From the NCBI GenBank assembly GCA_938015595.1, contig CALLPI010000004.1, positions 62,001 through 126,000 on the forward strand: 64,000 nt of DNA, given 5' to 3'. This DNA is from an uncultured Saprospiraceae bacterium (GTDB taxonomy: Bacteria; Bacteroidota; Bacteroidia; Chitinophagales; Saprospiraceae). The notes under the pieces are model-generated. The model saw only the letters and a list, made by a program, of their open reading frames with translations. It searched no databases and was not told the origin of the DNA. Shown one piece after another: positions 1 to 64,000 of the stretch. A program made the translations under genes and the position numbers. Position 1 is the stretch's first letter. Each line of letters starts with the position of its first letter.

Positions 1-70
1 CTATGCCGCTGCTGTCGTAGTGCTCTACATCAGGAAACCACAGGCGCTGATCAAGCCATACTACCGCCAT
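1..70 (-). CDS. aat: Probable leucyl/phenylalanyl-tRNA-protein transferase, N-terminal fragment
   Basis: Only the first 23 codons lie in the window; the rest runs off its left edge. Read on the minus strand from the ATG at 70-68, the peptide contains LWFPDVEHYDSSGI. Aat enzymes, which add Leu or Phe to N-terminal Arg/Lys of proteins for the N-end rule pathway, start with a similar hydrophobic stretch followed by FP and a D-GL(L) motif just before their GGDLS signature. The gene would lie 47 bp downstream of ctaA on the same strand, so the two may be co-transcribed. The identification is an inference from a very short peptide; the diagnostic GGDLS motif would be just outside the window. Confidence 0.35.
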   Translation of the reverse strand, partial: MAVVWLDQRLWFPDVEHYDSSGI

Positions 71-117
71 AAAAAGTTTTCCACAGGTTTTTCCACAATA
101 TTAGATATTGTATGTGC

Positions 118-1188
118 CTAACGTACTTGAAAATACACGTAAATCCAAATGGTTAGTAAGGCTACTGCACCTGCCTGGTGCCACACCCCTAAGCCTACAG
201 GTACCGTGCCTATACAGTTCACTACGGTAATAATACCCAACAGCACTTGCATCAACAGGCAGGCTAAGAAAAGCCACAGGCCGATACGAAGCGTTGGTGT
301 CTGCGCCAAGGGTAAAGCTTTGAAAACATACCACAACCCTATGATTGTCAATACATAAGCTACAGTTCGATGTAATACCTGCACCAATGCGCTCATGAAT
401 GGGCCGCTGTCGTAGTGCACAAAGTTGTAAGCATTCCACTGTCTGGCATCCCATAGCAGAGCGGGAATCAATTCACCGTGCATGTCGGGCCATGTAGGGT
501 ACAACAAGCCCGCTTTCATACCTGACATCATACCGCCCAGAGCTATCTGCAGCGCGATGAGTACCGAAAGTACACCACCCCATTTTTTTAATAATGGTAT
601 GTGGAAAAACTGTGAAGAAGGTGGAAATACCCGCAGAAAAGTCCACCATAAATATACATATACCACCAAAGCCAAAGATAAGTGCAATGTGAGCTTGTAG
701 GCATTCACCCAAGGGCGATTGACCAGGCCGCTGGCTACCATGATCCACCCAAAGGTGGCTACCAGCGCTGCCAACAGCACGGTAATACCTAGCCGCCGCA
801 TGAGGGCTGGTTCAATGGCGCCTTTTCGCCAAAAGAACAAGAAGGGGATCAAAAATACAAACCCCATGCTGCGTGCCCACAGCCGGTGGATATACTCCCA
901 AAAGTAGATGAACTTGAACTCGCTCATACTCATCCCGTGGTTGAGCTTCTGATACTGGGGCGTGGCCTTGTACAGATCAAAAGCCACCTCCCACTGCTTG
1001 GCATTCATAGGCGGGATAGTCCCCATCACAATCTCCCATTTGGTGATGGAAAGGCCCGACCCGGTGAGCCGCGTAATGCCACCTACCACAATCTGGATAA
1101 ATATCATCATCAGCCCAATCAAAAGCCAGGCACGTAGGGCTTTGCGATACGGGCGGTCATTGGAAGAGGTCAGCGTATGCGTTTGCAT
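118..1188 (-). CDS. ctaA: Heme A synthase (COX15/CtaA family)
   Basis: This 356-residue integral membrane protein oxidises the C8 methyl of heme O to make heme A for aa3-type cytochrome oxidase in the inner membrane. The sequence shows eight hydrophobic segments in two four-helix halves. Family hallmarks are visible: GGITRLTGSGLSI near residue 37, WEYIHRLWAR near residue 98, LHLSLAL near 168, the second-half Q-LHRT motif (QVLHRTVAY) and GVWHQAGAV near the C-terminus, supplying the conserved histidines. Length and motif order fit the COX15-like type 2 enzymes rather than the shorter Bacillus type. A Bacteroidota-type -7 element sits 65 bp upstream. Its presence implies aerobic respiration with heme A. 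Confidence 0.95.
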   Translation of the reverse strand: MQTHTLTSSNDRPYRKALRAWLLIGLMMIFIQIVVGGITRLTGSGLSITKWEIVMGTIPPMNAKQWEVAFDLYKATPQYQKLNHGMSMSEFKFIYFWEYIHRLWARSMGFVFLIPFLFFWRKGAIEPALMRRLGITVLLAALVATFGWIMVASGLVNRPWVNAYKLTLHLSLALVVYVYLWWTFLRVFPPSSQFFHIPLLKKWGGVLSVLIALQIALGGMMSGMKAGLLYPTWPDMHGELIPALLWDARQWNAYNFVHYDSGPFMSALVQVLHRTVAYVLTIIGLWYVFKALPLAQTPTLRIGLWLFLACLLMQVLLGIITVVNCIGTVPVGLGVWHQAGAVALLTIWIYVYFQVR

Positions 1189-1252
1189 CGTCTCTTTTTT
1201 TTATCTGCAGGTGCCAGCTGGTGCACTGGCAATTCTTTTACAGGCAGGAAAA

Positions 1253-1260
1253 CAAAAGTA
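1253..1260 (-). promoter_or_regulatory. Bacteroidota-type -7 promoter element for ctaA
   Basis: On the minus strand the sequence reads TACTTTTG, matching the Bacteroidota sigma factor -7 consensus TAnnTTTG, 65 bp before the ctaA start. No good -33 TTTG was found at the expected distance. Confidence 0.4.
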
Positions 1261-1636
1261 AGGGCTTTTGTTCAGCCGAAGAACGATTTGCACACATTCT
1301 CCACTTTAGGTTATAAGAATATAAAAAAAATTTTTTTTTATTTCGTTTCATTATTAGGCTTGTGTATTTGTAGAAAACTTTTTGCCCTGAAATTTTTACC
1401 ATCTATTTTCCATATATTCAGGAAGGTTTTCCACACGCATTTGTGCATGTACAGTAATTGTTTTCAGCCGCTTAGGCCTTTTTCCACAGCTTGTGGAAGG
1501 GGTTGCCTGTATTCCTACACATTTAGGCTATGCTCTATGTTATGTTAATTTTGTGTGAAGAGTACATCCATTATTCCACATTACTCCGTGTGCTTATTGT
1601 TGTGATTTTGTAGAGCCAAGCCCGAATCTGGAAAGA

Positions 1637-1645
1637 TGTGGATAA
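1637..1645 (-). promoter_or_regulatory. Exact DnaA box
   Basis: TGTGGATAA, the reverse complement of the classical 9-mer TTATCCACA. It lies about 60 bp from an A/T-only tract inside the origin-like gap. A single exact 9-mer can occur by chance (one lies inside thrA at 15187-15195); the clustering with degenerate boxes gives it weight. Confidence 0.45.
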
Positions 1646-1757
1646 ATCACGCATTTTATACAGGGTATCCCACAGCCTGTGTGCAAATCGCAGGGTACAA
1701 ATCCAGTTAATTATATAATTAATTTTTTGATATATTTATTTGTTCGCCATTTTGTAG

Positions 1758-1765
1758 TACATTTG
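1758..1765 (+). promoter_or_regulatory. Bacteroidota-type -7 element upstream of the first ArsR-like gene
   Basis: TACATTTG matches TAnnTTTG. An upstream TTTG at 1739-1742 is 15 bp away, shorter than the usual 19-20 bp. The predicted transcript would have a leader of about 110 nt before the ATG at 1880. Confidence 0.4.
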
Positions 1766-1879
1766 CAGCATGAGGCTATTGTTATTGAGCGATAAAGCCT
1801 CGGTATAAAAAAAATCTGGTACGGTATTTGCCTGTCTTTTTACAGGTACTAATGCCGTAAACACGATCAAAACATAACC

Positions 1880-2218
1880 ATGAGAAAGCAAAAAATAGAA
1901 AGCGTTGTACTGACCAACGGGCCAGGTGACGTATCACTCGACTACTCCGAACTGCGAAAGGCTGTACTAGTGCTCAGGGCCGTCAACCACCGGCTGCGCC
2001 AGCGCATTATCTCTCTGCTGGAAGAATACGGCAGTATGACCGTTACGGACATCTTTATCAAACTTCGGCTCGAGCAATCAGTAGCTTCCCAGCACTTGGC
2101 TATTTTACGCCGCGCAGGTATTGTATCTGCCGAACGAGAGGGCAAATTCATTCATTATCGCCTCAATAAAGAGAGGCTGTCGCAGATTTCCAAGCTAGTG
2201 GAAGATTTATTGGTATGA
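1880..2218 (+). CDS. ArsR-like winged-helix transcriptional regulator
   Basis: A 112-residue DNA-binding protein. Residues 30-105 form the winged helix: LRAVNHRLRQRIISLLEE, then the recognition helix EQSVASQHLAILRRAG and the wing EREGKFIHYRL. Unlike the metal sensors of the ArsR family it contains no cysteine and no histidine-rich patch, so metal sensing by the classic sites is not supported; the signal is unknown. The neighbouring gene at 2312 encodes a clear paralogue, giving a tandem pair. It lies directly downstream of the origin-like gap. Assignment to the fold is secure, target and ligand are not. Confidence 0.85.
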   Translation: MRKQKIESVVLTNGPGDVSLDYSELRKAVLVLRAVNHRLRQRIISLLEEYGSMTVTDIFIKLRLEQSVASQHLAILRRAGIVSAEREGKFIHYRLNKERLSQISKLVEDLLV

Positions 2219-2226
2219 GGTTGTCT

Positions 2227-2234
2227 TACATTTG
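2227..2234 (+). promoter_or_regulatory. Bacteroidota-type -7 element upstream of the second ArsR-like gene
   Basis: TACATTTG, a full match to TAnnTTTG, lies 9 bp after the stop codon of the first regulator and 77 bp before the second. This suggests separate transcription of the paralogue. Confidence 0.4.
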
Positions 2235-2311
2235 CAGGCGGCCTAGGCCAAAACCTGCATTTTGCGCTTCGGCTTCGCTCCCTTTTTAGAAAACTACACT
2301 GAACAAACACA

Positions 2312-2635
2312 ATGAGTAAAGCTAAAGTTGTACTAAACGCCGAGCGCATCCAGTATTCGCTGGAACTGCTGCGTGCTCTGGCACATCCGCTTCGCATTAA
2401 GATACTGGGCTTCATTGACCAGCACAGAAGCGTAAACGTAAACAAGATTTACAACTCGCTTCACCTGGAGCAGAGCATTGTCTCTCAACATCTGAAGGTG
2501 TTGCGCTCTGTAGGGTTGGTAACTACTGAACGCGAAGGTAAATTCATTCACTATCGGGTGGACTACCCCACTTTGCAGCGCACAGTGGGGCATATTCGCC
2601 AGTTTATGAATAATGACGAATCCCAGGCGGATTAA
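2312..2635 (+). CDS. ArsR-like winged-helix transcriptional regulator (paralogue of the preceding gene)
   Basis: A 107-residue winged-helix protein. Helices LRALAHPLRIKILGFIDQ, recognition helix EQSIVSQHLKVLRSVG and wing EREGKFIHYRVD align closely with the gene at 1880; the segment EREGKFIHYR is identical. It also lacks cysteines. The AHPLR motif is more canonical for ArsR than in its neighbour (VNHRLR). The two could form homo- or heterodimers, which is inference. It has its own promoter-like element. Confidence 0.85.
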   Translation: MSKAKVVLNAERIQYSLELLRALAHPLRIKILGFIDQHRSVNVNKIYNSLHLEQSIVSQHLKVLRSVGLVTTEREGKFIHYRVDYPTLQRTVGHIRQFMNNDESQAD

Positions 2636-2664
2636 GAAACAGTTTCGGGTCTGACTCAGCCAGG

Positions 2665-3483
2665 CTATTGAGCTGAAGACTCATCTGTATGGGATGTAGA
2701 GATACCCTGTACAGGTGCTTTTGTATTTTCGTGGAGTGCTTCTGAGTCAGTGGTTTGTTCTTCTACGATGTCACCTTTGGTATTTGCTGTGGGTTGTGCT
2801 TGCGCACCAGGAGGCAGGGCTGAGATAGGATAATTTGGGTGATGATGGAGATCAGCATAAATCACACGGCGATTTGGAATAAACTGCATCACAAGCACCA
2901 TCAAGACCCCCAGCGTAATGGATACGTCTGCTATATTGAACACTGGCCGGAAGAATAGGAAAGGCTCGCCACCCCAGAGAGGAAACCAGTCGGGGTAGTA
3001 TCCTTCTATTATGGGAAAGTAGAGCATGTCCACTACCTTGCCATGCAAGAATCCGGCGTACCCGCCCTCTGGAGGCAAAAATACAGCCGGCTGCCCATGG
3101 AAGGTGGACTCCGAAAACAGCAGGCCATACACGGCGCTGTCAATGATGTTGCCCAACGCACCCGCCAGGATCAGCCCGAAGCCGGCAATCAACCAGGCGG
3201 AGAAGTTTTCTTTGAGCATCCAGCGCAGGTAAAAAAAGAGCAATACCACTGCCAGGATACGAAACAGACTAAGCGCCAGCTTGCCGTACTCACCTTCAAA
3301 ACTCAACCCAAATGCCATGCCTGGGTTTTCTACAAAGTGGATGATGGCCCAATTGCTGCCTAGGATTCGGATTTCTTCGCCAATACTCATGTGGGTTTTC
3401 ACCCAGAATTTGAGCGTTTGGTCTATGATGAGCACCGAGAGCACGATGGCGGATAGCAGCCATATTTTTTTTGCCCGCGTCAT
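2665..3483 (-). CDS. lspA: Lipoprotein signal peptidase (signal peptidase II) with a long C-terminal tail
   Basis: This inner-membrane aspartic protease removes signal peptides from prolipoproteins after lipidation. Four transmembrane segments are visible. The catalytic aspartates are D115 in GNIIDS and D186 in FNIADVSI; IIHFVENPGMAFG near residue 47 is the conserved NxGxAFG-type region. At 272 residues it is about 100 residues longer than E. coli LspA. Part of the excess is a loop between helices 3 and 4, as in other Bacteroidota LspA. The remainder is a hydrophilic tail of about 65 residues after residue 205, rich in His, Pro, Thr and Glu. It follows pdxA with a 9-bp gap and is probably co-transcribed with it. 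Confidence 0.95.
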   Translation of the reverse strand: MTRAKKIWLLSAIVLSVLIIDQTLKFWVKTHMSIGEEIRILGSNWAIIHFVENPGMAFGLSFEGEYGKLALSLFRILAVVLLFFYLRWMLKENFSAWLIAGFGLILAGALGNIIDSAVYGLLFSESTFHGQPAVFLPPEGGYAGFLHGKVVDMLYFPIIEGYYPDWFPLWGGEPFLFFRPVFNIADVSITLGVLMVLVMQFIPNRRVIYADLHHHPNYPISALPPGAQAQPTANTKGDIVEEQTTDSEALHENTKAPVQGISTSHTDESSAQ

Positions 3484-3492
3484 GGATATGGG

Positions 3493-4566
3493 TTATTCTT
3501 CGATGATCTGGTTTTCTTCTACTTCTGCCGGTTTCTCTCGTTTGCGCAATGGGTTGGCGCGCATCTCGAAGTATTGGCGGCGGTTGCGCAGTATGTCCAA
3601 TGCTAAGAACAAGGCATGCCGAAAGGAGGATGGGTCGGCTTCGTTTTTTCCAGCAATATCAAAGGCGGTGCCATGGTCGGGCGAGGTACGAATACCCTTG
3701 GCCAAGCCGGCGGTATAGTTTACTCCGGTGTCAAAACTTAGGGCTTTGAACGGAATCAAGCCCTGATCGTGGTACATGGCTATGATGCCGTCGTACTTGT
3801 GGTATTGGCCAGCACCAAAGAAGCCGTCTGCCGGAAATGGGCCGTTAACCAGTATTCCCTTTTTTTTGCATTCAATAATGGCAGGTCGGATGATTTGCTC
3901 TTCTTCATTACCCAGCATCCCGTTTTCGCCGGCATGGGGGTTCAAGCCCAGTACTGCTATGGTAGGGCGGTCGTAGCCAAAGTCTATTTGCATGGTTTCG
4001 TGGAAAATCTGGATTTTCTTCATTAGCAGGTCTTTAGTCAGGGCCTCGGGCACTTGGCGCAGTGGAATATGGCTGGTCGCCAGCCCTATGCGCAGAGATT
4101 CGCTTACCATCATCATCAGGCTGTCGGATGCGCTCATAGCCTGGGTGATATACTCCGTATGGCCAGGGAAGGGAAATCCAGCCATTTGCATAGCTTCCTT
4201 GCTAATGGGTGCTGTAACTAAGGCGTCAATAAAACCGGCTTTGAGTTCGCCAACGGCCATCTCCAGTGCTTTGAAGGCATATTGGCCGCCTTCCTCGGTG
4301 GCTTTGCCCAGGGTGATATTTACTACTTCGTTCCAACAGTTCACTACGTTGATGCGCTCGGGTGTGATGCGCTCTGCACTTCGGATGGGCACAAACTGGA
4401 ACTCCGTGCCCACGATGTTTTTATGGTACGACACAATTTTGGAGGAGCCGTAAATCACTGGCACGCAGTAGTCGAGCAGCTTTTTGTCGCTCAAGGTTTT
4501 GATGATTACTTCCGGGCCAATGCCGTTGATATCGCCTATGCTAATGCCTATTTTGGGTAGTTCCAT
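3493..4566 (-). CDS. pdxA: 4-hydroxythreonine-4-phosphate dehydrogenase
   Basis: PdxA oxidises 4-phosphohydroxy-L-threonine in the DXP-dependent pathway to pyridoxal phosphate; it is a cytoplasmic metal-dependent dimer. The 357-residue protein begins with the family signature PKIGISIGDINGIGPEV. It carries the metal-binding histidines in PGHTEYI (H136), in LGLNPHAGENG and in AMYHDQGLIPFK. The end GTAFDIAGK is also typical. About 20 charged residues at the C-terminus (RKREKPAEVEENQIIEE) extend the usual length. Divergent from rsmA across a 40-bp gap, and upstream of lspA. Confidence 0.96.
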   Translation of the reverse strand: MELPKIGISIGDINGIGPEVIIKTLSDKKLLDYCVPVIYGSSKIVSYHKNIVGTEFQFVPIRSAERITPERINVVNCWNEVVNITLGKATEEGGQYAFKALEMAVGELKAGFIDALVTAPISKEAMQMAGFPFPGHTEYITQAMSASDSLMMMVSESLRIGLATSHIPLRQVPEALTKDLLMKKIQIFHETMQIDFGYDRPTIAVLGLNPHAGENGMLGNEEEQIIRPAIIECKKKGILVNGPFPADGFFGAGQYHKYDGIIAMYHDQGLIPFKALSFDTGVNYTAGLAKGIRTSPDHGTAFDIAGKNEADPSSFRHALFLALDILRNRRQYFEMRANPLRKREKPAEVEENQIIEE

Positions 4567-4588
4567 GTCTTTTTATTTCAAAGAATGG

Positions 4589-4596
4589 CAAAGGTA
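4589..4596 (-). promoter_or_regulatory. Bacteroidota-type -7 element for pdxA-lspA
   Basis: Minus-strand TACCTTTG, a full TAnnTTTG match, 23 bp before the pdxA start in the 40-bp divergent gap shared with rsmA. Confidence 0.45.
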
Positions 4597-4606
4597 GTGT
4601 TATTTT

Positions 4607-5431
4607 GTGCAACTTTCCATTATTTCCCAACAGACAATAAACCTTGAGGTTCTGAAAGCCAAAAAGTCCTTCGGTCAACACTTTCTGCACAGAGATGACG
4701 TTGCGCGGCGCATTGCCAGCAGCCTTACCCAACCGTATGCGCGCGTGTTGGAGGTAGGGCCGGGCAAAGGCATGCTGACCAGGCATCTTTTGACACAGGG
4801 CCGGGAGTTGGTAGCTGTGGAGGCCGACCAAGACATGGTAAGCTACTTGGCGCAGCATTTCCAGGGGCAGGAGGGGCTTCGAGTCATTGCAGCAGATTTT
4901 TTACAAACTGACCTGAATGATATTTTTGCCCGCCAGTCCTTTGCTCTTATTGGTAATTTCCCCTATAACATCTCCTCCCAGATTCTGTTTCGGTTGCTCG
5001 ACTACCGCCATTTGATTCCCGAAATGGTGGGCATGTTTCAGCGCGAGGTAGCTGTGCGCATTGTGTCAGGACCAGGCAATAAAGACTACGGTATCCTCAG
5101 TGTATTGTTGCAGGCTTTCTACGAGGGCAAGTACTTGTTTTCGGTGGACAGGAGCAACTTCTCTCCGCCACCGCAGGTGCAATCGGGCGTGGTGCGCCTG
5201 CTGCGCAAGCCATTGCAGGCTCTGCCTTGCGATGAAGTGCTGTTCAGGCAGGTGGTCAAGCAGTCATTTGGGCAGCGCCGCAAAATGTTGCGCAATACGC
5301 TCAAGTCGTTTTTTGAGCACCAACCCGAGCAGTTGCAAGACGATTTTTTTCTTCAAAGGCCGGAGCAGCTCTCTGTGCAGCAGTTTATCGAGTTGACACA
5401 GCGCATCGAAGAAACTTTGGCTGCCCGCTAA
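4607..5431 (+). CDS. rsmA: 16S rRNA (adenine1518/1519-N6)-dimethyltransferase
   Basis: RsmA (KsgA) dimethylates the two adjacent adenosines in the loop of 16S rRNA helix 45 late in 30S assembly. The protein shows AKKSFGQHFL at the N-terminus, the SAM-binding motif VLEVGPGKGMLTRHL, an acidic AVEADQDMV, and the catalytic motif GNFPYNISSQI. The C-terminal domain has SFGQRRKMLRNTLK, as expected. The in-frame start is GTG at 4607, since no ATG precedes the KKSFGQ motif; the first 18 residues are not conserved-looking. Length 274 residues is normal. Followed by yqeY. Confidence 0.95.
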   Translation: MQLSIISQQTINLEVLKAKKSFGQHFLHRDDVARRIASSLTQPYARVLEVGPGKGMLTRHLLTQGRELVAVEADQDMVSYLAQHFQGQEGLRVIAADFLQTDLNDIFARQSFALIGNFPYNISSQILFRLLDYRHLIPEMVGMFQREVAVRIVSGPGNKDYGILSVLLQAFYEGKYLFSVDRSNFSPPPQVQSGVVRLLRKPLQALPCDEVLFRQVVKQSFGQRRKMLRNTLKSFFEHQPEQLQDDFFLQRPEQLSVQQFIELTQRIEETLAAR

Positions 5432-5478
5432 TGGTTTTAACAAAACTGTATTACCTTAGGCAAAAAAGTCAAGAGCAT

Positions 5479-5931
5479 ATGAATACATTTGAAGCTGCTA
5501 TTAAGCATGATCTGGCAGAGGCCATGAAAGCCCACGATGAAGCCTCCAAGCGCGGCCTGAGAGCTATACTGGCGGCTATTCAATTGGCCAAGACCGATGG
5601 CTCAGGAGAGGAAGTAGAAGGCGATAAAGCCATTAAACTCTTGCAAAAACTAGTAAAGCAGCGCAAGGACTCTGCGGAAATTTATCAAAAAAGCAACCGC
5701 CCTGAACTGGCTGCCGTAGAAATGGAGGAAATTGCCGTCATTGAACGCTACCTGCCACAGCAGATGAGCGAGGAAGAACTGGAGGCCGCCCTCCGGCAGA
5801 TCATAGCTGATACTGGTGCCACCTCTACTCGCGACATGGGTAAGGTAATGGCGGCAGCCAATAAAGCCTTTTCTGGCAGAGCCGAGGGCAAGGCCATCGC
5901 TGCTATGACCAAAAAACTCTTGGAGGGATAA
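5479..5931 (+). CDS. yqeY: GatB/YqeY domain protein
   Basis: A 150-residue cytoplasmic helical protein of the YqeY family, related to the tail domain of the GatB subunit of Asp/Glu-tRNA amidotransferase. Its exact role is unknown, although a link to tRNA amidation is often proposed. Visible family features are LRAILAAIQLAKTD, the stretch around VKQRKDSAEIYQK, IERYLPQQMSEEEL, and the end GKVMAAANKAFSGRAEGKAI. The chosen ATG at 5479 gives the family-typical start MNTFEAAIKHDLAEAMK. An upstream ATG at 5431, overlapping the rsmA stop, would add 16 atypical residues. Confidence 0.9.
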   Translation: MNTFEAAIKHDLAEAMKAHDEASKRGLRAILAAIQLAKTDGSGEEVEGDKAIKLLQKLVKQRKDSAEIYQKSNRPELAAVEMEEIAVIERYLPQQMSEEELEAALRQIIADTGATSTRDMGKVMAAANKAFSGRAEGKAIAAMTKKLLEG

Positions 5932-5948
5932 CCCCCCGCCCTTTTTTC

Positions 5949-7490
5949 CTACGATTTCTTGCGTCTTCGTTTCTTGTATATTACTTCGTAGAGGTCCGTG
6001 CGGCGGTCTTTCAGATTTTGTACACTGCCGAATTGGTGTAGTTCCAGTAGTAGTTCGAGGTTGACGTCTGCAATGATAATCATCTCAGCATTTGGAGTGG
6101 CTTCGGCAGTGATGGCGTTGGTGGGGAAGGGAAAGTCAGAAGGTGTGAAAATGGCAGATTGGGCAAAGTTGATGTCCATGTTATTCACCTTTGGTAGGTT
6201 GCCCACACAACCGGCAATAGCCACATAGCATTCGTTTTCCACTGCGCGTGCCATGGAGCAAAGCCGTACGCGGTTGTATCCATTTTGGGTATCGGTGAGA
6301 AAAGGTACAAAAAGAATCTGCACACCTTGTTCGGCGTAGATACGAGCTAACTCCGGGAACTCCACATCGTAGCAGATGAGTATGCCGATGCGGCCACTGT
6401 CGGTATCAAAAGCACGCAATTTATTGCCGCCCACCATACCCCAGGCACTCACCTCGGAGGGGGTGGGGTGTATCTTGTAGTAGCTTTCCCAGGAGCCGTC
6501 GCGGCGGCACAGGTAAGATATATTGAGGAGTTTACCTTTTTCCACCACAGGCATGGAGCCGGTAATAATATTCACGTTGTAGGCCAGGGCAAACTCCATG
6601 AATTTTTTGCGAAGCGGTTCTGTGTATTTGGCCAGTTCGCGGATGGCCACCGGTTCGTCCAGGTGGTTGAAGTCTGCCATCAGAGGCGCATTGAAAAACT
6701 CTGGGAAGAGGATGAAGTCTGACTTATAATTGCTTACGCTATCTACAAAGTACTCTACCTGCTGCACTAAAGCATCAAAATTGTCAAACAAGCGCATCTG
6801 CCACTGTACCAAACCCAAGCGTACTACCTGTTTGGGTGCATTGATGAGTACTTCGTCTTCCTGGTAGTAGATATTGTCCCACTGGAGCAGAGTAGCATAC
6901 TCTTTGGATTCAGTGTCACCAGGTAAGTATCGGCGCAGTATTTTCTTGACGTGAAAGTCATTGGAGAGCTGAAAAGTGAGGGTGGGGTCATAGATTTCTT
7001 TTCGTTTGACACGGGTAATATACTCGCGTGGGGTGAGTTCTTCGGCGTAGTACTTGTAGTTGGGAATACGGCCTCCCACTATGATGGCACGCAGGTTGAG
7101 GTTTTCGCAAAGTTCCTTGCGGGCGTCGTACAGGCGCCGGCCCAGGCGCATGCCGCGATACTGCGGGTGTACAAACAGCTCAATACCGTAGAGTACGTCG
7201 CCGCTGGGGTCGTGCGATTCAAAGGTTTCGTTGGCGGTGATATCTCTATATGTATGGTTGTCGCCAAACTTTTTATAATCTACGATGATGGACAGGGCAG
7301 CAGCTACTACTTTGTCATCCACAACTACGCAGAGCTGGCCTTCTGGAAAGATTTTGAGCAGCTTGCGAATGGATGCTTCTTCCCATACCATGCCGCCTAA
7401 GCCGGAGTAGGCTTGCACCATGGCTTCTTTGAGGCTGATATAGTCCTTGTAGCGGAGGTTGCGCAGTTCTACCCGCGTGGATACTTCCAT
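5949..7490 (-). CDS. GNAT acetyltransferase fused to carbon-nitrogen hydrolase (nitrilase superfamily)
   Basis: A 513-residue two-domain protein. Residues 1-200 form a GNAT N-acetyltransferase with an acetyl-CoA loop (VHPQYRGMRLGRRLYDAR, near 108-125). Residues 222-505 form a nitrilase-superfamily amidase with the Glu-Lys-Cys triad: E264 in ILFPEFF, K339 in YYKIHPTPSE and C373 in LICYDVEFPE. Family members hydrolyse amides, but the substrate of this fusion is not established. The same domain order is common in Bacteroidota, so it is a genuine fusion. It is transcribed alone, with a promoter-like element 47 bp upstream. Convergent with yqeY, 17 bp apart. Confidence 0.93.
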   Translation of the reverse strand: MEVSTRVELRNLRYKDYISLKEAMVQAYSGLGGMVWEEASIRKLLKIFPEGQLCVVVDDKVVAAALSIIVDYKKFGDNHTYRDITANETFESHDPSGDVLYGIELFVHPQYRGMRLGRRLYDARKELCENLNLRAIIVGGRIPNYKYYAEELTPREYITRVKRKEIYDPTLTFQLSNDFHVKKILRRYLPGDTESKEYATLLQWDNIYYQEDEVLINAPKQVVRLGLVQWQMRLFDNFDALVQQVEYFVDSVSNYKSDFILFPEFFNAPLMADFNHLDEPVAIRELAKYTEPLRKKFMEFALAYNVNIITGSMPVVEKGKLLNISYLCRRDGSWESYYKIHPTPSEVSAWGMVGGNKLRAFDTDSGRIGILICYDVEFPELARIYAEQGVQILFVPFLTDTQNGYNRVRLCSMARAVENECYVAIAGCVGNLPKVNNMDINFAQSAIFTPSDFPFPTNAITAEATPNAEMIIIADVNLELLLELHQFGSVQNLKDRRTDLYEVIYKKRRRKKS

Positions 7491-7536
7491 GTCATTTTGT
7501 GGTTTTGCCTGCCGGGCAAGTACGGCTTCGCAGGTG

Positions 7537-7544
7537 CAAAAGTA
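7537..7544 (-). promoter_or_regulatory. Bacteroidota-type -7 element for the GNAT-nitrilase gene
   Basis: Minus-strand TACTTTTG (TAnnTTTG), 47 bp before the start codon and just outside the 3' end of the upstream T9SS gene. Confidence 0.4.
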
Positions 7545-7556
7545 GGGAAAATCAAC

Positions 7557-8948
7557 TCAGTTTTTTACAGCCTTTAGCACCCACCGAAAGCCATCTTGTT
7601 CAATCAGCGCAATGTACAGTCCAGGGCGAAGATGTTCACCCGAAATTTGCCCGCGCTCGCCATAGCCTCTATGTGTCAAAATCAATTGTCCTAAGGCATT
7701 GTAAATTTGGATACTCCAGGGAGAAGTATCAGCGAATTGAAAATTCAGATCTTTTGAAAATGGATTAGGCGAGATATTGAGTATTTTATCTGCTTGGGTT
7801 ATTACCGATACAACTGGAGAATAGGCTTGGGAGCCGTCTAAGTCCTTTATTTCTAACCTGTAATAGAGAGGTATATTAGCTATGGGGTCGGTATCAGTAA
7901 ACCGATATTGAAGTACTTCCTGGCTGAAGCCGTGAGCAGCTACCCGGCCAATGGTTTTCCATGACAAGTCGGTATGAGTGCTTCTTTGCACTATAAAAGA
8001 TTCAGTACCGGTCTCGGAAAGCGTTTTCCAAAACAAACGCACTGAGCCATCGGGGGTTCGATAGGCAGAAAAGGCATCCAGCTCTACGGGTTGTGCAGCA
8101 AATGGGCTCATGCTACTCCATGCTGGTCCAGGTGGCACGCCGCCTACCATCAAGGTTCCATTGGAAGGGCCACCGGTAGCCATAGATACATCATTCACTA
8201 TTGTCCCCGTTCCTTCATTGAAATGATAAAGCGCCATGGTATTGGCGTCTGTGGTGAAAGGGCTTGAAGGTGGGGTAAAGTTAGCCGAGTAACGAATGGT
8301 GTTGGATATGCGCAGTTCATCCAGCCAGCCTTTGTAGTAGAGCGAGCCAGGGTAGTCGTGTTTCTCGGCGCCCAGCACCAGGTAGGGGTCGCTGCTCGGG
8401 TACGAGGTAGGTCTCCCATCGCGGTAGCTGATATTGCCAGTATTGGACGAAGTAGAACTAGTAGCATCTACTACCCCATCTACAAATAATCTTACTACCC
8501 CATTGGAGGCATTGCGCGTGACGGCAATGTGATGCCAGTTGCCATCATCTACAATAGTTGTACCGCAAACACCAGTAGTGCCGTTGTTGCCTACTTCTAC
8601 GCCCACTATGATACGGCGATTACCTAGTGCTATGCCGTAATCGCCGTAGTCACCGCCCCCAAATATATCCCGATCTATGATAATGTTGCCGTAGTACCAC
8701 TGATCTGCAGCACAAACTGTAGCGGTGTTGTCGCCGGGTTGGGCACGCATCCAAAATTCAATGGTGAAATTGTGGCTGACATCGGCTGGACGGTGTGGCG
8801 CATCTATCGGTATTTTTACTCGGTCAATATCCGTAGGGCCGTGCCCGTAAAATCGAAGGGAGTATTCCTGTGCTGAAACCATACCCCACCAGGAAAAGCA
8901 ATAGAAAATTGCCCCTACTAGAACGAGGCGCAAGAAATAGCAAACCAT
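7557..8948 (-). CDS. Secreted LamG-domain protein with T9SS type A sorting domain
   Basis: A 463-residue exported protein. An N-terminal signal peptide ends about residue 26 (WWGMVSAQ). Residues 30-260 form a concanavalin-like LamG fold, with FTIEFWMRA, WHHIAVTRNASNGVVRLFVDG and GWLDELRISNTIRY. Residues 290-375 form a fibronectin-like linker (LDAFSAYRTPDGSVRLFWK). The last 75 residues form a T9SS C-terminal sorting domain with ISPNPFSKDLNFQF and a final LRPGLYIALIEQDG. Such proteins pass the outer membrane through the type IX system and are usually anchored or released. The LamG module suggests glycan or ligand binding; no catalytic motif was seen. The ligand is unknown. Confidence 0.88.
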   Translation of the reverse strand: MVCYFLRLVLVGAIFYCFSWWGMVSAQEYSLRFYGHGPTDIDRVKIPIDAPHRPADVSHNFTIEFWMRAQPGDNTATVCAADQWYYGNIIIDRDIFGGGDYGDYGIALGNRRIIVGVEVGNNGTTGVCGTTIVDDGNWHHIAVTRNASNGVVRLFVDGVVDATSSTSSNTGNISYRDGRPTSYPSSDPYLVLGAEKHDYPGSLYYKGWLDELRISNTIRYSANFTPPSSPFTTDANTMALYHFNEGTGTIVNDVSMATGGPSNGTLMVGGVPPGPAWSSMSPFAAQPVELDAFSAYRTPDGSVRLFWKTLSETGTESFIVQRSTHTDLSWKTIGRVAAHGFSQEVLQYRFTDTDPIANIPLYYRLEIKDLDGSQAYSPVVSVITQADKILNISPNPFSKDLNFQFADTSPWSIQIYNALGQLILTHRGYGERGQISGEHLRPGLYIALIEQDGFRWVLKAVKN

Positions 8949-9053
8949 AAGGCGTAAATTTGTTGTGATTAATATGCTATATAGGCAGAACTATCGTCTC
9001 GTTATATACCCTGAGAGTGCTACATGGTTTTACAAAAACATACAATCCACACA

Positions 9054-9061
9054 CAAATGTA
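9054..9061 (-). promoter_or_regulatory. Bacteroidota-type -7 element for the LamG/T9SS gene
   Basis: Minus-strand TACATTTG, a full consensus match, 105 bp before the start codon. Confidence 0.35.
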
Positions 9062-9137
9062 AGAAACTGCGCGTTTGCTCGGTTCTTTGCTGGGGCAAAC
9101 TTTTCTCAACAGGTTATAGCCTCTATGTGGGCATCAT

Positions 9138-9173
9138 AAAAAACGCCTGCAACCAATACTGATTACAGGCGTT
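9138..9173 (-). terminator. Intrinsic terminator of the aminotransferase gene
   Basis: An 8-bp perfect stem (AACGCCTG at 9142-9149, CAGGCGTT at 9166-9173) with a 16-nt loop. On the minus strand it is followed by a run of T. It sits 25 bp beyond the stop codon of the gene ending at 9198, as expected for rho-independent termination. Confidence 0.75.
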
Positions 9174-9197
9174 AAATAGCTGATTGTCAAAATCTTA

Positions 9198-10448
9198 CTA
9201 AGAAATCAAGTGCAAATCTAGCTCGTGCTCATATTCACCAGCTTTGAGCTTGCGCGATACTTCGCCAAAGGCATACAGCGTTTCCTTGATGTCTTCTTCT
9301 GTGTGGGCTGCAGTTGGAATGAGGCGCAGCAAAATCATACCTTTGGGAATCATCGGATACATCACCACCGAGCAGAAGATGTTGTAGGTTTCGCGCATGT
9401 CCAGTACCAGATTGCCAGCTTCAAACGGCGAGCCGTGCATAAATACTGGCGTCACACAAGAGTTGGCAGCGCCTACGTCAAAGCCGCGCTCTGCCAGGCC
9501 GCTGCGCAGCATGCTGACGTTGTGCCAGAGTTTTTTGCGCAGGTCGGGGCTATTGCGTAGCAGTTCCAGGCGCTTGAGGTTGCCTACTACCAGCGGCGTG
9601 GGTAGTGACTTGGCAAACAATTGGGAACGCATGTTATAGCGTAGATATTCCATCATATCGGCATCGCCGGCGGCAAATGCGCCAATACTGGCCATAGACT
9701 TAGCAAAAGTGCTGAAGTAAATATCAATTTGGTCTTGCACGCCTTGAGCTTCGCCTGCGCCTGCGCCTGTAGCGCCCAATACGCCGAAGCCATGTGCATC
9801 GTCTACAAGAAGCCGGAAGCCGTACTCTTCTTTGTAAGATACAATTTCTTTGAGAATACCTTGCTCGCCACGCATGCCAAATACCCCTTCAGTGATGACG
9901 AGCACACCACCGCCACTTTGTTCGGCCATAACGCGAGCTTTTTTGATCTGCTTTTCAAAGCTTTCTATATCATTATGCTCAAACGGCAGGCGCTTGCCCA
10001 GGTGCAGGCGTACACCATCGTAAATACAGGCGTGGCTATCTTTGTCGTACACTACTACATCGTGGCGGTCCAGCAGAGCATCAATAATAGATACCACCCC
10101 CTGGAAGCCAAAGTTGATGAGCAGCGCAGCTTCTTTTTGCACAAATGCCGCTAGTTCTTTTTCTAGTTGGATTTGCTGCGGCGTTTGTCCTGACATGATG
10201 CGGGCGCCCATGGGGTGGGCCAAGCCCCATTCCTTAGCGGCTTCAGCATCTGCCTTGCGCACTTCAGGGTGGTTGGCCAGGCCGAGGTAGTTATTCAGGC
10301 TCCACACGATTACTTCCTTGCCGCGAAATTTCATGCGGCTGCCAATCTCTCCTTCCAGATGCGGGAAAGCGAAATAGCCATCGGCTACGTTGGCATACTG
10401 CCCTAGCGGGCCGCGGTTGTCTTTGAATTTTTCAAAAAGGTCTTTCAT
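9198..10448 (-). CDS. PLP-dependent alpha-oxoamine synthase, probably serine palmitoyltransferase-like
   Basis: A 416-residue enzyme of the 2-amino-3-ketobutyrate CoA ligase / serine palmitoyltransferase family, which condenses an amino acid with an acyl-CoA. Visible motifs: SLNNYLGLANHPEV near the start, GARIMSGQT, the cofactor aspartate in LLVDDAHGFGVLG (about D217), and the Schiff-base lysine in STFAKSMASIGA (about K250). The N-terminus (MKDLFEKFKDNRGPLGQYAN) and FAKSMAS resemble Bacteroidota serine palmitoyltransferases, which start sphingolipid synthesis, more than Kbl or BioF; this is inference. No acyl carrier gene is adjacent. The first ATG is at 10448; an upstream in-frame TTG would add three residues. 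A terminator follows and a -7 element lies 141 bp upstream. Confidence 0.85.
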   Translation of the reverse strand: MKDLFEKFKDNRGPLGQYANVADGYFAFPHLEGEIGSRMKFRGKEVIVWSLNNYLGLANHPEVRKADAEAAKEWGLAHPMGARIMSGQTPQQIQLEKELAAFVQKEAALLINFGFQGVVSIIDALLDRHDVVVYDKDSHACIYDGVRLHLGKRLPFEHNDIESFEKQIKKARVMAEQSGGGVLVITEGVFGMRGEQGILKEIVSYKEEYGFRLLVDDAHGFGVLGATGAGAGEAQGVQDQIDIYFSTFAKSMASIGAFAAGDADMMEYLRYNMRSQLFAKSLPTPLVVGNLKRLELLRNSPDLRKKLWHNVSMLRSGLAERGFDVGAANSCVTPVFMHGSPFEAGNLVLDMRETYNIFCSVVMYPMIPKGMILLRLIPTAAHTEEDIKETLYAFGEVSRKLKAGEYEHELDLHLIS

Positions 10449-10588
10449 GACTATCAATTAAAATGCTGATGGTTTTGCAATAGCCTTGTTGGTTTGTATT
10501 TGGCGTTATCTTTGGTTGGGCTATTGGTAGCACAGCGGGGCAGGTACTGGCATATGCGGGTGCTTTTCCTGTATTTCGCTTTGTGCGG

Positions 10589-10596
10589 CAAAGATA
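10589..10596 (-). promoter_or_regulatory. Bacteroidota-type -7 element for the aminotransferase gene
   Basis: Minus-strand TATCTTTG (TAnnTTTG), 141 bp upstream of the start codon, giving a long leader of about 130 nt in which no riboswitch was recognised. Confidence 0.35.
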
Positions 10597-10637
10597 GGGT
10601 ACATTTCACAATTGCGCCCAGGAAATAATAATGCGTA

Positions 10638-11726
10638 TTACAGCGAAGTTGGACCTGGACCTATCTGGTCGGCAATCCACTGGCCTTTGTGGCAAAGCGC
10701 TGCCAGTTCTTCGCGGATGAAGTTTTGTACCTGGCCTGCAAATTGGTCGGGATACAAGAGGTGAAGGTTAGGCCCTGCGTCCAGGCTGAAATACAGAGGA
10801 ACTTGCTGTGCTGCCCGAAAAGCCCAGACTCGCTCAATAGCAGCGATGGTATGAGGTTTTATCAGCAAGTAAGCCGGCTGGGAGGTCATCATTAGGGCGT
10901 GGAGGGTGAGCGCTTCGCTTTCTACAATTCGGCCAAAGATGTCGAGGTCGCCGCACTGCATGGCTTCTATGAGGGTTTGCAGGCGCTGTCGGGCTTGTGT
11001 GTAGCGACTGTCGGCATAGATGTTGCCGTCCATCAGGGCATGACCAGCTCTACTGGATACGCTTTTTTCCTCTTGGCTAATGAGGAGAATGTCATCATGA
11101 AAAGTATAGAACACCTCGTGGAGGGTGTCATAAAACGGTACAGCATACAGGTTGGAGGAGCCAGCCACGAGAGGGGTTTCGCCCCATACAGCCAGTTTGG
11201 GATACACTGACCGGCAAGCGCTACCAGAGCCAAGGCGGGCTATGTAGGAGGCCTTTTGCAGGAAGGCGGCAGGGTCGTCTAGTGTGCCGAAGAGGCGCTG
11301 CTCTACGCTACACAGACACAAGGCCAGGGCACTCATGGCAGAAGCAGAGGATGCTATACCGGCAGAGTGGGGGAAGGAGTTGCGGGTATATACTATCCAC
11401 TCCATTTGTTTTAGAAAGGGAAAGATGTCAGTGAGTGATCCAAAGAATGCAGTTACTTTAGCTTGGAACGCTGTATTGGGCTGGCCCTGAAAAAAGAGCT
11501 GAAGCTGTATTTCTGGGTTGCTATCCGACTTGGGCTTGTATTCCAGCGTAGTTTCTGTGTATGCATTTTGTAAGGTGAAGCTAATAGAAGGGTTTCTGGG
11601 TAGTTGTACACCGTGCTTGCCCCAGTATTTAATAAGCGCCAAGTTAGACGGGCTTCGCCAGGCCACCTTACCTGGCTCGGTGTGCTGGCTTTCTGCTATC
11701 AGTCGTGGATTTTTGTAATTGAGCAT
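10638..11726 (-). CDS. mvaD: Diphosphomevalonate decarboxylase
   Basis: This cytoplasmic GHMP-superfamily enzyme uses ATP to decarboxylate mevalonate diphosphate to isopentenyl diphosphate, the last step of the mevalonate pathway. The 362-residue protein shows the family start AWRSPSNLALIKYWGKHG (a lysine and asparagine conserved in MDD), PRNPSISFTL, and the GHMP phosphate loop PHSAGIASSASAMSAL. It also shows the arginine-bearing SGSACRSVYP and SLDAGPNLHLLY near the C-terminus. These separate it from mevalonate kinase. No other mevalonate gene is in the window. It sits 34 bp downstream of thrC, with a parS-like palindrome in between. Confidence 0.95.
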   Translation of the reverse strand: MLNYKNPRLIAESQHTEPGKVAWRSPSNLALIKYWGKHGVQLPRNPSISFTLQNAYTETTLEYKPKSDSNPEIQLQLFFQGQPNTAFQAKVTAFFGSLTDIFPFLKQMEWIVYTRNSFPHSAGIASSASAMSALALCLCSVEQRLFGTLDDPAAFLQKASYIARLGSGSACRSVYPKLAVWGETPLVAGSSNLYAVPFYDTLHEVFYTFHDDILLISQEEKSVSSRAGHALMDGNIYADSRYTQARQRLQTLIEAMQCGDLDIFGRIVESEALTLHALMMTSQPAYLLIKPHTIAAIERVWAFRAAQQVPLYFSLDAGPNLHLLYPDQFAGQVQNFIREELAALCHKGQWIADQIGPGPTSL

Positions 11727-11741
11727 GGTTGAAGATTTAGA

Positions 11742-11757
11742 TGTTCCACGTGGAACA
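11742..11757. promoter_or_regulatory. parS-type centromere site 1
   Basis: The 16-bp perfect palindrome TGTTCCACGTGGAACA lies in the 34-bp gap between thrC and mvaD. It matches the chromosomal parS consensus bound by ParB (TGTTnCACGTGnAACA). An identical copy lies 357 bp away inside thrC. No parA or parB gene is in the window. parS sites normally lie near the replication origin. Confidence 0.8.
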
Positions 11758-11760
11758 TTT

Positions 11761-13077
11761 TTAAGCGTAATATTCCATAAGCCAGGATTTAAGCTCGCTG
11801 AACTGCGTGCTCATCAAGGTGGCGATTTTAGGGCGATGCGCGAGGGCAGCCAGGCGCTCTGGTATTTCTATGGGTTGCTGAAGGATGCGTTCCATGTCTT
11901 CCAGAAACTTTGCGGGGTGGGCGGTTTCCAGAATGATACCGATAGTATCGGGGTGTTGTTGTTGATAAGCCTCTAGCGCCAGGTAGCCCACTGCGCCATG
12001 GGGTTCTATAGTGTAGTGATATTGGCGGTGTACTTGACGTATGGCATTGGCGGTTTCGTGGTCGGTGTAGGCATAGCCCGAAATAGAGGCGGTCATATTG
12101 TTCCACGTGGAACATTTGGAGCTACTGAATAAGTCCAGCATGCGAGTAAAGTTGGAAGGATTTCCTACATCCATAGCGTTTGATAGGGTGCGCACAGAAG
12201 GGCGCGGCAGATACTGGCCGCTTTTTAGGTATTGAGGCACCACGTCGTTGATGTTGGTAGCGGCAATGAAGTGGTGCGCCGGTAGCCCCATGCGATGTGC
12301 AATAAGGCCAGCAGTGAGGTTGCCAAAATTACCACTAGGCACGCAGAAGACAACTGGTGTTTTGCCGTCTGCTACTTGCTTATAGGCCTCAAAATAATAA
12401 AAACTCTGTGGGATAAGCCGCGAGATGTTGATGCTATTCGCCGAGCTGAGGCGGATAGTTTGGCTAAGTGAAGCATCTAGGAAGGCTTGCTTGACCAGCG
12501 CCTGGCAGTCGTCAAAAGTGCCTTGTATCTCTAGTGCGGCAATGTTGTGCCCCAGAGAGGTGAGTTGTTTTTCCTGCAGCGGGCTTACCTTGCCAGAGGG
12601 ATAAAGGATGACCACGCGAATGCCAGGCGTCTGATAAAAACCTGCCGCCACTGCCCCACCTGTATCGCCACTGGTGGCCACCAGGATCACTAATTCCCTG
12701 TCTTCATCTCGATTGAAGTAGCTCATCATTTGCGCCATAAACCGAGCCCCAAAATCCTTGAAAGCCAAGGAAGGGCCGTGAAAGAGCTCCAGCACGCGCT
12801 TGTGATAGTCCAGTGTATGTACTGGCGCAGGAAAATTGATGGCTTTGGAGACAACGTCTTGCAGGTCGGCTTCGGGAATAGCGCCTTCGAGTAGCGTACG
12901 GGCTACTTCAAAAGCAATCTCCTGGAAGCTGTATCGCGGTAGATTAGTGATAAAATCGGCGGGCATTTTGGGGATGTATTGGGGCATGTAAAGGCCGTTG
13001 TCTTCCGGCAAGCCCCGAAATATCGCTTCTTTGAGCGATACCAGGTGCGATTTGTTTTTGGTGCTGTACAGTTTCAT
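11761..13077 (-). CDS. thrC: Threonine synthase
   Basis: A PLP enzyme that converts O-phosphohomoserine to threonine, the last step of the pathway. The 438-residue protein has the start MKLYSTKNKSHLVSLKEAI and the PLP-lysine motif HGPSLAFKDFGARFM. It also has the Ser/Gly phosphate loop VATSGDTGGAVAAGF and the glycine-rich PSGNFGNLTAGL. This is the E. coli-type short-chain form that starts from phosphohomoserine. It is 15 bp downstream of thrB, so thrB-thrC form an operon. A perfect parS palindrome is embedded in its reading frame at 12099-12114, coding for CSTWN. Confidence 0.96.
   Translation of the reverse strand: MKLYSTKNKSHLVSLKEAIFRGLPEDNGLYMPQYIPKMPADFITNLPRYSFQEIAFEVARTLLEGAIPEADLQDVVSKAINFPAPVHTLDYHKRVLELFHGPSLAFKDFGARFMAQMMSYFNRDEDRELVILVATSGDTGGAVAAGFYQTPGIRVVILYPSGKVSPLQEKQLTSLGHNIAALEIQGTFDDCQALVKQAFLDASLSQTIRLSSANSINISRLIPQSFYYFEAYKQVADGKTPVVFCVPSGNFGNLTAGLIAHRMGLPAHHFIAATNINDVVPQYLKSGQYLPRPSVRTLSNAMDVGNPSNFTRMLDLFSSSKCSTWNNMTASISGYAYTDHETANAIRQVHRQYHYTIEPHGAVGYLALEAYQQQHPDTIGIILETAHPAKFLEDMERILQQPIEIPERLAALAHRPKIATLMSTQFSELKSWLMEYYA
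12099..12114. promoter_or_regulatory. parS-type centromere site 2 (inside thrC)
   Basis: A second exact copy of TGTTCCACGTGGAACA, here within the thrC coding sequence. Chromosomal parS sites are often found inside genes. Two identical 16-mers 357 bp apart are not expected by chance. Confidence 0.8.
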
Positions 13078-13092
13078 AGATGGTAGTGGTGG

Positions 13093-14025
13093 CTATAAGA
13101 TGGCTTTGACACCGTTTGGGTTGATGGCAGAAAGATACAACTTATGGGCAATACCGGCAGCAGTAAATACCGATTGCATGGCCTCGCCAGCAAGAGCAGC
13201 AGCGTCTTTGCCTCGGCAAAGGGCTATTATGGAAGGCCCCGCACCAGAAATACTGCAGCCTAATGCTCCTGCTTCCGTAGCAGCGGCTTGTACTTCATAA
13301 AAGTGCGGGATGAGTGAAGCGCGCTGCGGCTCAATGATGGTATCATGCAAAGAGCGTTGCATAAGGGCATAATCGCCGGTGAAGAGGCTTATAATGAACC
13401 CTCCCAGCATCCCGCTTTGCACTACGTGTTGTTTGAGCGTGATGTGAGGAGCAAGCACGCCGCGTGCCGATTTGGTCAGTATCTCTACTTGAGGATATAC
13501 TACGGCAGCGTGTAAGTCTGGCGGAGAAGGGAGTATCTGCACGTCCAGTGAAGCATTATCTCTGATGAGCACCACGCCACCCAGCATACTAGGGGCTACA
13601 TTGTCGGCGTGCCAGGCGCCGCTGGCCAACTGTTCGCCTTGCATGGCAAAGGGTAGCAATTCCTTCTTGGAAAGCGGGCTGCCCAGCAGCAGGTTTACTG
13701 CGAAAGCACCACCCACCGCACTGGCAGCGCTGGAACCTAAGCCGCTGCCAAAGGGCATGTGCTTATGCACCTCCAGTTCAATGCCGATGCCTGATTTGTC
13801 CAGATGCTCCAGCAGTTTTAGGGCGGCCAAGCCGGCGGTGTTGCGCTGCGGATCGCAGGAGAGTCGGCCTTCGTCGCCGCTGATGGCCGTGATGCGCAGC
13901 CCAGGAGCGTCGCTGTATCGAGCTATGATTTCATCGCCAGGCTGCTCCAGGGCTATACCCAACATATCAAACCCCACAATGGCGTTGCCTACAGAGGCAG
14001 GGGCAAAAACTTTGACTTCTTGCAT
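13093..14025 (-). CDS. thrB: Homoserine kinase
   Basis: This GHMP kinase phosphorylates homoserine to O-phosphohomoserine, the substrate of the neighbouring threonine synthase. The 310-residue protein opens with VKVFAPASVGNAIVGFDMLG, has the ATP loop MPFGSGLGSSAASAVGGA, and the late GCSISGAGPSIIAL motif. The ATG at 14025 gives the normal start MQEVKVFAPASV; an upstream start at 14067 would add 14 unconserved residues. A -7 element at 14128-14135 suggests that thrB-thrC have their own promoter rather than depending on thrA. Confidence 0.95.
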   Translation of the reverse strand: MQEVKVFAPASVGNAIVGFDMLGIALEQPGDEIIARYSDAPGLRITAISGDEGRLSCDPQRNTAGLAALKLLEHLDKSGIGIELEVHKHMPFGSGLGSSAASAVGGAFAVNLLLGSPLSKKELLPFAMQGEQLASGAWHADNVAPSMLGGVVLIRDNASLDVQILPSPPDLHAAVVYPQVEILTKSARGVLAPHITLKQHVVQSGMLGGFIISLFTGDYALMQRSLHDTIIEPQRASLIPHFYEVQAAATEAGALGCSISGAGPSIIALCRGKDAAALAGEAMQSVFTAAGIAHKLYLSAINPNGVKAIL

Positions 14026-14396
14026 GTGCTTTATGCTGTTCCGGGCGTAATTTTTTGAGTAAACCAAAATATAGATAGCTTGCGCCGCTCAAGGCAAGAG
14101 GTCGTTGCCGTCCTCAAAATTTCGGTGCAAAGGTACACCTACTACCATACAAAAAGACAGAGTAATGGAGAAAATCCTCTGCATGCCGGCAGAAATCCTT
14201 TCACAGCATTTTCAACTATTGCTCTGACCTTTCTTGCCTCTTTACAAAACATTTTACCTGGCAAGCTTGACACTAGCAGGAGCGCACTAAAGTAAAGTCC
14301 TAAACTATCAAGAGCAACCGCACCCACCACTGCTGCCTTTTATCTCAGAAGCATACAGGCAAGTAGCCTGGAATATAACGGCTTTGCTTGAAGAAT
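14026..14396. other. 371-bp gap between thrA and thrB
   Basis: No gene was recognised here. The gap is unusually long for two consecutive genes of one pathway. It holds a TAnnTTTG element for thrB and a minus-strand open frame of 62 codons (14142-14330) with no recognisable features. I looked for a threonine/isoleucine-rich leader peptide typical of thr attenuation and found none. Confidence 0.5.
14128..14135 (-). promoter_or_regulatory. Bacteroidota-type -7 element for thrB-thrC
   Basis: Minus-strand TACCTTTG, a full TAnnTTTG match, 103 bp before the thrB start. A TTTG lies 14 bp further upstream (14150-14153), closer than the ideal spacing. Confidence 0.4.
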
Positions 14397-16850
14397 CTAC
14401 AAGAAATTTGCAATCCTAATGATTTCAGCAAATACTCCAGCAGCCGTAACCTCTGCTCCAGCGCCTGGTCCGCGCACTACTAATGGCCGCTCTTTATAGC
14501 GCTCGGTGGTGAACACAATCATATTGTCGGCACCACTCAAGCCATAAAACGGGTGCGATGCGCCCACTGCTTCCAGGCCGATAGTGGCATTGCCCTCGTC
14601 CAATTTGGCTACCATGCGCAGCACTTGTCCTTGGGCTGCCGCTTGCGCGCGTTTCTGCTCGTACTGATTATCTATTTGTGCCAGCTCCTGGAGGAAGTCT
14701 TCCACTGAGGCTGCTTGCAGGCATGTGTCAGGCAGTAGTGGGCGTATTTCAATGTCTTCTGCTTCGATAGCCAGGCCAGTTTCGCGAGCTAGAATGAGCA
14801 GCTTACGGCGCACATCCATGCAGTTGAGATCATCGCGAGGGTCAGGTTCAGTATAGCCCAGCTGCATGGCTTGGCGCACTGTGTCGCTGAAACGCAACCC
14901 CTCGCGGAACGTATTGAAGATGTAAGAGAGCGTACCAGAGAGCACACCTTCGATGCACAGGATGCGGTCGCCGCTATCCAGCAGATCGCGGAGTACGGAA
15001 ATGACCGGCAGGCCGGCACCTACGTTGGTTTCGTATTCAAATAGTACGCCGCGCTTAGCCGCAATGGCTTTGAGGCGTTGGTACTGCAGCCACGAAGAAG
15101 AAGTGGCAATCTTGTTGGGTGTGGAGATGGAGATGCTCGAGTCAAGGATGGTCTCGTAGTGCGGCACAATTTTGTCGCCGGCAGTATTATCCACAAAGAT
15201 GGTATTGCTAAGGTTGAGCGACTTCATCTGCTGTACAAAAGCACTGGGTTCGCTGGCCAGTTCGGATTCAGATAGCCGCTCCCGCCATTGGTTTAAAGGT
15301 ATGCCTTCAGGGTCAAATACCATTTTGCGGCTGTTGGCCAGGCCAACCACTTTGATTTCCATGGCGCGTTTTTCGCGTAGGTATTGCGCCTGCCGGCGTA
15401 TTTGCTCCAGCAGGGTACTGCCAATGAGGCCGGTGCCCACTATAAAGAGATGTACGTCCTGGGTGTCAGAAAGGAAGAAGGCTTCGTGCAGGGTATTTAG
15501 CGCTTTGGCCTCATCTTCGCGGCTGACGACAATAGAGATGTTTAACTCGGAAGAACCCTGTGCGATGGCCACCACGTTGATGCCATTTTTGCCTAGCGCC
15601 TGAAACAACTGCCCCGCAATGCCAGGCCGGTAGCGCATGTTTTCGCCAATGACGGCAATAACCGAAAGCCCTGTTTCTACCTTGACTGGCTCCATCCAGC
15701 CACGCTGAATTTCGGTGCTGAATTCTTTTTCCACCAGCTTGCGCGCCTTGGCGGCCAACTGGGGCGATATGGCAAAGGTAATGGAGTACTCTGACGACCC
15801 TTGCGTGATGAGGATGACATTAATGCTGCCACCGGCTAGGGCGTTGAACAAGCGGCCGGCAATGCCCGGCACGCCAAAGATGCCACTGCCCTGTAGAGTG
15901 AGCAGTGCGACTTCGTTGATGGACGACAGCCCTTTGACTGGCAAGTTGCTCGGCTCAGACTTGTCGGATACTACTGTACCAGCAAAGGACGGGTTGAATG
16001 TATTTTTGATGATCAGAGGTATGCGCTTGGCTAGCGCTGGCTGTATGGTAGGCGGGTAGATGACCTTGGCACCAAAGTGCGACATTTCCATGGCCTCGGC
16101 GTAGGTCATGGAGCTGAGGGTAAAGGCTTTTTTTACTTTGCGGGGGTCGGCGGTGAGCACGCCGTCCACGTCCGTCCATATTTCAATGACCCGGGCATCG
16201 AGCGCAGCCCCCAGGATGGCCGCGGTGTAGTCGGAGCCACCGCGCCCTAGAGTAGTGGTCAGGCCGCCTTTAGTTGAGCCAATGAAGCCTGTAACTGACT
16301 GTATTTCAAGGTTTTGGTAAAAATACTCGCGAATTTTTTCGTTCGTGGTTTCAAAGTCCACTTGGGCACTGCCGAAGCGGTTGTCGGTTTTGATCACCTT
16401 GCGGGCATCCAAGTAAGCGGCGTTCAGGCCAGCCTGGCGCATGACCTGGGAAATGAGAAAAGCTGAGTTGCGCTCGCCGAAGCTGATGACGTAGTCAAGC
16501 GTACGGGGTGAAGCCTCTCGCACCAGGAAGATGCCGTATAGCAGGCTTTTGAGCACGTCAAAGTTATTTTCCAGTTCGGGCAGTACTTGTCCCAGGTAGC
16601 GGTCTTTGAGCAGGCTTTGAGCTGCATCGAGGTGGCGTTGGCGCACGGCATCAAACAAGTCGGTGTAAGAAGCGTCGCCGTCAGCGGCTTTGTTGGCCAT
16701 AGCAATGAGAGCATCAGTTACGCCAGAGAAGGCGGAAAAAACCACTGCAAATTTTTCGCCTTGCTGGTAGTAGCTTTTTAGGATTTCTACTATGCTGCGG
16801 ATGCGCTCAGGCGTACCTACCGAAGAGCCACCGAATTTCAGCACTTTCAT
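14397..16850 (-). CDS. thrA: Bifunctional aspartate kinase / homoserine dehydrogenase I
   Basis: An 817-residue cytoplasmic fusion enzyme that performs the first and third steps from aspartate to homoserine. Residues 1-290 are the aspartokinase (MKVLKFGGSSVGTPERI; LGRGGSDYTAAILGA). Residues about 310-460 hold two ACT regulatory domains, seen as the paired segments GVPGIAGRLFNALAGGSINV and RPGIAGQLFQALGKNGINVV, which normally bind threonine for feedback inhibition. Residues 465-817 are the NAD(P)-dependent homoserine dehydrogenase (LFIVGTGLIGSTLLEQI; GVLSGTLSYIFNTF). Length and order match E. coli ThrA. With thrB and thrC it makes the full threonine branch; the thrA-thrB gap is 371 bp. Confidence 0.96.
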   Translation of the reverse strand: MKVLKFGGSSVGTPERIRSIVEILKSYYQQGEKFAVVFSAFSGVTDALIAMANKAADGDASYTDLFDAVRQRHLDAAQSLLKDRYLGQVLPELENNFDVLKSLLYGIFLVREASPRTLDYVISFGERNSAFLISQVMRQAGLNAAYLDARKVIKTDNRFGSAQVDFETTNEKIREYFYQNLEIQSVTGFIGSTKGGLTTTLGRGGSDYTAAILGAALDARVIEIWTDVDGVLTADPRKVKKAFTLSSMTYAEAMEMSHFGAKVIYPPTIQPALAKRIPLIIKNTFNPSFAGTVVSDKSEPSNLPVKGLSSINEVALLTLQGSGIFGVPGIAGRLFNALAGGSINVILITQGSSEYSITFAISPQLAAKARKLVEKEFSTEIQRGWMEPVKVETGLSVIAVIGENMRYRPGIAGQLFQALGKNGINVVAIAQGSSELNISIVVSREDEAKALNTLHEAFFLSDTQDVHLFIVGTGLIGSTLLEQIRRQAQYLREKRAMEIKVVGLANSRKMVFDPEGIPLNQWRERLSESELASEPSAFVQQMKSLNLSNTIFVDNTAGDKIVPHYETILDSSISISTPNKIATSSSWLQYQRLKAIAAKRGVLFEYETNVGAGLPVISVLRDLLDSGDRILCIEGVLSGTLSYIFNTFREGLRFSDTVRQAMQLGYTEPDPRDDLNCMDVRRKLLILARETGLAIEAEDIEIRPLLPDTCLQAASVEDFLQELAQIDNQYEQKRAQAAAQGQVLRMVAKLDEGNATIGLEAVGASHPFYGLSGADNMIVFTTERYKERPLVVRGPGAGAEVTAAGVFAEIIRIANFL

Positions 16851-16882
16851 ATGAAGTGTGGGATTAACATTAAACGAAAGCG

Positions 16883-16890
16883 CAAAGGTA
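16883..16890 (-). promoter_or_regulatory. Bacteroidota-type -7 element for thrA
   Basis: Minus-strand TACCTTTG, 33 bp before the thrA start, in the 49-bp gap after the beta-helix lipoprotein gene. Confidence 0.45.
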
Positions 16891-16899
16891 GGGCAAAAA

Positions 16900-18129
16900 T
16901 CAATTGCCGGGCTTTTTTGGCGCGGCTGTATTGCAACCCCAGTAAGGCGCCACGATCTTGCTGATCTTGTCGAAGCCGTGGGCAGCGTCTATGTTGGCAA
17001 AGCGGAGTTGGGTAGTATCCTGGCGAATGCAGAGGCGCATGGGGTTGAGCCCTGCAGGTTGGGCAGGGTCGGTAATGCCGTCGTAGAGGATATCCTGGGG
17101 CTTGCCGGCAAAGAGCACATTGACCATCTTGCCAAAATCGCGGCTGAGGTCGGGCAGGGCGCGCTTGCGTTTGTACGTATTATCGTAGATGGCAATGTCG
17201 AAAGAGTAAGGGTTGTAAGTACTGTCGGCCCAGGGCTTTTCTGTGATCTGATAGCTGGCCACGGCCGTGCCGACAGTTTTATGGCCAATGATTTCATTTT
17301 CAAATACTTCTACGTTTTTAGCCGCCAGCAAGATAATGCCGGTTCCGGGGGGTACAATGCCCACAATATTGCCTTCGGGGGCAAAGTTGGCGTGGTTATT
17401 GTCTTGTATGATATTGCGATATACCTGGCAGGTGTGGCCATTGACCAGGGGCAAGTCGGGCAGGTCAAATACCAGAATACCGCCGGTATTGCCTTCAGCA
17501 CGGTTGTTGTACACCTCTGCATTGATGCAATTTTCGATTTCGATACCAGCCACATTACCGTGTACGTAGCAGTTGCGCACTATCACCTCGCGTGATTGGC
17601 CTACGTAAATGCCGGCATCAGAGGCATAGGAGGCTTCGCAACTGTCAATGAGCAACTTGGAACAAGCTACCGGGTAGAGGCCGTAGCCGCCGTTGCGTTC
17701 GTCGGGGCCGTTGCTCCAGGTGGTTTTTAGGCGCAGCAGAGTCGCGCCAGTGCAGTTTTGCAGCTTGATGGCATCGCCTTTAGTGTCTGTCACGGTAAAG
17801 TCGCGTAGGGTCACGGAGTCGGCGGTGATTTTGAGTCCTTCAGCACCGGTTTTCTGATAGCGGAAGGAGAGCACCGTCTTGTTCATACCTGCACCGGCAA
17901 TGGTAACGCGAGGTATGCCGTCGAGGGAGAGCGGGCGGTCCAGCTCGAAGTGGCCTTCGGGCAGTTGGATGACGTCGCCAGGCTTGGCATCCAGTAGTTG
18001 CTCCTGGATGCGGTTGTAAAAGGCTACGTCAATTTTTGGCTCCAAGGGGGCAGAAGCAGAGCGGTCTTTTTTACAAGATACTAGCAGAAGTACAACCGGC
18101 AAGACCATATAGAAAACAGACCAGCGCAT
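16900..18129 (-). CDS. Lipoprotein with parallel beta-helix (pectate-lyase-like) fold
   Basis: A 409-residue exported lipoprotein. A short signal peptide ends in the lipobox LLLVSC (Cys 19) followed by KKDRS. The body is a right-handed parallel beta-helix, seen as serial repeats of about 23 residues: GIPRVTIAGAG, ADSVTLRDFTVT, CSKLLIDSCEAS, SREVIVRNCYVHG, CINAEVYNNRAEGN, AKNVEVFENEIIG. Such proteins often act on or bind polysaccharides, but no catalytic residue set was identified. Lys-Lys after the lipid cysteine does not fit the surface-export signal known in some Bacteroidota, so a periplasmic location is possible. Function unknown. Confidence 0.8.
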   Translation of the reverse strand: MRWSVFYMVLPVVLLLVSCKKDRSASAPLEPKIDVAFYNRIQEQLLDAKPGDVIQLPEGHFELDRPLSLDGIPRVTIAGAGMNKTVLSFRYQKTGAEGLKITADSVTLRDFTVTDTKGDAIKLQNCTGATLLRLKTTWSNGPDERNGGYGLYPVACSKLLIDSCEASYASDAGIYVGQSREVIVRNCYVHGNVAGIEIENCINAEVYNNRAEGNTGGILVFDLPDLPLVNGHTCQVYRNIIQDNNHANFAPEGNIVGIVPPGTGIILLAAKNVEVFENEIIGHKTVGTAVASYQITEKPWADSTYNPYSFDIAIYDNTYKRKRALPDLSRDFGKMVNVLFAGKPQDILYDGITDPAQPAGLNPMRLCIRQDTTQLRFANIDAAHGFDKISKIVAPYWGCNTAAPKKPGN

Positions 18130-18155
18130 GATTTTTTGCAGGAAAGTTAAACGTT

Positions 18156-18188
18156 TTTGCTAATAATCGAGTAAGTTTGATACTTTCA
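18156..18188 (+). promoter_or_regulatory. Probable promoter of fdhD
   Basis: TTTG at 18156-18159 and TACTTTCA at 18181-18188 (one mismatch from TAnnTTTG), separated by 21 bp, close to the ideal Bacteroidota -33/-7 spacing. The ATG follows 10 bp later, which implies a very short leader. Confidence 0.35.
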
Positions 18189-18198
18189 TCTATTCAAC

Positions 18199-19056
18199 AT
18201 GGCCAAGGCGACATACACAGGTACCAAGGCGCATCAATTGCTTCGCGTAGAGCAAGGCCAGCAAGGCCTCCACGAGGATGTGCTGGCCGTAGAGGAGCCA
18301 TTGGAAGTACAATTGGCCTGGGGAAGCAGCTCGGCTCGCCGGCGGCAAAGCATTGCGGTGACCATGCGCACTCCTGGCCACGACTTTGAGTTGGCGGTGG
18401 GCTTTCTCTTTACCGAGGGGTTGATCAGCCGCTGGCAAGATGTAGCCCTCATCCGGTACGTGCAATCACAGGAAGACGAAGCCCTCGGTGGGAGCGCCCT
18501 GGTGGTAGAGCTTCAGCCCAGTGTGCAGGTGGATGCGGAGCGCCTGACGCGCCGTTTTTACGTTAGTTCCAGTTGTGGTGTATGCGGCAAGGCTTCCATT
18601 GAGTCGGTGTATGTGCACGCCAGTTTTCAGCTCTTGCCTGATGTGCCGGTATTGCGCAGGGAGGTGCTGTACCGCCTGCCGACGGCGCTTTCGCAGCGGC
18701 AGGATGTGTTTTCGTGCACTGGCGGCATCCATGCGGCCGGATTGTTCAATGCCCAGGGCGAGTTGTTGCTGCTCCGGGAAGACGTAGGCCGTCACAATGC
18801 CGTAGATAAACTTGTAGGTGCAGCTCTACAGCAGCACTTGTTGCCATTGCGCCGCCATATCTTGTTGGTGAGTGGCCGGGCGGGGTTTGAGCTTTGCCAA
18901 AAAGCACTTCTGGCCGGTATTCCCGTCATGGCAGCCGTAGGTGCGCCATCCAGCTTGGCGGTAGCGCTGGCCGAAGCCCATGGCATGACGCTCATCGGCT
19001 TCTTGCGCGAGGAGCGCTTCAACGTGTATGCTGGCCGGCAGCGGCTGTTGCTTTGA
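18199..19056 (+). CDS. fdhD: Formate dehydrogenase accessory sulfurtransferase FdhD
   Basis: FdhD moves sulfur from the cysteine desulfurase IscS onto the bis-MGD molybdenum cofactor, which formate dehydrogenases need. The 285-residue protein has the two-cysteine loop SSSCGVCGKASIE that carries the persulfide. It also has FSCTGGIHAAGLF, the motif LREDVGRHNAVDKLVGAAL, and LLVSGRAGFELCQKAL, all FdhD signatures. No formate dehydrogenase or molybdenum cofactor gene is nearby. Its stop codon directly abuts the end of the convergent psd gene. Confidence 0.95.
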   Translation: MAKATYTGTKAHQLLRVEQGQQGLHEDVLAVEEPLEVQLAWGSSSARRRQSIAVTMRTPGHDFELAVGFLFTEGLISRWQDVALIRYVQSQEDEALGGSALVVELQPSVQVDAERLTRRFYVSSSCGVCGKASIESVYVHASFQLLPDVPVLRREVLYRLPTALSQRQDVFSCTGGIHAAGLFNAQGELLLLREDVGRHNAVDKLVGAALQQHLLPLRRHILLVSGRAGFELCQKALLAGIPVMAAVGAPSSLAVALAEAHGMTLIGFLREERFNVYAGRQRLLL

Positions 19057-19707
19057 CTAAGGCAAAGTAGCCAGTACCGTTTTATTACCTTTGACTATGT
19101 CGCCCAGGCCGACGGCTATTTCGCTATCGAGAGGAAGGAATACGTCCACCCGGGAGCCAAACTTAATGAAGCCCAGCTCTTGCCCCTGTGTTACTTGTTG
19201 CCCCACGTGCAGGTAGTTGCAGATGCGACGCGCCACGGCGCCGGCTATCTGGCGTACCAGCACTTCGCCGCGCGCATGGCCAATGACAGTGGTAAATCGC
19301 TCATTCTCAACAGAAGACTTGGGATGCCAGGCTACCAGGTACTTGCCCGGATGGTATTTGACATAGCGCACTTCGCCAGAGATGGGGCAGCGGTTCGCGT
19401 GCACATTCAGCGGCGACATGAAGATGGAAATCATCCAGCAGCGCTTTTGGATGTACTCCGGTTCTTCTACCGCTTCAATGACTACCACCTTGCCGTCGGC
19501 AGGTGCATACACCAGGTGGAGGCTCTCCCTGGCAATCAGTCGCTTTGGGTTTCGGAAAAACTGTACTACTAGTACACTCAATACCGCCGCCAAGAGGCCG
19601 AATACCGCTGTGGCAAGCGCCGAAACCTGGCTCAGCCCGGCTATGCCCAGCGCCGAGCCTGCCAGCACAGCGATAATTGGCCGGCGTCCTTCGCGATGTA
19701 TTTTCAT
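19057..19707 (-). CDS. psd: Phosphatidylserine decarboxylase (short bacterial type)
   Basis: Converts phosphatidylserine to phosphatidylethanolamine at the inner membrane. It is made as a proenzyme that cleaves itself to create a pyruvoyl group. The 216-residue length and the cleavage motif FIKFGSRVDVFLP, where the serine of GS becomes the pyruvoyl, fit the short PSD-A-like class. APADGKVVVIEAV and ISIFMSPLNVHANRCPISG are the typical catalytic-region motifs. Two hydrophobic segments near the N-terminus (residues 11-48) anchor it. It abuts fdhD tail to tail with no spacer. Confidence 0.94.
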   Translation of the reverse strand: MKIHREGRRPIIAVLAGSALGIAGLSQVSALATAVFGLLAAVLSVLVVQFFRNPKRLIARESLHLVYAPADGKVVVIEAVEEPEYIQKRCWMISIFMSPLNVHANRCPISGEVRYVKYHPGKYLVAWHPKSSVENERFTTVIGHARGEVLVRQIAGAVARRICNYLHVGQQVTQGQELGFIKFGSRVDVFLPLDSEIAVGLGDIVKGNKTVLATLP

Positions 19708-19821
19708 CTATTGCGCAATTTTATGGCAAAGTTCGGCTTTGATTCGGTAAATCATTGTCGAAATATCTATTTTTAGCCCGTCGGGGAGACATGCCTGATT
19801 CCGCCAATGCATAAACGCGCT

Positions 19822-20925
19822 ATGACCAAACGCATTTACATGGCCGCTACCAGTCAGCACGTGGGCAAAACCACCTGCACCCTCGGGCTGACTGCCGCGT
19901 TGCGCCGCAAAGGCCTGCGCGTGGGGTATTGCAAGCCTGTAGGCCAAGAATTTGTGGACCTAGGCGACCTCAAAGTGGATAAAGACGCTTTGCTCTTCTC
20001 CACCATTATGGGATTTATATTAGACGCCTCCCTGCATAGCCCCGTCATTGTAGGCAGCGGCCTTACCAAAGCCTACCTGGAAAACCCCGACATATATCAA
20101 TTTGCCGAACGCATTACCCGTGCAGTAGATGCTCTGGACTCCATGCACGATGTTGTAGTGCTCGAAGGCACTGGCCACCCGGGGGTAGGTAGTGTCATTG
20201 ATATGAGCAACGCCGACGTGGCCGCACTCACCCATTCGGAGGTAATCATGGTGGCAGAAGGCGGCATTGGTAGCACCATTGACGAACTCAACGTAAACCT
20301 GGCGTTATTTAGGGAGCAAGGTATTCCTATTAAGGGCGTCATCGTCAACAAAGTGCTGCCGGCTAAAATGGAGCAGGTGAAGTATTATGTAGGCAAAAAG
20401 CTAGATCGCTACGGCATCCCAATGCTGGGGCTACTGCCTTTTGAAAAGTCGCTCACCTTCCCCATTATGGAAACCATCTTGCAAGCAGTAAAAGGGCAGG
20501 TCGTCTTTCACGAAGAGCGCCTCGACAACCGCATCGAGCAAATCATCTCCGGGGCACTGGTGGAGCGCGGGGAGTTTGGCGCCTTACATAACCTATTGGT
20601 CATCGTCAACTACCGCCGCTTAGACCATACCATTGAAATTATAGACGACATTGCCCGCCGCCAGGGCATCAGCGGCAGCCCCTTGGCCGGCATCATCATC
20701 AATGGAGAAGGTGAGTTTGTACCCCAGTTCCTCGACGACTTCTCCTGCAAAGCCTATGTCGAAAAACACCATATCCCCGTTATTGCCACTACCCTGGACA
20801 CCTACGGCGCAGCCCTCAAAATCGGTAAGCTCGAAGTAAAAATCAACACCCGATCCTTGTGGAAGGCCGAGCGCGCCATTGAGCTTTTTGCCCAGCACGT
20901 GGATGTAAGCCCGCTATTGACCTGA
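19822..20925 (+). CDS. BioD-like P-loop ATPase with DRTGG-type domain
   Basis: A 367-residue cytoplasmic protein. Residues 1-215 form a dethiobiotin-synthetase-like P-loop domain: AATSQHVGKTTCTLGL (Walker A), VVVLEGTGHPGVGSVIDMSN (Walker B region), and IKGVIVNKVLPAKMEQVKYY. Residues 216-367 resemble the DRTGG domain that follows in the N-terminal half of long phosphotransacetylases (FHEERLDNRIEQIISGAL). The catalytic transacetylase domain is absent, so this is a stand-alone homologue of that regulatory half. A role near acetyl-phosphate metabolism or as a regulator is only a guess. The ATG at 19822 places the P-loop at the normal distance. Confidence 0.75.
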   Translation: MTKRIYMAATSQHVGKTTCTLGLTAALRRKGLRVGYCKPVGQEFVDLGDLKVDKDALLFSTIMGFILDASLHSPVIVGSGLTKAYLENPDIYQFAERITRAVDALDSMHDVVVLEGTGHPGVGSVIDMSNADVAALTHSEVIMVAEGGIGSTIDELNVNLALFREQGIPIKGVIVNKVLPAKMEQVKYYVGKKLDRYGIPMLGLLPFEKSLTFPIMETILQAVKGQVVFHEERLDNRIEQIISGALVERGEFGALHNLLVIVNYRRLDHTIEIIDDIARRQGISGSPLAGIIINGEGEFVPQFLDDFSCKAYVEKHHIPVIATTLDTYGAALKIGKLEVKINTRSLWKAERAIELFAQHVDVSPLLT

Positions 20926-20985
20926 CGTGCCCAGAGAGGTATCACGGTGGTTTCAGACGGCATCCGCCTTGCGCCTCAGGCACAA

Positions 20986-21254
20986 GAAGACAACTCAAGT
21001 GGTAAAACGCATCTGGTAGGCAAAAAAGCCCAACGAACTGGGCTTGTACGATATGAGCAGCAATGTGCGGGAGTAGTGCTAAAACGACTGGCATGGTAAT
21101 TTACATTACAATAGTACGGATGGCAGCGCGTGAGAGGATGCCCCCGGGGCCTCTAACCGCGTGAACCGCGGAAGCAACTGGAACAACGATCCGCAGAACT
21201 GCCGCACCGCCGAACCCCAACAACAACAACGTCGGCTTTCGTCTGGCCCTTTAG
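20986..21254 (+). pseudogene. Decayed formylglycine-generating-enzyme-like (SUMF1) gene, resembling a DGR target
   Basis: Broken frames spell the C-terminal part of an FGE/SUMF1-fold protein. From 20986 the peptide reads EDNSSGKTHLVGKK. A frameshift in the A-run at 21022-21027 leads to KPNELGLYDMSSNVRE, where intact members have MSGNVWEWC; stops TAG and TAA follow. Then comes GASNRVNRGSNWNNDPQNCR (from about 21146), and after another shift NPNNNNVGFRLAL and a stop at 21252. The AAC-rich end with RG(G)SWNN-PQNCR and NNNVGFRLA matches the variable-region layout of C-type-lectin/FGE proteins diversified by retroelements. No reverse transcriptase lies in the window. Sequence to about 21440 may be its 3' remainder; no gene is seen there. 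Confidence 0.7.
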
Positions 21255-21537
21255 CTCACGAGCAAGTCGGATAGCTGCTAATGAACAGATGGTTGTCCCG
21301 TCTCTGCCCTGCCGGTGGGGTAAGAAGGTAGCATTGCGCCGCAAGGAGCAGCAGCGTTGGTAGCCCGCGGATGGCGAAGATTCTGCCGCTTCGCCTTTTC
21401 ATGAGGCGCTGCGATGAGACGGGGAGGATGCAGTGGATTTGTCAAGGTTTTAACTATCTGAGGCCTTTGGCCCGTTGTGCATGACAACAACTTTTGCCCA
21501 GGCCTGGCGTTTTCTATGCTGTACATTTTTTGGTATT

Positions 21538-23343
21538 ATGAAACGTCTCTTGCTTATTTGTATAGCTTGCCTGGGCATAGCCTTCGGCTTGTACGCCCAA
21601 GATACCCGCTTGGCGCAACAGTATTTTCAGAATGGCGAATACGAGAAAGCCGCCGTGCTCTTCGAGCAACTCTATGAAGCTAACCCGCAAAACGACTACT
21701 TCTTTGAGCGATATGTGGACTGCCTCATTGCGCTGGAGCGCCACGAGGCCTGCGAAAAGGCAATTAAAAAACAGCTCAAGCGCGACCCCCGCAACCTCAG
21801 TCTGTATGTGACCCTGGGCCGCCTGCTGGAGCAGCAGTACAAAGACGCCGAGGCCGAGCAGCAGTACCAGGCTGCCATCGGCCAGATTTCCAAGGAGCAC
21901 TTCCAGATCATCCGCCTGGCTACAGCCTTTACCAATGCCGCCAAGTACGACTACGCCATACAGACCTACGAAAAAGGCGCTACTCTGCTCAAGGACAACG
22001 TCTCTTTTGCCTACTATCTGGGCGATCTATACCGCCGCAAAGGCGATGTGCCCAAAATGATTGACGCCTATCTCAACAGCTTGGCCAACTCCCCCGACCG
22101 GCTGAACACCCTACAGTCCACCTTTCAGCGGTTTTTCACGGCTGAAGAATACAATGAACTGCAAAAACAACTCTACGCCCGCCTCCAAACGGATGAAAAT
22201 GCCGTGTTCTACACCGAGATGTTGGCTTGGGCCTTTATGCAGCAAAACGACTACCGCAACGCTCTGCGCCAGTTGCGCGCCCTCGATAAGCGCCTGCGCG
22301 AAAATGGCGCGCGCGTATTTCAGTTGGCTCAGATTGCCGCCGGCGCCAAAGACTACGACTCCGCTATTGCTGCCTATGACTACATCGTGGAAGACAAAGG
22401 CCGTAACTCTTCTTTTTACCTCGAGTCCAAGCGCGAAGCTCTACGCTGCCGTCGCCTCAAGATCACGGAGGGCTCAAGCTACACCCGCGACGACCTGCTC
22501 CAACTGCGCATCCAGTACGAAAACTTCCTCACCGAGTTTGGCCGCTCGCGCATTACCGCCGGTATCATTGCTGAACAGGCCGAACTGGAAGCCCTTTACC
22601 TCAATGACTTAGACAAGGCCATCGCGTTGCTCACCGAGGTTATCGAATTTCCTAACCTCGACCCCATTGTAGGCGCTAATGCCAAGCTCAGCCTCGGCGA
22701 CTACTACCTCATGCAAGGCGAAATCTGGGAAGCCACGCTGCTCTACTCTCAAGTGGACAAGGCCTTCAAGGAAGATGCCCTGGGCAACGAAGCCCGCTTT
22801 CGCAACGCCCGCCTCTCCTACTTCGATGGCGACTTCCAGTGGGCGCAGGCGCAGTTTGACATCCTCAAAGCTTCCACCTCCAAGTTCATCTCCAACGACG
22901 CCATTGACCTCTCCGTGTTCATCATGGATAACCTCGGCCTCGACACCACTGCCGAAGCCCTCAGCCTCTACGCCCAGGCGGAGTTGCTTGTGTTCCAGAA
23001 CCGCTTCAACGAGGCTTTCCAGAAGATGGAGGAGTTGCTGAATGCCTTTCCGGCCCACTCCCTCGAAGACGATGTGCTCTACCTCAGGTCCAAAATTTAC
23101 CAGAAGCAGCGCGACTACGCTAAGCAAGCTCAAACCCTGCAACGCATTATTGACGGCTACCCGGAAGAAATCCGCGCCGACAATGCCTTATTTGAACTGG
23201 CCGAACTATATCAGACTCACCTCAACGACTCGGAAAAGGCCAAGGAACTGTACGAAAAGCTCTTCATCGAATACTCCTCCAGTACCCTGGCAGTGGAGGC
23301 ACGCAAGCGTTTTCGTCTGTTGAGAGGAGACAAGGTACAATAG
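21538..23343 (+). CDS. Secreted tetratricopeptide-repeat protein
   Basis: A 601-residue exported protein. A signal peptide (MKRLLLICIACLGIAFGLYA, then QD) is followed almost entirely by TPR helices, for example LAQQYFQNGEYEKAAVLFEQ, FAYYLGDLYRRKGDVPKMID, KLSLGDYYLMQGEIWEATLL and LFELAELYQTHLNDSEKAKE. TPR arrays hold protein partners; here it would be a periplasmic or outer-membrane-associated scaffold. The ATG at 21538 gives a clean signal peptide; an upstream in-frame start at 21475 would bury it. A distinct 571-residue TPR protein lies at 56336. Specific role unknown. Confidence 0.85.
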   Translation: MKRLLLICIACLGIAFGLYAQDTRLAQQYFQNGEYEKAAVLFEQLYEANPQNDYFFERYVDCLIALERHEACEKAIKKQLKRDPRNLSLYVTLGRLLEQQYKDAEAEQQYQAAIGQISKEHFQIIRLATAFTNAAKYDYAIQTYEKGATLLKDNVSFAYYLGDLYRRKGDVPKMIDAYLNSLANSPDRLNTLQSTFQRFFTAEEYNELQKQLYARLQTDENAVFYTEMLAWAFMQQNDYRNALRQLRALDKRLRENGARVFQLAQIAAGAKDYDSAIAAYDYIVEDKGRNSSFYLESKREALRCRRLKITEGSSYTRDDLLQLRIQYENFLTEFGRSRITAGIIAEQAELEALYLNDLDKAIALLTEVIEFPNLDPIVGANAKLSLGDYYLMQGEIWEATLLYSQVDKAFKEDALGNEARFRNARLSYFDGDFQWAQAQFDILKASTSKFISNDAIDLSVFIMDNLGLDTTAEALSLYAQAELLVFQNRFNEAFQKMEELLNAFPAHSLEDDVLYLRSKIYQKQRDYAKQAQTLQRIIDGYPEEIRADNALFELAELYQTHLNDSEKAKELYEKLFIEYSSSTLAVEARKRFRLLRGDKVQ

Positions 23344-23360
23344 CGCTAGGTAGCGCTAGG
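23341..23360. repeat. Two tandem copies of a 10-bp unit
   Basis: TAGCGCTAGG occurs twice in a row, beginning at the stop codon of the TPR gene and lying between convergent genes. Each unit contains the palindrome TAGCGCTA. Role unknown; it could help form a stem at the transcript end. Confidence 0.4.
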
Positions 23361-23375
23361 CTGTTCATCGGGCGC

Positions 23376-24656
23376 TTAGACGGCTTTCCGAGTGCCGTAC
23401 CATTTTTTCTTGCGCCGCCCTTTGGAGGGCACCTGCCACTGTATATCGCTTTGCGGCGCGTTAGTTTGCAGCTTGGGCTGTGGGCGAGCAGCGACGGTGA
23501 GCAGCGGCGATGCTTCCACGGGTGCCTCGGCGGCGAACGGATGATCGTGCACCACAGGTATCTGTATGGCTATGAGTTTGTGAATGTCGCGGATGTAGGC
23601 GCGTTCTTCCATATCGCAAAAAGAGAATGCTGTGCCGGCTGCGCCCGCCCGACCAGTGCGTCCGATGCGGTGGACGTAGGTTTCGGGGATGTTTGGGATT
23701 TCGTAGTTGATGACATGGGAGAGCTTATCCACGTCTATGCCTCTGGCGGCGATGTCGGTAGCGACGAGGATGCGGGTTTCGCCGGACTTGAAGTTGGTGA
23801 GCGCCCGCTGGCGCGCATTCTGCGACTTGTTGCCGTGAATGGCTTCGGCTTTGATACCAGCGCGTACCAGGTCTTTAGCCACGCGGTCGGCTCCGTGTTT
23901 GGTGCGCGTAAAGACGAGCGCTGAAGGAATATCGTGCTGGCGAATGAGGTGCAGGAGCAGGGCGCGCTTGTCACTTTTTTCTACAAAATAGAGCGACTGG
24001 CGTATGGCCTCCACCGTGGTGGAGGGCGGCGTGACGGCCACTTTCTGTGGCTTGGTGAGAATAGCGTCGGCCAGTTGCATGATCTCAGGCGGCATAGTGG
24101 CCGAAAAAAAGAGCGACTGACGGCGCATCGGGAGTTTGGAGATGACCTTGCGCACATCGTGTATGAAGCCCATGTCGAGCATGCGGTCGGCTTCGTCGAG
24201 GACAAAGATTTCGATGTGTTGCAGCGTAATGAGGCCTTGCTGGATGAGGTCGAGCAGGCGGCCGGGCGTGGCAGTGAGGATGTCGCAGCCTTTGGCCAGC
24301 GCATCGGTCTGGGGTTTTTGGGAAACGCCACCGAAAATAACGGCATGGCGCAGGCCGGTGTGACGCCCATACGCGGCGATGCTTTCGTCAATCTGGATGG
24401 CCAGCTCGCGAGTAGGCGTAAGGATGAGCGCCCGGATGGCTCTGCTCGCAGCGCGCGGGCGCTGATGCAGCAGTTGCAGAATGGGCACGGAAAAAGCAGC
24501 GGTTTTGCCCGTGCCGGTTTGCGCGCAGCCCAGCAGATCATGGCCTTGCAGCACCAGAGGGATGGCTTGTTGTTGAATGGGTGTGGGGCTGGTGTATCCT
24601 TCTTCGCGCAGTGCGTCCAGGATAGGGGCAATCAAATGCAGTTGTTCAAAATTCAT
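23376..24656 (-). CDS. DEAD-box ATP-dependent RNA helicase
   Basis: A 426-residue helicase of the RhlE/DeaD type that remodels RNA or ribonucleoprotein in the cytoplasm. All motifs are present in order: PIQQQAIP (Q), [11 protein letters not shown] (I), PTRELAIQI (Ia), [10 protein letters not shown] (Ib), DEAD at about 152, [23 protein letters not shown] (IV), [13 protein letters not shown] (V) and [10 protein letters not shown] (VI). The short basic C-terminal tail ending [13 protein letters not shown] is typical of RhlE-like members. The start gives [20 protein letters not shown], the normal beginning of RhlE proteins. Transcribed alone. Confidence 0.95.
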
Positions 24657-24981
24657 GCGAAAGTAAAAACGGTGGATGGAAATCTAAAGCGGGGTTCCGA
24701 AGTACAAAAACAAGGAAAGACGCCAAAGAATATAATATTAGCGCACAAGATAAGGCTTTTAGAGCAAATCAGCGGAAATATTTTCTGAAAGTGGTGTAAA
24801 ATCGGCTGCAACCCTCTGTTTTCAGGATGATTGCCTGCGCACCAAGGCGCAGTAGGTGCCACCCGGAAACCGCATATCCCCATGAGCATTACAGAGGCCA
24901 AGCATGTAAATTGAGCGTGTGCGATATGGTGTTTGCGCAGGAATGCCTACATTTCAGGCTCAAAAAAATTTTTTACGAGCG
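24657..24981. other. 325-bp divergent gap without a recognised gene
   Basis: Lies between the divergently transcribed helicase and serine hydrolase genes. It is AT-rich near 24720-24790. A TACATTTC (24949-24956, one mismatch from TAnnTTTG) lies 25 bp before the hydrolase ATG and may be its promoter. Nothing else was identified. Confidence 0.4.
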
Positions 24982-26223
24982 ATGAAAAGTAGCATATTCC
25001 TGGCACTGTGTATGTTGCCCTTTTGCTTGCCAGCACAGAAAAACCCGCTGCACAAGCTGCTCAAGCAGCACGCCGACAAGTTTGAGGCTGTGCTGTCCAA
25101 TCCGCAGCATCAAGTGCAGATCATTTACACCCAGATAGACCGCGATGCCGGCAATCAGCCCCGCTTCACTACCTACACCTGGGGGCTAGACACTGGGTTG
25201 TACTTCTACCCGGCCAGCACCGTGAAAATGCCCACTGCGCTGCTGGCGCTAGAAAAGCTGAACGAGTTGCAGATTACAGGCCTGGACAAACATGCCGTGA
25301 TGCAACATGGGGCCGTCACCGCACCCCAGACGCCAGTGGCGCAGGACACTACCTCGGCCAATGGCTTACCCAGCCTAGCGCATTACATTCGCAAGCTGTT
25401 CATCGTCAGCGATAACGATGCTCACAATCGCCTCTACGAGTTTCTGGGGCAAGAGTACCTCAACCGCCGCTTGTGGGAAAAAGGCTATCGCCGCATACGC
25501 GTTCTTCACCGGCTGGCAGCCCCCAACTATACCCCCGAGACCAACCGCTACACCAACCCCGTGAGTTTTTTCCGGCCGCCAAACGAACCTCAAGCTGGTG
25601 AGTTGCTCTACTATCAGGGCGAGGTATACAGCGAAGCTAGACCCGCCTTCACGTTACGCAATGAACTGTGCGGCAAGGGTTATATCAATAATGCCGGCGA
25701 GTTGGTGTCTGAGCCATTTGACTTTCGCCAGCGCAACTTTGCATCGCTGCTCGACCTCCATCACATCCTGCAGGCAGCCATGTTTCCTGAGCACGTACCA
25801 GCGCAGCGGCGGTTTCGCCTCACGCCTGACGACTACCGGCTCCTCTGGCGCTGCATGTCAGAGCTGCCTCGCCAAAGCAACTACCCGCGCTACCCCGAAA
25901 AAGACTACCCCGACGGGTACGTCAAATTTCTGATGTACGGTGACAGCAAGACGCGCATACCTGAGCACATCCGCATTTTCAACAAAGTGGGCAATGCCTA
26001 CGGCTACCTCACTGACGTAGCGTACATCGTAGATTTTGAACATGGTGTGGAGTTCATGCTCAGTGCCACCATACACGTGAATGCCAACCAGATATACAAC
26101 GATGGTATGTATGAGTACGACCAGGTGGGCTACCCTTTCCTAGGCGAACTGGGCAGAGCCGTTTATCAGTATGAGTTGAAAAGACCCCGAAAATTTCGCC
26201 CAGATTTGAGCCGATTTCGCTGA
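24982..26223 (+). CDS. Secreted serine hydrolase of the class A beta-lactamase-like fold
   Basis: A 413-residue exported protein. Signal peptide MKSSIFLALCMLPFCLPAQ, then a penicillin-binding/beta-lactamase fold. The SxxK nucleophile motif is STVK in FYPASTVKMPTALLALEK, and an SDN-like motif is in FIVSDNDAHNRLYEFLG. The third KTG-type motif is not obvious; NKVGNAYGYLTDVAYIVDF may fill its place (KVG). Members of this group act on peptidoglycan peptides or beta-lactams, or are uncharacterised. Antibiotic resistance should not be assumed from sequence. The chosen ATG gives the signal peptide. Confidence 0.8.
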   Translation: MKSSIFLALCMLPFCLPAQKNPLHKLLKQHADKFEAVLSNPQHQVQIIYTQIDRDAGNQPRFTTYTWGLDTGLYFYPASTVKMPTALLALEKLNELQITGLDKHAVMQHGAVTAPQTPVAQDTTSANGLPSLAHYIRKLFIVSDNDAHNRLYEFLGQEYLNRRLWEKGYRRIRVLHRLAAPNYTPETNRYTNPVSFFRPPNEPQAGELLYYQGEVYSEARPAFTLRNELCGKGYINNAGELVSEPFDFRQRNFASLLDLHHILQAAMFPEHVPAQRRFRLTPDDYRLLWRCMSELPRQSNYPRYPEKDYPDGYVKFLMYGDSKTRIPEHIRIFNKVGNAYGYLTDVAYIVDFEHGVEFMLSATIHVNANQIYNDGMYEYDQVGYPFLGELGRAVYQYELKRPRKFRPDLSRFR

Positions 26224-26231
26224 ATAGCCTG

Positions 26232-26239
26232 TACATTTG
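26232..26239 (+). promoter_or_regulatory. Bacteroidota-type -7 element for the malic enzyme gene
   Basis: TACATTTG, a full TAnnTTTG match, 9 bp after the preceding stop codon and 116 bp before the malic enzyme ATG. Confidence 0.4.
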
Positions 26240-26354
26240 AGGCAGTATTTGAGGTTTATTCAAGGAGAATAGCACGAGGCGCGTAGCCTTGTGCCTTCAC
26301 ATCAGCTCTTTTGGGCCAGCTTTATATGTATGCAATAAATTACCAGGTAAAACC

Positions 26355-28649
26355 ATGACAACAGAAACTGCCTTCAAGCAGGAAATGCTTCGCAAAGAAG
26401 CCCTGCGTTACCATGAGCAAGGCCGCAGAGGCAAACTCGAAGTAGTAGCTACCAAGCCATTTCTTACCCAACACGACCTCAGCCTAGCCTACACGCCTGG
26501 AGTAGCCGCCCCTTGCCTGGCCATACACGAAGACCCCTCTGCAGTGCGCCGCTTCACCGCTAAGGGCAACCTGGTGGCCGTAGTGACCAACGGCACGGCA
26601 GTGTTGGGCCTGGGCGACATAGGCCCCATGGCCGGCAAGCCCGTCATGGAGGGCAAAGCCATTCTCTTCAAGAGATTTGCAGACGTGGATGTCTTTGACA
26701 TTGAGCTGGACACACAAGACCCCGACGAAATCATCCGTACGGTGCAGATTCTGTCGCCTACTTTTGGCGGCATCAACCTTGAGGATATCAAGGCGCCGGA
26801 GTGTTTCTACATCGAAGAAAAGCTCAAGGAAACACTGGATATCCCTGTGTTTCACGACGACCAGCACGGCACAGCCATTATTTCCGGTGCAGCACTTATC
26901 AATGCACTGGAACTGGTGGGTAAACGCATCGAAGACATCAAAGTGGTGTTTTCCGGCGCTGGCGCTGCTGGTATTGCCTGCGCCAATTTTTACATCGCAC
27001 TGGGAGTGCGCCCCGAAAACGTGTTCATGACCGACAGCAAAGGCGTGCTCTGGAAAGGCCGCGGAGATGAAGGCCGCAACCCCTATAAAGATCGCTTCTA
27101 CCGCGACACCCCGGCGCGCACGTTGGAGGATGTGCTGAAAGGGGTAGATGCGTTCTGTGGAGTCTCTATTAAAGACTTACTCACCCCTGACATGGTGCGC
27201 TCCATGGCTGAGCGGCCCATCATCTTTGCCATGGCTAACCCTGACCCCGAAATTACCTACCCGGACGCCCGTGCCGCCCGACCCGACGCCATCGTAGCTA
27301 CCGGCCGCAGCGACTACCCCAACCAGGTCAATAATGTGCTGGGCTTCCCTTTCATCTTTCGCGGCGCACTCGACGTAGAGGCCACTACCATCAATGAGGA
27401 AATGAAAATGGCCGCCGCCCATGCCCTGGCGCGCCTGGCTAAAGAAGACGTACCTGAAGAAGTCAAGCGCGCCTACGGCACCCCTAGCCTTAGCTTCGGG
27501 CCAGACTACATCATTCCCAAGCCCTTTGACCCCAGGGTGCTGGTGTGGGTATCGGCGGCGGTAGCTGAAGCGGCTATGGCCACAGGTGTGGCGCGTCGCC
27601 CCGTGGAGATAGAGGCCTACCGCGAGCAGTTGTTGGGCAAAGTGGACTGGTCGCGCGAGTTGATGCGCAAAATCTTCATTGCTGCCCGGAAAGACCCCCG
27701 CCGTATTGTCTTCCCCGAAGGCAATGATCCTAAGATCATCTGGGCGGCTGCCGAGGCTATGCGCGAGGGCATTGCTCGGCCCATTTTGCTGACCCGCGAC
27801 CGCGAGGCTGTGCTGGCCATGTTTGAAGAACAGCGCCACGATCCTACGGGTATTGACATCATTGTGCCCAGGCAGTATCCTCAGCGCCAGGAGTTTGTGG
27901 ATGCTTATCACCGCTTGCGCCAGCGCAAGGGCGTCACCCACATGAGTGCCGAAAATGACATGCGCAACCACTTTTACTTCGGCGCCATGATGGTACAACA
28001 AGGCCATGCCGATGGCATGGTGGCGGGCATTACTGTCAACTATCCAGAGGTGCTTCGGCCTGCTTTGCGCATCTGTGGTACGCGCCCCGGTGGCAAACTC
28101 GTAGCTGGTATGTATCTCATCCAGTATCAAAACCAAATGTACGTGCTCTCTGACTGCGCGGTCAACATTACGCCTACGGCAGAAGACCTGGCCGAAATCG
28201 CAATTATGACTGCCGACCAGGTGCAGCGCATGCAGTTTGAGCCACGTATTGCCATGCTCTCGTTCTCCAACTTTGGCTCGGTGCGCGTACCCGAAACCGA
28301 AAAAGTAGCCCAAGCCGTAGAAATGGTCAATTGCCAGCGCCCTGATCTGATGTGCGACGGTCCCATCCAGGCCGATACTGCACTGGACATGGAGTTGCTG
28401 CACGAGCATTTCCCGTTTACCCGCCTTGCCAAGCGGCCTAATGTGTTGATCTTTCCCAACCTGGACTCGGCCAACATTAGTATGAAATTGCTGCGCAAGC
28501 TGAGTACGGCTCAAAATATTGGGCCGATCATCGTAGGCTTAGACAAGCCTATCCACCTGGTGACTCGAGATACAGAACTCAACAACATCGTGAACATCAC
28601 CGCCATAGCCTGTGTGGACGCCCAGGAACGCAATCATCGGGGGGCGTAA
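26355..28649 (+). CDS. maeB: NADP-dependent malic enzyme with C-terminal phosphotransacetylase-like domain
   Basis: A 764-residue MaeB-type enzyme that oxidatively decarboxylates malate to pyruvate, supplying NADPH. Residues 1-430 form the malic domain: [36 protein letters not shown], the catalytic and metal region [12 protein letters not shown], and the NADP fold [16 protein letters not shown]. Residues about 440-764 form a phosphotransacetylase-like domain ([35 protein letters not shown]), which in MaeB is thought to bind acetyl-CoA as a regulator. The ATG at 26355 gives the conserved beginning; an upstream in-frame start at 26289 would add 22 odd residues. Confidence 0.95.
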
Positions 28650-28700
28650 ACCAGATTTTGGGCATAGGTGTTCTGGCTCAAAAGTTATTATAGTAATGCC

Positions 28701-28910
28701 ATGCAATTTAAAACCAATATCAATTGTAGCAACTGCGTGCGCGCCGTCACGGCGTTTCTCAACGAAGTACCTGGTATTGTACACTGGGAAGTGGATACTG
28801 CTAACCCAGACAAAATACTGATAGTGGAAGGATCAGGCGTAGATGCCCGCCAGGTAGTAGCCGCTGTGCAGGAAGCCGGCTTTGACATTGTAGAGATTGA
28901 GGCTGTTTGA
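28701..28910 (+). CDS. Heavy-metal-associated (HMA) domain protein, small metallochaperone-like
   Basis: A 69-residue protein consisting of a single ferredoxin-like HMA domain. The metal motif is N-C-S-N-C (residues 9-13 of MQFKTNINCSNCVRAV), CxxC being the copper/zinc ligand pair. The usual GMxC start is replaced by NINC, which is common in Bacteroidota. It lies 51 bp after maeB and converges on an ArsR-family gene 9 bp away, suggesting a shared metal theme. Metal identity is unknown. Confidence 0.85.
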   Translation: MQFKTNINCSNCVRAVTAFLNEVPGIVHWEVDTANPDKILIVEGSGVDARQVVAAVQEAGFDIVEIEAV

Positions 28911-28919
28911 GTATTATGG

Positions 28920-29240
28920 TCAGACCTCGTAGGGGCAGTTTTCCACGCACTCAATCAAGCGCGACACATCCAGCTGGCGCAGCGAGTAATACATGCTTCG
29001 GCCCTCGCGCTCTACCTGAAGGATGCCTTTTTGGCGCATGGTTTGTAGGTGATGCGATACCAGCGACTGCTCGCTTTGCAGCATATCGCACAGTTCTGTC
29101 ACCGATAAGCGGCCATATTGATCCAGCAGTTGTACAATGCCCAGGCGAAGTGGGTGCGCAATGGCTTTGAGTACATCAGCTATACGCTCAATTTTAGCTA
29201 CGTCTTTGGCGTTGGAGGTGGCTATGGTATCGGCAGTCAT
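28920..29240 (-). CDS. ArsR-family transcriptional regulator
   Basis: A 106-residue winged-helix repressor: ADVLKAIAHPLRLGIVQLLD, recognition helix EQSLVSHHLQTMRQKG, wing EREGRSMYYSL. Unlike the pair at 1.9-2.6 kb it has cysteines: one in ELCDML at the alpha-3 position, where ArsR/SmtB sensors hold metal ligands, and two in the C-terminal IECVENCPYE. Metal or oxidant sensing is therefore plausible. The nearest candidate target is the convergent HMA gene, though direct control would require its own upstream site. Confidence 0.85.
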   Translation of the reverse strand: MTADTIATSNAKDVAKIERIADVLKAIAHPLRLGIVQLLDQYGRLSVTELCDMLQSEQSLVSHHLQTMRQKGILQVEREGRSMYYSLRQLDVSRLIECVENCPYEV

Positions 29241-29417
29241 TGTGGCGGTTATTGTTAAAAGTTATCCTGGAAACCCGTCCTGTGCCGATTTGGTTTAAAA
29301 TCCGATAGAGATAGTGGAGAAATAAATCCACTTCCAAAGGTATGGCGTTTTTGCCATAGTTGAACGCGGTTTGCTTTGGAAAAGCGTGTACATTGGCGCT
29401 TGAAACAATTTTCTGCC

Positions 29418-30374
29418 ATGCCATTCACTTTATTGATAGACGAACCGCACCCCTTCCTGCAGGAAGCGCTGCCTGCTATGGGGCTAAAAGTACATGCCTG
29501 CTACACTGCATCGCGCCAGGAAATATTGGCCATGTTGCCGAAGTTTGTTGGTGTTGTTGTGCGTAGCCGCCTGAGCATAGACCGCGAGTTTTTAGACAGT
29601 GCCCCCGCCCTGCGCTTCATTGCCCGCGAAGGTGTGGGCGTGGAACACATTGACACCGAATACGCGGCTCAAAAAGGCGTGGCAGTGCTCACCTCGCCCG
29701 AGGGTAGTTGCCATACAGTGGCAGAGCACACGCTAGGATTGCTGCTGTGCCTGATGAATCACCTGGCTCGCGCCGACCAACAGGTGCGTCAGGGGCAATG
29801 GCTGCGCGAGCCCAATCGCGGGTATGAAATCCGTGGCAAGACCGTGGGTATACTGGGCTACGGCAATATGGGACGGGCCTTTGCCCAGCGCTTGCAAGGC
29901 TTTGACTGCCGAGTCATTGCCTACGACAAGTACAAAACCCACTACGCCGACGCGTATGCCGAAGCCGTGGACTTGCCTGGACTCCAGCGCGAAAGCGATA
30001 TCCTGAGCATACACATTCCGTACATGCCTTCCAATCACCACTTCATCGGCGAGGACTTTCTGGAGGCATTTGCCAAGCCCATTTTCCTTGTAAATACTGC
30101 CCGCGGCCTGGTATTGGATACTGCCGCCCTGGTGCGCCATTTGCAGAGCGGTCAGGTGCGCGGCGCCGCCCTCGATGTGTTGGAATACGAAGAAACCTCT
30201 TTTGACTTTCTGGATTTTCCCTCGCTGCCGGCGCCTTTCCAATATCTGCGCCAGGCCGACAACGTGGTGCTCTCGCCGCACATAGCAGGCTGGAGCTTCG
30301 AATCCAAACTGGCACATGCACAGGTGCTGGCCGAAAAAATCCGACAGTGGATAGAAGAAGGGGGTCTTCGCTAG
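29418..30374 (+). CDS. D-2-hydroxyacid dehydrogenase (NAD-binding)
   Basis: A 318-residue cytoplasmic oxidoreductase of the D-isomer 2-hydroxyacid dehydrogenase family (SerA-like, without the ACT domain). The substrate half has RFIAREGVGVEHIDTEYA with the catalytic Arg region. The nucleotide-binding fold GILGYGNMGRAFAQRLQGF is in the middle, and the catalytic His is in VVLSPHIAGWSFESK. The segment GSCHTVAEHTLGLLLCLM is typical of phosphoglycerate-dehydrogenase-like members, but the substrate cannot be fixed. Start chosen at ATG 29418 (MPFTLLIDEPHPF); an upstream in-frame start adds 14 residues. Confidence 0.9.
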   Translation: MPFTLLIDEPHPFLQEALPAMGLKVHACYTASRQEILAMLPKFVGVVVRSRLSIDREFLDSAPALRFIAREGVGVEHIDTEYAAQKGVAVLTSPEGSCHTVAEHTLGLLLCLMNHLARADQQVRQGQWLREPNRGYEIRGKTVGILGYGNMGRAFAQRLQGFDCRVIAYDKYKTHYADAYAEAVDLPGLQRESDILSIHIPYMPSNHHFIGEDFLEAFAKPIFLVNTARGLVLDTAALVRHLQSGQVRGAALDVLEYEETSFDFLDFPSLPAPFQYLRQADNVVLSPHIAGWSFESKLAHAQVLAEKIRQWIEEGGLR

Positions 30375-30432
30375 TGCCAGAAAGTGCTTTGCCAATACAA
30401 TACCAAGGTGTTTTTTTTCGATTATCAACCCA

Positions 30433-31647
30433 ATGATCCATCACTTGCGTCCATACATTCAGCACTACGCTTGGGGCGGTAGGGTATTTCTGCCGGCGCT
30501 ATTGGGCTTGCCCGTGCCACAGGAGCAGCCTTTTGCCGAGCTTTGGATGGGCGCACATCCGGCTGCACCTTCTACTATCTTAGGCAAAAAAGCACAAGAG
30601 CTACCTTTGACGGAATACATCCAGGCGGATTTAACTGGTCATCTTGGCCAAGAGGTTGCCGCGCAATTTGACGGGCAGTTGCCCTTTTTGTTTAAACTGC
30701 TCGACGTACAGCAGATGCTCTCCATACAGGTACACCCTGATAAAGCCCGTGCTAAGGCAGGATTCCAGCGCGAAAACGAATTGGGCATACCGCTCCAGGC
30801 AGCGCATCGGGTATTTAAAGACCCCAACCACAAGCCGGAAATCATGGTAGCCCTCTCGGAGTTTTGGTTGTTGCATGGGTTTCGGCAACCGCAGGACATC
30901 CAGGCGCAATTGGCCAGCCGGAAAACCTTGCGGCCTTTATTGGCACATTTTTCGGCAGGAAACATCGAGGCGCTGTACCGCTATGTGATGGAGCTGCCTC
31001 AGGAGGAGGTAGATACCTTGCTACAACCGCTGCGCGACGAACTGGCGCCTCGCGCGGCTGGGTTTGCCCAGTCGTCTCCTGATTATTGGGCATGGCGTGC
31101 TTTCCAGCAATTTGAACTGCCCGGGGGGCATTTCGACCGCGGTATTTTTTCTATCTATCTGCTCAACCTGGTAAGGCTACAGCCAGGGGAAGCTATTTTC
31201 CAGGCGGCTGGCGTTCTGCACGCTTATCTGTGTGGCCAAAATGTAGAGCTGATGGCCAACTCTGACAACGTGTTTCGCGGAGGGCTTACGCCAAAGTACA
31301 TCGCCGTGCCTACACTGCTGGAGCATCTGAATTTTGACCCCGTGATTCCTCATATCATCCAGCCCCAACCACAAAATACTTGGAAGACAGTATATCCTGC
31401 GCCGGTGGAGGATTTTGAGCTCTTTTGTATCCAACTCCAGGCCAGCCGGCGAGTGGCCGATAACAGTGGCTTTAGCCCCCAAATATGGGCGGTGCTTCAA
31501 GGCGAAATTCAGACGGGCGAAGGCAGTGTCTTTCAGCGTGGCGACACCCTTTACATAGACCCCCACACTGCTTGGGAAATTACTTGCAAGGCAGATGCGG
31601 TCATCTATGGTGCAGCAGTACCAGCAGCCACTGTCGCTCGGCACTAA
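30433..31647 (+). CDS. manA: Mannose-6-phosphate isomerase, class I
   Basis: Interconverts fructose-6-phosphate and mannose-6-phosphate, feeding GDP-mannose and cell-surface sugars. It is a zinc enzyme of the cupin fold. The 404-residue protein shows HYAWGGR near the start and [13 protein letters not shown]. The zinc/active-site motifs are [12 protein letters not shown] (Gln and His ligands), HKPEIMVAL (Glu) and [22 protein letters not shown] (His, conserved class I motif). Length is normal. It overlaps the convergent amidohydrolase gene by 4 bp. Confidence 0.95.
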
Positions 31648-32834
31648 ATCAAGCGCCTCACGCTGGTGTCTTGGGTCAACACATAGCTGCCATCAGGTAG
31701 GAGGGCCAGTTTTTCCAGCAGGTTCAGCCCGGGGGTTTTGCCTGGCTCAATGCTGCCCAGGTCGGCCTCAAAGCCCAGGGCGAGGGCACCGTTGAGGGTA
31801 GCCCATTTCAATAGTGTTTCAAAAGACACAAAGGACTGGTAGCGGGCTATGGTTTTCATTTCTTCTAGTATGGAGAGTTGCCAGTTGGAGCTAAGGCTAT
31901 CGGTGCCGATACACACGCGCGCCTGGGCATCCAGGAAGTAGCGGTACTGCGGCAGCCGGTTTTCGATGTAGAGATTGGCGTTGGGGCAGGTAGCCCAAAA
32001 TACGTGCTTGCTCCAGGCATGGGCAGCGGCAATGTCCTCTTGCTGAGTGAGAGTATTGTGCACAAAGAGCGTGCGCTGGGCGGGGTTGAGGTGTGTCATG
32101 GCATAGTGAATGGAGGTTTGGCCAGTAGGCTGGAAGTGATGCAAAGGTTTTTGAAAACCGGCAAAAAACTCTGGGAATCCGCCGCCTTTGCACCGAAAGA
32201 GTTCATCTTCGTGTGGAGTTTCCTGGTTGTGAATGCTTACTGTGGCGTCGGGAGAGTTCAGTTGGCCAATGAGCCGAAACAGCCTTGGCGACACCGTGTA
32301 AGGCGCGTGAGGTACAGCGCTTTTGCGATTGCCGTGCTTTGTGCTTTGGCCTTCCCACACTGGCAGATAGTGCCGGAACATGGCTTCGGCATGATCGTCT
32401 TGCAGGAAGTCAAACATTTCCACAAAGGTGTAGTAACGCATCCGGCTGCGATCTTTGGCGGCAGTTGTGTCCAGTTTATTTGAGATGTCGCCTACAGCAG
32501 TAATGCCTGCCTCGTACATATCGGTATCGGCTTTGGAAATGGCGTGCAGTATCTCTTCTTGAGGGATGTCGCGGAGAGTTACTACGTCTTGCAAAAAGGG
32601 CAGCAACCCAACACCGGTGGCAATCCTGCCTTTTAGGTGCGAAAGTTCGAGGTGGCAATGAGCATTGATAAACCCAGGAACAATGATGCCCCGAAAGATT
32701 TGCACAGTAGTAATGTCGTGCCGGTGGCGCGGTTCTACGGCCAGTACCTTGCCTTGCTCATTGGTAATGACCACACCTTGTGGCACAGGCGGCCCAGCAA
32801 CGGGAAAAATGCAGTCAGCGCTGAATTTGTACAT
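31644..32834 (-). CDS. Amidohydrolase (TRZ/ATZ/chlorohydrolase-type deaminase family)
   Basis: A 396-residue metal-dependent hydrolase with a TIM-barrel core. The metal motif HxH is in [14 protein letters not shown], further ligands are His in [12 protein letters not shown] and Asp in [10 protein letters not shown], and [14 protein letters not shown] holds active-site residues. Relatives deaminate purines or nucleosides (guanine, adenosylhomocysteine, aminodeoxyfutalosine); the substrate is not determined here. The ATG at 32834 gives the usual beta-sandwich start [14 protein letters not shown]; an upstream start would add 22 residues. It lies 8 bp downstream of the 7-TM gene, suggesting co-transcription. 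Confidence 0.88.
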
Positions 32835-32842
32835 GAGTGAGT

Positions 32843-33601
32843 TTATCGAAGCAATTTTCTCCCCCACCAAAGCACCTGGAAGCCATAAATGCCCAGCCAC
32901 ACCAGCAGAGCGGCAAAGGAGAGCGCGCCAAGCGCTGCGTAGGGTTTTACTATCCTAAGATTGATAAAGAAAAATTCATAACATACAAAGTCGGCTACCA
33001 CAAATACCACATGTACGCAAAACAGCAATAAGAAAAAGCGAATGAATTGTCGCAAGTAGGCCGTCAGGCGGGCTTCCGTGCAATTACTCAACCGCTGTGT
33101 CTTTTGCTTGACGTAGCGCCAGGCAAAATACAGGTAGGCAAAAAATGTACCCAGGTACAGGGCTTGCTCCAGCGCCCCGAAAAACGGGTTGAAGAAACGT
33201 CGGCCCACCTGGCTTTTCCAGGTGACGTCAGTGAAAAACATGACTACAAAAAAAATGAACTGCATCAATGGCAGAATAAAATGCTTGAAGTCAGTGGGTT
33301 TGAAGCGGTAGCTAGGGTAGAGCGACAACTTGACGTGGTAAAACAGCAGCGGCGGAAAAGCCAGCGTAAAGTAAATGGGCAGAAAATGCCATTGTGGATG
33401 CCGTTCACAGAAGCCGGTGAGCACCATCAGGTTGTGGGCCAGGGTGGCGCCAAAAGTCAGCAATAGCATGCCGTAAAAGCAGTTGGCTCTGCGCTCACCA
33501 GTGCGCCGGAAAAAGTACAATACACCTATGAATAGCCCCTGCGCCATGCTCAAGGCCATGGTAGCCAAAAATAGATAGTAAAGTATAGTTTCCAGGTTCA
33601 T
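32843..33601 (-). CDS. Seven-transmembrane protein of unknown function
   Basis: A 252-residue integral membrane protein with about seven hydrophobic helices. It resembles the membrane sensor module that in many Bacteroidota proteins precedes an AraC-type DNA-binding domain or a histidine kinase. Here no output domain follows: the protein stops just after the last helix at WWGRKLLR. It could be a truncated sensor, a stand-alone receptor, or a different family; I do not recognise it firmly. It sits between the ROK kinase (9-bp gap) and the amidohydrolase (8-bp gap) on one strand, so all three are probably an operon. Confidence 0.7.
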
Positions 33602-33610
33602 ACCGGGTTT

Positions 33611-34525
33611 TTATTCCTCGGCTAGTAGGGCAGCGCCAAACACGCCGGCGCTGTCGCCCAGTTCAGGTTTGAGAAAGGGGGTGTCCAGCCTAGGGTTGAA
33701 CACATGCCGGCGCACAGATTCTATGCCCTCGGGCGAGTACAGGAGGTCAATATTGCCCACGCCGCCACCAATGACTACCGCATCAGGGTCAAGGATGTTG
33801 ATGACATAAGCAATGGCCTTGCCCCAGTATTCGATGAGGCGGTTTAGGGTTTGGGCTGCAGCGGGGTCTTCGCCTTCGTGGCTGCGGCTTACGATTTCAG
33901 CCAGTTTTATCTTGGCACCGCTCAAGCTAGCGTAATAGCGCTCCAGCGCCGGCCCGGATATAATGGTTTCCACGCAGCCGACGCGCCCGCAGTAGCACAG
34001 ACCACCGGATTCGTGCAGAAAGTTATGCCCCCACTCGCCGGCTATGCCCTGCAAGCCGTTAATGACTTTGCCGCGGATAACGACGCCACCGCCCACGCCG
34101 GTGCCCAGGATGACGCCAAATACCACTTTGGCATCGGGATGCTTGCGCTTGACTACCCCAAACCGCGCTTCGGCTACAGCAAAGCAGTTGGCATCGTTGG
34201 CCATAAACACCGGCATGCCAAGGGCAGCCTCCAGATCGCGATGCAGTGGTTGGTGGTTCAGCGCAGTGGTATTGCAGTTTTTCATTAGTTGGGTAGGCGG
34301 ATCTATCGCGCCCGGCGTGCCAATGCCGATGCACGAAGCTTTCAACCCCGAAGCAGCTTCCAGCAACCCCATCAGTTTTTTGATTTGCCCGATGATGTGT
34401 TCGTAGCCGCCTTCTTGTTCAGTGGGTACGCGTAGGCGAGCCAGTACATTAGGCTTTTGTGCACTTTCAATAACGACGCCCTCTATCTTGGTGCCGCCTA
34501 GGTCTATGCCCCAAAGTGGTTTCAT
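33611..34525 (-). CDS. ROK-family sugar kinase (glucokinase-like)
   Basis: A 304-residue cytoplasmic kinase that phosphorylates glucose or a related sugar. The ATP motif is LWGIDLGGTKIEGVVIE at the N-terminus, the substrate region is ANDANCFAVAEARFG, and the glycine-rich GVILGTGVGGGVVIRGK follows. The ROK zinc motif is CYCGRVGCVETIISGPAL (C-x-C-G-x2-G-C). No DNA-binding domain is present, so it is an enzyme rather than a NagC-type repressor. First gene of a putative operon with the 7-TM protein and amidohydrolase. Confidence 0.93.
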   Translation of the reverse strand: MKPLWGIDLGGTKIEGVVIESAQKPNVLARLRVPTEQEGGYEHIIGQIKKLMGLLEAASGLKASCIGIGTPGAIDPPTQLMKNCNTTALNHQPLHRDLEAALGMPVFMANDANCFAVAEARFGVVKRKHPDAKVVFGVILGTGVGGGVVIRGKVINGLQGIAGEWGHNFLHESGGLCYCGRVGCVETIISGPALERYYASLSGAKIKLAEIVSRSHEGEDPAAAQTLNRLIEYWGKAIAYVINILDPDAVVIGGGVGNIDLLYSPEGIESVRRHVFNPRLDTPFLKPELGDSAGVFGAALLAEE

Positions 34526-34671
34526 GTTTGGTCAAAGTTGATTCTTGCAGGTTTTTGGCTCGGGCGATAAAATTATAACTTCTGCCTTAATCAATAGCCG
34601 TTTTTTTGACGAAACCCGACACCGGTGCATAAAAGTAGCGCCCGTCAGAGCCAAATACCGCATAGCTTACC

Positions 34672-34679
34672 TACATTTG
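34672..34679 (+). promoter_or_regulatory. Bacteroidota-type -7 element for the HD-PycTM gene
   Basis: TACATTTG, a full match to TAnnTTTG, 25 bp before the ATG at 34705. Confidence 0.45.
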
Positions 34680-34704
34680 CCCGATTGACAGAATCAAGCG
34701 GCAA

Positions 34705-35877
34705 ATGGAATCAACGGCAATCATGCGTTCGGAAGTGGTGGCCTCCGTGGAAAAACATGTCGTGCGTTTGTTGAAAGACAAACTCGACAAACAACTTTGC
34801 TACCACAACCTACAGCATACCCTGGCCGTGCGCGACGCTGGCCTGGAGTTGGGCACCAAAGCTACACTCTCCGTAGAAGATATGGAGATCCTGGAGTTAG
34901 CTGCCCTGCTGCACGATACAGGTTTTACAGAAACTTATACGGGGCATGAAGAGGTGAGTTGCCGCATTGCAGAAGACTTGCTGGGGGCCTTGAGCTACCC
35001 TGCCGACAAGACCGCCCGGGTACTGGCCTGCATTGCTGCTACCCGTATCAGCAGCCAGCCCGAAACCTTACTGGAAATGGTGCTGCGCGACGCCGACCTG
35101 GCTCACCTAGCCTCCGACGACTACCTCAGGGCCGTAGAAACCCTGCGCAAGGAGTGGAAAACCTTCCTGGGCGAAAACTATACCGACCAGGAGTGGTATG
35201 AGCTCAACCACAAGTTTCTTAAAAGCCACAGCTATTACACTCATGCTGCTCGCGAGTTATGGGATGCCCAGAAAGCTGCTAACCAAAAAGCACTCAAAAA
35301 ATTGGTCAAAGTGCACAGTGCCGAGACCAATGCCGACGATGGTCGCGTCACTAGCACACGCAGCGCCCAGATGATGTTCAAAACCGCCCTGCGCAACCAT
35401 ATTGACCTGAGCAATCTGGCCGACAACAAAGCCAATATCATGCTCAGTATCAATGCCATCATCATCACCATAGCCATGCCGCTGGCAGCTACCTACGTCA
35501 AGCAAAATCATTACTTGCTGGCGCCCATGACCACACTGCTGGCTACTTGCCTGAGTTCCATGTTCTTTGCTACTATGGCTACCCGCCCGATCAAAATGAC
35601 GGGCTACACCCACAAGGAAGCCATTGAGCAGGGGCAGGCTAACCTATTCTTCTTTGGCAATTTCTTCAAAATGTCCTTCGAAGAGTACCGCAAGGGCATG
35701 CTTTACATAGCCAACAACGAAAAACGCCTGGACAGCGCCATCCTGCGAGACTTGTTCTTCCTGGGCAAGTCCCTAGGCCGAAAGTACACCCAACTGCGCA
35801 CTTGCTACACCGTGTTTCTCAGCGGCATAGGCCTCACCGTACTGGTTTTTGCACTTAGCTACTTGCTGTTCTCTTAA
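34705..35877 (+). CDS. HD-domain phosphohydrolase fused to a PycTM-type membrane domain (Pycsar effector family)
   Basis: A 390-residue protein with two parts. Residues 10-180 are an HD phosphohydrolase: H34/H38 in YHNLQHT, the HD pair H70-D71 in LLHDTGF, and D129 in RDADLAHL, forming the metal site. Residues about 220-390 carry the PycTM signature NLADNKANIMLSINAIIITI, with two adjacent membrane helices and one at the C-terminus. In Pycsar antiphage systems a PycTM effector senses cyclic pyrimidine nucleotides and disrupts the membrane. Here no cyclase is adjacent; the nearest cyclase-like gene is 4.6 kb away. The fusion is recurrent in Bacteroidota and may have a non-defence role. Domain calls are by motif. 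Confidence 0.85.
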   Translation: MESTAIMRSEVVASVEKHVVRLLKDKLDKQLCYHNLQHTLAVRDAGLELGTKATLSVEDMEILELAALLHDTGFTETYTGHEEVSCRIAEDLLGALSYPADKTARVLACIAATRISSQPETLLEMVLRDADLAHLASDDYLRAVETLRKEWKTFLGENYTDQEWYELNHKFLKSHSYYTHAARELWDAQKAANQKALKKLVKVHSAETNADDGRVTSTRSAQMMFKTALRNHIDLSNLADNKANIMLSINAIIITIAMPLAATYVKQNHYLLAPMTTLLATCLSSMFFATMATRPIKMTGYTHKEAIEQGQANLFFFGNFFKMSFEEYRKGMLYIANNEKRLDSAILRDLFFLGKSLGRKYTQLRTCYTVFLSGIGLTVLVFALSYLLFS

Positions 35878-35879
35878 AT

Positions 35880-36314
35880 TTACACCAAGCGCCCTTCAAA
35901 TACCAGGCGCTTGAGATAGAAATTGTAAAAAAACACTACGCCAGCCGATACTAATTTGGTCACAGGCTGGTGCGCCGCAAAAAAGTCTAGTTGTGAAAGG
36001 CCATAAATGAGCAGTGTACTCAGCCCCAGACCGCCCGCCGATACCAGCACTGACAGCGCAAACGCCCGCCAGGGCTTGCCGCGCAACTCAAACACAAATC
36101 GCTTGTGTAACAGAAAATTGACTACAACCCCACACGGATATGAGATAAGGTTGGATGCCACCGGCGAAAATACTTTATCAACCAGCAATAGATACACGGT
36201 GTAGTCCACGCCAGTGGCTACTGCTCCAGTCATAGCAAAGCGCAGTTTCATCCAAAACAACTGCCGCAGCCGGCTCCAAAGGTACTTCCAATGCATGGGC
36301 CGGCAAGTTCGCAA
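35880..36314 (-). CDS. GtrA-family membrane protein
   Basis: A 144-residue protein with four transmembrane helices typical of GtrA-like proteins, proposed to move undecaprenyl-linked or other polyprenyl-phosphate sugars across the inner membrane for cell-surface glycosylation. The signature is FAMTGAVATGVDYTVYLLLV, then SYPCGVVVNFLLHKRFVFE and the C-terminal KLVSAGVVFFYNFYLKRLVF. The start may be 36314 or an internal Met (MHWKYL, 36296). Converges on the HD-PycTM gene with a 2-bp gap. Confidence 0.88.
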   Translation of the reverse strand: MRTCRPMHWKYLWSRLRQLFWMKLRFAMTGAVATGVDYTVYLLLVDKVFSPVASNLISYPCGVVVNFLLHKRFVFELRGKPWRAFALSVLVSAGGLGLSTLLIYGLSQLDFFAAHQPVTKLVSAGVVFFYNFYLKRLVFEGRLV

Positions 36315-36383
36315 GGAAATGGGAATTGCACACGGGAAAAGTGCACAGCAACTGCTAGGTCGGAAGGTTTACTTCAACCCGCC

Positions 36384-36425
36384 AAGTTTTTGTGCACTAC
36401 ATCTGTAAATCATGCACAAAACCTT
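36384..36425 (-). repeat. Interspersed palindromic repeat, copy 1 (inverted)
   Basis: Core of about 42 bp with inverted arms AAGTTTTTGTGCA and TGCACAAAACCTT around a 16-nt centre. It is the reverse complement of the copies at 44605 and 51703, sharing the block TTTTGTGCATGATTTA exactly. Flanks on both sides also show similarity to those copies, so the element is roughly 75 bp. Intergenic. Confidence 0.7.
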
Positions 36426-36764
36426 GCGTCACTCAGTACATAATGGTCGTTAAGCTAGCTCATGCAAATGAACTTTTAGAAAATGTAATCATCAGTCAAT
36501 CCATCTTAAAAGCAGCTCCCGGCAATCCTCTTATCCAACTTTATCCAACTCAGGTTTTTAGTAACCGCAGCCATTCAACATGCAGATTTTTTTTATCCAG
36601 GCGTGAGACCTGGCATAGATGTGCTTCCGCCGGCAAGCGGGCAAAGCTAGGTGGCAACGTGACAACGCGATACAATCCTGCATAGGCACTATGATAAAGG
36701 AATGAATACCATAAAACTTACATTTTTGCGCTTTTTAAAAACGATGGCAATACTGTTTTTTTCG

Positions 36765-36786
36765 TATTTTTGCCTTGAGGGGCAAA
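36765..36786 (+). promoter_or_regulatory. Promoter element with overlapping inverted repeat before the M1 peptidase gene
   Basis: TATTTTTG at 36765-36772 fits TAnnTTTG. TTTGCC (36769-36774) and GGCAAA (36781-36786) form an inverted repeat that overlaps the -7 element, as an operator could. The ATG is 79 bp downstream. Confidence 0.35.
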
Positions 36787-36865
36787 CATAATACCCCGTG
36801 GTGCTCTCTGCCCTTTTGATTATCGGGAGTGCAGCACAATGCCATAAAATAAAAACACATCCGAT

Positions 36866-39085
36866 ATGCGATGCCGCTTGGTAATACTATGCGCCGTAGT
36901 GGTGGTCAGTGCCCAAGCCCAGTTCGAAGATGCCTGGGAATGGGAAAAACTCGTGCAACGCGAAGCAGAATACAAAGGCTCTTACTTAAACGTACCCAAA
37001 AATCTCAATACACTTCATTACGACATCAAGTACCACCGCATGGAGTGGCAGGTCTCGCCGCTGGTTCGGCACATCAGCGGCGCCATCACTACTTACTTCA
37101 AGCCACTGACGGCAGGGTTCAACAAGATATACTTTGATCTGCACACCGCGCTGACAGTGAGTGCAGTACAGTATCACGGCACAAACTGCACCTTCTCACA
37201 GCTATCCAGCCATGAGCTGATGATCAATCTGCCGGCTACTTTGCCTGTAGCCGTATTGGATTCCGTTACCGTTCACTATGCCGGAGTACCGCCCAGCACT
37301 GGCTTTGGCTCGTATGCCACTCAGAACGTTTGCTCTGGCTCAGTACCCGCCATGTGGACGCTGTCGCAACCATACGGTGCTCGCGACTGGTGGCCATGCA
37401 AACAAGACCTTAACGACAAGGCTGATTCCATAGACGTCTATATCACTACACCGGCTGCGTACTATGGCGTGGCCAATGGCGTGCTAGTTTCCACGACCAC
37501 TTCAGGTGGCAATAAAACCTATCACTGGCAGCATCGCTACCCTATTCCGGCCTATTTGGTAGCTATTGCAGTGTCTAACTACAGTGTACATGCCACTACG
37601 CTTACACTAAGCAGCGGCAGCATTCCTATGGTCAACTACCTATATCCTTGCAACGCCACACCAGCCACAACTATCAATGCCACACTCCAGCCCATTATGC
37701 AGTTGTTTGTCAACCTGTTTGGCCCATATCCCTTTGCAAATGAAAAGTATGGACACGCGCAGTTTGGCTGGGGTGGTGGCATGGAGCACACCACGGTAAG
37801 TTTTATGGGGGGCTGGTCGCACCTTCTCATTGCACACGAGCTAGCTCACCAGTGGTTTGGCGATCAGGTCACCTGTGGATCCTGGGAAGATATCTGGCTC
37901 AATGAAGGCTTTGCTACTTACCTGGAAGGCATGACCTACGAGCATGGGCTGGGGCCAAATACCTGGGCCAACTGGAAACAAAGCAAAATAAACGCCGTCA
38001 CTAGCCAACCTGGCGGTTCTGTATGGGTGAATGACACCACCAGTGTGAGCCGAATATTTGATGGAAGACTGACCTACAGCAAAGGTGCCCTGCTACTCCA
38101 CATGCTGCGTTGGAAGCTGGGCGATACCCATTTCTTCCAGGCTGTAAACAACTACCTTAACGACCCGGCATTGGCTTACGGCTATGCCCGAACTCAACAT
38201 TTCAAAGCGCATTTGGAAGCTGTCAGCGGTCAGAATCTCGACGAGTTCTTCGCCGATTGGTACTACGGCCAGGGCCATCCCATTTACACTATACAATGGT
38301 CGCAAAACAGCGCCAAGCTGCTCACGGTGCAAATCTTTCAAACGCCTTCGCATCCATCGGTGTCGTTTTTCAACATACCCGTGCCAGTGCGCTTCAGCGG
38401 AGGCAGCCAGAGCCAGACTCTTATCTTTGATCCCGTTGCCAATGGCCAGACTTTTACCCAGCAGCTCTCCTTTTTCGTCTCTTCTGTAGAATTTGACCCT
38501 GAGCGCTGGCTCTGTGCCAAAAGCAGCATCGTTATGCCAGTGGAGTTAGCGGAACTCAAAGCTGTCTGGGACGGTAGTGCCGTACAAATCACCTGGACTA
38601 CCGCTACTGAAACGAACAACCACGGCTTCGAAATCCAGCGCCTGAGTGAATATGACCTGCTGCAAATTTGGCAACCCATTGGCTGGCAAGACGGCCAGGG
38701 TACCAGCTTTGTGCCGACTCACTATGAATGGACGGACGAAAAACCCGGCCCTGGTATGAACTACTACCGGCTGCGGCAAGTGGACTTCGACGGCGCAGAG
38801 GAGTTTTCTCGTATAGTGAGTGTCCAGGTACCCACAGCAGATGGCAGGTTGAAGATTTTTCCCAACCCTGCACAAGGCGAGGCATGGGCGGAATTGCCCA
38901 TACTGGCCCAAAATACCGTGTGGGAGCTTTATGATGCAGCAGGACGCTTGGTCATGATGCAGCACTGGCCAGAGCCGCTGCAGCGCCGTCAGTTGTCCTT
39001 GCATGCACTGCTGCCAGGCGTGTATGCGGCAGTGCTGCGCCTTGACCGCGGGCAGACCTGGAGGCAAAGGCTGGTTTTGAGATGA
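36866..39085 (+). CDS. Secreted M1-family zinc aminopeptidase with T9SS sorting domain
   Basis: A 739-residue exported peptidase. Signal peptide MRCRLVILCAVVVVSAQA. Residues 40-510 are the M1 gluzincin: exopeptidase-type motif GGGMEHTTVSF (GAMEN equivalent), zinc motif H324-E-L-A-H328, and the third ligand Glu in NEGFATYLEG. Residues about 560-650 form a fibronectin-like linker (LAELKAVWDGSAVQITW) close to that of the LamG protein at 7557. The last 80 residues (LKIFPNPAQGEAWAEL to LPGVYAAVLRLD) are a type A T9SS sorting domain. It likely trims peptides outside the cell. Unrelated to neighbours. Confidence 0.93.
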   Translation: MRCRLVILCAVVVVSAQAQFEDAWEWEKLVQREAEYKGSYLNVPKNLNTLHYDIKYHRMEWQVSPLVRHISGAITTYFKPLTAGFNKIYFDLHTALTVSAVQYHGTNCTFSQLSSHELMINLPATLPVAVLDSVTVHYAGVPPSTGFGSYATQNVCSGSVPAMWTLSQPYGARDWWPCKQDLNDKADSIDVYITTPAAYYGVANGVLVSTTTSGGNKTYHWQHRYPIPAYLVAIAVSNYSVHATTLTLSSGSIPMVNYLYPCNATPATTINATLQPIMQLFVNLFGPYPFANEKYGHAQFGWGGGMEHTTVSFMGGWSHLLIAHELAHQWFGDQVTCGSWEDIWLNEGFATYLEGMTYEHGLGPNTWANWKQSKINAVTSQPGGSVWVNDTTSVSRIFDGRLTYSKGALLLHMLRWKLGDTHFFQAVNNYLNDPALAYGYARTQHFKAHLEAVSGQNLDEFFADWYYGQGHPIYTIQWSQNSAKLLTVQIFQTPSHPSVSFFNIPVPVRFSGGSQSQTLIFDPVANGQTFTQQLSFFVSSVEFDPERWLCAKSSIVMPVELAELKAVWDGSAVQITWTTATETNNHGFEIQRLSEYDLLQIWQPIGWQDGQGTSFVPTHYEWTDEKPGPGMNYYRLRQVDFDGAEEFSRIVSVQVPTADGRLKIFPNPAQGEAWAELPILAQNTVWELYDAAGRLVMMQHWPEPLQRRQLSLHALLPGVYAAVLRLDRGQTWRQRLVLR

Positions 39086-39100
39086 CGCTCCGGCCTACGG

Positions 39101-40360
39101 TTAATCCTTGTAGGGGTCGTATACCTCAGCCGGTGCCATGGCCACGCCGATGGGGCGTAGGCGATGCACAACTTCAATGGTACCGCGATGCTGTTCGAGT
39201 ACTTCCTCCAGAGGCTTGTAGCATTCGGGGGCTTCGTCGGGTGCGCCGCCGCGTAAGCTGATACCGCGCTGCTTAAGCAGTTTTTTTACATTGCCCCAGC
39301 GCACCACGCCTTCTGAAAGGTACTCCAGCTTGCCGTTTTTCCAGCGGCGCTTGCCAGCGGCCTGCATGCGGCTCAACACGCGCCCCGCACCATGTACAGT
39401 AGAGTAAAGACCGTTGCGGCTCTGCTCGCTGTCCACGCCGCGAATGATGACGGACACTTCGGCCATGTTGGCACCAATAAAGCCGTACTGTCCCGGGAAA
39501 GCCGGTGTAGCCCCCTTGCGCACTACGTAGTATTTTTGCCCGAAGTGCTCTTCTTCCCAAAGGAAGTTATGGTGATTGTGCACTTCAAATACGGCGCGTG
39601 TGCCCAGGATTTCCAGCACCTTGTCCACCACAATATCGCGGCCGGCATAGGCATACTCGCCAGCTATCTGTATGGCAGCTAGGTAGTCTTGCCCCAGCTC
39701 GCTGTGTGCCTCAAAGAGGATAGGGGGGGCATGCATACCTCGCTCCGGTGCATGCTCCTCAAAGCGCTTGCCCTGCGACAGAGCAATGAATCCTGTAGTA
39801 GTTTTATGGCCGAAGCCGCGCGAGCCAAAGTGCACGCCAATCCAGAGCCAGCCTTCTTCGTCTTGGAAAAGGTCAATGAAGTGGTTGCCAGCGCCCACGG
39901 TGCCCAATTGTTCGGAAGCCAGATGAAGCAGAGCGCGCTGTGGCTTGAAGGGTGCCTGGGCAATGTGGTCGAGCACCGGATGATCCACTGGCTTGGGGTT
40001 GGGGCGGCCTATGCCGAAGCCAATCTGGCGGAAAATTTCGTCCATGATTTTTTCCAGGTCCACGTCAGCAGCGCGGATGGGGGTCTGGCAGGCCTTGTTG
40101 CCGCAGGCGATATCGAAGCCCACACCGGAGAGGCTGATTTTATCCTGATAGGCTACTACCCCTCCAATAGGGTGGCCATAGCCAACGTGAGCGTCGGCGG
40201 TGAGCACGGCGCGGTCTTCGGGCGTGGTCAGGCAACGCTTGAGTTGGTTAATGGCAGCTTTGTCAATCAGTGATTCTCCAAAAATAGTAAAGGACACGAC
40301 AGAATGTTTAGGTTTAAGCAAATAATGTGGCGGCGAACTTTTTAAACAGCTAAATAGCAA
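39101..40360 (-). CDS. rtcB: RtcB-family RNA ligase
   Basis: Joins RNA 2',3'-cyclic phosphate or 3'-phosphate ends to 5'-OH ends using GTP and manganese, in RNA repair or tRNA splicing. Visible motifs: TADAHVGYGHPIGGV, the metal cysteine in GVGFDIACGNK (most family members have DIGCGM), GTVGAGNHFIDLF, HFGSRGFGH, and the guanylated histidine in YSTVHGAGRVLSRM. Length 419 residues is normal. No archease or RtcA gene is adjacent. The first 21 residues look non-conserved; a GTG at 40297 (VSFTIFGESLID) may be the true start. Confidence 0.93.
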   Translation of the reverse strand: MLFSCLKSSPPHYLLKPKHSVVSFTIFGESLIDKAAINQLKRCLTTPEDRAVLTADAHVGYGHPIGGVVAYQDKISLSGVGFDIACGNKACQTPIRAADVDLEKIMDEIFRQIGFGIGRPNPKPVDHPVLDHIAQAPFKPQRALLHLASEQLGTVGAGNHFIDLFQDEEGWLWIGVHFGSRGFGHKTTTGFIALSQGKRFEEHAPERGMHAPPILFEAHSELGQDYLAAIQIAGEYAYAGRDIVVDKVLEILGTRAVFEVHNHHNFLWEEEHFGQKYYVVRKGATPAFPGQYGFIGANMAEVSVIIRGVDSEQSRNGLYSTVHGAGRVLSRMQAAGKRRWKNGKLEYLSEGVVRWGNVKKLLKQRGISLRGGAPDEAPECYKPLEEVLEQHRGTIEVVHRLRPIGVAMAPAEVYDPYKD

Positions 40361-40513
40361 ATAACGGAAAAATTCCTTATGATGACTCTCTAATCAACGC
40401 ACTGGAAGCGCGCCAGGCACCTTTTCTGTGCGCGTTACTCTTCTGTGTGGCATTATGTGCGCCTGTTTTTCTGCTGTTGACGACAAAAGTGCAGCTAGTA
40501 TTGCTAATTTTGC

Positions 40514-43500
40514 ATGTTTTCAGAGCAGTTGCTGGTGAAGAATCTCATTCCGCATTTTATACAAGAACAGTGTCTCAAGGGCAAAACGAGCGGGCAGCTA
40601 CAAGCATACACGCTGTTTGCCGACCTCTCTGGCTTCACAGCGCTCACCGAGCACCTCATGGCGCAGGGTACTCGCGGCGCTGAGCAACTGTCTCTTGCTC
40701 TAAATGATATCTTTAGCCCATTAGTGCGCTTGGTGTACAGCCGGGGTGGTTTTATCCCCTACTTTGCAGGCGATGCTTTTCTGGCCATTTTCCCCGCACA
40801 TCACCCTCGCGCTACTGGTGCAGGGTTTATCCAAACGGCAGCGATGGCTCGCAACCGGTTTGCCGGCAAGGGCTTTCATTTTGGTGGGTTTCCCATTTCT
40901 ATTAAGATTGGCTTGTCCTATGGCACGGTAGAGTGGGGTATTGTAGGGCAGCAACCGCGGGCTTTTTATTTTCGGGGAGCGCCAGTGGAGCACTGCGCCG
41001 ATGGGCAGATGGAAGCCGGCAATCTCGAGATTGTACTGGACAAAGCCTTGCATCGTCTGGTGGAGAGCAATGGCTTTGTGTATCAGGACATAGGCGAAGG
41101 GTACAAAAAACTGCTGGATACGCCCTTAGTAAAAACTGCACCCGGTAAACCTGCAGAGCTGCCTGCTCTCCAAGAGCAGATATGCTTGCAATTTCTGCCA
41201 GAAGAGGTGCTCCGCTTCAATCAGCAGGGCGAATTTCGCACCGTAGTAGCGGTTTTCCTGGCGTTTATCGGCACCGATACGCATGAACTACTTGACCGCT
41301 TTGCAACCATTGTGCTGAATCAAACCCGCAATTTTTCCGGTTATTTCAAAGAGATTGACTTCAGCGACAAAGGCGGCCTCATGGCTATCTTTTTCGGCGC
41401 GCCCGTGTCGTTTGAAAACAATGTGAGCCGCGCCCTGGAGTGCCTGTACGCCATCCAAGCCGAGGCAGAGCCCCTCCGTGCGCAGTCGGCCTTGCAGTTT
41501 AAGGCAGGTGTGACCATAGGTACGGCCTACACAGGTATTGTAGGTGGCGTGGAGCGCTGTCAGTATGCTGCTGTGGGCAATCGGGTAAACCTCGCTGTGC
41601 GCCTCATGAGCCAGGCCAACTGGGGTGAAGTGCTGGTAGATAACGAGATTGTCAAGAACCGTCAGTATCGTTTCTTGTACCAAGGCAATATCAAGTACAA
41701 GGGTATAAAGGATAGCGTGCCTACTTTTTTGCTCCAGGGGCGCAACAGGGAGTACCAGCAAAGCAGTACTGGCCCTTTAGTAGGGCGCGCCAAAGAGATG
41801 AAGGCGCTGCTGGACTTTGCCACGCCGCTTTTTGACGGGCGCTGCGCTGGTGTGGTACTGTTGCTGGGCGAAGCCGGAGTGGGCAAAACCCGCCTGAGCC
41901 ACGAGTTGCGCAAAGTACTGCTCCACAATAAAGTAGCCCAATGGTACACCGGGGCTGCCGACCAAATCTTGCGCAAGCCCCTGAACGTCTTCCTGTTTTT
42001 CTTGCGCAATTACTTTGGGCAGTCATTTGAGGCTACTGCCTCGGAAAATCGCGCGTACTTTGAAAGCCGCTTCGAGGCGCTCGTACAAGCGCTGGCACAG
42101 CAGCGCCCCCCGGGTTATGCCTCGCTACTACGAGAACTGCAGCGCCTGCATTCTGTGCTGGCCGCCTTATTGGGGGTCTACTACCCCAACTCCCTCTGGG
42201 AGCAATTGGATGCCAAAGGCCGATACGACAACACCCACCAAGCCATTTTGCACTTGCTGATGGTAGAGGCGGCCTTGCACCCGTTTGTACTGGAAATAGA
42301 GGACGCACACTGGCTAGACGACGAGTCTGCAGAATTGTTGCACGATCTGGTCCGGCGCCTTAGCCGCATGCCGATACTCCTGCTCATCACTTCGCGCTAC
42401 CTGGAAGACGGTCGGGAGCCAGACCTCCTGCCTAAGGAACTGCTGGAGCACCAGGGTTTACCTTTGTTGACATTGCCAGTATTGCCGCTTGATGCAGAGG
42501 CCGTTGGGCATTTTGCCGAGTTGCACCTCCACGGCAAGATAGCACCAGCTTTCCACGAGCAGTTGCTACGCCACACCAATCACAATCCCTTTTACGTGGA
42601 GCAGGTGTTGGGGTATTGCATAGAGCGCAATCTGTTGCGCCAGGAAAACGGCGTGTGGCACGTAGCCGCCCACGATATTGACCTCTCCGGCTCCATACAG
42701 TCTATCCTGACTGCCCGCATTGACCAGCTCTCCGCCCTCACCCGCGAAACCGTTAAAGCCGCCGCCGTCATTGGCCGAGAGTTTGAAGTACCTATACTCA
42801 GCGAGGTTATGAATCACCAGGAGGAGTTTGCCCAGGCTAATGGCAATACCCAACTGCTGCTTCAGGAGCAGATCAAAACTGCCGAGCGCGGCCAGATTTG
42901 GCAAGCGCTAACGGAACTGCGCTACATCTTTCGACACTCCCTGCTGCGCGAAGCCGCCTACAACATGCAACTTCGCTCCCGCCTGAGCCAACTGCACGCC
43001 CTCATTGCTCAAGCCATCGAGCAATTGCACGCTCACGACCTGCACGAGCGCTATGCCGACCTGGCCTTTCACTACGAGCAAGCTGGCATCATGGAAAAAA
43101 CTTGCGAATATCTGCTCAAAGCTGCCGATTTTGCCCGCAGAAACTATCAAAACCAGCAAGCGCTGGGTTACTATGACAAACTTATACAGCTCCTGCCCCG
43201 CAAAGCCGACCCTGCGCAGGTTATCAAAACCCACATACGCCGAGGTAAGGTGCTGGAGCAAATTGGCCGCTGGGACGAATGCCGTCAAAGCTATACTCGC
43301 GCCCTGCGTGCTGCCCGGCGCGCCCAGTACCCGCTACTGCTGGGGCAGGCCCTCAACCACCTGGGGCAGGTACTCTTACTACAAGGTGATTATGCTGGTG
43401 CGCTCAAGCATTTCCAAAAAGCCGCTAACCTTTTTGAAGCGCAAAACGAACCCATCGGTATGGCCCACGTATATGGCAACCTTGGCAACCTATACTTCCG

Positions 43501-44551
43501 CCAAGGGCAATACCATGATGCCAAGCAATACTTCAGTAGGAGTATTGCTACTACCCGACAGGCCGACTCCGGCACCATCAGTGCGCAAACTGTTGCCCAG
43601 TTAGCCCTGGCTCATATGAACCAAGGCGACTACGAACAGGCAGTGCGCACTATCGAAGAGCAAATACCCCTATCCCAACAACTCCAAGACAAACCCGGCT
43701 TGGCTTCCCTCTACACTAACCTCGGCATCATTTATTTTGAAAAAGGCGATCTTGAACGCGCCCTCCACAGCCACCAGGAAGGACTGGCCCTGAGCGAAGC
43801 CTTGGGCAACAAAATGCTCATGGCCATCAACATTGGCTGCACCGGCAGCGTGTACGAGCGCCAAGGTAACTACACCCTGGCTATGCAGCATTTTGTACGC
43901 GACCTCGAAATCGTAGAAGAACTCGGCGACAAGCAAGGCACGGCCATTGCCCTCAATCTCATCGGCGAGCTTCTCTGTTACATGGGGGAATTCGGCCAAG
44001 CCATTGACTACCTGCAAAAAAGCCTCATGCTGTGCGAACATCTTGGCTACCGCAAAGGCCAAGCTAAAGCGCTCAACACCCTAGGCAATATTTTCTACTT
44101 CACCGGCCAACTCCAGCGTGCACTCCAACATTATGACCAAGCCATAGCACTCACCCGCCATATTGACGCCAAATGGGTGCTCGCTACCAGCCTCATGGAA
44201 AAGGGCTTGGTGCTGGCCGAACTCCAACAAGCTGAAGCGCTGCATCAAGTAGTCGGCGAAGTACTGGCAATGGCTAATGCCTTGAACAGCACCGATCTGG
44301 CTTTTGAGGCTCATATCCTTCAAGCCAAAGCCCAGCACCTGCAAGGCTATCAACAGCAAGCCATACAAATCCTCCAGGGGCTAGACGGCTTGGCGCATAC
44401 CCTGGCCCAACAGGCCGCGCTTTGCTTTGAGCGCTATTTGCTTATGCCTCATGAAGAGCAACTCCGCCTCCAGGCACTGCAATTATACCGACAGTTGTAC
44501 GACCAAACGCCCAAGTTTTTGTTCAAGCATCGGATGGAAATACTGAACTGA
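40514..44551 (+). CDS. Soluble-adenylyl-cyclase-like protein: two class III cyclase domains, ATPase, TPR array
   Basis: A 1345-residue protein with the plan of animal soluble adenylyl cyclase. The C1 domain (about 30-190) has the metal aspartates D37 (FADLSGFT) and D87 (FAGDAFLAIF). The C2 domain (about 240-385) lacks them but has K286 (FSDKGGLMAIFFG), N356 and R363 (VGNRVNLAVRL), so the two halves complement each other in one active site. Next is an AAA/STAND ATPase with P-loop GEAGVGKT (452-459), Walker B region LEIEDAHWLDDES, and a helical region. From about 850 to the end lie TPR repeats (for example YGNLGNLYFRQGQYHDAKQY). It is probably cytoplasmic, with the C-terminus receiving a signal. 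Product inferred as cAMP. Confidence 0.9.
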   Translation: MFSEQLLVKNLIPHFIQEQCLKGKTSGQLQAYTLFADLSGFTALTEHLMAQGTRGAEQLSLALNDIFSPLVRLVYSRGGFIPYFAGDAFLAIFPAHHPRATGAGFIQTAAMARNRFAGKGFHFGGFPISIKIGLSYGTVEWGIVGQQPRAFYFRGAPVEHCADGQMEAGNLEIVLDKALHRLVESNGFVYQDIGEGYKKLLDTPLVKTAPGKPAELPALQEQICLQFLPEEVLRFNQQGEFRTVVAVFLAFIGTDTHELLDRFATIVLNQTRNFSGYFKEIDFSDKGGLMAIFFGAPVSFENNVSRALECLYAIQAEAEPLRAQSALQFKAGVTIGTAYTGIVGGVERCQYAAVGNRVNLAVRLMSQANWGEVLVDNEIVKNRQYRFLYQGNIKYKGIKDSVPTFLLQGRNREYQQSSTGPLVGRAKEMKALLDFATPLFDGRCAGVVLLLGEAGVGKTRLSHELRKVLLHNKVAQWYTGAADQILRKPLNVFLFFLRNYFGQSFEATASENRAYFESRFEALVQALAQQRPPGYASLLRELQRLHSVLAALLGVYYPNSLWEQLDAKGRYDNTHQAILHLLMVEAALHPFVLEIEDAHWLDDESAELLHDLVRRLSRMPILLLITSRYLEDGREPDLLPKELLEHQGLPLLTLPVLPLDAEAVGHFAELHLHGKIAPAFHEQLLRHTNHNPFYVEQVLGYCIERNLLRQENGVWHVAAHDIDLSGSIQSILTARIDQLSALTRETVKAAAVIGREFEVPILSEVMNHQEEFAQANGNTQLLLQEQIKTAERGQIWQALTELRYIFRHSLLREAAYNMQLRSRLSQLHALIAQAIEQLHAHDLHERYADLAFHYEQAGIMEKTCEYLLKAADFARRNYQNQQALGYYDKLIQLLPRKADPAQVIKTHIRRGKVLEQIGRWDECRQSYTRALRAARRAQYPLLLGQALNHLGQVLLLQGDYAGALKHFQKAANLFEAQNEPIGMAHVYGNLGNLYFRQGQYHDAKQYFSRSIATTRQADSGTISAQTVAQLALAHMNQGDYEQAVRTIEEQIPLSQQLQDKPGLASLYTNLGIIYFEKGDLERALHSHQEGLALSEALGNKMLMAINIGCTGSVYERQGNYTLAMQHFVRDLEIVEELGDKQGTAIALNLIGELLCYMGEFGQAIDYLQKSLMLCEHLGYRKGQAKALNTLGNIFYFTGQLQRALQHYDQAIALTRHIDAKWVLATSLMEKGLVLAELQQAEALHQVVGEVLAMANALNSTDLAFEAHILQAKAQHLQGYQQQAIQILQGLDGLAHTLAQQAALCFERYLLMPHEEQLRLQALQLYRQLYDQTPKFLFKHRMEILN

Positions 44552-44604
44552 TGGCGCTTAAGCCTGTAAGATCAGTACTCGCAAAAGTTACACTTAGCAA
44601 CATT

Positions 44605-44644
44605 AAGTTTTGTGCATGATTTACAGGTGTGGTGTACAAAACTT
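44605..44644 (+). repeat. Interspersed palindromic repeat, copy 2
   Basis: Core with arms AAGTTTTGTGCA and TGTACAAAACTT (one mismatch) around a 16-nt centre. Conserved flanks are CTTAGCAACATT on the left and TTGGAAAGTCAAAGTATAG on the right. Located in the gap between the cyclase gene and folE. Confidence 0.7.
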
Positions 44645-44754
44645 GGAAAGTCAAAGTATAGTATGCACATTGCTACCGGCAAAAAAATTTACAACAATAT
44701 CCCTGCGCGTCTGTTTGTCATATGTTATTTTATGAAAATCTTCAATCTAACCCA

Positions 44755-45456
44755 ATGACAAAGACTCTGCTCAACGGCAATGGCCACCACGCCCCACATC
44801 GCGTGCACAACGGCCATGCCCCCTACTCTAGCCCCGCTCAGGAGGCCGATCTGGAAACACCTCTGCGCTCGGATGCCTTTGTAATGGATAACAATGAGAA
44901 AATGGACATCATAGAGAGGCACTTCCGGATCATCATGGATACCCTGGGACTGGATATGACCGACGACTCGCTCCGAGATACCCCCCGCCGCGTGGCCAAG
45001 ATGTTCGTTAAAGAGATTTTTTCTGGTCTCGACCCCCAAAACAAGCCCTCCATATCGCTTTTCAACAATAAGTACCAATACCGCCAGATGCTGGTAGAGC
45101 GCCATATCACAGTCAAGTCGTTCTGCGAGCACCACTTCCTGCCTATCCTGGGCGTGGCACACGTGGCATACTTCTCCTCCGGGCAGGTCATCGGCTTGTC
45201 TAAGCTCAACCGCATTGTGGAATACTACGCCCGCCGCCCTCAGGTGCAAGAGCGCCTTACCATGCAGATTGCCCACGAACTCAAGCGTGTGCTGCAAACG
45301 GAAGACGTAGCCGTGTATATTGACGCCCGCCATTTGTGTGTAGAGATGCGCGGTGCCGAGCATGAGCACTGTTCCACCGTCACTACGGAGTACTCTGGCA
45401 GGTTCCTGGAAGATAACGTGCGGGCTGAGTTCTTGCAGGCCATTCGCGAGCGTTGA
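44755..45456 (+). CDS. folE: GTP cyclohydrolase I
   Basis: Opens the imidazole ring of GTP to make dihydroneopterin triphosphate for folate or related pterins. The C-terminal 185 residues carry the family motifs: DSLRDTPRRVAKMFVKE, the zinc cysteine and histidines in SFCEHHFLPILGVAHVAY, GLSKLNRIVEYYARRPQVQE, and the second zinc cysteine in DARHLCVEMRG. The first 45 residues are a poorly conserved His/Pro-rich extension (NGNGHHAPHRVHNGHAP). The ATG at 44755 is taken; an ATG at 44722 would add 11 residues. Confidence 0.95.
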   Translation: MTKTLLNGNGHHAPHRVHNGHAPYSSPAQEADLETPLRSDAFVMDNNEKMDIIERHFRIIMDTLGLDMTDDSLRDTPRRVAKMFVKEIFSGLDPQNKPSISLFNNKYQYRQMLVERHITVKSFCEHHFLPILGVAHVAYFSSGQVIGLSKLNRIVEYYARRPQVQERLTMQIAHELKRVLQTEDVAVYIDARHLCVEMRGAEHEHCSTVTTEYSGRFLEDNVRAEFLQAIRER

Positions 45457-45463
45457 TGAGTAT

Positions 45464-45497
45464 AAACAAAAGAGCTGTCCTCCCTTTGGAAGACAGC
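45464..45497 (-). terminator. Intrinsic terminator of the metallopeptidase gene
   Basis: A 10-bp stem with one mismatch, GCTGTCCTCC and GGAAGACAGC, at 45474-45497. On the minus strand it is followed by TCTTTTGTTTA. It lies 34 bp beyond the stop of the gene ending at 45531 and 8 bp after folE, so it may serve both convergent transcripts, best for the minus strand. Confidence 0.65.
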
Positions 45498-45530
45498 CCC
45501 TGTACAATGCTAACCAGGCATGCTATTTAC

Positions 45531-47978
45531 TCATTGCTTCACAAACTTGGTTTTGTGCTGAAAACTCCCCGACTGGATGGCCACGATGTACATTCCAGCC
45601 GGCAAGTGCTGGATGTTCACTGGTATAGTGTGCTGTTGGGCAGATGAACTCAGGCGCATAGTATCTACTGGCCGGCCAGCCGCATCCCACACAGTGATAT
45701 TCAATAGTTCATCGGTGCTCAGGGTTGTGTAAATCTTGAGTTGGATCTCCTCCCGAGCAGGATTAGGAAACAATTGTACATCGGGCAGGTCTTCTACTAG
45801 CATGGCCACAGAGGTTTCTTCGGCAGCAGGCAGGTTATTACAACTGTTGCCTTCGTAAATGCGAATGTTGCGGAAGAAGGAATTGCCATTACTAGGGGCA
45901 GCATCATGGTCGGCGGCAAAGAACAGTCGGTTGAACGCGCCGGTATAATATTGCCCTACTGGGATGGTGTAGGTCATCCAACTGCTAAAGCCCGGGTAAT
46001 TATTGAAATTCGGTAGACCCCAGTTCTGCGTACCCCATAACTTGAAGGTGTAATTGGCCGAAACGACGTTGTCATTGTCAAAGCCAATACCGTGTATTTC
46101 GCCACGTATGGTCGAGGCAAAGTCGAATTGAAGCACGGTGTTGGGCGTCACGTTGTAGTCCAGCATGATGGCCTTCCAGGCATTATTTTGAATACGCAGC
46201 ACGGTGTTGTTGTTCAACAAGGTAAAGGTGCCTCGGTCTTCTGAGCCGCCGTAGGAAACGATAGGGCGCTCGTTGAAGTTGATCTGTACGCAATTATTGC
46301 CAGAGCTCTGGCCAGATACGCAAAAGTTTTTGCTTTCTTCCGCACCAAATTGCCCCCCAGAGGCAATGACGGCGTTGGCGGTGTTGCGCAAGGTGTAGGA
46401 GCCGTTGCCATAAGCGCAACAGATACCGTCGCTGTAGCTGTCGAAGATGCGAAAGGTATAGCAGCCGTTGGGCAAGCAGAAGGTATCCTGTATGGCGGTG
46501 CCAGCTTGTGTTTTGAGGTAAGGCCCACCGCTCTTGATAGTTTGGCCGGAGGCATTAGTCAGGCGCCAGGTAGTCTCGGTAGGGTAGTTGTCTAGTACAA
46601 TGCGCAGGAATACCCTATTGGCATTGCAAGTGGCAGGATTACCGCCGCCGCCACTGTTGCCGCCTCCTCCGCCACTGCCAGTAGTACATGTGCCGAGGCA
46701 GCTAGCAGCAGCAAAGGCGTTGCGCATCACGGCGCCAGGCTGCGGTCCAAAACCCAGGCTCAGGTTGATGCCCACCGGGGTAATATGACAGTACGACATA
46801 ATAGTGCCAGTGCCTTGAGCAGGTAGAGGTGGCAGCGGGCAAGAGCCTTCTACAAAGCCAGCGCAACCGTCAATGGCAGTGTTGTTGCCGTTCCAGGCGC
46901 AGGCGTGGGTATGCTTGGAGCCAAACTGATGCCCCAGCTCATGAGCAAGTACCATAACCGACCAGGAATAGGTGGGCACATTACTGAAGCTGCTATGGAT
47001 GCCCGACACACCCATTTTGGCAATGGCGAGCGGGTGGCAAAATCCCGATAATACAGCAATGCCGCCGGAGGGTTTGTAAGAAATGAGATGCGCCAGGTCG
47101 CCATTAAAGCTGGTGCGCAGGGTTTGGAATTGGTTGAGCAAGGTAGCGGGGTTGGTTCCGCTGTAGGGGCTATTGGTCGTCCACACAAAAATTTCAGCAA
47201 TGGCAATGCTTAGGTTTTCGTTGGCGTACAGCGTAGCTACCTGGTTGAACAAGCCGGTAATGTAAGCCGTGGCACCGGCAGTGCCGCCTTTATTGACAAA
47301 GATGTCATTGTCCACCTCCAGGTAGATGCGGGCGCATTTGCTGTTGCGTAAGTCCAGCGGGTCTATCAGTTGGTGCGGCAAGTACGCCGGAGCGCTATCA
47401 TCGTCGCTGGCACAAGCCAGATGCTGAGCTTCCAACAGGGGCGTGTCCTGGTACAGGATGTGGAGGCTACCTGCATTGTGGCCGGGCACTTTGCCCAGCA
47501 CGAGGTTGCCATCGGTAGGTGTGGAAATAAGCCCCATAGCTTCTCCTGCTGCAAAACTGAACGCGGCAATGGAGTTGCTATGCCCCCGAAGCACGCCTCG
47601 GTAGTGCAGCCCTTGCCAGTAGTCTTGCCCGAAGGCCGCCGTGGGCTGCGATTCGCGTACGCGAACGGGTTCGGTATCTACCCTTACCAGTTCTACCGAC
47701 AGGATGCGATTTTCAAACGGCAACTGCAGCGTCAGGTGTGCTGGTGCCTGGGCTGTCAACTCTTGGAAGGCCTCATTCTTCAGGTCTAGCAGGGTGTAGT
47801 GTTGCAAAGGCGTGCTCTGAAAATCATTTCGGGACTCCAAAGCTCGTTCAAACAAGGCTACTGAAGTAAAGGTCTTACCGCTGTGGCGGGCTTCCTGTAC
47901 TAGTTCGAAAGGCGTTTGTGCAACGCCGGTCAGTAAGACCGAGCAAAGTAAGATGATGGTGGCGATTACATTTCGCAT
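45531..47978 (-). CDS. Secreted reprolysin-like (metzincin) zinc metallopeptidase with T9SS sorting domain
   Basis: An 815-residue exported protease. A signal peptide (MRNVIATIILLCSVLLTGVA) is followed by a propeptide of about 190 residues. The M12B-like catalytic domain has the zinc signature MVLAHELGHQFGSKHTHAC (HExxHxxGxxH) and a downstream Met-turn (GTIMSYCH). A Gly/Asn-rich linker (GGGGGNSGGGGN) leads to beta-sandwich modules with paired cysteines (FCLPNGCYTFRIFDSYSDGI). The last 75 residues are a T9SS sorting domain (VQLFPNPAREEIQLKI to HLPAGMYIVAIQSG). Probably extracellular proteolysis. Transcribed alone. Confidence 0.93.
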   Translation of the reverse strand: MRNVIATIILLCSVLLTGVAQTPFELVQEARHSGKTFTSVALFERALESRNDFQSTPLQHYTLLDLKNEAFQELTAQAPAHLTLQLPFENRILSVELVRVDTEPVRVRESQPTAAFGQDYWQGLHYRGVLRGHSNSIAAFSFAAGEAMGLISTPTDGNLVLGKVPGHNAGSLHILYQDTPLLEAQHLACASDDDSAPAYLPHQLIDPLDLRNSKCARIYLEVDNDIFVNKGGTAGATAYITGLFNQVATLYANENLSIAIAEIFVWTTNSPYSGTNPATLLNQFQTLRTSFNGDLAHLISYKPSGGIAVLSGFCHPLAIAKMGVSGIHSSFSNVPTYSWSVMVLAHELGHQFGSKHTHACAWNGNNTAIDGCAGFVEGSCPLPPLPAQGTGTIMSYCHITPVGINLSLGFGPQPGAVMRNAFAAASCLGTCTTGSGGGGGNSGGGGNPATCNANRVFLRIVLDNYPTETTWRLTNASGQTIKSGGPYLKTQAGTAIQDTFCLPNGCYTFRIFDSYSDGICCAYGNGSYTLRNTANAVIASGGQFGAEESKNFCVSGQSSGNNCVQINFNERPIVSYGGSEDRGTFTLLNNNTVLRIQNNAWKAIMLDYNVTPNTVLQFDFASTIRGEIHGIGFDNDNVVSANYTFKLWGTQNWGLPNFNNYPGFSSWMTYTIPVGQYYTGAFNRLFFAADHDAAPSNGNSFFRNIRIYEGNSCNNLPAAEETSVAMLVEDLPDVQLFPNPAREEIQLKIYTTLSTDELLNITVWDAAGRPVDTMRLSSSAQQHTIPVNIQHLPAGMYIVAIQSGSFQHKTKFVKQ

Positions 47979-48497
47979 AGGGCAAATCGGTTTTTGGATG
48001 AAGAATGTCTGTCTGTCCGTCGAAATGAAATGCCATTAGCGCAAGTAAACTAAGAGCGTATGTGTCGTTCCGTTTTGCAGGAATCAGACATCAAAAGGTT
48101 AGGCACTGCCACGCATGGCGCCCTGCGTGACCCGCCATGGCATGCATCTTTGCTCAGCGTAGCATTGCCCGCACTGTGCACAGATGATCTGCCACACTTG
48201 TGGTTTTCTCCTGGTTAGTAAGAAGTGTAGTTGGGGTGGTTTTCTCGCAGTATCAGGGTAGAGGGTGCCTCCCTGAGAAAAACAATACCAAAACGGGCAG
48301 CAGGGAGGAATATTTTTCTCTAACAGTGTGCTTTCGGCAACTTATGTGTGTATGGCGCAAATGAAGGGGTGAGTGTCCAGTTTGAATTAGTAAGCGGTGA
48401 ATACTCCGCCGGTCGAGGAGGATGGCACGTCAGGAGCACGGGGGAGTTGTCTTTAAAACCCGCTATTGCATATCTTTGACGGAGTAATGTCAGCATT
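47979..48497. other. 519-bp divergent gap without a recognised gene
   Basis: Between the metallopeptidase and tdk. A TAnnTTTG element for tdk lies at the right end (48471-48478). No open frame looked protein-like on either strand, and no hairpin with a T-run was found. No TAnnTTTG element was found upstream of the metallopeptidase. Confidence 0.4.
48471..48478 (+). promoter_or_regulatory. Bacteroidota-type -7 element for tdk
   Basis: TATCTTTG (TAnnTTTG), 19 bp before the tdk ATG. Confidence 0.4.
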
Positions 48498-49085
48498 ATG
48501 TTTCTCGAACCACACTTCAAAGGCCAGCGCAGCGGATGGATAGAGGTCATTTGCGGCTCCATGTTTTCAGGCAAGACAGAAGAACTCATCCGCCGGCTCA
48601 AGCGTGCCAAGATAGCCAATCAGCGCGTAGAAATCTTCAAGCCGCGTATAGACACCCGCTACGATGACGCCCGGGTGGTGTCGCACGATGCCAACTCCAT
48701 TCTCTCTATGCCAGTGGAGCACTCTGCGCGGCTGCGCGTCTTGGCAGAAGGATTCGACGTCATTGGCATCGACGAAGCCCAGTTTTTTGATATGGAGTTG
48801 CCCGATGTTTGCCAGGAGTTAGCGCTCAAGGGCGTGCGTGTCATTGCGGCGGGTCTGGACATGGACTACCGCGGGCGCCCCTTTGGCCCCATGCCCAACT
48901 TGCTGGCTGTGGCAGAGTACATCACCAAAGTACATGCCATTTGCCCGCACTGCGGCAACCTGGCTACCCACTCCTACCGCCTTACACACGACAATGCTGA
49001 CATTCTCCTAGGCGAAAAAGACCTTTATGAGCCGCGCTGCCGTGCCTGCTATCAAATGGGCAATATCTTGAACCTACAGGCATAG
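48498..49085 (+). CDS. tdk: Thymidine kinase (type II)
   Basis: Salvages thymidine by phosphorylating it to dTMP in the cytoplasm. The 195-residue protein has the P-loop [18 protein letters not shown], the DEAQFF motif ([10 protein letters not shown]) with the catalytic Glu, and the lasso motif [19 protein letters not shown]. Four zinc cysteines are present (CPHC near 150 and CRAC near 183). Length is typical. Transcribed alone from its own promoter. Confidence 0.96.
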
Positions 49086-49620
49086 GACAACTTTTTAGCC
49101 AGCCAAATGATGGCCAGACCTTTGGAGAGGTGTTTCTGTAGCCCAGATATTTGCCCGAAATACTACTGTCTGGCCTCAAACAAGGGGCGAGTCGAAGTAT
49201 AAAAGGCAAGGGAAGTGAAAAGGGCCTCACACCTTATTTGCTGATCAAACTGCTGCCTTACCGCCAGACGGTAGTCCGGCAACTCCTCCCAAGGCGATGT
49301 GGTCATCTCCTTCTGTTCGTGTACAACAAACAACATGGAGTTGATGCGTGGGTTGCTTTCCTGCACCTGTAGCATCATGGTGCTCAAGTTCGCGTATTTT
49401 GGTGTAAGCAGTTGGACGTACGCCCATGCAGGCTATTGCTACTATTGTAGCGGGCAGGGCTGTGGCAGTGGCCGTGTACAAAGGCTAGCATCGAGGATGG
49501 TGTACGAGATTGCCGATGCAGAATGTTATTTTTGCCCTGCTGCAAGGCGGCTGAATATTGAAATACTTGCCCGGAATTGCCCGAAGTATCTGCCCCTTGA
49601 GCTTCAATACCTCAACTCGT
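49086..49620. other. 535-bp gap with a possible gene remnant on the minus strand
   Basis: On the minus strand an open frame continues through about 49425-49163, spelling AWAYVQLLTPKYANLSTMM and later MLFVVHEQKEMTTSPWEELP, with codon use like real genes. It has no ATG before the middle of this stretch (TTG at 49387) and a stop just upstream. It may be the end of a decayed gene. I do not recognise a family. The promoter of ppa lies at 49527-49534. Nothing else is seen. Confidence 0.3.
49527..49534 (+). promoter_or_regulatory. Bacteroidota-type -7 element for ppa
   Basis: TATTTTTG fits TAnnTTTG; it lies 86 bp before the pyrophosphatase ATG. Confidence 0.35.
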
Positions 49621-50325
49621 ATGAACCAAGCACAAGCTACCTTATTCCTGAACGCCTGGAGCCTTCGCTACACGGCCCATCCTTGGCATGGTATTTCCAT
49701 TGGCGAAGAAGCGCCGCATTGTGTTACGGCCTTCATTGAAGTTATCCCGACCGATACGGTCAAGTACGAAGTGGACAAAGCCAGCGGCTATCTTAAGATT
49801 GACCGCCCGCAAAAGTTCTCTAATATCTTGCCAGCGCTGTACGGGTTCATCCCCCAGACGTACTGCAAGGCATTGGTGGGCGAGTACTGCGCCCGGGCCA
49901 CTGGTCGTACCGGCATTGTGGGTGACGATGACCCACTGGACATCTGTGTGCTCACCGAGCGAGTAGTATCGCATGGGCATATTCTGGTAAAGGCTATCCC
50001 CATTGGCGGCCTTCGCTTGATTGATGGCGGCCAGGCCGACGACAAAATCATTGCCGTGCTGGCACAGGACGAAGTGTATGGCCATTGGCGCGACATGGCC
50101 GACATGCCAGCGGCCATCATCAACCGTTTGCGCCATTATTTCCTCACTTACAAGCAACTACCTGGCGAGCCAGCCAAGGCGGAAATCACCCACGTGTACA
50201 GCCGCGAGGAAGCCCTGGAAGTCATTCGCTGTAGCCAGGCCGATTATCAGCAGGCTTTTGGCCAAGCGCAGCAGGAAGTAGTGTCTGCTTGGGCTAAGCT
50301 ATTAGCTGGGCTTGCCAAAGAGTAG
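49621..50325 (+). CDS. ppa: Inorganic pyrophosphatase (soluble, family I)
   Basis: Hydrolyses pyrophosphate to phosphate, pulling biosynthetic reactions forward. The 234-residue protein shows the family I features: VIPTDTVKYEVDKASGYLKI (active-site Lys/Glu), PALYGFIPQTYC, and the acidic signature GDDDPLDICVLTE with the metal-binding aspartates, followed by GGLRLIDGGQADDKIIAV. It is about 50 residues longer than E. coli Ppa, as is common for the Bacteroidota variant. The ATG at 49621 is chosen; an in-frame extension to 49558 looks unconserved. Confidence 0.94.
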   Translation: MNQAQATLFLNAWSLRYTAHPWHGISIGEEAPHCVTAFIEVIPTDTVKYEVDKASGYLKIDRPQKFSNILPALYGFIPQTYCKALVGEYCARATGRTGIVGDDDPLDICVLTERVVSHGHILVKAIPIGGLRLIDGGQADDKIIAVLAQDEVYGHWRDMADMPAAIINRLRHYFLTYKQLPGEPAKAEITHVYSREEALEVIRCSQADYQQAFGQAQQEVVSAWAKLLAGLAKE

Positions 50326-50345
50326 AAAACGACCTGTGCTGGCTC

Positions 50346-50843
50346 TCAAAGTACTTGCCAGGTCTCGCTTTCAAGGCGCTCTGCCTTAGCCATCACCTCT
50401 GCTTCCAGGCTTTGCTTGTAGGCTATCAGGCGCTGCTGCAAGTGGGGGTCGGCCACGGCTAGTATCTGGGCAGCCAGTATGCCGGCATTTTTGGCGGCAT
50501 TGACCGCCACAGTAGCCACTGGTACACCATTAGGCATTTGTACAATGCTCAGGAGCGAGTCCCAGCCATCCAAAGAGTTAGATGATTTGACCGGTACACC
50601 AATGACCGGAAGCGGCGATAGCGAAGCCACCATGCCTGGCAAATGTGCCGCTCCGCCGGCGCCGGCTATGACAACCTTCACCCCGCGCAGGTGAGCGTGG
50701 CGGGCAAAATCGAACATACGCTCCGGAGTGCGATGCGCAGAAACAATGCTCACCTCTACCGGCACGCCCAATTGCTGTAGGATTTCGGCGGCTTGTCGCA
50801 TGACGGGCAGGTCAGAATCAGACCCCATAATGATGCTTACCAT
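50346..50843 (-). CDS. purE: N5-carboxyaminoimidazole ribonucleotide mutase
   Basis: Moves the carboxyl group of N5-CAIR to give CAIR in purine synthesis. The 165-residue protein has the class I start [14 protein letters not shown], the substrate loop [14 protein letters not shown], the [13 protein letters not shown] motif, and [20 protein letters not shown]. Class I PurE partners with PurK, which is not in the window. The first ATG is at 50843; an in-frame TTG upstream is less likely. A TAnnTTTG element lies 21 bp upstream. Confidence 0.95.
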
Positions 50844-50863
50844 GTGCAAGTGTGTTTGGCGAG

Positions 50864-50871
50864 CAAAGCTA
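50864..50871 (-). promoter_or_regulatory. Bacteroidota-type -7 element for purE
   Basis: Minus-strand TAGCTTTG (TAnnTTTG), 21 bp before the purE ATG. Confidence 0.35.
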
Positions 50872-51082
50872 CAGCTTTTATTGCTTGAGCACCGTATTGC
50901 TGAAAAGGTGAGCTGAGGTGGATTTTCGGTACGCGGGCATGCGCTGGCCTCACTTCGCCCAAGCCTTTGGTAGCTGTTCTGTCAGGATGAAGGGGTATGG
51001 CTTGGTTGTACGCCCGGCGCCCCCCCCAAGCAGGTGCAAGTGCCAGGTACAGCATGTGTTTTCACACCAGAATATTGCCTGC

Positions 51083-51667
51083 TCAATGCAGTGCCGGCCG
51101 TATTTCAAGACTGTCAATAATCTCGCCCTCCTTGCGCACCCACCAATGCAGGCGGTCATACACCAGAGCCTCATCGAAGTAGCGCAGTGCCATTTTCACG
51201 TAGATGTGGCCATGCTTGGCTTCTGAGGTCCATAATATTTTGTAAAACCGGCGCAGATGATCATCGCTTTGGGCTTCGGCCACGAGGCGAAAGCGTTCGG
51301 CGCCCCGAGTTTCTACTACCGAAGCAATGAGCAGCCGATCCAGGAAGCGCTCCTCCACGCCGCTGTGCATAGCCTTGAGCAAAGCGTCTATGTAAAGATC
51401 CTTAGGGATGGAGTGCGCCAGCGGTATGCCCTTGGCCTGCATGACGTCATATACTTGCCTGAAGTGGTCTAGCTCTTCTATTGCAGTTTCAATAAGTTCA
51501 GGGATAATTTCCAAGCGGTCGGGATACTTGGCCACCAGGCTCATGGCCGTGGCAGAGGCCTTACGCTCGCAGTCGGCGTGGTCTTGCAAGAAGGCGTCAA
51601 AATTGGCCATGACAGCAGCAATCCATTCGGGTTTGCTGGGTACGGCAATGTCCAGATTAAGTTTCAT
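51083..51667 (-). CDS. miaE: tRNA-(ms2io6A37) hydroxylase (MiaE)
   Basis: A di-iron, oxygen-dependent enzyme that hydroxylates the isopentenyl group of ms2i6A at position 37 of tRNAs reading UNN codons. The 194-residue helical protein has the paired iron motifs: DCERKASATAMSL (Glu), EELDHFRQVYDVM (ExxH), EERFLDRLLIASVVETRGAER (Glu) and TSEAKHGHIYV (ExxH). These spacings match the MiaE/ferritin-like superfamily. Its presence implies MiaA and MiaB elsewhere and an aerobic lifestyle. Confidence 0.92.
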   Translation of the reverse strand: MKLNLDIAVPSKPEWIAAVMANFDAFLQDHADCERKASATAMSLVAKYPDRLEIIPELIETAIEELDHFRQVYDVMQAKGIPLAHSIPKDLYIDALLKAMHSGVEERFLDRLLIASVVETRGAERFRLVAEAQSDDHLRRFYKILWTSEAKHGHIYVKMALRYFDEALVYDRLHWWVRKEGEIIDSLEIRPALH

Positions 51668-51702
51668 AAGTCAAGTAAGGCGATATTATACTGAGCAACG
51701 CC

Positions 51703-51742
51703 AGGTTTTGTGCATGATTTAAAGAAGTGGTGCACAAAACCT
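51703..51742 (+). repeat. Interspersed palindromic repeat, copy 3
   Basis: The most regular copy: perfect 12-bp arms AGGTTTTGTGCA and TGCACAAAACCT around a 16-nt centre beginning TGATTTA. The left flank CTGAGCAACGCC and right flank GGTGAGTCGAAATATAG match copy 2 (44605-44644), so the unit extends beyond the hairpin. Confidence 0.75.
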
Positions 51743-51913
51743 GGTGAGTCGAAATATAGCTTGCCCGCGTGGTGCAGGAACGCCCTTGCAAGGTAGCGCA
51801 TTTCCCGAATAATAGGCAAGAAAAATTAACCTCCGGCTACTCAATGAAACCGACCGCGCCAACACCTTTGCGCGCACAACATAAATAACGCTTGGTAGCC
51901 TTTGGCGGCGGCT

Positions 51914-51921
51914 TACCTTTG
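51914..51921 (+). promoter_or_regulatory. Bacteroidota-type promoter of the small RNA candidate
   Basis: TACCTTTG (TAnnTTTG) preceded 19 bp upstream by CTTG at 51891-51894, one mismatch from the -33 TTTG and at ideal spacing. Confidence 0.45.
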
Positions 51922-51927
51922 CATGAG

Positions 51928-52000
51928 TGTAGTTTTCTCATAGTATGTTTATTGTTCCGGCTCCTGCACCAAAATGCCTCCCTGATGCAGGAGCTTTTTT
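51928..52000 (+). ncRNA. Candidate small RNA ending in an intrinsic terminator
   Basis: A short transcription unit is predicted from the -7 element at 51914-51921 to the T-run at 51995-52000, giving about 70 nt. It has no open frame of note. Its 3' half is the terminator hairpin. It could be an independent small RNA or the leader of the downstream gene at 52091 subject to premature termination. I compared it mentally with SRP, 6S and tmRNA and see no match. Confidence 0.4.
51960..52000 (+). terminator. Strong intrinsic terminator
   Basis: Perfect 9-bp stem GCTCCTGCA (51960-51968) and TGCAGGAGC (51986-51994), 17-nt loop, followed by TTTTTT and further T-rich sequence. Confidence 0.8.
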
Positions 52001-52090
52001 ATTTTCGTCTGAAGCGCAGCGCCGTTCAGCCAATAAATCGGGTTTTAGTGCGGAAAATTCGCTACTTTTACCGCAAAACCCAACTTGCTT

Positions 52091-52438
52091 ATGAGACGCC
52101 GTTTTCGACTCACCGGCTTTGCCCGCTTTCTCATCGTGATGCTGTTCATCGTGCCCTTGGCCTATCTGGTGGCATCCTATTACCGGGGCGAAGACGGGAT
52201 TCAAAACCTCAAAAACCTGCTAGTACCGAACCAAACTTCCTCGCCGGCTTCTTCCAATAAACCATCCGATGGCGGAGGGTTCAAAAAAGTGACCTCTTCC
52301 GAGTTACAAGAACTCCAGAACCGGATTGATCAACTGGAAAAGGAAAACCGCGACCTCAAGGTGAAAATCCGCGACCTGGAGTTAGAACTCAAGGCCACCA
52401 GGCTACAACTAGAAAATCGCAATAAGCCCGGCCGCTAG
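52091..52438 (+). CDS. Small single-pass membrane protein with a C-terminal coiled coil
   Basis: A 115-residue protein. A basic N-terminus (MRRRFRLTG) is followed by one transmembrane helix (FLIVMLFIVPLAYLVASYY, residues about 14-32), a flexible Ser/Pro/Gly linker, and a charged heptad-rich coiled coil (from LQELQNRIDQLEKENRDLKV to LKATRLQLEN). The coiled coil probably faces the periplasm. It resembles septum- or envelope-associated small proteins in plan only; no family is recognised. Its 3' end overlaps the convergent TIR gene by 4 bp. Confidence 0.65.
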   Translation: MRRRFRLTGFARFLIVMLFIVPLAYLVASYYRGEDGIQNLKNLLVPNQTSSPASSNKPSDGGGFKKVTSSELQELQNRIDQLEKENRDLKVKIRDLELELKATRLQLENRNKPGR

Positions 52439-53514
52439 ACCTTCTCCAGCCGCTGCCGAATAGCCTGCTTGACGACTGCAAAATCATCCTGTGCTAAGAG
52501 GTCTTTACTCAGCGCGTTCATATCTTGCAGGAAGAGGAAAAGGTCGCTGAAGTTCTGGTAGATGTTCTTGATGCGAGTGTACTGGCTGTACGCCTGCTCG
52601 CCTACTGGTAGCGAGGGGTCTTTTACCAGGTCAGACCACTCCTCCTCCTGCTCCTTCCAGTATTGTAGATAGCCTTTGAGTACAGCAGGCTTGCTCATGT
52701 CCATGCGCTCTACCCGAATGGGAAAGATGCGCTCTGCAAAGGTCTCTCTGTCTTGGCGGCTGTTGCGGTATATTTCGTTGAGTTCGTGCATACAATAGGG
52801 CGAGCGCAGGTACTTGTCGCTGATAGCAACTACAATGAGGTGGCCACGCCCGATTTCCTTCATAAACTCACTGATGAGGCCACGGTAGCCCAGGTCCATT
52901 TTGTCGCGCCTGACGGCAAAGCCTTCTTCTTTAAGCGAGATGTAGAGCTTGTTTACAATGTCTTCTCTGCTTTCGCCGCTTTCGCTGGTATCGCCCCAGG
53001 CATAGGAGAAATAAATGTGTTGGTCTGGAGCGGCACTGCGCGAAGGAGTAGAAGTAGTGAGGCCTAACTTGGCCTTCAGGTCGGCAATTTCTTTTTCTAA
53101 ATTAGCAATCTGTTGTTCGTATGCAAAGCGCTGGCTGGCGTCAACTGCCAAGGCATGGGCTTCGCGCACGGCGTTGAGGCGACGGGTGGTCAACTCTAGG
53201 GATTTTTCCAGCCCTTCGGCCTCCAACGACGACAGGTGGGTAGCGACCGCGCTGCCTTGGGGAGAAGCCTTGCTGATTTCGGTGGTAGGGCTAGTATCGG
53301 GTACTTTCTTGAGTAGTTCAAGCGCAGCGGCAGATATTTGAGCCAGTTTTCGGTCATACTCATCGTGGCTCAGCAGCCCTGAACGGTTTTGGCGGTTGAG
53401 GTTGGCCAGGCGCCCTTGTAGCAAGATGCCCTCATCCGGCACAAAAGTGGCCAGGGCTTTGATGGCTTCTTCGAGGCGGTTTTCGGCTATAAGTTGGCGG
53501 ATGGTGTGCTGCAT
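52435..53514 (-). CDS. TIR-domain protein with N-terminal effector-associated domain
   Basis: A 359-residue protein. Residues 1-70 match the plan of an effector-associated adaptor domain (EAD11-like: IRQLIAENRLEEAIKAL, ILLQGRLANLNRQNRSGLLS). Residues 95-150 are a coiled coil. Residues 165-355 are a TIR domain: HIYFSYAWGDTSESGES at the start and SDKYLRSPYCMHELNEIYR with the likely catalytic E244 of NADase TIRs. In bacteria such TIR proteins act in defence or cell-suicide circuits, often by destroying NAD+, with the EAD recruiting them to a partner carrying the same EAD. No such partner is adjacent. A perfect 14-bp palindrome lies 60 bp upstream. Enzymatic activity is inferred. Confidence 0.85.
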   Translation of the reverse strand: MQHTIRQLIAENRLEEAIKALATFVPDEGILLQGRLANLNRQNRSGLLSHDEYDRKLAQISAAALELLKKVPDTSPTTEISKASPQGSAVATHLSSLEAEGLEKSLELTTRRLNAVREAHALAVDASQRFAYEQQIANLEKEIADLKAKLGLTTSTPSRSAAPDQHIYFSYAWGDTSESGESREDIVNKLYISLKEEGFAVRRDKMDLGYRGLISEFMKEIGRGHLIVVAISDKYLRSPYCMHELNEIYRNSRQDRETFAERIFPIRVERMDMSKPAVLKGYLQYWKEQEEEWSDLVKDPSLPVGEQAYSQYTRIKNIYQNFSDLFLFLQDMNALSKDLLAQDDFAVVKQAIRQRLEKV

Positions 53515-53574
53515 GGTAAAGTGTGATAAAATTGCAGGTGTATGAATGTGGATAGTTTTGCAAAAAGTAACTGT

Positions 53575-53588
53575 TTGAGCATGCTCAA
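53575..53588. promoter_or_regulatory. 14-bp perfect palindrome upstream of the TIR gene
   Basis: TTGAGCATGCTCAA, 61 bp before the TIR start codon, in an otherwise gene-free 278-bp gap. A possible operator; the binding protein is unknown. Confidence 0.35.
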
Positions 53589-53792
53589 GGGCCGCAACTG
53601 CATGCTTAGAGCTGTGAGTTGCGGGTAAAGAGTTATTCGTGAGTATAAAACCCCAGGTATGTAGGAAGATTCAAGAATTTATTTTCATAAAAAGGTGGCT
53701 CTTATTTACAATACTGAAGCTCGCAGCCCCCAAACAAAACATCACAAAAATATGCCAATTTGCTCAAATACGCTTTTTTGTGTTTCGACGCC

Positions 53793-55250
53793 TCATCCCT
53801 CCGCATACTTCACGCACACATTCTTTGGCTCGGTAAAGAAGCGCATGGCTTCCCAGCCGCCTTCTCTGCCTATGCCCGATTGCTTGATGCCGCCAAAGGG
53901 CGTGCGCAGGTCGCGCAGCATCCAGCAGTTGATCCACACAATACCGCTATGTAGCTGCTCCGCCATCCTGTGGGCGCAGCTCAGGTCTTGCGTCCATATG
54001 GAGGCGGCCAGGCCGTAGTCCACGCCATTAGCCAGAGCCAGAGCTTCTTCTGCAGTATCAAAGGGCTGGATGGTAAGCACTGGGCCGAAGATTTCCTCTT
54101 GGTTAGTGCGGCAGTGTAGGCCAAGCCCTTCTATCAAGGTGGGTGCTACAAAATATCCGTGCTCACAAGGCGCTGCCACTTGCACCCGCTGCCCGCCGCA
54201 GAGTACACGCCCGCCCTCGGCCTGCGCCAACTCAATGTATGACAGCACTTTGTCAAGATGCGCCTGCGATACCAACGCGCCTAAGTCGGTATCGCTCTGC
54301 ATCGGATTGCCTACTTTTAGAGCTTGGACTCGCTGTACGAGGGCATCCCGAAAGCGGGCGTACAGCGGGCGCTCTATATACAGACGCGAGCCGCACAGGC
54401 ATATCTGGCCGTTGTTGGAGAAGCCAGCCCGCACAGCAGTTTGCAGGGCTTCTTCCAGACGACAGTCGGCAAACACAATATGGGGGTTTTTGCCGCCCAA
54501 CTCCAGGGATAGTTTTTTGAACACAGGCGCTGCCGCTGCCGCAATGTGCCGGCCGGTGTGGGTACCCCCAGTAAAGGATATGGCCTTTATCTTGGGGTGG
54601 GCTACTATGGCTTGCCCGGCTTCCGGCCCCAGGCCATGCACAATATTGAGCACCCCGGGCGGCAAACCGGCTTCCTGGCAGGTACGAGCCAGCATCCAGG
54701 CGGTCACGGGGGTCAGTTCGGAGGGTTTACCTACTACGCAATTGCCGGCAGCCAGGGCGGGGGCTATTTTCCAGGTAAAGAGGTAAAGTGGCAGGTTCCA
54801 GGGCGATATACAGCCTGCTATGCCAACAGGCTGGCGTAACGTGTAGTTGATGGCTAAGTTGGTCATGGGGTGTGCTTCGGAGGCAAACTGGAGTGCTGCC
54901 GTAGCAAAAAAGCGGAAGTTGGCCACGGCACGCGGAATATCTACGCTGCGCGCCACGCTCAAGGGTTTGCCGGTGTCGGTTGTTTCGGCCAGGGCATAGG
55001 CTTCCAGATCGCGCTCTATGAGGTCGGCAATGCGGTTGAGCAGTCGGAAGCGCTGCTCTGGGGTGCTCTGGCTCCAGGTAGGGAAAGCCCGCTCGGCGGC
55101 TTGCACGGCGGCTTCCACGTCGTCGGTATCGCTGCGGGGTATACGGGCGTACGGCTCCCCGGTAGCGGGGTTCACATTGTCCAGGTATTGTCTGCGGCAG
55201 GGCGGCTGCCCTTGCCCTGCTATGTAATTTTCAATGATTAGCAAGCTCAT
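53793..55250 (-). CDS. Aldehyde dehydrogenase, 2-aminomuconate/2-hydroxymuconate semialdehyde type
   Basis: A 485-residue NAD(P)-dependent enzyme that oxidises an aldehyde to the acid. Motifs in order: SPWNLPLYLFTWKIAPALAA (cofactor-binding), AISFTGGTHTGRHIA (nucleotide fold), catalytic Glu in LSLELGGKNPHIVF, catalytic Cys in SNNGQICLCGSRL, and EEIFGPVLTIQPF. The pair CLCGSR and the segment KVGNPMQSDTDLGALVS are closest to ALDH8A1-like enzymes of tryptophan/aromatic breakdown; this narrower call is tentative, and no kynurenine gene is near. Divergent from the nucleotidyltransferase gene. Confidence 0.9.
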   Translation of the reverse strand: MSLLIIENYIAGQGQPPCRRQYLDNVNPATGEPYARIPRSDTDDVEAAVQAAERAFPTWSQSTPEQRFRLLNRIADLIERDLEAYALAETTDTGKPLSVARSVDIPRAVANFRFFATAALQFASEAHPMTNLAINYTLRQPVGIAGCISPWNLPLYLFTWKIAPALAAGNCVVGKPSELTPVTAWMLARTCQEAGLPPGVLNIVHGLGPEAGQAIVAHPKIKAISFTGGTHTGRHIAAAAAPVFKKLSLELGGKNPHIVFADCRLEEALQTAVRAGFSNNGQICLCGSRLYIERPLYARFRDALVQRVQALKVGNPMQSDTDLGALVSQAHLDKVLSYIELAQAEGGRVLCGGQRVQVAAPCEHGYFVAPTLIEGLGLHCRTNQEEIFGPVLTIQPFDTAEEALALANGVDYGLAASIWTQDLSCAHRMAEQLHSGIVWINCWMLRDLRTPFGGIKQSGIGREGGWEAMRFFTEPKNVCVKYAEG

Positions 55251-55288
55251 GAGGGCATGTTACAGGTATGCAAAGATGCAAAATCATG

Positions 55289-55296
55289 TACATTTG
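55289..55296 (+). promoter_or_regulatory. Bacteroidota-type -7 element for the nucleotidyltransferase cluster
   Basis: TACATTTG (TAnnTTTG), 20 bp before the ATG at 55317, and the likely start of the 55.3-61.4 kb transcription unit. Confidence 0.45.
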
Positions 55297-55316
55297 CACC
55301 GCATCAAACTAGAGCA

Positions 55317-56318
55317 ATGAATCTGATCATACCTATGGCAGGCAGAGGGTCGCGCCTGCGCCCGCATACGCTAACTGTACCTAAGCCCTTGCTGCCCATC
55401 GCTGGCAAACCCATGGTGCAGCGCTTGGTGGAAGACTTCGCCACTTCGTTGCCCGAAAAAATTGAGGAAATTGCATTCGTTATAGGTGATTTTGGCAAAG
55501 AGGTAGAGCAGCAACTCTGCCACATTGCTCAACAACTGGGCGCTCGCTGTACTATTTACCACCAGGAAGAACCCCTGGGGGTGGGGCATGCCTTACACTG
55601 TGCTCGCGACAGCATGCACGGCCGTTGCCTCATTGCTTTTTCCGACACTCTGTTTCGTGCTACTTTCCACTTTGATCCACAGGAAGACGGCATCATCTGG
55701 GTCAAAAGCGTGCCCGACCCAGTCTCCTTTGGTGTGGTGAAGGTAGGCACAGACAACGTCATCACTCATTTTGTAGAAAAATCGCCTGTGTTCATCTCTG
55801 ACCTGGCTATCGTGGGCATTTACTACTTGCGCCACGGCGAACAACTGCGCGACGAACTGGCCTATATCCTGGAGCACAATATCAAAGACAAAGGCGAGTT
55901 TCAACTAACCACCGCGCTAGAGCACCTCAAGCGCAAGGGGGTGCGCTTCAAGCCTGCCCAAATCGAAGAATGGCTCGACTGCGGCAACAAAGATAACGTG
56001 CTGGCCACCAATCGCCGTATGCTGGAAATCAAGCAACAGGAAGAAGACCTCATCTCGCCACAGGCCGAGATTATTCAATCGGTCGTTATTCCGCCATGCT
56101 CTATAGGGCCAGGTGCTGTCATTCGACATAGCGTAGTGGGGCCCTTTGTTTCGGTAGGGAGCAATTCCGCCCTGCATCGCTCCGTTATCAGCAGTAGCAT
56201 TGTGCAAAATGATACGGTCATTCACAACGCCAATCTTGTCAACTCTTTAATCGGCAATAACGTTGATTATACAGGGGCAGCTTCAGAAATTAGCCTGGGA
56301 GACTACTCCAAGATGTAA
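55317..56318 (+). CDS. Sugar-phosphate nucleotidyltransferase
   Basis: A 333-residue cytoplasmic enzyme. The N-terminal nucleotidyltransferase fold starts with NLIIPMAGRGSRLRPHTLTV and PKPLLPIAGKPMV (GxGxRL and PKP motifs). The product-loop YHQEEPLGVGHAL and a metal aspartate in LIAFSDTLF follow. The C-terminal quarter is a short left-handed beta-helix (SIGPGAVIRHSVVGPFVSVG), as in GlmU or glucose-1-phosphate thymidylyltransferases. The catalytic acetyltransferase half of GlmU is missing, so it makes an NDP-sugar of unknown kind. First of four genes that recur together in Bacteroidota. Start chosen by the motif position. Confidence 0.9.
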   Translation: MNLIIPMAGRGSRLRPHTLTVPKPLLPIAGKPMVQRLVEDFATSLPEKIEEIAFVIGDFGKEVEQQLCHIAQQLGARCTIYHQEEPLGVGHALHCARDSMHGRCLIAFSDTLFRATFHFDPQEDGIIWVKSVPDPVSFGVVKVGTDNVITHFVEKSPVFISDLAIVGIYYLRHGEQLRDELAYILEHNIKDKGEFQLTTALEHLKRKGVRFKPAQIEEWLDCGNKDNVLATNRRMLEIKQQEEDLISPQAEIIQSVVIPPCSIGPGAVIRHSVVGPFVSVGSNSALHRSVISSSIVQNDTVIHNANLVNSLIGNNVDYTGAASEISLGDYSKM

Positions 56319-56335
56319 ATGAACATACGAAAACC

Positions 56336-58051
56336 ATGAGCAAAACCTTCTTCTGGACTGCTGCCTGCACAGTGGGCTATCTGGTGCTTTTACTTCAGCC
56401 TGCCAGGGGGCAGCAAATATCCGAGGCTTCAATCAGCCTGGAAAAAATTTTTGTGGACGCTTGCCGCGAGCGCCTTATCGGCAATTATGACAAGGCTATT
56501 ATCCTGCTAGAAGATCTCCTGAAAAAAGACTACCGCAACCATGCCGCCATGTACGAATTGGCGCGCGTGTACGACGCCCAGGGCAAACACGAGCCAGCCG
56601 AGCTCCAGCTCCTGAAAGCCATACCTCTGGCCCCCGATAACGACTGGTACAAGAAGTTTCTGGCCGATGTGTACCAAAAGCAGGGCAAATTCTTGGCAGC
56701 TGCTGCCATTTATGAGCAGTTGGTTAAAAAAGAACCCCACAACGAGCAGTATTACTTCAAGTGGGCTTACTTCCTCGTCAAAGCCAACGCTGTGGACCGC
56801 GCCATTAAAGTGTACGACGAGTTGGAAAAGCAAAACGGCATACATGAAGAAGCAGTGCGCCGCAAGCATGCCCTCTACATTGGTATGGGCAATAATAAGA
56901 AAGCAGCCGAGGAACTCCAACGCCTCGTCAGTGCCTACCCCAAACGACTGGAGTACCGCCACTTGCTGGCCAGTTTTTACGAACAAATTGGCGATAAAGC
57001 CAAAGCCATGGCCGAGTATCGCCAAATACTGAGCCTAGCGCCCGGCGATGCCAAAGCCCAAATAGCGCTGGCTGGCGGCCGCAACACCCAAAACGACGAC
57101 CTGGCCTATCTGCAATCGCTCAAATCAGCATTTGAAAACCCTACCGCCGCTATTGACCTCAAGATTGGCAAACTTCTGCCCTTCATCCAGCAAGTGGCCG
57201 ATACGCACGAGGCAACCCTGGCCGATGCCGTCATTAAGCTGACCGACATATTGGAGAAAGTTCACCCCGGCGAAGCCAAGCCCCTGGCTGCCGCTGGCGA
57301 CCTCCTCTACCACTCCGGCCGCAAGCCCCAGGCCTTGGCCAAGTACCAAAAGGCGCTTCAGCTCGACAAGGCCGTCTTCGCCGTTTGGGAGCAAACCCTC
57401 ACCATACTCTACGAAGCCGGACAGTACAAAGCCCTGCTCAAAACCGCCGAAGATGCTTTGGACTACTTCCCCAACAAGGTCATGGCGCAGTACTTTTATG
57501 CTGCTGCACTGCTCGAAACTGGCCAAAGCCAGGAAGCCGCCCGCACGATAGAGCAAGCCTTGCTTATGGCTCCGGATAAATCCTTGCCTTATGCCCTGCT
57601 CCAGGGGCTGAAAGCCGCCCTCGCCTGCTTGCAAAAAAGCAATAACGCCTGTACAACTGATTTTGAAACTGCAGAAAAACTCGCTCCCAATGTACCCTAC
57701 ATCCTCGCCAACTATGCTTACTATCTCTGCCTGCTCAACGAACAACCCGACAAGGCCAAGCAACTGACCGAAAAAGTGCTCAAACTCCAACCTGACCTGG
57801 TGCGAAATCTACACGCAGCAGGTTGGCTGGCGCTCAAAAATAAAGACTACCCTGCTGCGCGCAACCTGCTGGGCAAAGCCGTACAAATCAATGAAGAAAC
57901 CGACCCGCTCCTCCTTGAGCACTTGGGCGATGCCTGCTACCAAACCGGCGATGTGAATGTAGCCGTATCCTGGTGGGCCAAAGCTCAGGCCAAGGGAGGG
58001 CGCTCGGCCACCCTGGAGCGCAAGATTGCCGAACGCAAATACGCCGAGTAG
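56336..58051 (+). CDS. Secreted tetratricopeptide-repeat protein
   Basis: A 571-residue exported protein. The signal peptide ends near residue 25 (LLLQPARGQQ). The rest consists of TPR helices, such as YELARVYDAQGKHEPAELQL, FLADVYQKQGKFLAAAAIYE, ASFYEQIGDKAKAMAEYRQI and LGDACYQTGDVNVAVSWWAK. Located between the nucleotidyltransferase (17-bp gap) and the DUF4292 lipoprotein, all on the plus strand. This order is a conserved envelope cluster. It is likely a periplasmic scaffold; the partner is unknown. Confidence 0.88.
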   Translation: MSKTFFWTAACTVGYLVLLLQPARGQQISEASISLEKIFVDACRERLIGNYDKAIILLEDLLKKDYRNHAAMYELARVYDAQGKHEPAELQLLKAIPLAPDNDWYKKFLADVYQKQGKFLAAAAIYEQLVKKEPHNEQYYFKWAYFLVKANAVDRAIKVYDELEKQNGIHEEAVRRKHALYIGMGNNKKAAEELQRLVSAYPKRLEYRHLLASFYEQIGDKAKAMAEYRQILSLAPGDAKAQIALAGGRNTQNDDLAYLQSLKSAFENPTAAIDLKIGKLLPFIQQVADTHEATLADAVIKLTDILEKVHPGEAKPLAAAGDLLYHSGRKPQALAKYQKALQLDKAVFAVWEQTLTILYEAGQYKALLKTAEDALDYFPNKVMAQYFYAAALLETGQSQEAARTIEQALLMAPDKSLPYALLQGLKAALACLQKSNNACTTDFETAEKLAPNVPYILANYAYYLCLLNEQPDKAKQLTEKVLKLQPDLVRNLHAAGWLALKNKDYPAARNLLGKAVQINEETDPLLLEHLGDACYQTGDVNVAVSWWAKAQAKGGRSATLERKIAERKYAE

Positions 58052-58171
58052 GGTCCATGTATACGGCAGAAACCTACAACCCTCGCGCAAGAACCGCAAA
58101 TAGGCTATAAAACTATCATTATCAATCTATTATATATTGCTCAATACCCCCCAATAAATAATAATACTTCC

Positions 58172-58975
58172 ATGATCTGGCATCCTTATCAGAAAATTAT
58201 GCACCCCTTCAGCAGCTTGTTGCTCCTGACAGTAGCGCTCTCACTTGCCTCATGCGGTGCTTCCCGCAAGATTGGCAACGCCGAACTGAAAGAAAAATCC
58301 TCTGCTGAGGCAGTGCTCAAGGCTATGGCCACCAATCGAATTGACGTGGACTGGCTGGAAGCAAAAGCCAAGCTCGACGTCAACAATGGCAGCCAAGCGG
58401 TCAGGGCCAATGCCCTTGTCCGTATGAAAAAGAATGAACTGGTATGGATCAGCGTGCGCAAGTTGGGTTTTGAAGCTGGTAGAGCCCTCATCCGAAGGGA
58501 CTCCGTCTTTGTCATCAATCGCCTCAACAACGAATACTACGCCGAGCCACTAGCCTGGTTAGAGCGCGAGTACAATATACCCGCCGACTTGGTCACCTTT
58601 CAGAATCTGCTGCTAGGCAACCTCATCTTCCTGTCCACTGCTAGCTTTGAGTTAGATGAGCAAGGCGAGCACCTTATCCTCAGCGGCAAAGGTGGGGGCG
58701 TGGAGAGCCGCTTCAAAGTACTGGGTAAAGACCTAAGCCTGCGCGAAATGTGGTTTGACGACAAAAAAAACCAACACCAACTGCGTTATACTCTTGATGA
58801 ATACGCCCCTATTGCCGGAAAAAAAAACTTTTCGCATCTTCGCTTTTTGGAAGTGCGTAGCCCCGACACCGGCCACATGACCCTGGGCTTGCAGTTCTCT
58901 GACGTGATTGTCAATGAACCAAAAGATATCAAATTTGACATACCCGAACGATATACCCGTGTGCAAGGCAAGTGA
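58172..58975 (+). CDS. DUF4292-type lipoprotein
   Basis: A 267-residue exported lipoprotein with lipobox SLASCGAS. The mature part has a beta-rich, LolA/LolB-like look: IDVDWLEAKAKLDVNNGS, VRMKKNELVWISVRKLGFEA and the C-terminal VNEPKDIKFDIPERY match DUF4292 proteins of Bacteroidota. By analogy with LolB-like folds it may handle lipids or lipoproteins, which is inference. A Met at 58199 (MHPFSSLLLL) gives a tighter signal peptide and may be the real start. Its 3' end overlaps the next gene. Confidence 0.85.
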   Translation: MIWHPYQKIMHPFSSLLLLTVALSLASCGASRKIGNAELKEKSSAEAVLKAMATNRIDVDWLEAKAKLDVNNGSQAVRANALVRMKKNELVWISVRKLGFEAGRALIRRDSVFVINRLNNEYYAEPLAWLEREYNIPADLVTFQNLLLGNLIFLSTASFELDEQGEHLILSGKGGGVESRFKVLGKDLSLREMWFDDKKNQHQLRYTLDEYAPIAGKKNFSHLRFLEVRSPDTGHMTLGLQFSDVIVNEPKDIKFDIPERYTRVQGK

Positions 58976-60203
58976 GCGTCGTCGTCGCGCCTGCAAGGCG
59001 GCCCATGCTTGGCAGAGTTTTACCCTGCTGTGCATCATTTGCCTTGCTCCGATGCTTCTGCACGGCCAAACGCGCAAGGAACTGGAAGAAAAACGCCTGC
59101 GTCTCATCGAAGAAATCAACCAGACCAACCGAAAACTGCAGGAAACCCAAAAGAACAAAACAGCCACTCTCAACAGCTATCTGACGCTTAAAAAACAGGT
59201 GGCCCAACGCCAAAAACTAGTAGCCACACTGCGCCAGGAAATAGCCGAAGCCGACTCCCTGATTGCCCGCAGCACCTCAGAGATGCTAACGCTGGAAAAC
59301 AACATTGACCACCTGCGCGCCGAGTATGCCCGCACCCTGCGTACCGCCTGGCGCTTGCACTTGCAGCAAACCTGGGCTAACTGGCTGTTGTCGGCCAATA
59401 GCTTCAACCAGGCGCTTCAACGCCGCCGCTTTATGAAACAATACGAGCAAAACCGCCGCCGGCAGGCTCAGCTCATTCTCGAAACCCAACAACTGCTGGC
59501 TGCCAAAGTAGCTATGCTCGAAAAAACCAAAGCCGAGCAACAGCAACTTATGAGCCAAGCGCTTCTGCAAAGCGAGCTGCTGCGCACTGAACTACAGAAT
59601 AAAGACCTCGCCCTAAAGTCCCTGCAAGCCAACGAGGCTTTCCTACTCAAAGAACTGGAACGCACCGAAAAAGAACGCGAGCGCTTCAATGCCGCTATCG
59701 AAAGCCTCATCGTAGCCGAGATGAACCAAAAGCGCAAGGAAAGCCGAACGCCGCCTGCAACCCCAAAACCAGGCGACGCGCCCCGCCCCGAAGATACTCC
59801 AGCCACCGACAAAAGCGGCTTTAGCGCTCGACGTGGAAGTTTGCCTTGGCCTGTGAGCGGAGGCCGCATCAGCCGTGCATTCGGACCTCAGCCGCATCCT
59901 ACGCTCAAGGACGTCGTCGTGCCCAACAACGGTGTGGACATACGAGCCCAGCCTGGCGCCGACGTCACCGCCGTATTCGATGGCAAAGTGGTCAGCGTAC
60001 AATTCATTCCCGGGCACTTCAACATGGTGCTTATACAGCATGGCGCATACTACACGGTCTATTCCAATCTTGATGTGCTCAACGTAAATCGAAACGATAC
60101 TGTCAAAGCCGGGCAAGTCATTGGCAAGCTGGGTAAAAGCGACTTACACTTTGAGGTGTGGCGCGAGAAAAACCGCCTCAACCCAGCCCACTGGCTCCAA
60201 TAG
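58959..60203 (+). CDS. EnvC-like murein hydrolase activator (M23 peptidase fold)
   Basis: A 414-residue exported protein. A signal peptide (core SFTLLCIICLAPMLLHGQ) is followed by a long coiled coil (residues about 45-270), then a Pro-rich linker, and a C-terminal LytM/M23 domain (SGGRISRAFGPQPHP; NNGVDIRAQPGADVTAVFDG; MVLIQHGAYYTVYSNLD; KSDLHFEVWREKNRLNP). The first zinc ligand His of active M23 enzymes (usually HxGxD) is N-N-G-V-D here, so this domain is probably non-catalytic and activates amidases at division, as EnvC does. Start taken at GTG 58959, overlapping the previous stop; an ATG at 58908 would add 17 residues. Confidence 0.9.
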   Translation: MCKASERRRRACKAAHAWQSFTLLCIICLAPMLLHGQTRKELEEKRLRLIEEINQTNRKLQETQKNKTATLNSYLTLKKQVAQRQKLVATLRQEIAEADSLIARSTSEMLTLENNIDHLRAEYARTLRTAWRLHLQQTWANWLLSANSFNQALQRRRFMKQYEQNRRRQAQLILETQQLLAAKVAMLEKTKAEQQQLMSQALLQSELLRTELQNKDLALKSLQANEAFLLKELERTEKERERFNAAIESLIVAEMNQKRKESRTPPATPKPGDAPRPEDTPATDKSGFSARRGSLPWPVSGGRISRAFGPQPHPTLKDVVVPNNGVDIRAQPGADVTAVFDGKVVSVQFIPGHFNMVLIQHGAYYTVYSNLDVLNVNRNDTVKAGQVIGKLGKSDLHFEVWREKNRLNPAHWLQ

Positions 60204-60226
60204 ACTCATAAAATACACCACACGCG

Positions 60227-61444
60227 ATGCGCAAAGAATGGACACTAAAGGAAAAAGACGTCAAGGGCATTGCCAAAAGTACAGAGTATGCCGTGTTGGT
60301 GGGCATCATTCGCCAAAATGAAACCGAGGAGATCCTCCATGAACACCTTGACGAATTGGAATTTCTTGCCCTCACTGCTGGCGCCGAGTGCGTCAAACGC
60401 TTTACCCAAAAACTGACCCACCCCGACCCCCGCACCTTCATCGGCAAAGGTAAGCTCGAAGAAATACGCGACTACATCGAGCGCCACGAAAACATCAATA
60501 TGGTCATCTTTGACGATGACCTCAGCGGAAAGCAAGTCAACCATTTAGAAGAAATACTCAAAGTCAAAATTATTGATCGCAGCAGCCTCATCCTCGATAT
60601 CTTTGCCCGCCGCGCCCAAACGGCCCAGGCCAAAACCCAAGTAGAGCTCGCCCAATTGCAATACCTCCTGCCTCGACTGCGCGGCCTCTGGACCCACCTC
60701 GAGCGCCAGCGCGGCGGCATTGGCTTGCGCGGCCCTGGCGAAAAGGAAATTGAAACTGACCGCCGCATCGTCAAAGACAAAATTGCTCAACTCAAGGAGA
60801 AACTCGCCGCCATTGACCGCCAAAGCGCCACCCAGCGCAAAACCCGCGGCGAACTCATCCGCGTGGCCCTCGTGGGCTATACCAACGTGGGCAAAAGCAC
60901 CCTAATGAACCTCCTGAGCAAATCTGACGTCTTTGCCGAAAACAAGCTCTTTGCCACCCTCGACACCACCGTGCGCAAGGTAGTCTTTGGCGACATGCCC
61001 TTCCTGCTGTCCGACACCGTTGGCTTTATCCGCAAACTGCCCGTTCACCTCATTGAGAGCTTTAAATCTACCCTCGACGAAGTGCGCGAAAGCGACATCC
61101 TTATTCATGTAGTGGATATTGCCCACCCCCAGCACGAAGACCACATCCGCACCGTGGACGAAACCCTGCGCGACCTCAACGCTCAGGATAAACCTACCCT
61201 CCTCGTATTCAACAAAATCGACCTCTACCGCCAGAAAAACTACGACGCCTACGTGGATGAAGAAGCCCGCAAGGAAATTGAAGAAGGCTTGCGCGGCAAT
61301 CTTCGCTACCTCTTTGGCAAAGACAACATCTTCATGTCGGCCATCACCAAAGAAGGCCTGGACGAACTCCGCCAGAAAATGGAGCGGCTCATCCGGCAAC
61401 AATACGCAGTGCGATACCCCTATAAAGCTGCTCAATGGAAGTAA
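60227..61444 (+). CDS. hflX: Ribosome-associated GTPase HflX
   Basis: A 405-residue GTPase that splits stalled or hibernating 70S ribosomes. The N-terminal HflX domain has DPRTFIGKGKLEEIRDYIE and FDDDLSGKQVNHLEEILK, then LIDIFARRAQT-type sequence, QYLLPRL and the RGGIGLRGPGEKEIETDRR motif unique to HflX. The G domain has G1 VGYTNVGKSTLMN, G3 DTVGFIRKLP and G4 NKID (VFNKIDLY). Length is typical. It ends the plus-strand cluster, 23 bp after the EnvC-like gene. Confidence 0.96.
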   Translation: MRKEWTLKEKDVKGIAKSTEYAVLVGIIRQNETEEILHEHLDELEFLALTAGAECVKRFTQKLTHPDPRTFIGKGKLEEIRDYIERHENINMVIFDDDLSGKQVNHLEEILKVKIIDRSSLILDIFARRAQTAQAKTQVELAQLQYLLPRLRGLWTHLERQRGGIGLRGPGEKEIETDRRIVKDKIAQLKEKLAAIDRQSATQRKTRGELIRVALVGYTNVGKSTLMNLLSKSDVFAENKLFATLDTTVRKVVFGDMPFLLSDTVGFIRKLPVHLIESFKSTLDEVRESDILIHVVDIAHPQHEDHIRTVDETLRDLNAQDKPTLLVFNKIDLYRQKNYDAYVDEEARKEIEEGLRGNLRYLFGKDNIFMSAITKEGLDELRQKMERLIRQQYAVRYPYKAAQWK

Positions 61445-61450
61445 ACCAGC

Positions 61451-62518
61451 CTACGCTGGCCAATGGAATATCTTGTGCTTCACCACACTTCGATGCAGCC
61501 AATAAGTAAGACTGGTGGCCAATACGAGCTCGCCCAACAGCAAGGTATGAACATCTAGCACGCGGTGCAGTGCCAATACCAAGGCAATGAAACCCACCTG
61601 TACAAAAGACAATACGGCAGTAGCCTGCATGTGAGTCAGCCCTACGTCAATGAGCATGTGATGAATATGTCTCCTGTCGGCATGAAACGGCGACTGCCCC
61701 CGCACAATGCGTGTCAAGAATACTCGAAGGGTGTCAAATAGCGGCAACATCAGTATGCTTATAGCCACGGAGGGAGTGGCCTGAAACTTGTAAGGATGTG
61801 TTGGAGGCAACGCTGAGTTGGTACTGATAAACCGGATAATCAGTATGGCGCACACCAGCCCAATGAACAGCGAACCAGTATCGCCCATGAAAATGCGCGC
61901 CGGCGAGTAGTTGAACCGAAGAAAAGCCGCTACTGCTCCTGCGCAGGCAAATGCTACCGTACTCAACTCCACCAAACCAACCAGGTAAAACCACACCCCA
62001 AGCGTGGTCATTACCATGGCTCCTATACTGCCCGCCAGGCCATCAATGCCGTCCAGCAAGTTGAACGCATTCACAATGACGCTAATGGTAAAAAATGACA
62101 CCAATACAAAAAACCACTGCCCCCACTCATCGTGCAAGCCAAACAGGCCGTACATGCCCTCCAGGCGTATGTCGGCGCGAAAAATGAGAATGGCGGCTGC
62201 CAAACATTGAGCTATAATTTTTTTGTAGGGCATAATGGGCAGTATATCGTCTCGCACCCCCACCAAGAATATAATAATGAAAGACCCCAGTATGTATTGC
62301 AGATTGGCAAAGTTCTGGAACGGCGTCCACAGTACAATAGAGAAGATGGCCCCGGCAAATATGGCTATGCCACCCATCGAAGGCGTGGCCTCCTTGTGCG
62401 AACTGCGATCGCCCGGCATATCAAACAAGTGCTTGGCACGTGCTATCTCTATAATGGGCGGTATGGCAAGGTAGGATAGCGCGAAGGCGGTAAGAAAACT
62501 GACAAAAGGCAAGTGCAT
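61451..62518 (-). CDS. Undecaprenyl-phosphate N-acetylglucosaminyl-1-phosphate transferase-like (WecA family)
   Basis: A 355-residue polytopic membrane enzyme of the MraY/WecA superfamily, which transfers a sugar-1-phosphate from a UDP-sugar to undecaprenyl phosphate, starting surface polysaccharide synthesis. About ten to eleven helices are visible. Motifs: the cytoplasmic VGVRDDILPIMPYKKI (DD), NAFNLLDGIDGLAG, FMGDTGSLFIGL, and the WecA-type HADRRHIHHML carbohydrate-recognition loop, which favours WecA over MraY. Substrate sugar unknown. Converges on hflX with a 6-bp gap. Confidence 0.92.
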   Translation of the reverse strand: MHLPFVSFLTAFALSYLAIPPIIEIARAKHLFDMPGDRSSHKEATPSMGGIAIFAGAIFSIVLWTPFQNFANLQYILGSFIIIFLVGVRDDILPIMPYKKIIAQCLAAAILIFRADIRLEGMYGLFGLHDEWGQWFFVLVSFFTISVIVNAFNLLDGIDGLAGSIGAMVMTTLGVWFYLVGLVELSTVAFACAGAVAAFLRFNYSPARIFMGDTGSLFIGLVCAILIIRFISTNSALPPTHPYKFQATPSVAISILMLPLFDTLRVFLTRIVRGQSPFHADRRHIHHMLIDVGLTHMQATAVLSFVQVGFIALVLALHRVLDVHTLLLGELVLATSLTYWLHRSVVKHKIFHWPA

Positions 62519-62533
62519 GGCTCATGGGATATT

Positions 62534-63304
62534 TTATACCTGCAAAGTAACGGGTTTTATCCCAATAGCAGCCAACATTCGGCCGGTGATGCCTTTTTCT
62601 GCCCGGTGAGAAAAAAAATCGCAGTTATGAGCCACAGTAGAAAATGGCGAAATCTCAATATGCTCAGACAATAGGCCGGCTTCGCGCAACTGCGTCTCAT
62701 TGGCAGCCTTCAAGTTTAGCAAGTACTTGCCCCGTGCTGCATCCCACAGGCAAAAAGCCTCGTCGAAGTGAACGGCTACATCCTCATCTACTTCATAATC
62801 GCAACCATCAATGCAGGTGCCGATATATGCTCGGCAATCTGCACTATGCATACCGAAGGTCTCAGCCATGTAGGCTAGCGTGCGCCGCACGATGCCTTGC
62901 GCCGTGCCTTTCCAGCCAGCGTGAATGGCTGCTGCCACCCTTTGTACAGGGTCGTACACCAGCACAGGTACACAATCGGCTACGCTCACGTTAATAAGTA
63001 GTCCTTTTTGTTGCGTGACCAAAGCGTCGTAGCCGTGATAGCGGCCTGGTGTCTGTACATGTAGTATCTCGGCGCCATGTACCTGATGAGAAGAGGCTGT
63101 TTGCTCCGGTGCAAAGCCTAGTGCAGCAAAAAAACGCCTTCGATTTTCTGCTACGTGCTTTGGGTTATCAGTTGTGTTAAGCCCTAGATTCAGCGTAGCA
63201 TATGGTGGCAGGCTTACACCGCCATGTCGTGTACTTTGGGCAGCCGCTACTTCCTTAAAATCAGCAAAAATGCGTGGCACCAAAAGCATATCCCTAAAAG
63301 GCAT
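62534..63304 (-). CDS. pgeF: Peptidoglycan editing factor PgeF (multicopper-laccase-like fold)
   Basis: A 256-residue protein of the YfiH/PgeF family, which removes wrongly built UDP-MurNAc-L-Ser precursors or acts on purine nucleosides. Signatures: STRHGGVSLPPYATLNLG, SSHQVHGAEILHVQ, VSVADCVPVLVYDP and AAIHAGWKGTAQGIVRRT (Zn ligands H and C), and YIGTCIDGCDYEVDEDV. The usual GPxIG is YIGTCI here. It lies 15 bp upstream of the WecA-like gene and 4 bp after the ATP-grasp gene, likely one transcript. Confidence 0.93.
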   Translation of the reverse strand: MPFRDMLLVPRIFADFKEVAAAQSTRHGGVSLPPYATLNLGLNTTDNPKHVAENRRRFFAALGFAPEQTASSHQVHGAEILHVQTPGRYHGYDALVTQQKGLLINVSVADCVPVLVYDPVQRVAAAIHAGWKGTAQGIVRRTLAYMAETFGMHSADCRAYIGTCIDGCDYEVDEDVAVHFDEAFCLWDAARGKYLLNLKAANETQLREAGLLSEHIEISPFSTVAHNCDFFSHRAEKGITGRMLAAIGIKPVTLQV

Positions 63305-63308
63305 CAGT

Positions 63309-64000
63309 TCAATTCAAGGCCTTTTCTTTGGGCGGTAGGCTGGCATGGTATTCTTCAAAAATGCGATGCGCATAGTGATCCAGCAGTTCCAGCACCCGCT
63401 GCCGGTTGTCGGCCACTACAATCATACCAATATGTTGGTTTTTTTGCAAGCGCCATACCAGCTCCGGCTCCTGAAATGGCGAATAATCAGGATGGGTGTA
63501 ACGCGACAACGACACCACCAGGCCAGCGTACTGATGCTGTACAGGGGGCAAAGTGTAGGCACTACCCGAAGCCTGGGCATACTCCACCTTGGCCCACTCT
63601 GACCATAAGTTGATACCCGAGGAAAATTCCACCATTTCAGCTATGTGCGCACCGCCTACGCGGCAGGAGGTTTCCAGGAAGTAAAACTGGCCGTCTTCGT
63701 GGCAGCGGATAAACTCTGTATGCGAAGCGCTATATCGCATACCAAAGGCGTCCATTACTTTGGCCGTGAGGGCTTGTAGTGCCTTGTCTTCCTCTCCGCC
63801 AAACGCTACGGTGTGCGTGCGAAACACCCCGCCGCCGTGAGCCACCTCAAAAGGCGGCGCCAGGTAGCGCGATACGCGGCAGAACTGGAGTTTGCCCTCG
63901 TTGCTAATGGCATCGGCATGATACACGTCACCAGGTTTGAACTGCTCAATGAGGTAGAGATGTCGCTCGCTACCTATTTCGTGGAGCACTTGCCAAGCTT
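63309..64000 (-). CDS. ATP-grasp domain protein, C-terminal part (truncated by the window edge)
   Basis: About 229 codons of a longer gene whose start is outside the window. The readable part shows late ATP-grasp features: HLYLIEQFKPGDVYHADAIS, the metal-binding region TEFIRCHEDGQFYFLETSCR (E...N-type, here ET-C-R), VGGAHIAEMVEFSSGINLWSEW. This resembles carbamoyl-phosphate-synthase-large-subunit-like ATP-grasp ligases, which join a carboxylate to an amine via acyl phosphate. Substrate unknown. It is followed after 4 bp by pgeF. Confidence 0.8.
   Translation of the reverse strand, partial: AWQVLHEIGSERHLYLIEQFKPGDVYHADAISNEGKLQFCRVSRYLAPPFEVAHGGGVFRTHTVAFGGEEDKALQALTAKVMDAFGMRYSASHTEFIRCHEDGQFYFLETSCRVGGAHIAEMVEFSSGINLWSEWAKVEYAQASGSAYTLPPVQHQYAGLVVSLSRYTHPDYSPFQEPELVWRLQKNQHIGMIVVADNRQRVLELLDHYAHRIFEEYHASLPPKEKALN

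Follow-up and report, generated by a model that had tools for sequence, protein, structure and literature searches.

Two parS palindromes, one in frame within thrC, as the probable chromosomal centromere of a Saprospiraceae bacterium

Two identical 16-bp palindromes in a Saprospiraceae genome, one in the thrC-mvaD gap and one inside thrC, very probably constitute the chromosomal parS (centromere) of this organism, with an origin region ~10 kb off at ctaA and with the codons inside thrC held by the DNA site rather than by the enzyme, as judged from sequence comparison. The window, the whole 64-kb stretch analyzed here, corresponds to C4:62001-126000 of the draft genome. The uniqueness of the site pair, the presence of genes for ParB, a ParA-like ATPase, and SMC, a likely oriC nearby, and the linkage of parS with the origin in a one-contig relative (G086) together make it very likely that these are the parS sites of the chromosome.

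In ParABS systems, ParB loading begins at parS; from there the protein spreads along the DNA, and it both stimulates ParA and brings in SMC, so that the origin region is the first to segregate (PMC7333895, PMC7022226). We infer ParB binding, spreading, and segregation at the two sites described here. ParB would load at both copies, slide outward to cover thrABC and mvaD, and interact with ParA and SMC, which together with ParB would move the freshly copied origin region, starting ~10 kb away at ctaA. The reading frame would render the in-thrC palindrome as x-[S/F]-T-W-N in a length-variable loop, and the DNA site, not the enzyme, would keep these codons fixed.

The probable parS pair and its surroundings

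A scan of the window located two exact copies of the 16-mer TGTTCCACGTGGAACA, with a start-to-start spacing of 357 bp (Table 1). Both copies match the 16-bp palindrome TGTTYCACGTGRAACA of chromosomal parS, and they are few and clustered, as chromosomal parS sites are. The 16-mer is identical to P. aeruginosa parS2 and parS3, at which ParB binding was measured (PMC4368675). No third copy was found in the 64-kb window with up to three mismatches allowed; at this looseness, shuffling gives an expectation of 0.27 matches per window, with at least two in 2 of 100 shuffles. For the exact 16-mer, the uniform expectation is ~1.5e-5 per window and 9e-4 per genome. Across the whole 3.77-Mb draft (27 contigs), the window pair provides the only matches at ≤1 mismatch, and one extra two-mismatch match on C20 compares with a chance expectation of ~1.

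A gap of 34 bases (11727-11760) separates the thrC stop from the mvaD start; copy 1 lies within it, 16-31 bases ahead of the mvaD ATG, while copy 2 occupies codons 322-326 in phase 0 of thrC. The plus-strand order is mvaD, parS copy 1, thrC with parS copy 2, thrB, and thrA, all four genes being encoded on the minus strand. The original prediction had described two identical perfect palindromes 357 bp apart, one in the thrC-mvaD gap and the other in the thrC frame as CSTWN, with a complete match to the ParB-binding consensus and no other copy in the window; each of these points is borne out by the scan, and the genome-wide 16-mer search proposed with it returned two clustered copies at ≤1 mismatch rather than many scattered ones.

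Table 1. Features of the window, in window coordinates
Feature	Position	Strand	Description
Predicted oriC	77-1645	none	Six TTWTCCACA DnaA boxes and an AT-rich stretch at ~1281-1420
ctaA/COX15 heme A synthase family gene	118-1188	-	Within the DnaA-box cluster; 289.9 bits against PF02628; 234.8 against the NCBIfam heme A synthase model, under cut-off 550
AT-rich intergenic region	1189-1880	none	Separates ctaA from a short ORF; contains three of the six DnaA boxes
mvaD-like gene, diphosphomevalonate decarboxylase family	10638-11726	-	Start codon just past parS copy 1; TIGR01240 145.8 bits, under cut-off 171
parS copy 1	11742-11757	none (palindrome)	Perfect 16 bp; thrC-mvaD gap, 3 bases past the thrC stop codon
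thrC, threonine synthase	11761-13077	-	Holds parS copy 2; TIGR00260 294 bits, cut-off 167
parS copy 2	12099-12114	none (palindrome)	Perfect 16 bp; in frame within thrC as C322-S-T-W-N326
thrB, homoserine kinase	13093-14067	-	Follows thrC in plus-strand order
thrA, bifunctional aspartate kinase/homoserine dehydrogenase	14397-16850	-	Follows thrB in plus-strand order

Predicted origin and partner proteins

The predicted oriC consists of a DnaA-box cluster beside an AT-rich element, located ~10 kb from parS in the same window. Matches to TTWTCCACA, which we take to be the DnaA-box consensus, start at 77, 89, 600, 1427, 1480, and 1637, lying beside or within ctaA and in the AT-rich gap that follows it, where the AT content reaches 0.75-0.78 over 1281-1420 (100-base windows). 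Six boxes fall in a 1.6-kb stretch of the window, versus six in the other 398 kb of C4 examined. The short ORF beside the cluster resembles an ArsR-type regulator, judged by eye; tblastn gave no match to it in the G086 origin region (400 kb) or in the G081 stretches searched. Bipartite origins comprise a DnaA-dependent oriC with DnaA boxes flanking a gene. The arrangement here is alike in that boxes flank and lie within a gene, accompanied by an AT-rich stretch, but differs in that the gene is ctaA and not dnaA, which is carried on another contig (C5). As an origin marker dnaA was dropped: it is on C5 here, and in G086 it lies at base 25 of the contig, with 2.35 Mb between it and the skew minimum.

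GC skew over 400 of the 402 kb of C4 is flat and noisy, with no clear minimum at the predicted oriC and its lowest value near 15 kb. In G086, sparsely sampled skew (20 windows, one discordant at 3.04 Mb) is below zero from ~6.08 Mb across 0 to 2.28 Mb and above zero between 2.35 and 5.7 Mb. In a contiguous 400-kb scan of this relative, the minimum falls on 2349195, inside a cluster of DnaA boxes (2347678-2349377) around ctaA (2347720-2348766), and two exact parS sites follow thrC at 2363788 and 2363880, 14.6 kb from the minimum. In G081, three parS-like sites, of which two are exact and the third has a mismatch, are interspersed with ten TTWTNCACA matches in 0.4 kb (L171, G081:C1:2044974-2045362), so that the centromere and the origin of this genome seem to share one physical stretch. 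These sites do not adjoin thrC, the 20-kb stretch around them containing no thrC match. Sparse GC skew of G081 was too noisy to locate the origin and was dropped.

The ctaA-parS distance covers 39 genomes with both places tabulated; in G021 and G035 the ctaA matches were fragments only. Both elements share one contig, 0.9-50 kb apart, in 21 of the 39 (19 of 25 in the same family, own genome included), and occupy separate contigs, which is uninformative in drafts, in the other 18, 12 of these belonging to other families. At least three TTWTCCACA boxes are present at 17 of 30 ctaA loci. Fewer than three are found at 13, including four with none, two of them incomplete, so ctaA is not necessarily the origin everywhere. 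One ctaA locus (L235, in G024) contains 22 TTWTCCACA boxes in 4 kb, several spaced 62-64 bases, far above the other 29 ctaA loci.

The genome contains a single match to TIGR00180, the ParB model (C5:85672-86175, 167.8 bits versus a cut-off of 58.45). The 306-aa ORF matches the Spo0J, ParB, and Noc chains of solved structures (6sdk E 3e-46) and contains the ParB motif GERR. Its best NCBIfam score is for the nucleoid-occlusion protein Noc (214 bits, where 315 would be needed), and it passes the cut-off of TIGR00180 only; the family models alone therefore do not separate ParB from Noc, and the ParA-like neighbor and the parS sites favor ParB. This neighbor, directly upstream of parB, is a 268-aa Walker-type ATPase ORF with KGGVGKTT and with ParA/MinD-type NCBIfam matches, none among those shown above its cut-off. 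SMC is encoded at full length on C15 (964.5 bits), and a TIGR00180 match is present in 113 of 120 genomes of the family sample. The original prediction of a likely chromosome partition centre, which came with a proposed search for parA and parB, is thus supported by the few clustered sites together with an encoded ParB beside a ParA-like ATPase, a genome devoid of any ParB homologue not being the case here. Its guess of origin proximity gains support from the DnaA-box cluster at 77-1637 and from the distance of the G086 skew minimum to the thrC-linked parS pair. Conservation of the in-thrC position among relatives, with the peptide that it dictates, goes beyond what that prediction could draw on.

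In the draft genome, parB and parS lie on different contigs (C5 and C4). The near-closed set comprises 16 genomes of one or two contigs, seven of which have no exact TGTTYCACGTGRAACA match and are uninformative. In all nine genomes with an exact match, parB is 0.135-0.456 of the chromosome (13-46%) from parS, the chromosome lengths of six being rounded. The usual place of the par operon is the ori domain, the 20% of the chromosome around oriC (PMC7022226). This is not so in G086, where parB lies at 0.456 of the circle from parS, near the skew-defined terminus, nor in the eight others with parS as the origin proxy; the origin was defined by skew in G086 only and by DnaA boxes in G081.

The in-gene site among relatives and its explanation

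A parS site at ≤1 mismatch is present in 45 of 60 genomes, own genome included, and absent from 15; a reversed control pattern occurs in four of the 60. Places were tabulated for 41 of the 45, with G015, G030, and G047 (places not listed) and G050 (57% complete, its sites on two contigs) left out; a third, two-mismatch match in G002 was not counted. Twelve of the 41 genomes hold one site, 27 hold at least two on one contig within 2.3 kb, and two hold sites on two contigs, so that 27 of the 29 multi-site genomes show tight clustering. At one locus (L004, G049:C62:15742-15905), three TGTTCCACGGGGAACA sites, one mismatch from parS, recur at an exact 74-base spacing and are possibly a repeat or a variant parS.

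The thrC search took the best 80 of 589 named loci, which were not chosen by parS, though the query alignment was built from parS-linked loci. The in-thrC site is found in 15 of these 80, in phase 0 in all 15, and the titles of the 15 name Saprospiraceae (ten), 'Bacteroidota bacterium' (three), Chitinophagales (one), and Phaeodactylibacter (one). Twelve of the 15 carry a second site within 1 kb past thrC, and three further loci of the best 80 have downstream sites only. Among the best 80 of 589, no site at ≤2 mismatches occurs at the loci of Sphingobacteriaceae, Cytophagales, Flavobacteriia, or Verrucomicrobia. Both thrC and its neighborhood are likewise free of a site at five Saprospiraceae-titled loci (L050, L051, L052, L054, and L089); four of the five genomes hold sites elsewhere, and the fifth, G147, has none at ≤2 mismatches.

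A larger pool of 96 distinct thrC genes, to which parS-centered loci contributed, was partly chosen via parS, so the 26 genes carrying the in-gene site give no frequency estimate. For this count, six duplicates were merged, L211 (a partial second piece of the G086 gene) was removed, and the scan passed over L002 together with C4 stretches L124-L143, which duplicate the window gene. All 26 sites share one reading phase (0) in a length-variable loop. Bases 2-15 are unchanged save for a single T in place of C at base 5, while any of the four letters can stand at base 1, which differs from T (G, A, or C) in 19 of 26, and the wobble bases of the codons ahead of the site drift. The site is read as TCC (25) or TTC (1) followed by ACG-TGG-AAC; from the codon use of the rest of the genes, TCC-ACG-AAC for S-T-N is expected at ~0.010 per gene, a value that was not multiplied because thrC genes share ancestry. 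Genes with the site encode the [S/F]TWN peptide in 26 of 26 cases versus 0 of 70 for genes without it, which argues that the DNA, not the protein, is conserved.

Six of the 26 in-gene copies are GGTTCCACGTGGAACA, the reverse complement of P. aeruginosa parS1/parS4 (PMC4368675). At L046, the T at base 5, as in B. subtilis-type parS, changes the peptide to FTWN, and the downstream copy is TGTTTCACGTGAAACA. Eight thrC genes without the in-gene site carry at least two copies (≤2 mismatches) within 1 kb past the stop. Trp is frequent at the same loop place in threonine synthases of other bacteria, including E. coli 1VB3, and since it is common in these loops, the TGG of parS probably landed where a Trp codon already stood. 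In the predicted structure of ThrC (mean pLDDT 91), residues 322-326 fall at a loop end and helix start; the model is least certain at residues 271-330, with ten-residue means of 67-83 and 77 for the block with the site.

A tree of the 96 ThrC proteins, with 32 loop residues cut, requires at least eight changes of the in-gene site against a shuffled mean of 22.9, none of 500 shuffles being as low; the tree was built by a quick method, and its well-supported branches force only one change. In our reading, the in-gene parS site is old and would have been kept inside thrC over long evolutionary time. In the same tree, the Verrucomicrobia proteins, none with the parS loop, group with a Saprospiraceae-titled row inside the Saprospiraceae part (support 88, not starred), perhaps through gene transfer.

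An alternative in which the palindrome is the operator of a transcription factor for the thr/mvaD genes, and not a segregation site, is highly improbable. One copy does lie 16-31 bases ahead of the mvaD start, and sites remain near thrC in many relatives, but the second copy is buried deep within thrC, the same sequence recurs in the DnaA-box cluster of G081 with no thrC match in the surrounding 20 kb, the sequence is identical to experimentally tested parS (PMC4368675), and ParB is encoded in the genome. Equally improbable is a requirement of the enzyme for the STWN peptide, with the palindrome in thrC as a by-product: the motif is absent from 70 of the 96 thrC genes, the 26 that have it share TCC/TTC then ACG-TGG-AAC against an expectation of ~1% per gene for S-T-N, and base 1 of the site varies freely, unlike the wobble bases within it. 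The peptide also becomes FTWN where the DNA has the other known parS base, residues 322-326 sit at a loop end in the least certain part of the predicted structure, and eight genes without the in-gene site carry at least two copies within 1 kb past the stop instead. In favor of this reading, Trp is common at this place in other threonine synthases (E. coli 1VB3, several loops).

That the intergenic copy alone acts, the in-gene copy being a relic or a weak accessory site, is unlikely. The frequent departure of in-gene base 1 from T (19 of 26) and the sufficiency of a single parS in P. aeruginosa (PMC4368675) speak for such a reading. Against it, bases 2-15 are kept with one exception across 26 genes, and a single mismatch in the site weakens binding by P. 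aeruginosa ParB only slightly (PMC4368675). Four in-gene copies (L031, L043, L049, and L098) moreover have no companion within 1 kb downstream, a count for which ~0.35 kb was examined past L049; for L031 and L098, a second site of looser match lies within the gene or ahead of it. The reading we prefer is that both palindromes serve as chromosomal parS.

Relation to known systems and implications

Read as parS, the pair resembles the P. aeruginosa ParABS system in its identical 16-mer (parS2/parS3), in its small origin-proximal cluster, and in the location of sites within coding sequence, as predicted for nine of ten sites there (PMC4368675). It differs in the placement of parAB, which is ~7 kb from oriC in P. 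aeruginosa and here lies on another contig, far from parS in near-closed relatives; a fixed in-frame position conserved across a family is not among the features that the available text of PMC4368675 describes. B. subtilis Spo0J-parS shares the same consensus family TGTTNCACGTGAAACA, the location near oriC, and the presence of SMC, but has 10 sites, eight in the ori domain, compared with two in one 0.4-kb cluster here (PMC7022226, Table 1).

The parS palindrome as an element and its occurrence inside genes are therefore already known, the latter from P. aeruginosa (PMC4368675). Possibly new are the retention of parS at a single codon position of one enzyme across a family, where it dictates a peptide, and the distance between parAB and parS. 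Among the papers listed by a literature search, none dealt with parS in Saprospiraceae or in thrC, and absence from print is not claimed. Livny et al. 2007 is reportedly a comparative parS survey.

A farther-reaching proposal, which we consider decidedly unlikely, is that this family has made its centromere a component of a metabolic gene, in which the in-frame parS fixes the ThrC peptide and builds ParB loading and spreading into the thr/mvaD region, which could couple segregation to thr or mevalonate expression, while a parAB far from the origin (near the terminus in one relative) would leave the supply of ParB set by a late-replicating gene. The separation of parAB and parS in near-closed genomes of this class would, if it holds, depart in a testable way from the rule placing the par operon in the ori domain. 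The in-gene site, with ParB binding inferred, would provide a natural example, present in many species, of a DNA-binding site overriding the protein reading of a housekeeping gene, and the window offers a candidate centromere and a candidate replication origin for a poorly studied bacterial family.
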